Origin: a virus
Direction: 5' to 3' (one strand)
IMG/VR virus record: IMGVR_UViG_3300010885_056201
Coordinates: 1-30,970 of that record
DNA: 30,970 nucleotides
Shown in pieces: positions 1-30,970 of the stretch (position 1 is the stretch's first letter; every line of letters starts with the position of its first letter). Below the pieces are notes generated by a model, which saw only the letters and a list, made by a program, of their open reading frames with translations, had not been told where the DNA came from and ran no database searches. A program made the position numbers and the translations under genes.

Positions 1-1684
1 CATTTGCAGTTCCACCCCAGTATGGGCTCTCCTTCTGATCAGTCTTGCCAGTGACATCCATCCACTTCTTAAACCAGTGGTGGTAGACGGTGTACTCCTG
101 CCACTTGTCACCCATCTGGTCGACGAAGTCGGGCACGGTCTTCGTATCACCCTGCGTGATCTTGCGGCGACGCTTGTAGGAGAGCAGGAAGGCGGGCTCG
201 ATGCCGCTCGTGGTCTGTGTAAGACAGGAGATGGAACCTACGGGTGCTGTTGTAGTGAGAGCGATGTTGCGGCGACCTGTTGTCTCCCACATTTCGTAGT
301 AGGGCCCATTGCAAGCACTTATCACATTCTTGAGATATGTGTGATTCTTCTCCTTCTGGTAATCCCAGACAGGGAATGCACCACGCTCCTTAGCCATGAT
401 GAGAGATGATCGATGAGCACCGACGGCGAGAGCCTTGTAGATCTCCTCAGTCACCTCGATCGAGCACTTATTACCGTACTGGATGTTCAGAGCTGCCAGC
501 GTGTCACCCAGGCCGGTTACGCCGAGTCCAGTCCTGCGGCCGTTGAGACCTGCAGAACGAATCTTGTTCCAAAGATCGCGTTCAACGCACTTTACATGCT
601 CAGGCTGTGGGTCTCGCTCGATCTTCTCCAGAATGCGGTCGACGCACTCGATCTCAAGATCGACAAGGTCGTCCATAAGCCGCTGTGCCTTCATGACCAC
701 TGTGTTGAAACGGACAAAATCGAAGGTGGGATTCGAACCAAACGGGTCATTGACGAATGTGGTCAGATTAACGACCATTAGACGACAGGAGTCGTATGGG
801 CTAAGTGGAATCTCTCCGCATGGATTAGTGGAGATCGTCTTGTAACCAACGTCACGATAGCAGTCAACGATGCCCTGATTCACTACAGTGTCCCAGAAGA
901 GAGCACCTGGTTCAGCAGATGCCCATGCTGCGTCGATAAACTTGTCCCAAACTGCCTTCGCATTGATCACCTTCGTGATCTGTGCTTCATCCACAGTGTT
1001 CTCGACAGGCCATCGAAGCGTAAAGTCGGAACCGCTCTCGACTGCACGCATGAACTCGTCAGTGAAGCGGATCGAGATATTAGCACCAGTGACCTTCTTC
1101 AGGTCACGCTTGATGTCGATGAAGGTCTCAATCTCAGGATGACGGCAGTCAATCGTGAGCATGAGTGCTCCTCTGCGTCCGCCCTGGGCTACCTCGCGGC
1201 AGGAGTTGGAGAAGCGCTCCATGAACACACCAATGCCGTCGGTCGTTCGTGCTGCGTTGGACGTGGGCTGTCCCTTGGGTCGAATCGTAGAAATGTCAAA
1301 TCCGACGCCTCCGCGACGCTTCATGATCTGGACTTGCTCTTGATCAGTGAAGAGGATACCAGCATAGCTGTCGTGTGGCTGGTCAACAACGAAGCAGTTT
1401 GACAGACTCTGGTGTTGATAGTGGTTGCCAATACCTGACAGTGGTGATCCTTGCGGGACTACCTGTTTAAAACCGTCAAGAAGATCGAAGATCTCCTCTT
1501 CAGACATTGGGTTAGGATACTTTGCCTCGATGCGGGCAAACTCCTTAGCTAGACGTCGGAACGTCTCAGTGGGAAGTTGCTCAATCCTATTCCCGCTATT
1601 ATCACGCAAAGCATACTTGTTGAAGACGTCAGCAGCGAGGTCGTCACCCCTGAAATAATCTGCAACACTCTGATTTAAAGACAT
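1..1684 (-). CDS. nrdJ: Class II (adenosylcobalamin-dependent) ribonucleotide reductase, 3' end missing
   Basis: Reduces ribonucleotides to deoxyribonucleotides for phage DNA synthesis. I translated 561 codons in one open frame from the ATG at 1684; the frame is still open at the left edge, so the C-terminal part, including any terminal redox cysteines, lies outside. The start follows an AAGGAG-like ribosome-binding site. Visible motifs are SNCFV (Cys97, expected redox-active), NPCGEIPL (Asn287, Cys289, Glu291: radical-site Asn/Cys/Glu), GLGVTGLGD and TAPVGSIS. The NPCGE form, a single long chain and no visible R2 partner fit the B12-dependent NrdJ class rather than NrdA of T4. It is the last visible gene of the replication module, 31 bases after the helicase. 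Plus-strand frames in this stretch are antisense shadows. Family assignment is firm; B12 dependence is inferred from the motifs. Confidence 0.93.
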   Translation of the reverse strand, partial: MSLNQSVADYFRGDDLAADVFNKYALRDNSGNRIEQLPTETFRRLAKEFARIEAKYPNPMSEEEIFDLLDGFKQVVPQGSPLSGIGNHYQHQSLSNCFVVDQPHDSYAGILFTDQEQVQIMKRRGGVGFDISTIRPKGQPTSNAARTTDGIGVFMERFSNSCREVAQGGRRGALMLTIDCRHPEIETFIDIKRDLKKVTGANISIRFTDEFMRAVESGSDFTLRWPVENTVDEAQITKVINAKAVWDKFIDAAWASAEPGALFWDTVVNQGIVDCYRDVGYKTISTNPCGEIPLSPYDSCRLMVVNLTTFVNDPFGSNPTFDFVRFNTVVMKAQRLMDDLVDLEIECVDRILEKIERDPQPEHVKCVERDLWNKIRSAGLNGRRTGLGVTGLGDTLAALNIQYGNKCSIEVTEEIYKALAVGAHRSSLIMAKERGAFPVWDYQKEKNHTYLKNVISACNGPYYEMWETTGRRNIALTTTAPVGSISCLTQTTSGIEPAFLLSYKRRRKITQGDTKTVPDFVDQMGDKWQEYTVYHHWFKKWMDVTGKTDQKESPYWGGTAN

Positions 1685-1715
1685 TCCTGACTCCTTTCTT
1701 TACAATACATGTCGA

Positions 1716-3083
1716 TCACTTACCGTTAATCTCTTCCCACTTCTCTTTGAGAAGCTTCTTCATACTAGAACCGTCAGCTTTGACAACGTCGTCAACAGAC
1801 ATCTCATTTGTGTCCATGAGTTCGAATTTAGACATTGACGTGTCAATCCGCATTGGATAGAGCATTCCATCACGTCCGGCACGATTCTTAGCGACGAAGA
1901 TTCGACCCGCACCAGTTGCCTTTTCATTTGGCTTTCGAGAGATTGAAAGCACAACGTCAGCAACCATTGCTTTACCGTATGCCTCAGACATGTTCTCAAG
2001 ACCTACGACTTCTGAGTTTGATGCTTCGCGATTAGCTTGTGATGCTGTCCAGATTGGAACGTTGAGATCCATGGACAGATTTCGAAGCTCCTCATAGACG
2101 AGCTTTAGTTCGTGTCGAAGTGAATCAAACTTACGTGATGACTTCATAATGTCAGCGTAGTCAATAACGATCACGCTGGGGACGAAAGACTTAAGTAGAA
2201 GTTTCTCAATATGATTTCTGAGTGTCTGAACAGAAGCTGTGCCCGTCGGGTATTCTTTAATGATTAGACGACCAAGCGAGCAGTTCTTGTAGAACTCAAT
2301 GACTTCTTCTTTTCTGTCTATGACATCACTGCTTGGAATACTGCAGAGATTAGAGTCATAACGTAGACCAACAGCAGTCTCAGATAACTCAAAGGTATAG
2401 TGAACAACATTTTTGCCCGCACGTAAAGCCTCGGCGCCCATTTGGACGAGGAAGTGTGACTTACCGACACCTGTTGGTGCAATGACTACACCGAGCTCAC
2501 CACGTCCGAGACCACCGTTGAGTACATCCTGCGCATCAATCTGCGGTAGACCAGTTGGGCACGTGAGTCGACGTGTCCTGATGAATCGTGCTTCTGAGTC
2601 TTCGAAGAAGTCATGTCCGATTGCAGCAGGTGTACCTGCAGACAACGCGTTCTTCATTAAGTCCATGACTGAGTCGAGGTTGTCTGTCGCAATCATTTCG
2701 ACAGCTTTCTCCAGCGCCTCCTTCATCGCCTGCTTCTTGCAGAAGTCAAGTGTCTTATCCTTGACGTACTGCACATCACCCATATCTGGGTTAACACGGA
2801 TACGCTGCAAGAACTCAACGATCTGGTCACGAAGGACGACGTCCTTGCCCTCCTTCAGGTCGTCACGAATGATCGTGACAAGGAGACTTAGCGTTGGAAA
2901 GTCCTTGTACTTCTGGTAGTAGTCAAAGTACCGCTGGGTAAGAAACTGCAGGTACTTTAACTCAAAGAAGGTGGGTGACATGATCTCTATCATCTGTGTC
3001 GCCCATGATCGGTCAGTCAGCAGGCCCTGGAAGATTTTCTCCTGGAACTGCTTACCGTACTGTTTAAAGTGCGGATCGTGCAT
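1716..3083 (-). CDS. Replicative DNA helicase, DnaB/T4 gp41-like
   Basis: Hexameric 5'-3' helicase expected to unwind DNA at the phage replication fork. The 455-residue length is close to T4 gp41 (475). Residues 1-150 look like the helical N-terminal domain. The RecA-type motor follows: Walker A APTGVGKS at 202-209, HYTFELSE (228-235; DnaB motif 1a), Walker B VIVIDYADIM at 304-313, TASQANR at 346-352 and the arginine-rich NRAGRDG at 400-406. The ATG at 3083 has an AGGATAA ribosome-binding site that overlaps the exonuclease stop, so translation is probably coupled. No primase gene is visible in the window; the gp61 equivalent must be elsewhere or absent. Assignment is secure at the family level. 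Confidence 0.93.
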   Translation of the reverse strand: MHDPHFKQYGKQFQEKIFQGLLTDRSWATQMIEIMSPTFFELKYLQFLTQRYFDYYQKYKDFPTLSLLVTIIRDDLKEGKDVVLRDQIVEFLQRIRVNPDMGDVQYVKDKTLDFCKKQAMKEALEKAVEMIATDNLDSVMDLMKNALSAGTPAAIGHDFFEDSEARFIRTRRLTCPTGLPQIDAQDVLNGGLGRGELGVVIAPTGVGKSHFLVQMGAEALRAGKNVVHYTFELSETAVGLRYDSNLCSIPSSDVIDRKEEVIEFYKNCSLGRLIIKEYPTGTASVQTLRNHIEKLLLKSFVPSVIVIDYADIMKSSRKFDSLRHELKLVYEELRNLSMDLNVPIWTASQANREASNSEVVGLENMSEAYGKAMVADVVLSISRKPNEKATGAGRIFVAKNRAGRDGMLYPMRIDTSMSKFELMDTNEMSVDDVVKADGSSMKKLLKEKWEEINGK

Positions 3084-3084
3084 T

Positions 3085-4056
3085 TTATCCTGTCTGGATG
3101 TGTGAGAGGGCTAGGAAGAATTGGTCGACGTTGAACGTTTGGATCCCCTCATGTATGAGGGCCCTTATGAACTCAATCTTATTACGTGTAGGCTTAAAAG
3201 TATCACAGATCCCGTTGATCCTCTCAATTTGGTAAGCAGCTAAGTTTGCTGTATCAAGATGAACAAGCGAGAAGTTCCTGTTGATAAGGATCTCGTTGTC
3301 TGCAATATTCCTGTACGCTTGAACTTTAGACCCACCTTCGACTTTGGATCGCGCCTCACTCAGAACTTGCTCGACTGTCGCCGCTGCAGGATGTGTAAGA
3401 GATGGAAATCTCTTTGCCAGCGTCTTAAAGCCAACGCCATCAACACCTGGAATATTGTCCGAGTCATCACCGCAGATTGCTTTGGCGACTGAGAAATTAA
3501 CAGGGTGCACGCCAAATCTCTCAATGACGTCTTGTTCTTGAACCAGCTTCTTCCAGGTAGGTGAGTAGATGATTGACCCTTCTGAGATGAGCTGATAATA
3601 ATCTTTGTCTGCTGACAGAATGACCTTCAGCGCATCCTTAAAGTGATAACGTGACATGTAGCCAATGACATCGTCTGCTTCACAATCGGGCACATAGATT
3701 TGACATATTGGCGTCATCTTTAGAAGACGCACAAGTGTTTTAATCTGATAGTCTCTGCCAGAGACAGTATCAGGTATGTCATTCTCATAGAAGCGATTCA
3801 ATCTTTCGGGCCGACGGTGGCTCTTGTAGTCTTTGTAGATGGAGCGTCGTCGTGGCGACCCACCACCTTCCCAGACAACATAGATCGGATTTGGTTTAAA
3901 GCGCTCCACGATTCTCTTTAGATCAAGGAGAAAACCAACAATTCCGCCGACATGTTGACCATCATTACCCATTGCTGGGTGGGCGATGAAGTGTCGCAAG
4001 TACAGCCCCATCGCATCCACCAGCAATACGGTTTGTGATCTATTTAGATCACTCAT
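3085..4056 (-). CDS. rnh: 5'-3' exonuclease / flap endonuclease (T4 RNase H-like)
   Basis: FEN-family nuclease expected to remove RNA primers and flaps during lagging-strand synthesis. In the 323-residue form, acidic metal-binding clusters are visible: D14 in LLVDAMG, CEADDVIGY (E126, D128, D129), SADKDYY (D150, D152) and GDDSDNIPG (196-204), followed by the helix-hairpin-helix GVDGVGFKTLAKRF. The usual VFDG motif reads VWEGG. I chose the ATG at 4056, which overlaps the recombinase stop as ATGAGTGA and has GAGGAAA just upstream. An in-frame ATG at 4092 would add 12 residues (MTPTLLQTTTRK) without clear family similarity and with a poorer ribosome-binding site. It sits between the recombinase and helicase genes, as part of one replication operon. 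Confidence 0.9.
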   Translation of the reverse strand: MSDLNRSQTVLLVDAMGLYLRHFIAHPAMGNDGQHVGGIVGFLLDLKRIVERFKPNPIYVVWEGGGSPRRRSIYKDYKSHRRPERLNRFYENDIPDTVSGRDYQIKTLVRLLKMTPICQIYVPDCEADDVIGYMSRYHFKDALKVILSADKDYYQLISEGSIIYSPTWKKLVQEQDVIERFGVHPVNFSVAKAICGDDSDNIPGVDGVGFKTLAKRFPSLTHPAAATVEQVLSEARSKVEGGSKVQAYRNIADNEILINRNFSLVHLDTANLAAYQIERINGICDTFKPTRNKIEFIRALIHEGIQTFNVDQFFLALSHIQTG

Positions 4057-5203
4057 TTTCCTCGTCGTCGTCTGCAACAAGGTCGGCGTCATCTCTTGTT
4101 CTCACCATGACTGCGTCAATTAGATCCTCAAGATAAGGCTTGTACTGGGGATCTTTGAGCATGTCACCAAAGTCTGACTTGTGAAACTTCTTCTCGATGA
4201 GTGTTGTTCCACTAACAGTATTAGTTACAGTGAAAACTTTCCACGCTGTTGTTCCAGATACGCAGATAATATTGTCACCAATCTGGCGCTCACCGGCATC
4301 ACGTAGGACATCAAAGATCTCTTCATGCTCAACGATGCCCTTACCAAAGTGAATCTGGAAATTAGCAGTTCTGAACGGCGGTGAGACCTTATTCTTGATC
4401 GTCTTTGCTGAGACATTAATGCCGATGACATCGTCATTCTTATTTTTGATCTGCTGACCTGCGCCCAACTTAAGTCGCACTGATGCGTGGAATGGGATTG
4501 CCATTCCACCTGGAACTGTTGTTGGATCGCCGTGAAGAACACCGATCTTAGTACGAATCTGATTTAGGCAGATCATCAGCACAGACTGGTCACCGATCAC
4601 GCCCGTGATCTTACGCATGCCCTTAGAGATTGCTCTGGCCTGGAGACCGATTGTCTCTTTATCGTAATCACCAAGGAGCTCTGCTTTGGGCGATGATGCT
4701 GCAACAGAATCCCAAATAATAGTAATTGGGACATCTTTCTGCATGGCCTTCGCCTTCAGAATTGTCTTTTCTGCTGTGTCAAAGACGTCTTCTGTGCAAT
4801 GTGTGTCAACATACACAAATCGTCTTGTTACATCAACGCCCAAAGCCTGTAGATTTTCTACAGATGTAGCATTCTCAGTGTCAATGTAGACAGCAATACC
4901 ACCCATTTGCTGGGTTGAACGTGCAATCTGCGTTGCGATGTGAGATTTGCCAATCGATGGTGGCCCAAAGATCTCAATAATTCGACCAACAGGCAGACCG
5001 CCACTTTTACGATTAGAAATGATGTAGTCAAGAAGTGTAGAGCCTGTTGACACCCAGCTTTTAACATGCGTGGGTGACTCATCTTCGGCTAGATTATATG
5101 CAATCCTTGAACCGTTTTCTTTGTTAAGAGACGAAATAAGCTCAGCAGTAAAATCACCACCGAGGTCGTCGGCACCTTTCTTTTCTTTAGGAACTCTTGC
5201 CAT
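4049..5203 (-). CDS. uvsX: RecA/UvsX-type recombinase
   Basis: ATP-dependent strand-exchange protein expected to drive recombination-dependent replication and repair. The 384 residues contain Walker A GPPSIGKS (80-87), YIDTEN with the catalytic Glu110, Walker B TIIWDSVAA (161-169, Asp165), LNQIRTKIGV (213-222) and PGGMAIPFHASVRLKL (231-246). The last two match bacterial RecA closely, so this protein seems nearer to RecA than to divergent T4 UvsX. The C-terminus is acidic (DDDEENE), as in RecA. The ATG at 5203 has a good AGGAGAAAAC ribosome-binding site. The stop overlaps the exonuclease start. A stem-loop lies just upstream, between it and the SSB gene. Confidence 0.94.
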   Translation of the reverse strand: MARVPKEKKGADDLGGDFTAELISSLNKENGSRIAYNLAEDESPTHVKSWVSTGSTLLDYIISNRKSGGLPVGRIIEIFGPPSIGKSHIATQIARSTQQMGGIAVYIDTENATSVENLQALGVDVTRRFVYVDTHCTEDVFDTAEKTILKAKAMQKDVPITIIWDSVAASSPKAELLGDYDKETIGLQARAISKGMRKITGVIGDQSVLMICLNQIRTKIGVLHGDPTTVPGGMAIPFHASVRLKLGAGQQIKNKNDDVIGINVSAKTIKNKVSPPFRTANFQIHFGKGIVEHEEIFDVLRDAGERQIGDNIICVSGTTAWKVFTVTNTVSGTTLIEKKFHKSDFGDMLKDPQYKPYLEDLIDAVMVRTRDDADLVADDDEENE

Positions 5204-5226
5204 GTTTTCTCCTGTGAATACTATAA

Positions 5227-5259
5227 CAGGACGTGAGCTAGATTACAACTCACGTCCTG
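5227..5259 (-). terminator. Perfect 11-bp stem-loop between SSB and recombinase genes
   Basis: CAGGACGTGAG (5227-5237) and CTCACGTCCTG (5249-5259) form a perfect 11-bp stem with an 11-base loop. Read on the minus strand it follows the SSB stop and is followed by TTATAG, a poor uridine tract. It may be a leaky terminator or an mRNA 3'-end stabiliser that keeps SSB transcript levels above those of the downstream recombinase. Confidence 0.6.
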
Positions 5260-5278
5260 CTCAGTTAACTTAGTTAAG

Positions 5279-6106
5279 TCAGTCGCCCATCAGATCTTCG
5301 AAGGCGTCATCGATAGAGGAGTAGTTGCCTCCTGCCTTCTTGTCTGCCTTGGGTGCTGTATTCTGGACAGCAGAAGTCTTCTGGTTTGTAGTAGGGGTGT
5401 CATCATCGGTAGACGCCGGTCCGCCTCGAGTGGTTCCGTCCCCGTCCTGCATGCCACCGTTGATCCAGTCGTTGACGATCTTTGTGAGCTCATCATTGGA
5501 CTTAAGCTCAAACATTGCGCTCACGTCTGGAATGTTGGATAGCCACTGCTTGGCAGTTCCTACGTTGGTGGTGAGATTTGACGACTTGCCGCGTGGCATG
5601 ACCTCAGTCTCAGAGTACTTCTTACCAGGTGGCTTGAAGCACTTCACCTTCACATCGCGACCACTCTCGGGATCGGTGATGTCACCGTAGTCCTCATCGA
5701 GCATGATACCGAGGAGCGACTGGTAGACCTGCTTGCCGAACGCCCAGATCTGCACGCCCTTCTCTTCTTCGCCACGGACGACAACAGGAGCGTAGCAGCG
5801 CATCTTCGGGTAGAGCTTCTTGGCGAGCTCGTAGGACTCCTTGGTGCCCTCATCACGAAGCTTGTTGATCAGGTCCTGGATGGGGTCTGCCTTGCCAAAC
5901 TGGTAAGGTGCGAGAAGACCGGGATTGTTACCGATGTTGTAGTAGAACCAGAGCTCCTTGAAGGGCTGGCCCTCATTGTTTGGGAACGAGAGAAGGCGGA
6001 CAGTGTACTCCTCACCCTCCTTGGGCTTCCAGGAGGCGTTGCTCTTCTTGTTGTTACCAGACAGATTGTCGAGACGCTTACGCAGTGCGTCGAAGTTGAT
6101 ACCCAT
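5279..6106 (-). CDS. gp32: Single-stranded DNA-binding protein, T4 gp32-like
   Basis: Coats single-stranded DNA at the replication fork and during recombination. The 275-residue length is close to gp32 (301). The order fits gp32: a basic N-terminal segment (LRKRLDNLSG, residues 9-18) for cooperativity, an OB-fold core rich in aromatic and basic residues (about 25-200, e.g. TVRLLSFPNN, LWFYYNIG), a low-complexity linker (about 215-260) and an acidic, aromatic tail SIDDAFEDLMGD that would bind partner proteins. The T4 zinc-binding His/Cys cluster is not present; only two isolated cysteines are seen (in MRCYAP and KCFKPP). The ATG at 6106 follows AGGACATCACAAC. Adjacent recombinase, exonuclease and helicase genes are its expected partners. 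Confident for family. Confidence 0.88.
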   Translation of the reverse strand: MGINFDALRKRLDNLSGNNKKSNASWKPKEGEEYTVRLLSFPNNEGQPFKELWFYYNIGNNPGLLAPYQFGKADPIQDLINKLRDEGTKESYELAKKLYPKMRCYAPVVVRGEEEKGVQIWAFGKQVYQSLLGIMLDEDYGDITDPESGRDVKVKCFKPPGKKYSETEVMPRGKSSNLTTNVGTAKQWLSNIPDVSAMFELKSNDELTKIVNDWINGGMQDGDGTTRGGPASTDDDTPTTNQKTSAVQNTAPKADKKAGGNYSSIDDAFEDLMGD

Positions 6107-6217
6107 GTTGTGATGTCCTAACGTTTAATGGTTAATGCTTAACTTCTAAAAGAAAGAGATTTCTTTTTCGTAGAAGGGAAGCGAAGGTATCTTACGAACC
6201 AGCGCTTCATTTTATAA
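6107..6217 (-). promoter_or_regulatory. Leader upstream of the SSB gene with AT-rich hairpin
   Basis: This 111-base gap separates the unknown 181-residue gene from the SSB gene. It holds a perfect 8-bp hairpin, AAAAGAAA (6148-6155) with TTTCTTTT (6160-6167), and a TATAAAAT box (minus strand, about 6209-6216) that only loosely resembles the T4 late promoter TATAAATA. T4 gp32 represses its own mRNA by binding a structured, A/T-rich leader, so this leader could play that role. That link is inference; no pseudoknot was demonstrated. Confidence 0.3.
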
Positions 6218-6763
6218 TTATGGCCTACTTTTTGCTGTTTTCAGTGGGTCCTGCAAATATTTTGCGCCGTAGGGCTTAGCCATTCTGTCATAGAACTTGC
6301 GGCGGCTTTGTGCAGGTCCACCCGGGCCGTGGAGCGGTTCGACGTATCCTGCTATCGCACCGACCCCTGATATCTCTTCGAGGTCAGCCTCAAGCTCCTC
6401 GTGCTTATCGAGGTCTACTTCGTCTGTGATCATCTCGCTAAGCGGGCGCTGGAAGTACTGTTTCTTTTTCAACTTAAACCACCTTGGAAGCTTCCGTGGT
6501 CCTGCAAGCTTGCTGGTGTTGATGCTGTCGATGTTAAACCCATCCAGACCATCTTCCTGCGGATCTGGAACAGTGCTTCCCATCGAAAGTGAAAAGGTGG
6601 TATCAGCACTTGTGCTCATACCACCTTGTGAGGGACGCCCTGGTATATATGGCCTGGCTATTCTCTGCGCGAAGTCGTCCCCGCCTCCGATAGCACCAGC
6701 GACGGGGATACCCGTTGTGCGACCGGAATACCAACCTGATTTGGGCTCTTGCGTCTTACTCAC
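6218..6763 (-). CDS. Phage protein of unknown function (181 aa)
   Basis: I do not recognise this protein. The first half is Gly/Pro/Ser-rich and probably disordered (GAIGGGDDFAQRIARPYIPG, residues 23-42). The middle has a basic patch, PRWFKLKKKQYFQRP, followed by an acidic stretch HEELEADLEEISG; the C-terminus is Gly/Pro-rich and basic. No signal peptide or membrane segment is seen. It begins with GTG at 6763, with AGGAGA about 10 bases upstream inside the end of the HD gene, whose stop is only 4 bases away, so it is translated as part of that operon. Its position between the HD hydrolase and SSB suggests an early or replication-associated role, but late structural proteins also have such composition. 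The frame is long, co-oriented and tightly spaced, which supports it as real. Confidence 0.75.
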   Translation of the reverse strand: MSKTQEPKSGWYSGRTTGIPVAGAIGGGDDFAQRIARPYIPGRPSQGGMSTSADTTFSLSMGSTVPDPQEDGLDGFNIDSINTSKLAGPRKLPRWFKLKKKQYFQRPLSEMITDEVDLDKHEELEADLEEISGVGAIAGYVEPLHGPGGPAQSRRKFYDRMAKPYGAKYLQDPLKTAKSRP

Positions 6764-6767
6764 ACTA

Positions 6768-7355
6768 TTAACTATCTCCTACCTTTTCCTTCTGCGAGAT
6801 TATCCGAACTGCTGTCTGTGTAAGCATCGTGAGCGGTGTCTCACCACCGTTGTAGAACTTATTCTCGTCAAGCGAGGGACCCTGGGCTGATGCAATAGCG
6901 ATCCACTCGTCTGTTGTCAGAGTCACTCCTGCTGCTTGCAGCAGTGATAATGAGCGGTGACTGTGCGGCATCTTAGGCAGAGCAGGATTATAGACGTAGA
7001 GGATGCCTGCCTTGTCGCGGTGCCAGTCTGACGTCTGTGGGAGGTAGTAGTCAGTTGTCATGTCACCTACCCGCCCAATGTCATGGAACAACCCAGCAAT
7101 CAACATACTCTCAGGATCTACACCGAATGTTGGTGCGCTCTCCAGCGCTCGCATTATCTTGACGACATTGAGGCTGTGCTCGATGAGACCACCGGGCTTT
7201 GCCGTTGTCTTCTCACGTCGGTCGTGCCCAGGACAGACGACAAGACGCTCTCCGAGGTCATCAACCAGCTTAAGAAGCGCATCTGATCTACTGCCACACT
7301 TCTGTGTCAGTTTACGGAAGATATTGTAGTTATTTTCGAGGTTGTCGGTGCTCAT
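6768..7355 (-). CDS. HD-domain metal-dependent phosphohydrolase
   Basis: HD-domain proteins bind divalent metals and hydrolyse phosphoesters, often nucleotides. In these 195 residues the metal ligands are visible as His60 in GLIEHSLNVV, the His91-Asp92 pair in LFHDIGRVGD, and a third cluster MPHSHRSLSLL (His131, His133). The family's usual order, H then HD then later H/D, is kept. The ATG at 7355 overlaps the polymerase stop by 4 bases (ATGA), so the two are probably translationally coupled. Together with the RNR in the same module it may tune nucleotide pools, for example as a 5'-nucleotidase or (d)NTPase; the true substrate cannot be told from sequence. A role in degrading alarmones or cyclic nucleotides is an alternative. 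Confidence 0.82.
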   Translation of the reverse strand: MSTDNLENNYNIFRKLTQKCGSRSDALLKLVDDLGERLVVCPGHDRREKTTAKPGGLIEHSLNVVKIMRALESAPTFGVDPESMLIAGLFHDIGRVGDMTTDYYLPQTSDWHRDKAGILYVYNPALPKMPHSHRSLSLLQAAGVTLTTDEWIAIASAQGPSLDENKFYNGGETPLTMLTQTAVRIISQKEKVGDS

Positions 7356-8530
7356 GCATCTATTGTCTTCAACTTAAGGGGCATTTTACAATTGAGCGTG
7401 GGAATGAAGATCCCATCCTTGATGCGGCCCTCGAGGTGCTGTGCCGATTCAGGTGGTAGATCTACCATCAGTGCATCGTGGATGAGGTAGAGTGATGTCA
7501 TCTCAATCTTGTCACTCTCAAGCTCATCAAGCAAGTGCGTGAATCCTTGACAGACAACATCAACCGCTGTCGACTGGACAGCATATGCAACGAAGGGTGA
7601 CTTCTTCTCACACTTGATAATCCGACCAAAGTGGTTCGTGATGTGACCCACTGCGTCGAACTGCTCACGTAGACGCTTGGTCAGCGCATCAACACCGAAA
7701 GCATCACGCACTTGGAAGAGAAGATCATTGGCATGTGGGATGTCAGCAAACTTCTTCGCAAAGTTAGAAGGTGTCATGCCGTACAGCGCTGACATGATCG
7801 CTGTCTTAAGCACTTCACGCGGGACCTGCACTTCGACTTGCTCAGCTGCCCATGCGTAAGCATCACCGTTAAACTTCTTTCCTTGCATCGCCAGGCAGAC
7901 GCAGGGTTCGAGTGATGTGAAGTCGATCTGTAAGATCTTGCCATCTGCATAACGACTCTTGAAGATCTTGCGGTACTGCTTGTCAAGTGTGAGGATGTTG
8001 GGTCCCTCACAGATCGACATACGTCCGGTAACTGATGACCAGATGTCGTATGTCGATCGGGGTGCTAGAACGCCATCAGTAGACTTGAACGCAGACACAC
8101 GATCGTCGCCAATCTGCTTGATGACATTAATGTCGACGTGAGGTTGCTGCAATCTCTGCAGAAGTCTCTGTTGAACTTGATAGTCACGGCCATAGTAACT
8201 GTCAGCCCACCGGTCGCGAAGTTCTAGGAGATCAGCAGAGAACTTCTGGAGCCATTTCTTGAAGACGTGGGGAGGCAGGGCTTGTGCCCACGGGGGTGAA
8301 GAACCTATCACATCCCATGCTGTAGCATGGGATGTGGGTGGCTGTGATGTGACTTTGGAAGATGTCGCCAGCGCAATGTGTCGAAGGCTATTGAGCGCGT
8401 TGTGACTTGTCCATAGCCAGTTTTCTGCTACGCTCTGTGCGTCAGAGTAGAAAAAATGTTGTTCATCGTCAGCACAGAAATTTAGCGGTAGTCCTAGATA
8501 ATCTGCGGCAATGACAATCTTATTGGCCAT
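7352..8530 (-). CDS. Compact family A DNA polymerase-like protein
   Basis: This 392-residue protein carries the core of a Pol I-type polymerase and lacks an exonuclease domain. Visible in order are the TGR motif SSVTGRMSI (Arg170, like Klenow Arg668), motif A QIDFTSLEPCV (Asp203), motif B PREVLKTAIMSALYGM (Arg238, Lys242, Tyr250), QSTAVD (Gln319, like Klenow Gln849) and motif C YLIHDALMVD (His351, Asp352). Both catalytic aspartates are kept. Two positions are unusual: motif C reads HDA instead of HDE, and the O-helix Phe762 equivalent is Met246. The first 150 residues do not resemble a 3'-5' exonuclease. It could be the phage's replicase (with a separate exonuclease), a repair or translesion enzyme, or a non-polymerising derivative. 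The ATG at 8530 has only a weak ribosome-binding site. It heads the replication module, just after the baseplate genes. Confidence 0.82.
   Translation of the reverse strand: MANKIVIAADYLGLPLNFCADDEQHFFYSDAQSVAENWLWTSHNALNSLRHIALATSSKVTSQPPTSHATAWDVIGSSPPWAQALPPHVFKKWLQKFSADLLELRDRWADSYYGRDYQVQQRLLQRLQQPHVDINVIKQIGDDRVSAFKSTDGVLAPRSTYDIWSSVTGRMSICEGPNILTLDKQYRKIFKSRYADGKILQIDFTSLEPCVCLAMQGKKFNGDAYAWAAEQVEVQVPREVLKTAIMSALYGMTPSNFAKKFADIPHANDLLFQVRDAFGVDALTKRLREQFDAVGHITNHFGRIIKCEKKSPFVAYAVQSTAVDVVCQGFTHLLDELESDKIEMTSLYLIHDALMVDLPPESAQHLEGRIKDGIFIPTLNCKMPLKLKTIDA
8309..8336. repeat. Perfect 12-bp inverted repeat inside the polymerase-like gene
   Basis: CACATCCCATGC (8309-8320) and GCATGGGATGTG (8325-8336) are perfect inverted repeats separated by 4 bases. 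They lie about 200 bases into the coding sequence and encode part of a region (PPTSHATAWDVIG) outside the recognisable polymerase motifs. No uridine tract follows on the minus strand, so this is not a standard terminator. Confidence 0.85.
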
Positions 8531-8561
8531 AAGTCTATCTTATGCGCAATTTATTTTTTTA

Positions 8562-11500
8562 CTACCCAGACGTGTTGGACAAGCTTGCGCTAAGATTTTC
8601 TTCTCTTGCGTCTTCAAATGCAGCTCTTTTTGCGTCTTCTTTTGCATCTATTGATGCTGACTGTTCAGCAGCTCTTTGCTGGAGTTCGAGCAAGCGTCTG
8701 GCCTTCTGTCCTTCGGGCAAAGTTTCATAAAAATTCTGAAGCATGGTCGTCAAGCTCATCACAGATCCCTGGCCCTTATACGTCAACGTGAGGTTTGTAG
8801 TGAACTCGCCTGGACGAAAGTCATGTTTGACTGCAGAAACATAGTATAGTGCGTCAAGCGTGGTGCCTGTTCCCAAATCGAGATAGACTTCTTGACCGCG
8901 TTCAATGATTGGCAAACCAATCATTGAGACTGTCACGGCTCCAGGAAAGAGTGTGATCTCACTCACGTCAGACGATACATCAGACTTACTGCGCCCTAGA
9001 TACCGATCTTTAGAGGCATCTAAAATGTTCTGCGTCGCAATTGCATTATTGATGTCAGTTGTGACATTGACAGACTTCAACATAGAATTTGTTGCTCCGT
9101 AAATGACACTTGGAAACGAACTTTTGAAGATGTCTTTAGCAAAGTCGGGCGTAATCTTTTTATCTTTTAGATTTGTAAACTTTCCATAGCTATATGCGCC
9201 GATTATCTTATTAAAGTTGGGTGATGAGTTGGCGTCGTAGACAATGACCTGCGCGATCAACTTCTCAGGATTGACAACATAATCTGCTATTGTCTTCTTC
9301 TGCTCATCTTTGTATTCTTTAGCAGGAACACTTCTGATGAAGCATCTTATGTTAGGTGTCGTAAAGTCAGGTGGCTTCTCAAAATCATCAGCAGCATCCT
9401 TTGCCTTTTTGTCAGGCGCTGCAGCAGGATCTCCTGTCTCCCGCTGCGTCTCATCAACTTTTATAGCTGAATATTGCGCGGTCGATGCAATGCCGTATAA
9501 GGGCTGCTTAGGATTGCTAAGATAGTTTCCCAGCAGAGTTAATGCATTTGTTATGCTAGTATTCTGCGCAAGAGATCCTTCTTGATCGGGATGTCTAAAA
9601 ACATCAGCAACACGTATGGGTGCATCAGAAATTTGCTTTCCTGCCATTGCACCCGCTGCACTATTAAATTTAAATGTGTGTATTTGAACTTCAGAATAGA
9701 GGCCTGTAGATGCAAGAGGCATTCCAACTAGAAGAGCAAGGTAGCTAGCCACAGATGTAAAATCTTTGTCATCAACTTGACTGCCGTATGCACTCTTTAA
9801 AATGTCAAAGACGTTAGAAGCAGGTGCATAACTCGACACAGTGGGCATATTTTTTCTGATTATATCGAATATCTCTTCGTTCTTGTAGTATTCACTTTGC
9901 TTCAAGATGTCTTGCAACTGTATGATTAGACGTTCTCTGGCGAAAGGCGATCTATCGTCGCTGTTGACATACGCCCACAGCGCTTCAACAAATGTCCCAT
10001 CAACCATGTGTGCTGTTCTAGACTTATCGATTAGGACGCTTGTAACCGTTCTAATATCTTCAACAGAAGCCTCTGCTCCTTCCTCTGCAGCAATCTCTGA
10101 TTTAATTAGCTTGTCAAGCATCTGGGTCGCGTAAGTTCTTGTTAAAAATCCTCCGTTCAAGATCGATCCATTGACAGCATCAAGCGAAGCTCCACCGATA
10201 AGACGCATAGTGATGTTCATTGCGCCGCCGTCTGACATTGTCATGTTGTACGATACGGGTGAGAAAACTTCTCTATATCTCAGCGCGTTGAGATATCGTG
10301 CAACAGGATTGTCAAACTTTGCTTCGCCGTGTGGATGTGCCCAGCCCCACTCGATCTCAAAGTACAGAGATGAGAAATTTCCCGATGAAACAAGTGGTGT
10401 AATATCAGCTAGCCTTGATCGATCGTGTAGCGTAATTGATAGGTCAGCTACTTTCTTTGACAACAGTGCAATGCCTACTGATTCAATGCTAATACTAAAA
10501 CTGTTAAGTGATAGCAGCGGAACTGATGTGTCAAGGCGTCGCGGATTTGATAAAATCTCTGTCGGATCAGGTAGCAGCGTCTGGGGTGCAAAAAATATCT
10601 CTGTACCAATAACTTTACCGCTTCTTGTCTTATTTGCTACTGCCACAGATGAGTTTGTTGTGAACGGTTCAGCTTCATAAAAAATTTTGTCACCTGCACT
10701 ATCTACTGTCTGTCTTAGAAATGCAGAAAGAGAAATCTTTGAATGACGACTCTTTTTCTTTGCAAATCGATCTATAATGTTGAGACGGAAAAACGGCACA
10801 CACATCGACATGTTGATACTGTCAATTGCATTGAAAAAGACGTTGCAGTAATCAGATGCTGCTGAAGTTGGATCGAGATATTGAGCAACGTGTCGATAAA
10901 ACGATAGGTGAGTGTTATAAGGCGGATTGGGAAGGCTTTCATCTACATTGACATTTTTTGATAAAGCGTTTCTTATCCCTAGTTTTGAGATTTGAAAATC
11001 TCCTGCACGCCGATAGACAGCTGTAACTTGATCGATTAAACCACGCTCTTCTTTGCTTAATGCTGTATATTTAGCTTGAAACTGATCATATTCTGTTTGT
11101 AGCTTTGCTGCAGCACTTTCATCTTTTTCATTTTCAATAGCATCTGTGAGTCTTTGTTGCTCTTCTGTGATTTTTATTTTTTGTTCAGTAATTGCTTTTA
11201 TTTTTTCATTAATTGACTTTGCCTGCTCGTAGAGACCGTCAGAAGTCGCACCTGGTTCTAGCTTAAATTTTTTAGTGTCAATTCCCAATACATCGAGAAT
11301 TTTACCACCGTATTTGTTGTCTGCTGATGCAGCTGATGCACCATAAACGTTGATGTCACCGGTGCCTCTAACGTCGTCTCTTGGCTGCAAGTTCATCTGT
11401 CGTAGAACATCTGGTATGTCTTTCGTGAAAAATGCACCGTCGGGTGACAGTATAGATGCCATCGCAAGTGTACGTTTTGATTGACTGTCATCTAGCTGTA

Positions 11501-11648
11501 CAGGAGCTGCACCCGGTGAAATTTTATTTAGCAGCTCTTCGCTAGTTCTTAACGACAGATACTCACGCAAATCACCATACGCGTCTTGTAGCGCAGATGT
11601 TGGTGTAAAGTTTGTATTATTGTACTTGGAATCGACTGTCTTACCCAT
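8562..11648 (-). CDS. Baseplate hub protein, probable gp27/gpD-type, with long insertions
   Basis: A 1028-residue virion protein. Near the C-terminus (about 915-970) it has the stretch GLPIIERGQEVYLDLG, then LDALYYVSAVKHDF and FTTNLTLTYKG, the pattern seen in the last domain of baseplate hub proteins such as P2 gpD, Mu gp44 and T4 gp27, which form the trimeric ring joining tail tube and spike. Predicted coiled coils are at about 140-215 (Glu/Lys/Gln-rich) and 975-1020. The protein is far longer than T4 gp27 (391), so it probably carries extra domains. It directly follows a LysM/gp53-like gene (1-base gap), the usual neighbour of hub genes in contractile tails. The start at 11648 has a weak ribosome-binding site and likely relies on coupling. 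Structural role is well supported; exact hub identity is inference. Confidence 0.62.
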   Translation of the reverse strand: MGKTVDSKYNNTNFTPTSALQDAYGDLREYLSLRTSEELLNKISPGAAPVQLDDSQSKRTLAMASILSPDGAFFTKDIPDVLRQMNLQPRDDVRGTGDINVYGASAASADNKYGGKILDVLGIDTKKFKLEPGATSDGLYEQAKSINEKIKAITEQKIKITEEQQRLTDAIENEKDESAAAKLQTEYDQFQAKYTALSKEERGLIDQVTAVYRRAGDFQISKLGIRNALSKNVNVDESLPNPPYNTHLSFYRHVAQYLDPTSAASDYCNVFFNAIDSINMSMCVPFFRLNIIDRFAKKKSRHSKISLSAFLRQTVDSAGDKIFYEAEPFTTNSSVAVANKTRSGKVIGTEIFFAPQTLLPDPTEILSNPRRLDTSVPLLSLNSFSISIESVGIALLSKKVADLSITLHDRSRLADITPLVSSGNFSSLYFEIEWGWAHPHGEAKFDNPVARYLNALRYREVFSPVSYNMTMSDGGAMNITMRLIGGASLDAVNGSILNGGFLTRTYATQMLDKLIKSEIAAEEGAEASVEDIRTVTSVLIDKSRTAHMVDGTFVEALWAYVNSDDRSPFARERLIIQLQDILKQSEYYKNEEIFDIIRKNMPTVSSYAPASNVFDILKSAYGSQVDDKDFTSVASYLALLVGMPLASTGLYSEVQIHTFKFNSAAGAMAGKQISDAPIRVADVFRHPDQEGSLAQNTSITNALTLLGNYLSNPKQPLYGIASTAQYSAIKVDETQRETGDPAAAPDKKAKDAADDFEKPPDFTTPNIRCFIRSVPAKEYKDEQKKTIADYVVNPEKLIAQVIVYDANSSPNFNKIIGAYSYGKFTNLKDKKITPDFAKDIFKSSFPSVIYGATNSMLKSVNVTTDINNAIATQNILDASKDRYLGRSKSDVSSDVSEITLFPGAVTVSMIGLPIIERGQEVYLDLGTGTTLDALYYVSAVKHDFRPGEFTTNLTLTYKGQGSVMSLTTMLQNFYETLPEGQKARRLLELQQRAAEQSASIDAKEDAKRAAFEDAREENLSASLSNTSG

Positions 11649-11649
11649 G

Positions 11650-11946
11650 TCAACGTCCGATGCTCAGTGCTACGTCAAGGTTCTTAGGGATCTTAACAAC
11701 AGTACCTGGTGGACACTGCAGAGCCCAACCAATTCCACTTGCTGCTGCTATGACCCACCAGTATCTACCACTTCCGTAGTACTGCCCGGAGAGATGGTCA
11801 AGACGCTGGCCTTGAGTTAGAACAATTGTATCAGATTCAAGCTCACCTGACAATACAGCATTGAAGATTGCGACGCCACCGAGCCAGTTGGCGACGCCTT
11901 GACCATTGTTGATACGACTCACAAATGTGTATCTGCTTCTTGCCAT
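11650..11946 (-). CDS. LysM-like baseplate protein (T4 gp53 / P2 gpX-like)
   Basis: Small (98 aa) tail protein. Residues about 35-90 fit a LysM-type fold: LTQGQRLDHLSGQYYGSGRY (43-62), WWVIAAASGI and PPGTVVKIPKN. LysM-like modules of T4 gp53 and P2 gpX sit in the baseplate and bind other baseplate proteins or peptidoglycan. The start overlaps the previous gene's stop by one base (TAATG), and the hub gene follows after one base. Tape measure, large baseplate protein, LysM, then hub is the normal order in contractile tails, which strengthens the call. No signal peptide is present. Confidence 0.72.
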   Translation of the reverse strand: MARSRYTFVSRINNGQGVANWLGGVAIFNAVLSGELESDTIVLTQGQRLDHLSGQYYGSGRYWWVIAAASGIGWALQCPPGTVVKIPKNLDVALSIGR

Positions 11947-14900
11947 TATTTCTTCACCACGTTAGAAGCGCCCTGCCTTGAGAAGTTTGTACGAGAAATC
12001 GTTCCGCCATCGTCGTGCGGGTCGCCTGCGATCGTGTTCATGATAGAGCCAACGTTATGGGTCGGTGCTCTCATGTAACCGCTCTCGTCAAGACCAGGAG
12101 GAAGGTCGTGAATGCAATCGAAGGAGATCGTCACTTTAGTACCCATTGGAGCGCGAGCGCCCCAGTCAGTTTCCCAGTTAAAGTCGATCCAGTTGAAGGA
12201 AAGCTGCTTGATGACGCCTGCAAGACCGCGGCCTTTGTTGTGCTCAAATGATCTGACTATCGCGTTGTTCTCAGGCGACATGAATCCCTTGACACCTGTG
12301 TCAGTTGCATTGTCAATGATACTTGAGACATTTAAATTGCCAACTGCAGCAGCCGTGTCCACACCTGTTAGAACTGCATCTATCAAAGTTTCAGCTGGAT
12401 TGATGGCTAAAGCTGCGGGTGAGAAAACGCTGCCAAGGTCTGGCTGGAGGTCGTCGTGTGTGACCAAAATTCTCTCTCCTGTTGCATTGTCACTCTCTCC
12501 GTCACGCTTGACGGGTATAAACTGAGACGGATCAATTACAGATACAATATATCTTGTTTCTCTCGTGGGTGTATCTCCATCTGCAATAGCATTAATTGTG
12601 CTCCATGGAGGATCTCGAAATGTTGATCTATTAGTAGTAGGCTCTTTACGCTTTAAAACAAAAACCTTTATTGCTCTTCTAGCAGTGAATTTACCAATGG
12701 TATTACCAGCAGCGTCAACTGTGTCATATGGCCGTTCTCTAGGCTTCAGATACGCAACTGTCAGATTGGCAGCAAATCCTCTATTTTGTGTGCCTTGAAT
12801 ATCAGATAGTCCTACGATGCCCTCGAGATCTGTGATCGATGTATTGTCAGGATTTTGCGTAAATGCAGTCATTAATCCGTACCCTAGAGGATTAACAAAG
12901 CCATTGACTAAAAAGTTTGATGCAGCATTTGTTGCTAATGTGTTAAGTGTATTGCCTGTATTAGTATCACCGAGACCAAGCGCAGAAGCAGCGCTTTTGA
13001 CAGGTGAGCCAAATAGCGCATAGAATTTTAACATTGATAAGCTTTCTGCACGTTTTCCAAGGCCAAAGAACCCTGCCAAACCACTTGCTATGGCCTGCCC
13101 TCGTGTCTCTGTGGTCGATGGCGGTGTTGCTGCTGGAGCGTTGCTTTTGTTTTTGTCAAACTTGCTCACGTCTGTGCCTTCACTGCCGATGCCGAAGAAG
13201 CGAGCGAGATTAAAGCGTGAGTAGTTGCTCTTGACAACGTCGCCGATGCGCAACCGTGTGATCGGAGTTGCACCGATGACCTGACTGAAGGGTTGCTCAA
13301 ACTTAATTCCGCTCGCTAAGTTTTCTACGCTCTGTCCCTTCGTGTACTTGGGATAGGTCGAAGCAATTAGACGATTGACCTTATACCACATCTCATCAAA
13401 GTCATCACGGGATGTCGCTGCAATCGTGAACGATAGTGATAATGTGCGCGTAGTAGATGAGTACATCTGGATCGGATCGGCACGACCGTATGTCTTGTAT
13501 GCGGTGTAGTTAGCTGCAAATGAGTCTGATAGCTGCTCCAGGAACGCGTGGAAGGAGATGATCTCGTTAGTGCGGAGGTCGTGGAAGTAGAAAGGGACGT
13601 ACTCGGCGTCGAGCTTGTCCTCGATGATCTTGACGATGTCACCTGGAATACGCGCCTTGGAGCCCTTCAGCGTGGGATCCGTGTACGTCTTGTCGATCAA
13701 CGAGGAGGCGAGCATGCCTCGGGCTGGGTTCTCTCCCGTTAGGAGGTTGCCCATCTGGAGCGATGCGCGGACGACGTCATCAGACAACATGTAAAGACCG
13801 GGTAGGCTGCTACCACGCCAGCTGAGCGCGAGTGGTGATCTACCAGATCCTTCTCTGCTCTTCGAGATGCGTGTGCCTGCCGTCACAGGAAGATCGTCAA
13901 CTTGCTCGATCCCAGCTGCTGTCCTAATGTCAGATCCAATTGTGTCTGGGTCGAAAGTCTTACCTGTTACCTGTAATATGATGTCACCGACTGTGGCGAA
14001 TGCATTCATCATCTTGACTGCTTTGCTTCTACTTAGATCGACGTAGTACTGTGGTGATACGCTATCTGCAACGTCACTAGGTACACGCATCTGCCTGATA
14101 GTGTCAACTGCAGACTTTGCAACTGCCTCCCAGAATCCAGGTGACGATGGCATCGCTCCGTAGTATTCTCCGATCTGTCGCGGCGTCCCACTCTTGCTTA
14201 GATCTTTACCTAGCATGACTCCCATGCCTGCGACAACAGCATCCTTATACTTGTTACGAGTTGGAACATATGTGACGCCCAAGATCATTCTGTGCATCGC
14301 ATTCACTCTGCTGTAGATCGATCCGCCCATGAAGTAGGGTCCTAAACTCTTGAGCTCGCCTGTTGACTTCTTGGCACCATCAGGATCTTGGACTAGGTCA
14401 GCATTGACTAGCTCAGCCAGACGATTGATTGCAAGCAGTGCTTTTGCTTGCGCCAACTTTGCATTACCCAGTCGTGATGTGTCAGAGAAAGGCGTCTCAG
14501 ATGTGTAAGATGTCGTCGTCTGCTTAGAATATGCAGCTGTCTCATCAGGAGGTTTAACGACACCACGATCGGCGCGCATGGAGGCACCCGATGCCTGTTT
14601 AGGATAACCTGGGGCGTTGGATGCCACCGTGTCATCCAAAGTGATCGTGTCGTTGCCTCGTTTGGTGGCAAGCTGGTTGGCAACAGTGCTAATGCGAGCG
14701 TCAGGATTGACGCCCTGCGTGAAGAACTGCTCTATATCCTGTGGTTCGTTCTCTCCTGCCGGCATGTTGTAACCCGCGGCTGATGCGATCAACCAGGAAC
14801 CTACATTTCGCAACCTGTCATATGTGTACGCCTGTGATGTGGCACTGTCGTCTTTGTCGTAGTTGCCGAAAGCCCGCTGTGCTGATTGCAGCGGTTGCTG

Positions 14901-15560
14901 GTCAATCTCGTCGATCGTTATACGATTTGGGATTGCAACAGACGATATTGCGCCGGGTTCAATCGGAGGTGCCGCTCTGTTATTGTTGTCAAGCGACTGT
15001 AGGACACCTGTCTGCATCTTGCCACTCTGCGTAGCTGTGTTGACTGGTGTGTCAATCTCTGGATTACCTGTTAAATCCAGGCGACGACCCGTGACTGCCG
15101 AAAGCAATCCGTCGCCACTCAGATCAGGATTACCACCTGTCTTATCGAGGTAAGATGCAATGGGATAGTCGGTGGCATCTTGAATGCCGCTGTTGGACAG
15201 CTGCATCGCCTGGCCCAACGTCGTACCTGGCCTGACAAAGACGCGAGCTGCTCCCTGTTGGCTAGGATCTTGGAGTGGGTCACCACGATTAGATGAGGGT
15301 GCCGTCTCACCTTGTGGTGTGATCTCGTAGAGGTTACCATTCTGTTGTGTTAGAAAAGCGACATATGCCGCTGCTAAGCCATCGAGCCCGAGCAGCGGCT
15401 CTGCAGTGTTCGGATCAACACCGAGGTCATCTCCCTCATTGACAGCGCTACCAGGAGCAGAGCTTGCAGGGTCGGGTGACAGTGTGATAGTTGATGCACT
15501 CGACCCACGGGCGGCGAGAAAATCTCTAAGCGTTGCTCTTGTTTGCCTGCTTTCTGCCAC
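11946..15560 (-). CDS. Large baseplate/tail structural protein (1204 aa)
   Basis: A very long virion protein between the tape measure and LysM-like genes, the position of Mu-like DNA circularisation/baseplate proteins and other hub-associated proteins. The first 330 residues are Ser/Thr/Gln/Asp-rich and low in hydrophobics, probably extended. A folded region near 650-780 contains VPFYFHDLRTNEIISFHAFL and SSTTRTLSLSFTIAATS, and the C-terminus (about 1120-1180) contains LSFNWIDFNWETDW and TISFDCIHDLPPGLDESGYM; these read as beta-rich baseplate domains. No enzymatic motif is seen. It starts with GTG at 15560, inside the preceding small gene (35-base overlap), with GAGGAG upstream. That it is structural is well supported by context; the precise T4 counterpart is not known to me. 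Confidence 0.7.
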   Translation of the reverse strand: MAESRQTRATLRDFLAARGSSASTITLSPDPASSAPGSAVNEGDDLGVDPNTAEPLLGLDGLAAAYVAFLTQQNGNLYEITPQGETAPSSNRGDPLQDPSQQGAARVFVRPGTTLGQAMQLSNSGIQDATDYPIASYLDKTGGNPDLSGDGLLSAVTGRRLDLTGNPEIDTPVNTATQSGKMQTGVLQSLDNNNRAAPPIEPGAISSVAIPNRITIDEIDQQPLQSAQRAFGNYDKDDSATSQAYTYDRLRNVGSWLIASAAGYNMPAGENEPQDIEQFFTQGVNPDARISTVANQLATKRGNDTITLDDTVASNAPGYPKQASGASMRADRGVVKPPDETAAYSKQTTTSYTSETPFSDTSRLGNAKLAQAKALLAINRLAELVNADLVQDPDGAKKSTGELKSLGPYFMGGSIYSRVNAMHRMILGVTYVPTRNKYKDAVVAGMGVMLGKDLSKSGTPRQIGEYYGAMPSSPGFWEAVAKSAVDTIRQMRVPSDVADSVSPQYYVDLSRSKAVKMMNAFATVGDIILQVTGKTFDPDTIGSDIRTAAGIEQVDDLPVTAGTRISKSREGSGRSPLALSWRGSSLPGLYMLSDDVVRASLQMGNLLTGENPARGMLASSLIDKTYTDPTLKGSKARIPGDIVKIIEDKLDAEYVPFYFHDLRTNEIISFHAFLEQLSDSFAANYTAYKTYGRADPIQMYSSTTRTLSLSFTIAATSRDDFDEMWYKVNRLIASTYPKYTKGQSVENLASGIKFEQPFSQVIGATPITRLRIGDVVKSNYSRFNLARFFGIGSEGTDVSKFDKNKSNAPAATPPSTTETRGQAIASGLAGFFGLGKRAESLSMLKFYALFGSPVKSAASALGLGDTNTGNTLNTLATNAASNFLVNGFVNPLGYGLMTAFTQNPDNTSITDLEGIVGLSDIQGTQNRGFAANLTVAYLKPRERPYDTVDAAGNTIGKFTARRAIKVFVLKRKEPTTNRSTFRDPPWSTINAIADGDTPTRETRYIVSVIDPSQFIPVKRDGESDNATGERILVTHDDLQPDLGSVFSPAALAINPAETLIDAVLTGVDTAAAVGNLNVSSIIDNATDTGVKGFMSPENNAIVRSFEHNKGRGLAGVIKQLSFNWIDFNWETDWGARAPMGTKVTISFDCIHDLPPGLDESGYMRAPTHNVGSIMNTIAGDPHDDGGTISRTNFSRQGASNVVKK

Positions 15561-15729
15561 GGTCGACGATCTCCTCGATGATGCTGGTTAACGATGTCTC
15601 AATCTTACTTATCTCTGACTCTGAGATCACGGGCGGTGTAGCAGCTGAGAGGCGGTCAAGTTCCTTCTCAAATTGCTGAAGTGCAGCTTGTTCTTCGACC
15701 GACAGATCAAGAAAATCTTTGACCCGCAT
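15526..15729 (-). CDS. Small coiled-coil protein after the tape measure (67 aa)
   Basis: Unrecognised 67-residue protein. It is mostly helical in composition, with heptad-like leucine/isoleucine spacing (EKELDRLSAATPPVISESEI, residues 21-40, then IETSLTSIIEEIVDR) and a basic C-terminus. Its ATG overlaps the tape measure stop as TGATG, and its 3' end overlaps the next gene by 35 bases; such tight packing argues that it is translated. It might be a tail assembly helper or a minor baseplate component. Confidence 0.68.
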   Translation of the reverse strand: MRVKDFLDLSVEEQAALQQFEKELDRLSAATPPVISESEISKIETSLTSIIEEIVDRGRKQANKSNA

Positions 15730-17942
15730 CAGCCTATCCCACCGAAGACGTTAGGCTTGTTCAACATGATATCGCGGAGGACGAGGTCAGTCAGCTGGCC
15801 CACGTCTAGCTCAATTCTCAGTGATGTTCCCACGCCCTGAAGAGACGCGCGGACGGCGTCAGTCACGGCTGGTAGGCTGGCACGCGGCGCGGGTGGCGGT
15901 GCTGGTGCAGGCTCAGCAGGCGGCTTAGCAACAAGTTCGTCCCGCTTGTCAAGTGAGAACGACTTCTCATTCATCTCACCAAAGTTTGCTGTGACGACTG
16001 TGCTGCCTCCCGGTGAGACATAAAGGTCTTGGGTAGGTTTAGCTTGTGTTTGTGCTACACCCGCACGCGCTGCTGCAATGTCAGCTGGCGTAATTTTATT
16101 ACCGGTCAATTTTTGAAGTTGATCGATCAAAGCGTCAAAAAGTTCATTGACAACTTTGCGTGCAATTGGTTCTAATGTTTTTGATAGTGTAGTTAAGCTA
16201 GTCGCAGCTGCTCCTGCTGCCAGCTTAGACAATTCAGCATCTACTTGTCTTACACCCATTAATACAGTTCGATAAGACTCACCGCCTTTCTCAACATATG
16301 TCGCTGCTAGTCTGCCAACTGTATCGTTAAGATCACTGGCTGTTCTAGACATTTCTAAACCAGTATTGGCAAAAATCTTAGCTGCTCTTACAGCTTGCGC
16401 ATGGACGTCTTGCGCTGACTCAAGCATTTGATTATTGATCTTTACACGCTGTTCAAGTTTTGCGTCAAGAAATGCCTGTCTTTCATCGTCAGACTTTCCA
16501 ACATCTTGAAATTCTTTATTGGCACTCTCTTGTGTTGCTGATAGCTCTTCAAGTGATCTAACATTACCATCGAGCAGCCCGCGGAGGCCCTCCATAGTGA
16601 TGCCTAGCTGCTGTGTGATCATTCTCTTGTATGTGATGGGTATCTCATCGAAAGACTTGCCAGTTGCAAGCAAGCCTTCACGTAGCTTCTCGAGCATCAT
16701 GGCGGGATCTTCATATTTCAGATGCATCAATTCCATAGCATCATAATTGGTGCCTAATGCAGCGTTGAGTTGTCCGACTGTTTGTGCAGCCGACTCAAAT
16801 GTGTCAAATTTACCCATTACGCCTTGCAGCTCAGTGATGCTGACATGAAGATCATGTGCTCTCGCTGAGATTTTTGCAAATTCGTCCGTTGATCTAAATC
16901 CAAACATGTCAATGTTCTGTGACATCTTTAGGACATCACTGACTATTAGCTGTGCGTTATAGCCGAATGCTGACTGTCCCATTTCAGCTGATTTAACAAC
17001 GTCATTAAAGTAGTCTGCTGTAGCCTCACCCTCTCTAATATAGTTCAGACGAACTAAGTCGCGTACTTGTTCAGATGTTACTCCCAATCCTTTAATTGCA
17101 ACATCGATTCTCTTAAGATCTTGTAGAGACTTGTCGATGTCTTGAGGATTAAGCATGTCCCTAGCAAAAGGCTGACGAAGATTATCGTCCTGCAGGATGG
17201 TCAAGAAGGGCTGAAATGCTTCGATTGTTCCGCCCATGACGTCCATAAGTGGCACGCCTTGAACTCTAAAAAAATCGTCCCTAACTAATTGTCCATTCTT
17301 TTCCTTAAAACCTGACGCGAGACTATAAAACTCCGTCATGGCACCTTGTGTATTCAAGAATGCCTCGTCGGTGTTATTGACGCCTGCTATAAATTTTGCT
17401 TGCGCATCTGTTAGACTATCTAATGCAATAGGACCCACATAACCAATTGTCTTGTAGTACGTTGAAACTTTCGCAGCTAAGCCTTCTTGTGCAGAAGAAA
17501 TTTGGTCAGTTGCGGTTTTAGCATCAGTTGCCGTCTGGATGAACATACGTGATGATCCACCAACAACCTCGGCGATAGCACGGACCGTATTGACACGTTC
17601 TATTGACATGTCTCTAAGGCGTAGGTTCGCACCCATAAGCTGATCGCCGAAGAACTGAGCGCCCACAGACAGAGCAGCAAATGCATCGACACCGTCACGG
17701 GTCTGCTGTATTGTTGATGCTCTGTAGTTTGACGTCTCAGTTCTGATCGCAGCATTTTGCTGTCGCAGTAAATCAGCCGTCTGTGAAGTTGCCGTTAAAT
17801 CTCTGCGCAACCCTGCTACACGTGATTCTGCCGTCGCCTCGTCTTCGCCCCTTGCAACTCTTTCAATTTTAATGCTATCAATTCTCTGACGATTTCTTGT
17901 CTGAAGTAATTGAATTTCTTCTTTAAGTTGCTCGTTTGCCAT
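15729..17942 (-). CDS. Tail tape measure protein
   Basis: Fills the tail tube, sets tail length and is ejected before DNA. The 737-residue protein is largely helical: an N-terminal coiled coil (about 1-60), long polar helices without transmembrane segments, and a Pro/Ala-rich linker near 665-690 (AEPAPAPPPAPRASLP) before a short C-terminal domain ending NKPNVFGGIG. It stands directly after the frameshifted chaperone pair and before baseplate genes, the invariant place for a tape measure. At about 1.5 angstrom per residue it predicts a tail near 110 nm, close to T4 (gp29, 590 residues). The ATG at 17942 lacks a strong ribosome-binding site and lies 14 bases after the chaperone-extension stop. 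Confidence 0.8.
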   Translation of the reverse strand: MANEQLKEEIQLLQTRNRQRIDSIKIERVARGEDEATAESRVAGLRRDLTATSQTADLLRQQNAAIRTETSNYRASTIQQTRDGVDAFAALSVGAQFFGDQLMGANLRLRDMSIERVNTVRAIAEVVGGSSRMFIQTATDAKTATDQISSAQEGLAAKVSTYYKTIGYVGPIALDSLTDAQAKFIAGVNNTDEAFLNTQGAMTEFYSLASGFKEKNGQLVRDDFFRVQGVPLMDVMGGTIEAFQPFLTILQDDNLRQPFARDMLNPQDIDKSLQDLKRIDVAIKGLGVTSEQVRDLVRLNYIREGEATADYFNDVVKSAEMGQSAFGYNAQLIVSDVLKMSQNIDMFGFRSTDEFAKISARAHDLHVSITELQGVMGKFDTFESAAQTVGQLNAALGTNYDAMELMHLKYEDPAMMLEKLREGLLATGKSFDEIPITYKRMITQQLGITMEGLRGLLDGNVRSLEELSATQESANKEFQDVGKSDDERQAFLDAKLEQRVKINNQMLESAQDVHAQAVRAAKIFANTGLEMSRTASDLNDTVGRLAATYVEKGGESYRTVLMGVRQVDAELSKLAAGAAATSLTTLSKTLEPIARKVVNELFDALIDQLQKLTGNKITPADIAAARAGVAQTQAKPTQDLYVSPGGSTVVTANFGEMNEKSFSLDKRDELVAKPPAEPAPAPPPAPRASLPAVTDAVRASLQGVGTSLRIELDVGQLTDLVLRDIMLNKPNVFGGIG

Positions 17943-17956
17943 GTGTCACTCTAGAG

Positions 17957-18166
17957 TTACTTATCTTTAAGTGCGGCGCTCAAGGGCACATCCATATTAC
18001 TCATAGCATCTGTGGGCTGTGGCGTCTTTGACTTGATCAGTCTTTTAATCGTCCATTCTCTAATTCTCACGGGCATTGCATAAAAGTTCTGGTATGACAC
18101 ATTTAAGTGTGATGCTAGAATAAAGAACGATTCTAACTGATTTTCTTTAAAATTAGTCAGTGGGCC
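17957..18166 (-). CDS. Tail assembly chaperone extension, reached by frameshifting from the gp26-like gene
   Basis: A 69-codon frame that begins in the last codons of the gp26-like gene and ends 14 bases before the tape measure. It has no ATG, GTG or TTG near its 5' end: the first in-frame GTG is about 25 codons in and the first ATG about 30 codons in. The conserved-looking part precedes both. The translation contains LESFFILASHLNVSYQNFYA (residues 11-30), then MPVRIREWTIKRLI, a pattern (F..LA.HLN....F..MP...R.W....LI) like the T part of tail assembly chaperones and small T4-like tail proteins. Fusion through the upstream T7 tract would give a protein of about 351 residues. The frame is +1 (equivalently -2) relative to the gp26-like frame. 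I place the entry from the first codon after the T7 run. Coding potential is convincing; the mechanism is inferred. Confidence 0.72.
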   Translation of the reverse strand, partial: GPLTNFKENQLESFFILASHLNVSYQNFYAMPVRIREWTIKRLIKSKTPQPTDAMSNMDVPLSAALKDK

Positions 18167-19013
18167 AAAAAAAGCTGGCGCCCATTGGCAAATTCACCTC
18201 ACTTTCTGCACCGCAGGAAGAGCACGTGTAGCTTGCCTTCATCTTAATCCCTGGCTCATTCTTAGTGTAAAAGTCTCTTAAAAACTTACTATCGCGCGCA
18301 GGCATGTTGGAAACGAAAGTAGCAATTTTACTACGATCGGTCACACCATCTATTTTAACAATTTGATGCTGCATCCTTGTTGTGATGGGATTCTCTGCAG
18401 AATCTCCTAGCAGCTTCTTGCGCCTTTCAACTTCTATCGAGAGATCTTCTTCGTCTCTACCTGTTAAAAACTTTAGTACGACTTTCTTCTTAGTGATAGG
18501 AAGCAATACTTCAAATTCATTGATACCAGGAACTGTGGGGTCAACTTGCAGAGGCTCAATTTCAAGTGCTGACAGGTCAAAAATGCTAGAGCCGCGTCGA
18601 GCGCAGTGCAAGCAGTCAACTTCGCAGTTATATTCTGCTCCGTAACCTGTAATCCTAATTGCAACAAGTAGTGCCTGCCTATCACCGACAAGCATCATGT
18701 TTGGATCTATGCTCTTATCAATCAAGCAAGATCTAATAAGCTCTGTGATAGTAGTCCCGAGCCTGCTGTAAGCTTTTGACATTATAATGTCTTCTTCTCT
18801 TGCAGTCATTGCTTTAATCTCTACCATTTTCTTGCCATGTAGAGATGAGCTTGTTGGATAGATAACACCTGCTGATGGGAGAGGTGCTACGTCGACCGGG
18901 ACTTCCCAACCAAATTCCTTCATAGCGTCCTGCCGATGTATTCCCTCGGGTATCACGGCGGTGCTCTTCTTATCATTACCACTTGCTGCAAAGATCTCGT
19001 TCTTACGTGCCAA
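18153..19013 (-). CDS. T4 gp26-like baseplate/tail assembly protein with zinc site
   Basis: 286 residues. LPSAGVIYP (45-53), then EIKAMTAREEDIIMSK (65-80), NMMLVGDRQALLVAIRITGYG (105-125) fit the T4-type baseplate protein family that includes gp26. Four cysteines, DCLHC (134, 137) and CSSCG (264, 267), would form a zinc ribbon. The protein ends FFWPTD* at 18153. Between tail tube and tape measure this is the position of the tail assembly chaperone, and an overlapping frame continues downstream. The start is TTG at 19013 with no site of its own except GGGAG inside the terminator hairpin's 3' arm; an ATG at 18923 (MKEFGWEVPV, preceded by AGGAC) is a good alternative that would remove 30 poorly conserved residues. 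Family call is firm; function as chaperone rather than virion component is inference. Confidence 0.82.
   Translation of the reverse strand: MARKNEIFAASGNDKKSTAVIPEGIHRQDAMKEFGWEVPVDVAPLPSAGVIYPTSSSLHGKKMVEIKAMTAREEDIIMSKAYSRLGTTITELIRSCLIDKSIDPNMMLVGDRQALLVAIRITGYGAEYNCEVDCLHCARRGSSIFDLSALEIEPLQVDPTVPGINEFEVLLPITKKKVVLKFLTGRDEEDLSIEVERRKKLLGDSAENPITTRMQHQIVKIDGVTDRSKIATFVSNMPARDSKFLRDFYTKNEPGIKMKASYTCSSCGAESEVNLPMGASFFWPTD
18167..18173 (-). promoter_or_regulatory. Candidate slippery heptamer (T7) for programmed frameshifting
   Basis: Seven T residues on the minus strand, read as AGC TTT TTT TGG in the gp26-like frame (…SFFW). Shifting +1, or -2, gives …FF then GPLTNFKENQ in the chaperone-extension frame; -1 shifting would stop after three codons. 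The run lies 4 codons before the gp26-like stop. Confidence 0.6.
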
Positions 19014-19019
19014 AGTAAA

Positions 19020-19051
19020 AATCTCCCACTTACAAGTATAAGTGGGAGATT
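19020..19051 (-). terminator. Intrinsic terminator after the tail tube gene
   Basis: A perfect 13-bp stem (19020-19032 with 19039-19051) and a 6-base loop; on the minus strand the 3' arm GTGGGAGAT runs into TTTTT. It follows the tail tube stop by about 20 bases and would reduce transcription into the chaperone, tape measure and baseplate genes. The GGGAG in the 3' arm is also the only candidate ribosome-binding site for the TTG start of the gp26-like gene. Confidence 0.85.
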
Positions 19052-19072
19052 CTCTTTGTTAAAGAATAAAAA

Positions 19073-19561
19073 TCAGAACTGGAGAACGCAGTTGTCAAAG
19101 CGGAGTGTGAGCTCAATCTTCACGACTTCATCTGCTCCGTAGTCAACAGCACCGTAGTTGGCTGTTGTAATGAATGCGCCCTTGAAGTCCCAAAGTTCAA
19201 CGACAGTTCCGACTGGATCGATCATCTTCAGCTGGCAGTCACGCTTGTAGAAGTCAGCATAACCAGCACGTCCGCTCACCATCTCCTGGTGCGTGCGGAG
19301 CCACTCCATCACCTGCTGTGCGCCTGAGGGTGCAATGGGATCGTGAAGTGTGATACCGATCGTTCCGAAAGTGAACTTCTTTGCGAGGTAGCGTGTGCTG
19401 TTGATCCATGGGATGGTGATCTCACCGCCTGTGAAGGTGGGTCGTGATGCTTTCGACACGAGGTAGGAGTCGATACCCTCAAGTGCGAAAACCCATCGAT
19501 GCTGACGCTTCGGCTCAAACTTATTGGGAAGCATGTCGGTGACTGAGAGTGTCTCTGCCAT
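19073..19561 (-). CDS. gp19: Tail tube protein, T4 gp19-like
   Basis: Forms the inner tube of the contractile tail through which DNA passes. At 162 residues it matches gp19 (163). Characteristic stretches are FEPKRQHRWVFALEGIDSYL (16-35), FTGGEITIPWINSTRYLAKK (43-62), TITLHD-like GITLHDPIAPSGAQQVMEWL (69-88) and a beta-rich C-terminus KIELTLRFDNCVLQF. The ATG at 19561 follows AGGAGAATTTAAT, a strong ribosome-binding site in keeping with a high-copy protein. It lies between the sheath genes and the terminator at 19020-19051. Confidence 0.92.
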   Translation of the reverse strand: MAETLSVTDMLPNKFEPKRQHRWVFALEGIDSYLVSKASRPTFTGGEITIPWINSTRYLAKKFTFGTIGITLHDPIAPSGAQQVMEWLRTHQEMVSGRAGYADFYKRDCQLKMIDPVGTVVELWDFKGAFITTANYGAVDYGADEVVKIELTLRFDNCVLQF

Positions 19562-19579
19562 ATTAAATTCTCCTGTCTT

Positions 19580-19587
19580 TAACTATC
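19580..19587 (-). repeat. Octamer GATAGTTA, copy 1 (sheath-tube gap)
   Basis: Immediately after the first-listed sheath gene's TGA, within TGATAGATAGTTAAAG, 8 bases before the tube gene's AGGAG. Confidence 0.5.
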
Positions 19588-19589
19588 TA

Positions 19590-22559
19590 TCAAGTGAGAG
19601 TCACACCTGCATTGCTGAGCTCAAAGCTGAGTGCGATGAACTCGATGGAGCGGGTGGGTTGGATGAAGATCTTGCCGCGGATCGTGTTGTTGTTGATGTC
19701 TGCTTGTGTCGTCGTGGTCGAGTCAATCACAACCTTGTAGCGATCAAGGCCGCCCTTTGAGCGGATTGATGCAAGGATAGGATTGACGAGGCTGTTGAAG
19801 CGCTCGAGTGTCGCTGCAGTGTTGGGCTCGAAGATGATCTGGTTCGAGACTGCACGGACCTGGCGACGAAGTGTGATCAGAAGACGACGGACGTTGACGC
19901 GATCGAGAGCAGATGCCTTTGCAAGCAGCGTCCTTTGACCGTAGATCACCAGCTTGCGATCGGAGTTAGATGTGATGTCAAGGATGGGGTTGATGTGTGC
20001 ATCGTAGATCGAGTCAGCAAGCGTTCCCTGCTTGATCTGCGTCGCTGCTGAACCGACTGTCGTAATGACACCGCGATTTGCTCCAGCGGGTGCGAACCAG
20101 GGATATGATACGCGATCGTTGTAGGCAAATGCACCCAAGACGCCGACGCTGGGTGGAACGCGTGTGGTCGATCCCTGGAAAGGAATGTTGATGTCTGGGA
20201 AGTATGCTGCTGCAAAAGAGCTATTGAGACCGCGGTTGCTGAAAGCGTTGATTGTGTTTGCGATGCTCACTGTGGCGCCGTCATATGACCCTGTCAGCAC
20301 AACATTGTAGCTGTCTCTCTCTTCGATGTCCATCAAGTAGAGCGTATCGAAGCGGTTCTCGACTGCACTGATTGCATAGTCAGTGATGACGCTGTTTCTA
20401 ATACCGGGAATTGTCAAGAGTGTGATGTCAGCGTCGTCCTTGCTGCCCATGATATTGACTGCCTTGCGGTAAGCAGCCACGGTAGGTCCTGCAGTGCCAC
20501 CTTGCCCTGCTGTGTCATCAATCTCGCGCTTGACGGCGTCGTTATTGAGTGATACCTTGTCTGCATTGAAGATGTTGGTGCCGTCAAAACCGCCCTGTGC
20601 AATGAACAAGAAAGATACAAACTGCCTGTTACCTGTCTCTCGAAGGTCATCTACCTGGAATGCACGTGTCTTTGTTGCGCTATCAACGGTGATGCTACCA
20701 TTTCTAACATACGTGGCATTTGCCCACTGTGTGCTATCAGCACGGTTGTTGACTGCTGACGATCCTGTTACAACTCGGATCCGCTCGAGTGAGAAGAAAT
20801 TGTTGTTAAAGACGTCAACGTCGAGGACGTTGCCGTTTGTTGTTGCTGCGCCGGGATTGTTGTCAACAAAGAAGTTCATATTTGCAGGTGCAAATGATGG
20901 GAAGAACTTCGTGTGGCTGTCAATGTAGGACAGCTTGGCAGTTGTTGAGTTAAAGTCAGAGACGCTTGGCACATCTGTGAACTGGATGCCCCACGTCAGC
21001 GATGAATCAACGACACCGCCGTTTGCAATGTTTCTACGGTATGGAATGGGTGGCTCAATGACGCGCTTGAGGACGTCTGTCTGACCAGCTGCAAAGCGAG
21101 CAACATCGGAAAGATTTGTGAGAAGTGAGCTGCCCGATGTGACTAAGTGTCCGTAGCCTCTGTGGCCAAAAGGCAGTGCTGCAACGGGAACTTCTCCTGC
21201 CAAGAACTGATCAGACATCTCAACGCGGATGTAAGGATTGACGACTGCGTAGTCGCCATCAGAGACTATCTTCTGGGATGTAAGCCCCTTGTCAAAGTCA
21301 AAGTATGTGCTCTGATCACCGATGCGAAGTGCAATGTAGTTAGGTGAGTCGGGATCAAGCGTCAGTCCAGAGAAGTCGACGCCTGCGACTGGTGTGAGGT
21401 TGAACACCTGACCTACAGGATAGCTGTAGAGCACGAGATCAAACGTTCCGTAAGTGTCATTGTCTACACCTGGAACGATGTTCTGGATGTTAAACACAAA
21501 GCGCGTGTTATTGTAAGCACCGTCGCCAAGTGTGTGTATTCTGAAGAGATCGTACTTTGTTCCACCAAAATCTTGTGAGACAACAAACGGTGTCTTAGGA
21601 TGTGTGAACCGCTCACTAAAGTTCTCGTAATTTGGTACCGTTGCAGAGCTTGAATCTCTTGCAAGACTTCCCGATGTGATGAATGCTGCGTCCTCAAGCC
21701 CCGTAAAGACGCGTGCTGATGCTGCATCAAGAATGCCTGAACCTGTTACAACTGCCAGCGAAGCAGGAATGTCATAGTAGGCATAGAGGAAGTGACCCTT
21801 CTCCTCGATCTTTGTCGGATCGCGATTGATGCTTGCATTAATCGAAAAGTGATTAGAATTTGCAGGATCAAATGATGCTGTAATAGAGTTCGCTGTTCCC
21901 GTGTAACCATTTAGCAGCATCACGAACGTCGAGTCACCGATGTTGACTGAGCCTGTAAGTGCACCATTTGGGCCGCCTGCTGTTGCTGCCGTTGCTGCAG
22001 GCGTATTAGATGTATTAAAATTACCTGACAATGCGAGTGTTACGCCTGATGGCGCCAGGACAACAGCACGAAGAATAGGATGTGCTTTTGAGCTTTTCTG
22101 GATGCCCGCCTCAGAGAAGATTGTACTTCCAGCGCTCTCTGACATGTAGCATCCAAGGAAGTATGTGCGTCCAGGAACGCCACCATCAACTGCAGAGATA
22201 TTTCTGCTAACTGCGCCGTTGCCTTGAACCTGCTTGCTACCTACAACGAAGCCTGCATTTGTCACTTGTCCTGTTGATGTGCTTCTCTTGAGGCCGTCAC
22301 CGGCACCCAAAGTGCGCAGGAACGTAACTGAGGCGGGTGAGGCTGCATTGGCAAAGTACTGTTGTCCTGCGAGTGCACCAAAATTTGAGTTTGTTGCTTC
22401 ACCGAAGACGCGATTAAAGTCAGACACAGATCCTACAACAACAGGAACGAATGCAGGACCTGACTGTGCCGTGCCGATGATGCCTGCAGATGGCCCTGTT
22501 GGGGGTGTTGAAGTCACACCCGTTAGGTCAACTTCGCCGGAGTATACGCCTGGGATCAT
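19590..22559 (-). CDS. gp18: Tail sheath protein A, T4 gp18-like
   Basis: Contractile sheath subunit. The N-terminus PGVYSGEVDLTG then AGIIGTAQSGPAFVPVVVGS is the sheath arm/handshake region. The conserved C-terminal part includes VIYGQRTLLAKASALDRVNV and RRLLITLRRQVRAVSNQIIFEPNT (about 880-930), YPWFAPAGANRG (about 820), and ends in a beta strand SIEFIALSFELSN. At 989 residues it is much longer than T4 gp18 (659); the extra length is in the variable middle (about 150-600), likely surface domains. It is a paralogue of the adjacent sheath protein B. The ATG at 22559 has an AGAGAGG ribosome-binding site. Confident as sheath. Confidence 0.93.
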   Translation of the reverse strand: MIPGVYSGEVDLTGVTSTPPTGPSAGIIGTAQSGPAFVPVVVGSVSDFNRVFGEATNSNFGALAGQQYFANAASPASVTFLRTLGAGDGLKRSTSTGQVTNAGFVVGSKQVQGNGAVSRNISAVDGGVPGRTYFLGCYMSESAGSTIFSEAGIQKSSKAHPILRAVVLAPSGVTLALSGNFNTSNTPAATAATAGGPNGALTGSVNIGDSTFVMLLNGYTGTANSITASFDPANSNHFSINASINRDPTKIEEKGHFLYAYYDIPASLAVVTGSGILDAASARVFTGLEDAAFITSGSLARDSSSATVPNYENFSERFTHPKTPFVVSQDFGGTKYDLFRIHTLGDGAYNNTRFVFNIQNIVPGVDNDTYGTFDLVLYSYPVGQVFNLTPVAGVDFSGLTLDPDSPNYIALRIGDQSTYFDFDKGLTSQKIVSDGDYAVVNPYIRVEMSDQFLAGEVPVAALPFGHRGYGHLVTSGSSLLTNLSDVARFAAGQTDVLKRVIEPPIPYRRNIANGGVVDSSLTWGIQFTDVPSVSDFNSTTAKLSYIDSHTKFFPSFAPANMNFFVDNNPGAATTNGNVLDVDVFNNNFFSLERIRVVTGSSAVNNRADSTQWANATYVRNGSITVDSATKTRAFQVDDLRETGNRQFVSFLFIAQGGFDGTNIFNADKVSLNNDAVKREIDDTAGQGGTAGPTVAAYRKAVNIMGSKDDADITLLTIPGIRNSVITDYAISAVENRFDTLYLMDIEERDSYNVVLTGSYDGATVSIANTINAFSNRGLNSSFAAAYFPDINIPFQGSTTRVPPSVGVLGAFAYNDRVSYPWFAPAGANRGVITTVGSAATQIKQGTLADSIYDAHINPILDITSNSDRKLVIYGQRTLLAKASALDRVNVRRLLITLRRQVRAVSNQIIFEPNTAATLERFNSLVNPILASIRSKGGLDRYKVVIDSTTTTQADINNNTIRGKIFIQPTRSIEFIALSFELSNAGVTLT

Positions 22560-22581
22560 TTCGTTAAACCTCTCTTATTCC

Positions 22582-22589
22582 TAACTATC
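22582..22589 (-). repeat. Octamer GATAGTTA, copy 2 (between the sheath genes)
   Basis: Two bases after the TAA of sheath B, in TAATTGATAGTTAGG, upstream of the sheath A ribosome-binding site. Confidence 0.5.
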
Positions 22590-22591
22590 AA

Positions 22592-25500
22592 TTACACAAA
22601 GCTTGCGCCGTTATCTGTCACAATGAAGTCGATCGAGATGAACTCCACAGCGCGTGTGGGTATGATGATGACCCGTCCGTTCAGACGGTTTGCAATCACA
22701 TCTGTCTGTGTGTTGTTGGTATCGTCAACTATAACACGGAAGCCTTCGATGCCCTGCTGTGCCTGGACAAGTGCCAGAGCAGGATTGACCTGCGACACAA
22801 AAGCCGACCTTGTGGCGGCGTTGTTCTGCTCAAACAAGAATGTGCTAGCAATATTGCTGACAACGCGCTTCACTTCATTCACGAGGCGACGCACATTAAC
22901 GCGATCAAGCGCAGATTTTCCAACTTGCAGTGTCTTCTGTCCAAAGATGACGTAACCTGTGCCCGGGAATGACGTGATTGGGTTTATCCTATTATCATAC
23001 AGGAAGTCGCGATCTGCAGAGTTGAGACGTACTGCTGTTGTTGACACAAAGTTAAGGGCGCCGCGGTTAAAGCCTGCAGGTGCATACCAGGGATGTGATA
23101 CGGCATCATTGTATCCTATAGCTGCCAGCGCTGCGACTGATGATGGCACCTTGATCTTCCGCGATGTGCCGCCCTGATCTTGCATAGAAATATCTGGGAA
23201 GTAGACGGCAACAAAGTTATTGTTCAACTTTCTTGATGTAAACTTGTTGCCTGTCTGCTGGACATCTGGATGCTCTGATCCACCATCGAACAATCTAGAC
23301 CCGTTGTAATCGTATCCTGGAATGTCCATCAAGTAGAGAGCAAAGCCATAGTTCTGCACAAGAGTTGAGACGTAGTTGGTAACTGCTGCATCTCTTATGC
23401 CAGGAGCAGCAACCACGCTGACGTTTGATGCGTATCGATTTGTTAAGATCTCAGCGGCTGTTCTGTAAGCTGTCACAATGCTGTTGTTGACACCTGCGCC
23501 TGGTGTGTATGCTGAATTAAGACCGATGTCGACCACAGCGACTGCCTTTCCACCTGTCTCTGACGACGTTGCTCGGTCATTCATCTTACCCATGTCAGGA
23601 TCGAGGATGTTGAGGCCGTCAAAACCGCCTGTGAAGATGTTGGTAAACTTTGCGTAGTTTGTAAACTTGTTGAAGTAGATCGACGAAGTTACCGAGTAGA
23701 GCGATGCAAATGTTAACCTATTGCCCTCAGATGTGGGTTGAACAGTGTAGTTTGTTGGATTAACTACGCCGTTACGTATGTAAGCTGTCTCGAGAATGTG
23801 CTGCTCTGTTGTGCCTGTGATGTCAGCAAGCGCATTGATAAGTGTGCGTCCGCTGAGTGAGTTGTTTAGTGCGACACGTGCCAGCGTGAACTTGTTGTTT
23901 GAGAATGCATCAGCTGATGATCCTGTAACCAAAACATCAAGCTTCTGGATGCCTAACAGCTTGCTGTAGGACGCGAGCAATGGGTTAAAAGTTGAGCTGT
24001 CATTGGAGCGAAGAATTGCATTAGAAACACTTGATGTTAAGGGAAGTGCTTCTGACTTAATGCCCCAGTAGTAAGATGCATCTGCGATCTCAAGCGAGCC
24101 TGGCTTGCCAACATAGCCGCCTGCTGCATCTACAGCGTTAGTTGTTGTTTTGAAGCGAAGCGGCACAGGTGGAAGAATTGATCCAGTGTGTGCCGCAAGA
24201 CCTGCTGTCCCAAAGACACCTGCGAGACGGCGGGCTGTGCTTGCTCCAAATCCGCTTAAACCCGCTGTATTGTCTGTAAGTGTGTCTGTTGTTTTAATGA
24301 CTGGCAGACCTCTAAAGCCGAATGGAAGCGCATCAGCTGGAACTCGCTTTGTCTCGACGTCGGCGTGCATTACAACTCTTATGCGACTTGACACGCTTGA
24401 TCTTGTGCCTGATGTATAAGCTTTACGCTCATCTGATGTAAGCGCATCGAAACTGAAGAATGACTTCTGGTCACCAATGCGCTTTGCAACGTAATCATCG
24501 TCGTCAGGATTGAGCGTGCAGTTAGGATACTGCTCAAGGATGACAGGATTCTTGTCAGTGTCGTAGAAATCACGAACTTGAACTGTGAATGTTCCGAATG
24601 GATTTGCAGGATCACTTGACTTAGCAAGTGTGCTGATTGATACTTTGTACTTCTGCGATGTATTTGCACCGTCGTTCAGAGTTTCAAAGTAGAAAAGATC
24701 ATATTCACTTGAACCGTATGGCTGCGAGATGAAGTAAGTTGTCTTTGCTGACGAGTACCTCGTGTCAAATCTTCCGAAAGCATCTCTAAAAGATTGCGCG
24801 GTGTCACCTGAGGTCGCAGATGTACTTGCCGATCCTGATAGGACGGCAACTGCACCGCTGTCGGTTGATGTGATTGCAACCTCAGCCTCGACGGGGAAGT
24901 CAGCGTAAAGTAAATGCTCTTCTGCCTCAAAACGTGCTGGATCAGTGTTGAGTATGTTACCAATGTAAGCTGTATCAGCAGGATCAAGTGACGCTGTCAA
25001 AATCCTGATGCTTGTCTGGCCATCACCTGTAGAGAATGCGGGTGAAGAGCTAGAGATAACAAGCTTGAACTTTCTATAGAGATTGCTGCTTAGCGTGGCG
25101 CTAATTGTTGCATTATCGTCAGCTGTGTTTGCAACTGAATAGTCCTGATTGTGGTCAAGAACCTGCAGTCGTGTGCCTGATGCGAGTAGCACCATGCCAC
25201 GAACTAAGTTGACAAAGTTGTCACCTGATGCAACGTTGAAGCTGTTGTTGTCTGTAAAGATTGGGTATCCTACATCAGCAGATGCTGATACCCAGTGTTT
25301 TGCTGTGATATACTGAACCGCGCCTTTGTGACGTGCATCTGTGCCAACTGCTGGCGTCGTTCCTTTGATGAAGAAGCCTGCGTTCTTAACCGTTCCCTGC
25401 GCTGTAGTTGTTGAAAAATCTGATGTTGTTGAATTCGCACCACATCCAAGCACTCTAACGAATGTAAGTGCTGTGCCGTTCTGTAAGTACTGACTGGCAC

Positions 25501-25708
25501 CCTGCAGGCCCACGTCAGATGCACGAGGAGCACCGAAAACTTGCTGAAGCTGTGCTGCATTGCCTACCGTCACTGGGACGAATGCGGGGCCGATTTCTGA
25601 TGTTCCAATTACACCAACTGGAACACCTGATACGCCAGGTGTTGCGGGAGATGATAAATCGATCTCTTGCTCAAAGAACCCAGGCGATCTAAAAGTTGTC
25701 TCTGCCAT
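22592..25708 (-). CDS. Tail sheath protein B, paralogue of sheath A
   Basis: Second full-length sheath-type protein (1038 residues from my start). Its N-terminus RSPGFFEQEIDLSS then PVGVIGTSEIGPAFVPVTVGN parallels sheath A, and the C-terminal block HPWYAPAGFNRG (about 874), YVIFGQKTLQVGKSALDRVN (about 920), VRRLVNEVKRV and PTRAVEFISIDFIVTDNG has the same order. The middle is diverged, so it is an old duplication rather than a recent copy. I start at the second ATG (25708), six bases after GGAG; the ATG at 25711 is only three bases from it. It follows the gp15-like gene and precedes sheath A. Both genes are intact, so both may be built into the tail, or one may be a cap or baseplate-proximal variant. 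Confidence 0.91.
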   Translation of the reverse strand: MAETTFRSPGFFEQEIDLSSPATPGVSGVPVGVIGTSEIGPAFVPVTVGNAAQLQQVFGAPRASDVGLQGASQYLQNGTALTFVRVLGCGANSTTSDFSTTTAQGTVKNAGFFIKGTTPAVGTDARHKGAVQYITAKHWVSASADVGYPIFTDNNSFNVASGDNFVNLVRGMVLLASGTRLQVLDHNQDYSVANTADDNATISATLSSNLYRKFKLVISSSSPAFSTGDGQTSIRILTASLDPADTAYIGNILNTDPARFEAEEHLLYADFPVEAEVAITSTDSGAVAVLSGSASTSATSGDTAQSFRDAFGRFDTRYSSAKTTYFISQPYGSSEYDLFYFETLNDGANTSQKYKVSISTLAKSSDPANPFGTFTVQVRDFYDTDKNPVILEQYPNCTLNPDDDDYVAKRIGDQKSFFSFDALTSDERKAYTSGTRSSVSSRIRVVMHADVETKRVPADALPFGFRGLPVIKTTDTLTDNTAGLSGFGASTARRLAGVFGTAGLAAHTGSILPPVPLRFKTTTNAVDAAGGYVGKPGSLEIADASYYWGIKSEALPLTSSVSNAILRSNDSSTFNPLLASYSKLLGIQKLDVLVTGSSADAFSNNKFTLARVALNNSLSGRTLINALADITGTTEQHILETAYIRNGVVNPTNYTVQPTSEGNRLTFASLYSVTSSIYFNKFTNYAKFTNIFTGGFDGLNILDPDMGKMNDRATSSETGGKAVAVVDIGLNSAYTPGAGVNNSIVTAYRTAAEILTNRYASNVSVVAAPGIRDAAVTNYVSTLVQNYGFALYLMDIPGYDYNGSRLFDGGSEHPDVQQTGNKFTSRKLNNNFVAVYFPDISMQDQGGTSRKIKVPSSVAALAAIGYNDAVSHPWYAPAGFNRGALNFVSTTAVRLNSADRDFLYDNRINPITSFPGTGYVIFGQKTLQVGKSALDRVNVRRLVNEVKRVVSNIASTFLFEQNNAATRSAFVSQVNPALALVQAQQGIEGFRVIVDDTNNTQTDVIANRLNGRVIIIPTRAVEFISIDFIVTDNGASFV

Positions 25709-25734
25709 CATTACTCCGACTTCAAAGCCGAATA

Positions 25735-25742
25735 TAACTATC
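25735..25742 (-). repeat. Octamer GATAGTTA, copy 3 (gp15-like/sheath B gap)
   Basis: In the 50-base gap, as ACAGGATAGTTATATTC, about 25 bases before the sheath B start; unlike the other two copies it is 20 bases beyond the upstream stop. Confidence 0.5.
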
Positions 25743-25761
25743 CTGTTAAACTTCTAAAAGC

Positions 25762-26958
25762 TCAATCGAGAGTATCTATCTTACGGATCTTCTGCGCTGT
25801 AAGAATTGTTTCGCCTGCTTTAGGTACTCTTGACGTTACTTTTAAGTATTTTGTCTGATTTTGTCCTGTAAAAGGATTAGTAACGTTCTCAATAACACGA
25901 AGTGTTTCATCACCTCTATTCTCAACTTGTTGGCCATTTTTATTGAGAACTTCTACATCTGTGAGCGCAAACTTGTCAATTATGTCTTTTGACTTATTAC
26001 CCTGCACCTCATTGACAAGCTGCGCATTCTGCTCCCAGATCTCAAAGTTAATCTGTGGGGCGCTAACAAAGCGTCGATATGGCGAAGGCAAACCTGGATG
26101 CTCTGGTGCAATGATGTAACCTGGCACCTTGATGTCAAAGCCTACTTTTATGATACGTTCATCATTTGTGAACTCTTCTAAGTTATCTGAGTTAGAAAAA
26201 GTGTTCTGCACAAATGCTGTGAATGTGTATCCCTTGTCAGTCTCAAGAAGAAATTCAGGTGATGGCCCACTAAACTTCATCATCAGTGACTCGATTAATT
26301 GGTTCATCTGCTGCATATACTGTGTCCAGAATATGACATTGTATGTGATGCCGACAAACTTTGGATAAGGAACAGTGATAAATTCATAGATGTTATTAGT
26401 GAGATTATTTGACAAAGGCGTGTATTTTGACGTGCTTTTAAAAGTTAAAGGAGCGCCTTGTCGGCGCGAAGCGACTGTTCCCTCTACGGCCTGGGTGCCT
26501 GGCGATGTTGACGTGTCAGCAATGTGACTTCTTGTTGCAACGTCTTTCTGGTTCATTAGGTTAAGATTATTGACAAGCTTCTGGTAATCACGATCACCTG
26601 CATCTAGCTTCTTCTTTATGTAGTAGTCGCCTGTCTGTCTAATGCTAATTGCAGTGCCAAAGACATCTGCCTGCGTCTTGTGACCGATGACACCGCGTTT
26701 TATCGAAATAAGCGGCAGAATTAGTGTGTTATTCTTGTCACGTAGCGGATTGTCGCGTCTGGTCAGTGCAAATCTTTCACCTGATGCGAAGATGACAGGA
26801 ACTCGCGTCGTCTGATTATTGACTTTTGTCTCAAATGCCAGCTTTTTGTCAAAAAGTGTAAAAATGGCACGGTCTATGTCTTCTATGCCTACAGGAGGAA
26901 TAGAAAAATCATCTGGGACATTTGTACCTTCATAACCTGTCTTTATTTTATCTGCCAT
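25762..26958 (-). CDS. Tail sheath stabiliser/completion protein, probable gp15-like
   Basis: 398-residue virion protein. Recognisable stretches are RVPVIFASGERFALTRRDNP (48-67), LRDKNNTLILPLISIKRGVI (72-91) and YEFITVPYPKFVGITYNVIF (190-209) followed by WTQYMQQMNQLIESLM; I associate this pattern with T4-like tail completion proteins of the gp15 type, which cap the proximal end of the tail. The placement, after gp13/gp14-like genes and before the sheath, is the T4 order. It is longer than T4 gp15 (272) with a C-terminal extension after about 300. Its ATG at 26958 lies one base after the preceding stop (TGAAATG). The family is probable; the exact counterpart rests partly on synteny. Confidence 0.65.
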   Translation of the reverse strand: MADKIKTGYEGTNVPDDFSIPPVGIEDIDRAIFTLFDKKLAFETKVNNQTTRVPVIFASGERFALTRRDNPLRDKNNTLILPLISIKRGVIGHKTQADVFGTAISIRQTGDYYIKKKLDAGDRDYQKLVNNLNLMNQKDVATRSHIADTSTSPGTQAVEGTVASRRQGAPLTFKSTSKYTPLSNNLTNNIYEFITVPYPKFVGITYNVIFWTQYMQQMNQLIESLMMKFSGPSPEFLLETDKGYTFTAFVQNTFSNSDNLEEFTNDERIIKVGFDIKVPGYIIAPEHPGLPSPYRRFVSAPQINFEIWEQNAQLVNEVQGNKSKDIIDKFALTDVEVLNKNGQQVENRGDETLRVIENVTNPFTGQNQTKYLKVTSRVPKAGETILTAQKIRKIDTLD

Positions 26959-26959
26959 T

Positions 26960-27625
26960 TCATGACTCGTCGTAGAATGCAGAGCCTACATTCTCTGGAT
27001 CGCCGCTTGGTGATACCTCAGCAGGTCCTGTAAGTGGTGCGTCGAGGACACCTGTTCGTTGTAGATCGCGGACATCACCTGTCTTACCAAGCCTGTTCTC
27101 ATCAAAGCCGCGCTGCTGAACAAACGTTGTTTGCACGGCATCTGGGTCTGAGTAGGCCTCTGACGTTGGACCAAAAACTTTTGCAATAAACTGACCTTTG
27201 CGTGCCTGCTTTCCTGACACGGTGACGTAGCTTTTGTGCTCGATCTGTCCAAAGATGACGTCCGATCTTGGTGCCTTGATTATTTCAAAGAATGTCTCGC
27301 CATATGAGAAAAAGTCACCCTCTCTGACGTCTATTTGCTTGTCAATTAGGTCTCTTTCCTGTATGTAGCATTCGATGTTGTAGTATTCTTCTGACCCGAA
27401 TCGATTCGTCTTTACCTCTTGACCTGAGTATTTGACGAGTGCATCGAGCTCTACAGGATTCTCAAAGATCTTATTAGGTGCTTCTTCATACACATCGTGA
27501 ACTCTTGACTTTATTTCTGATATAGAGAAATAATAGATCTTCTGGCCAATGACATCTTTAACGACTTCCTTCATGATGTCGTTTATGAAGTTCATCTCTC
27601 TTTCAGTGATAAAAAGACGTGCCAT
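26960..27625 (-). CDS. Neck protein, probable gp14-like
   Basis: 221 residues. An N-terminal helical segment (MNFINDIMKEVVKDVIGQKI, 11-30) leads to a beta-rich core with RFGSEEYYNIECYIQERD (76-93) and GDFFSYGETFFEIIKAPR (102-119), resembling the T4 gp14 family that forms the head-tail neck with gp13. The C-terminal 60 residues are Gly/Pro/Asp-rich and probably flexible. T4 gp14 has 256 residues. The gene is 3 bases after the gp13-like gene and overlaps almost directly with the gp15-like gene, so the three are likely one translational unit. Call rests on motif impression plus order. Confidence 0.6.
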   Translation of the reverse strand: MARLFITEREMNFINDIMKEVVKDVIGQKIYYFSISEIKSRVHDVYEEAPNKIFENPVELDALVKYSGQEVKTNRFGSEEYYNIECYIQERDLIDKQIDVREGDFFSYGETFFEIIKAPRSDVIFGQIEHKSYVTVSGKQARKGQFIAKVFGPTSEAYSDPDAVQTTFVQQRGFDENRLGKTGDVRDLQRTGVLDAPLTGPAEVSPSGDPENVGSAFYDES

Positions 27626-27628
27626 CCG

Positions 27629-28804
27629 TCACCCCGTGAAGATTGCTTTGCCGTTTGGCGGAGGTATAAACTTCAACTGCTTGCTCAAGTTCTCAGAACG
27701 TGTTGCTTGCTGCTCTATAAGCTTGTCATAGGTCATTGTATCGAGCATCTCTTTCAGCTTAGTGATGAACTCTTTTCTATCTTCGCGCCCCTTTGAGACG
27801 AGGTCGGCTCCGTTTAAGGTGACATTGCCGCCTGGAACAGGAAGCGTGCCCATCTTGCTTCTGATGTAGCCCAATGTCTCCATTGATAGAGCAAGCGCGT
27901 ACTGTCGAATCCACTGTCTACCAATCGAGTTGATGCGATTGAACTGCAAATTACCAAACGGTATGTTCGACAAGTTTGAGACACCGTAGATTGATCTATC
28001 TCTAAATGCAGGATTTATTGGATCTTGCATAAACTTGACACGAATAAACAAGCGCGGCATGGGATCTGTGAGCTTTGTAGGCATCGGATAGATGCGTATC
28101 TTAGTTCCTATGACTTTATATGAATAATTTGATCTTCTGACTCTATTAGACAGATCAAGCTGACCTGCTCGAAGTATATCTTCAAAGACAGGTAGGACAT
28201 AGAATATTGTCTCTGGTGTGAATGATTCAAATGAGAATGCGTTGTTCAAATAGTTGATTGCTGACGTTGTGTCAAAAAAGCGATACGCTGCCTGTGGTGA
28301 AAAATGAAATACTTCACTAATGCGCATTTTTCCACCCATCGTGTTCAAGGAAGAACTAACAATAGGTGTATTGTTTGTGTCTAAAAGCTCTGTATAGATG
28401 TCATAATCTTGACGTCCTGGTTCAAGGAGTATAGAGCCTGAGATCTGGTTATACGAACCACCCACGTCAGCTTCTGAGGCGTAGGGTTCAGCAAATCGTG
28501 TTAGAAACTCGAGGCTCTCGCGAGGATACATTTGCTCAGATCCTGACAATGTACCTGTAGCATATCCTAACCAGTTGACAAGCTGACTTTTTGCCTGGTA
28601 CTGGTTGAGAATTGAACCGTACTCAAAACAAGCTTCCTCAAAGTTGGCCCAAATCTGCTTCTTAGTCAACTCAACAGATAGAATGTCATCGCCAAGACGC
28701 CGCTTGACGAACACTATCATCTTATCTGCTTCACTGATAAAATCAGTTTCGAGGTCAAAGACGCCGAAAGGTGTAGGATTTAGGGTTGTAGCAAATGTAG
28801 ACAT
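27629..28804 (-). CDS. Neck/head completion protein, probable gp13-like
   Basis: 391-residue virion protein at the head-to-tail gene boundary. N-terminal helices include VFVKRRLGDDILSVELTKKQ (27-46) and an aromatic stretch IWANFEEACFEYGSILNQYQ (47-66); the C-terminal half has GRQWIRQYALALSMETLGYI (298-317), GTLPVPGGNVTLNG and a helical tail LKEMLDTMTYDKL. The combination of long helices, a beta middle and the PVPGG(N)VTLNG loop is what I know from T4-like gp13/neck proteins; T4 gp13 has 309 residues. A hairpin just upstream would hide its ribosome-binding site. Structural role is nearly certain; gp13 identity is inferred from order 13-14-15. Confidence 0.62.
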   Translation of the reverse strand: MSTFATTLNPTPFGVFDLETDFISEADKMIVFVKRRLGDDILSVELTKKQIWANFEEACFEYGSILNQYQAKSQLVNWLGYATGTLSGSEQMYPRESLEFLTRFAEPYASEADVGGSYNQISGSILLEPGRQDYDIYTELLDTNNTPIVSSSLNTMGGKMRISEVFHFSPQAAYRFFDTTSAINYLNNAFSFESFTPETIFYVLPVFEDILRAGQLDLSNRVRRSNYSYKVIGTKIRIYPMPTKLTDPMPRLFIRVKFMQDPINPAFRDRSIYGVSNLSNIPFGNLQFNRINSIGRQWIRQYALALSMETLGYIRSKMGTLPVPGGNVTLNGADLVSKGREDRKEFITKLKEMLDTMTYDKLIEQQATRSENLSKQLKFIPPPNGKAIFTG

Positions 28805-28807
28805 TGA

Positions 28808-28848
28808 ACGCGCCCTTACTCTATACTAAGTATCGAGCAAGAGCGCGT
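28808..28848 (-). promoter_or_regulatory. Hairpin covering the ribosome-binding site of the gp13-like gene
   Basis: On the minus strand ACGCGCTCTT pairs with AAGGGCGCGT (10 bp, one U-G pair), and the loop contains a further ATACT/AGTAT pairing. The 3' arm includes AAGGG, the only candidate ribosome-binding site, nine bases before the ATG at 28804. No uridine tract follows, so it is more like a translational switch than a terminator. T4 uses such hairpins to block translation from early read-through transcripts. Confidence 0.55.
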
Positions 28849-28874
28849 CATGTTACTAATGTAAAATGTTAATT

Positions 28875-29066
28875 CTAACGTCTTCTACGGCGATTCTTTG
28901 AAATCTCAATCGCTGCAAGTTGCCGCAGTGCACCTGCTTCTGTGTCGTGTGTGCCTAGACGCTTACCCCCTTTCTTGGGATAGACGGCCCATTTACCGTT
29001 AGGCAAATGAACTACTCTTTCAAGTAAAACACTGCGGACAATGCTGCGTATGAGATCCTCTATCAC
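28875..29066 (-). CDS. Small basic phage protein (63 aa)
   Basis: Unrecognised by name. The core reads LPNGKWAVYPKKGGKRLGTH (21-40) then DTEAGALRQLAAIEISKNRR and an Arg-rich tail. I have seen this arrangement (…GKxLGTH.T...A..QL.AIE…) in small phage proteins near head genes; a nucleic-acid or capsid-interior role is possible. It starts with GTG at 29066, overlapping the previous stop by 4 bases (GTGA), so coupled translation is likely. The next gene lies about 70 bases downstream, past a hairpin. Confidence 0.7.
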   Translation of the reverse strand: MIEDLIRSIVRSVLLERVVHLPNGKWAVYPKKGGKRLGTHDTEAGALRQLAAIEISKNRRRRR

Positions 29067-29458
29067 CGCTTCTTCTTATTGCTACCGTAATTTTGTGGTA
29101 GATTATTTGGGCGTGTGACAATCTTAAAGCCCGATGCTGCATCAGCAGCTGCATCTAGAGAATTTTCTAGAGCTTCTTCGTCGGCGCTGAGGGCTTCTTC
29201 TGCAAGATCCTCGTCGTCTGTAGATTCAATCATTTGCTCAAGCTGTGCAGCTGCATCTTCAGCTGCTTCAATATGATCATCGCCTGCTGCGTCAGCTGTG
29301 TCCTCAATTGGTGCTTGCACAGCTGGTTCAACATCATCATCCACAGCAGGAACAGACGCTGTAGATACGATGTCTACATTCTCCTCTCTAGACTTCTCAA
29401 CAGGAGCCTGTGCGTTCTGTGCTCTTCTTGCTTCTTTCTGCCACCAGCGTCTTCCCAT
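29063..29458 (-). CDS. Highly acidic low-complexity protein (131 aa)
   Basis: Unrecognised. Apart from a basic start (MGRRWWQKEARR) and basic end (GSNKKKR), the body is Asp/Glu/Ala-rich with few aromatic residues, e.g. EQMIESTDDEDLAEEALSAD. This composition resembles prohead core or capsid-internal proteins, and the gene sits just beyond the major capsid gene, but no specific family is implied. I start at the ATG at 29458, which follows AGGAGAGAGATTT; an upstream ATG at 29488 would add MIFKCIGERF but would overlie that ribosome-binding site. The 137-base gap upstream, 29459-29595, holds nothing else I can name. Confidence 0.72.
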   Translation of the reverse strand: MGRRWWQKEARRAQNAQAPVEKSREENVDIVSTASVPAVDDDVEPAVQAPIEDTADAAGDDHIEAAEDAAAQLEQMIESTDDEDLAEEALSADEEALENSLDAAADAASGFKIVTRPNNLPQNYGSNKKKR

Positions 29459-29595
29459 AAATCTCTCTCCTATACACTTAAATATCACTCTCTGCTGTTT
29501 CTGTTAAACTGTCTATTTTAGTGTATTGACCAACGTCTTTTTAATAGACATAGAACACGCATTATCTGGTATGGCATCAGTGATTTATTAAAGCA

Positions 29596-30579
29596 TCACG
29601 TGAACCTGATTACTTCAAGATGAGCATCATTCTGGAGACACCATGACATCGTGGCGCGCCACTTCTCTCGGTCGACCTCTGTCTCGTATCCCTTCACCTC
29701 GTACAGCGTCTTCCCGTCGAGTGTCAAGAAGTCTGGGATGTAGGTGCGCTCGAGCCCGTTCGGGTCCGTGTATGTGATTCGGATGCCGTGCTGCTTGGTG
29801 ACTGGGACGTTCTGCTCGACGCACTGGTCGAGGAAACGGGACTCCCAGGAGGAGTGCATGTATTCCTCCTTGCCCGTGAATGGGTTCAGCTTCCACTCGG
29901 CCTTGTAGGGCGCCTGGGGACCGATCTTGCCCTGCTCGAGGAGATTACAAGCTCGGGATGACCATAGTTTCCTCATTTCTGGATTCTCTTCCCACCATTG
30001 TTTTGACCACGTTGATTTTTTTGCTATCACTTCGGGTCGTTGGGCTACTTCTTTGCTTATTTTTCTCATGTTTTCTCGATATTCATCAGATGCCATGATC
30101 TCATGTCGAGGATCATTTGGATCTGACCATCTAGTTTTTGATGCTTTTGAATACCGTTCTTTCATCTCATTTGTCCGCTTCTTTCCCTTGTTCGGACTGT
30201 TTTCACCTTTCTTCCTGAACATTGGATTATTCTCACCGCGGCTTGCATGACCGTCGACGAAGATCGCAAAGCCGCCCTTCTTCCAAGTAAGCTCATTGTC
30301 ACATCCGCATGCACACTTAGGCCACACACCGCCGTGCACATGCTTCACTTCATACAGCGGCCAGTCAATTCCGTGCACCTTTCTTACATGTCGTGCAAGG
30401 ACATTGTTTGAGTTTGCGACCATCTCACCACACTCTAGACACTTCATGGTGAAAGCTACGGTCTTGTCGTAAAGTGACTTAGCAACTTCCTTGTGGTGAT
30501 AGCCAACGTGTGCGCCAATTGAACGTGGCGTGTTATTAATCATTGCATCACAGTAATCGCACTTAATCTTGTCGACCAT
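29596..30579 (-). CDS. Free-standing homing-type endonuclease with zinc fingers, NUMOD-like repeats and PD-(D/E)XK nuclease
   Basis: 327 residues. N-terminal C2H2-like fingers: CDYC…HVGYHH (7-29) and CLECG…HVRKVH (47-69), plus a Cys cluster CACGCD. The middle has Asn-Pro/Lys-rich segments GENNPMFRKKGENSPNKGKK (115-134), typical of NUMOD DNA-binding motifs of homing endonucleases. The C-terminal domain has WESRFLDQC (Glu at about 244), YIPDFLTLDGKTLYEVKGYE (275-294): an E…PD…EVK set fitting a PD-(D/E)XK or Vsr-like nuclease. Such genes cleave related phages lacking them and spread by recombination. It stands alone between the capsid terminator and the acidic gene, with its own AGAGG ribosome-binding site. 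The nuclease-domain DNA is much more GC-rich than the middle part. Type of nuclease is inferred. Confidence 0.84.
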   Translation of the reverse strand: MVDKIKCDYCDAMINNTPRSIGAHVGYHHKEVAKSLYDKTVAFTMKCLECGEMVANSNNVLARHVRKVHGIDWPLYEVKHVHGGVWPKCACGCDNELTWKKGGFAIFVDGHASRGENNPMFRKKGENSPNKGKKRTNEMKERYSKASKTRWSDPNDPRHEIMASDEYRENMRKISKEVAQRPEVIAKKSTWSKQWWEENPEMRKLWSSRACNLLEQGKIGPQAPYKAEWKLNPFTGKEEYMHSSWESRFLDQCVEQNVPVTKQHGIRITYTDPNGLERTYIPDFLTLDGKTLYEVKGYETEVDREKWRATMSWCLQNDAHLEVIRFT

Positions 30580-30597
30580 CTTGTTCCTCTTACGGTA

Positions 30598-30603
30598 ATT
30601 ATA
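30598..30603 (-). promoter_or_regulatory. Possible -10 box upstream of the endonuclease gene
   Basis: TATAAT on the minus strand, 19 bases before the start codon and just after the capsid terminator. No convincing -35 box lies 16-18 bases further upstream, so this may be chance in AT-rich DNA. Confidence 0.2.
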
Positions 30604-30625
30604 TGGTCATGTGCGATTATGTTTT

Positions 30626-30672
30626 ATAAAAAAGAAATAAAAGAAGCGGGCCACCCATAAAGAGTGGCCCGC
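30626..30672 (-). terminator. Intrinsic terminator after the major capsid gene
   Basis: GCGGGCCAC (30646-30654) pairs with GTGGCCCGC (30664-30672), 9 bp, almost all G-C, with a 9-base loop; on the minus strand the T-rich TTCTTTTATTTCTTTTTT follows. It ends the capsid transcript 35 bases after the stop. A second, weaker hairpin (ATCTAGT 30682-30688 with ACTAGAT 30693-30699) precedes it. Confidence 0.93.
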
Positions 30673-30706
30673 CCATTATCTATCTAGTAGAAACTAGATG
30701 GTCAAA

Positions 30707-30970
30707 CTAGATAATGTTCATGTCGAGGCAGGTCACAGTGCCATAGAAGTCGCTGCGCACCATTTTCTTCCCGTAGCGGGTCATCACGCCCTTACGTGGG
30801 GTGAAGTCCTCTGGAGCGAAGATGGTAGGTGTGACGATGAGTGGGACGTAAGGAGCGTAGACGTAGCCGGTCTCGAGGTAGCTGCCGCCCTTGTAACCGA
30901 CGAGGATCTTGTTACGTGGGAAGTAGGGGTCCTTGTAGACGGTGAAGCGGTTGGAGAGGCTGCCGATGGG
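30707..30970 (-). CDS. gp23: Major capsid protein, T4 gp23-like, C-terminal 87 residues
   Basis: Only the 3' end is in the window; the frame is open to the right edge and stops with TAG at 30707. The translation contains NRFTVYKDPYFPRNKILVGY, then KGGSYLETGYVYAPYVPL and FTPRKGVMTRYGKKMV, which match the end of T4-like gp23 (…VYIDPY…VGYKG…YCPYVPL…GFKTRYG). gp23 builds the hexameric lattice of the head. The codons are strongly biased to C/G third positions (TAC, ACC, CTC, CGC), as expected for the most abundant phage protein. Followed by a strong terminator. Confidence 0.95.
   Translation of the reverse strand, partial: PIGSLSNRFTVYKDPYFPRNKILVGYKGGSYLETGYVYAPYVPLIVTPTIFAPEDFTPRKGVMTRYGKKMVRSDFYGTVTCLDMNII

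Follow-up and report, generated by a model that had tools for sequence, protein, structure and literature searches.

A Conserved, Probably +1, Programmed Frameshift in a gp26-like Phage Gene Points to a Pair of Short and Long Tail Assembly Chaperones

Introduction

The locus studied here raises the question of how a short reading frame without a usable start comes to expression between two phage tail genes. The window, i.e., the whole analysed stretch of 30,970 nucleotides from virus record IMGVR_UViG_3300010885_056201, contains a gp26-like gene that ends a few codons after a run of seven T's, and a second frame that continues from this run almost to the next gene. The initial annotation interpreted this arrangement as a programmed +1 or −2 frameshift in a T4-like tail assembly gene. 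In phage lambda, gpG and its −1 frameshift product gpGT are tail assembly chaperones, and G-T frameshifting is reported to be a conserved trait of long-tailed phages "except T4" (PMC5009743). For decades, the T4 proteins gp26 and gp51 have had contradictory roles or no known role (PMC3004832). Here, we ask which mechanism best explains the second frame, how widely it is conserved, and what it suggests about the T4 proteins.

Results

Gene Order and Reading Frames

The gp26-like gene and its neighbors are summarized in Table 1. Its coding sequence ends with ATG GGC GCC AGC TTT TTT TGG CCC ACT GAC TAA (protein end ...GASFFWPTD), and it apparently uses a TTG start (window positions 19011–19013), which is kept in the relative L001 (2984; MARKNEIF...). 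The frame in +1/−2 phase is open from 18193 to 17957 on the minus strand, i.e., up to 14 nt before the next gene (17942). Neither ATG nor GTG nor TTG occurs in this frame ahead of an internal MPVRIREW, which agrees with the claim that the extension lacks a usable start at its 5' end. In the −1 frame, a stop is met 20 nt beyond that of gp26, so a −1 shift cannot reach the extension, and the mechanism has to differ from that of lambda, as had been proposed.

Table 1. Features of the gp26-like locus (window coordinates) and of the bacterial loci used for comparison (coordinates of the respective locus).
Feature	Position	Strand	Remarks
gp26-like tail assembly chaperone, short (0-frame) product	18153–19013	−	286 aa; profile matches, model
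Tail tube protein (gp19-like), directly upstream of the gp26-like gene	19073–19561	−	phrog_4542 tail tube, E = 2.9e-28
Presumed tape measure protein	15729–17942	−	737 aa; by position only; 14 nt between extension and start
Slip site, codon-phased TTT TTT T(GG CC)	18167–18173	−	T7 (A7 on the plus strand)
Frameshift extension (T-like domain)	17957–18172	−	69 residues after two Phe; FFGPLTNFKENQLESFFILASHLNVSYQNFYAMPVRIREW...KDK
0-frame TAA stop ending the short product	18153–18155	−	after TGG CCC ACT GAC
SD-like stretch (TGAGGTGA)	18194–18201	−	21–28 nt upstream of the slip site
Bacterial cluster, fused genome	L195 859–1626		
Bacterial cluster, fused genome	L196 1366–2106		
Bacterial cluster, two ORFs	L194 644–1197		

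The classic order of tube, chaperone, and tape measure genes, which had been recognized from the sequence, was substantiated for the tube by its phrog_4542 match, whereas the tape measure label rests on position and not on similarity. A tape measure protein is annotated at the corresponding place in SP-15, LIS04, and immuto; the protein in the window yielded no family match in profile searches and no similarity to the immuto protein. Based on its place and on the annotation of the relatives, we refer to it as the presumed tape measure protein.

Identity and Predicted Fold of the Two Parts

The gp26-like protein matches PF12322 (T4_baseplate; E = 2.3e-15, 57.3 bits versus a cut-off of 24.5) and phrog_150 (E = 2.4e-19), and carries a zinc ribbon with two CxxC pairs. 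A weak match to phrog_1854, a PmgB-like family, was also seen (E 0.005); PmgB of phage P1 is encoded directly upstream of the tape measure gene, and a role as tape measure chaperone was suggested for it (PMC9024508). With all nine gp26 sequences collected first, profile searching gave no conserved block, and closer subsets were therefore used.

The gp26-like part and the extension were modelled separately. The AlphaFold model of the gp26-like part (pLDDT 88.9) matched the SP-15 baseplate hub and T4-type hub assembly proteins in a viral structure library. Among 660 solved chains, the best match for its N-terminal half was the HK97 tail assembly chaperone 2ob9, which was weak (Z 5.8; rmsd 2.9 over 75 residues) and no proof of a common fold, since the Foldseek E of 1.0 lies below the tool's safe level. 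The next rows reached Z values of 3.6 or less and were mainly zinc-ribbon proteins matching another part. The model is thus suggestive of an HK97-type tail assembly chaperone fold. The earlier view of a gp26-type zinc-ribbon protein as the "G" part is supported. The helical pattern noted for the extension was recovered as a predicted three-helix domain (pLDDT above 90 for residues 11–50), for which comparison with viral structures and the PDB gave no significant fold match.

Conservation of the Phase and the Slip Site among Relatives

Relatives were collected by tblastn of phage records and subsequent scans of IMG/VR, and the totals of loci given here are lower bounds. The tblastn relatives comprise Flavobacterium phage immuto, Microcystis phage Mel-JY01, Streptococcus phage GXN1, Listeria phage LIS04, Bacillus phage SP-15, and two huge phages, and all of them except the huge phage LR756511 carry an overlapping ORF in the same +1/−2 phase after the gp26-like gene. 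Both parts were in range at 176 or more listed loci, some of them on contigs that are near-identical copies of one virus; the phase was +1/−2 at 175 of 176, −1 at one (L054), and in frame at none. The arrangement is thereby not confined to marine T4-like phages and extends to Bacillus phage SP-15, to a phage of Streptococcus agalactiae, and to a huge phage. It is widespread and deeply conserved as judged by these sequences, so that the "unusual variant" of the initial annotation holds with regard to the direction of the shift, opposite to that of lambda, but not as a one-off.

The slip site proved to be similarly stable. TTT TTT TGG CC- is present in 154 of the 175 listed relatives and another codon-phased T7 or T8 (TAC CCT, TTC CCT) in six, giving 160 with a codon-phased run TTT TTT T in all. 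TTT CTT TGG CCT occurs in another six and C T6 GG CCT in one, while the remaining +1/−2 relatives (types of the SP-15 group, LIS04, and LR756508) have other UUU-Y forms. The −1 phase was seen only in LR756511 and L054. In the former (L006, 4148–4420), the extension lies in −1 phase over G GGT TTT TTC, which contains a classic U UUU UUC site; in the latter (around 3256), an assembly error is also possible. At the protein level, the conserved residues of the extension are FFGL, IFxLxYHGxGGF, and VYxMPxxLRxFY, and the extension of the window is 42–46% identical to those of its closest relatives L001 and L093.

A single-base mistake in T7, made during sequencing or assembly of the homopolymer, would create the same pattern from what is truly one continuous ORF. 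The relatives already refute this reading, to which we assign a negligible probability: the same seven T's and the same phase recur in the assemblies of about 160 other contigs and in complete isolate genomes, and immuto has a version of the site that is not a homopolymer.

Selection on the Slip Site and the Extension

Of 92 Phe codons at the slip site, 91 are TTT, compared to 79% in the rest of the gene (48 lineages, p = 1e-8); these lineages were filtered for redundancy and are still related, hence p-values are optimistic because the relatives are not independent. The Pro codon after the site is CCT in 41 of 48 lineages. Past the gp26 stop, the extension showed a pN/pS of 0.17 (469 pairs), and substitutions were distributed over the three codon positions as 4253, 3280, and 11,255. 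By these comparative measures, the extension evolves as a protein under purifying selection. Taken with the common phase, this evidence goes far beyond chance and upholds the proposed programmed frameshift, which we regard as almost certainly real.

A further signal was found upstream of the slip site. The anti-SD energy in this region is −5.0 versus −2.5 in synonymous recodings (48 lineages) and reaches −9.9 at −28 in the window. The SD-like GAGG/AGGAGG stretch lies 21–34 nt upstream of the site (codons −12 to −9 in relatives), and none of 100 synonymous recodings was as strong. Its distance from the slip site is too great to fit known frameshift stimulators such as those of prfB and dnaX. 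Downstream RNA structure was not supported as a stimulator (mean z −0.16), nor did the site show a fixed slow A-site codon. A CCC CGA or xCC CGA site as in Gram-positive phages was also considered and dropped, as CGA is present in only some of the group.

The SD-like stretch would also be compatible with the extension being a small gene in its own right that has a start of its own, perhaps a non-standard one. This reading can further point to separate ORFs that end at the extension stop in the annotations of Mel-JY01 (with a TTG start), immuto, and SP-15, and to one genome in which the two parts are separate ORFs. However, the extension frame of 34 of 93 loci lacks ATG, GTG, and TTG as far as 20 nt beyond the gp26 stop, no start is conserved among the relatives, and in several of them the open part of this frame begins just 23 nt ahead of the gp26 stop, with one or two codons before the slip site in several loci; an own start is therefore not the rule. 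Since the slip-site codons are moreover conserved at the nucleotide level and in-frame fusions exist, we consider an independent gene very improbable.

Direction and Mechanism of the Shift

For a frameshift, the phase alone allows a shift by +1 or by −2, and the comparison of slip sites favours +1. A +1 slip of tRNA-Phe requires UUU with U or C as the next base, and all 93 loci of the first batch have this at the site. Tail chaperones of the phage Mu type are made by −2 slippage, and the same long protein, with an extra Phe at the junction, could arise in this way here: the U7 shared by the window and most relatives lets tRNA-Phe re-pair two bases back, and such a position exists in 85 of the 93 loci. 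The other eight, which belong to several lineages, offer no Phe codon for re-pairing at −2 and yet keep the phase. Their T runs are interrupted (TTT CTT TGG, TTC TTT CAT, TTC TTT CGT, and TTT CTA), which argues against −2 slippage as well as against polymerase slippage at these loci. Ribosomal −2 slippage hence appears unlikely.

Slippage of RNA polymerase on T7/A7, whereby some mRNAs would lose one U or gain two and the fusion would be made by normal translation, appears less likely still. The U7 of the window would permit it, and the seven-base homopolymer is conserved in most relatives; against this, the run is broken (TTT CTT TGG; TTC TTT CAT; TTC TTT CGT; TTT CTA TTC) in several lineages of the same phase, and a seven-base run is short for efficient polymerase slippage in bacteria.

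From the comparison of the sites, we thus infer that the shift is probably a ribosomal +1 slip. Most ribosomes would stop at TAA and release the short gp26-like protein of 286 aa, whereas some would slip +1 on U7. In the latter case, tRNA-Phe would leave UUU for the overlapping UUU, and reading would continue with GGC, which would yield a protein of 351 aa with the helical extension of 69 residues. By analogy with lambda gpG/gpGT, the part common to both products may form a coat around the tape measure protein, the extension may recruit tail tube subunits, and the presumable ratio of short to long product may set up tail assembly. We regard a G/GT-like chaperone role of the two products as likely, and likewise the explanation as a whole, i.e., one gene giving rise to two tail assembly chaperones via a +1 slip.

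As in lambda, one gene would give two products through a frameshift close to the end of its short ORF; the gene follows the tube gene and precedes the presumed tape measure gene, and the C-terminal extension is short and helical. The differences concern the shift, +1 (or −2) at UUU UUU UGG in the window and −1 in lambda, and the short part, which is a much larger PF12322 zinc-ribbon protein for which we claim no sequence similarity. Programmed +1 shifts in structural or assembly genes have been described for the capsid and tail genes of Listeria phage PSA and for G-T of the archaeal virus HSTV-2 (PMC5009743), although the PSA shift occurs in other genes, at a proline codon that precedes a stop or a pseudoknot, and that of the HSTV-2 G-T gene is inferred.

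Comparison with T4 gp26 and gp51

T4 gp26 (208 aa) and gp51 (249 aa) both match PF12322, with 215.6 and 177.5 bits, respectively. When all are aligned together, gp26 terminates with FFELL at the position of the slip-site FF, i.e., where the short product ends, while gp51 continues with a C-terminal extension of its own, whose Y-S...IMxMxPxERSI lies against GGF...VYxMPxxLRxFY of the frameshift extension. Using hhalign, gp51 compared to the long form gave an E of 2.5e-4 over the full length, and the extension alone a weak P of 0.0047. In addition, 5 of the 54 extensions are hit by phrog_634 ("baseplate hub assembly catalyst"; best 0.015). The gp51-type and the frameshift extension did not match significantly in a HMMER search, and the single T4 gp51 sequence gave no useful alignment with the extension profile. 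Judged by these alignments, gp51 is likely, though not proven, to be the long form of the chaperone.

T4 differs from the window in that gp26 and gp51 are encoded by two separate, divergently oriented genes with no frameshift, and in that the similarity of the extensions is weak. A precedent for such a situation is phage 0305phi8-36, which has a duplicated two-gene tail chaperonin with G and GT made without a frameshift (PMC2147016), although its proteins are others and the window uses a frameshift. We consider it reasonably likely that T4 gp26 and gp51 form a short and long tail chaperone pair, in which duplicated genes stand in place of the +1 frameshift. Within this reading, and held jointly with about the same degree of confidence, the two relatives in −1 phase would have switched to −1, and contractile injection systems would keep only the in-frame long form. 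Annotators of Lazarus phage labelled gp26, gp51, and gp28 as "tape measure protein assembly chaperone", and a chaperone role is thus not a new idea.

In-Frame Counterparts in Bacterial Clusters

In two Bacteroidota genomes, a gp26-like part follows a gp19-like tube gene and runs in frame, after FF, into an extension-like C-terminal segment; the sequences there read ...QSFFMLRLTGERRNLLEEVHLIASHYHWSHREILELPRSERKSY and ...AGFFWAELDAWARRTLHEVHLLATAYGWAERDILALSPWRRQAY. In a third Bacteroidota genome, the gp26-like part and the extension are separate ORFs. Neighboring sheath- and tube-like proteins suggest that these clusters are contractile injection systems. DUF6760 (PF20546) matches the C-terminal segment of the first fusion (1.9e-6) and 13 of 54 extensions (best 1.6e-5), whereas the extension of the window itself gave no match to this profile. 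Compared to the extension HMM, the C-termini of the fusions matched weakly, with an E of 0.004 for one and no significance for the other. Unlike the arrangement in the window, the contractile injection-like PF12322/DUF6760 proteins are encoded by a single in-frame ORF without a frameshift.

Discussion

We found no report of the frameshift described here in the literature searched, most subscription journals lying outside its coverage. A +1 frameshift in this family would tie the T4 "exception" to the unclear roles of gp26 and gp51. It leads to the prediction that gp26 serves T4 as its short and gp51 as its long tail chaperone; if true, T4 would no longer be an exception to the G/GT rule. The site itself, UUU UUU UGG, would be one of the rare natural +1 sites of viruses infecting bacteria, and a deeply conserved one. 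Through the frameshift extension, the same domain is indicated for bacterial contractile injection systems.

For annotation, the consequence would be that a domain of 60–110 residues is missed in hundreds of phage genomes. In the deposited annotations of immuto, Mel-JY01, and SP-15, small "hypothetical" ORFs represent pieces of the extension (L002 4333–4443, L003 4234–4470, and L008 4294–4413, respectively).

Regarding other genes of the window, positions 19590–22559 and 22592–25711 encode consecutive proteins of 989 and 1039 aa that look like adjacent tail sheath paralogues. Within the structural gene region, a protein of 327 aa (29596–30579) resembles a free-standing homing endonuclease.
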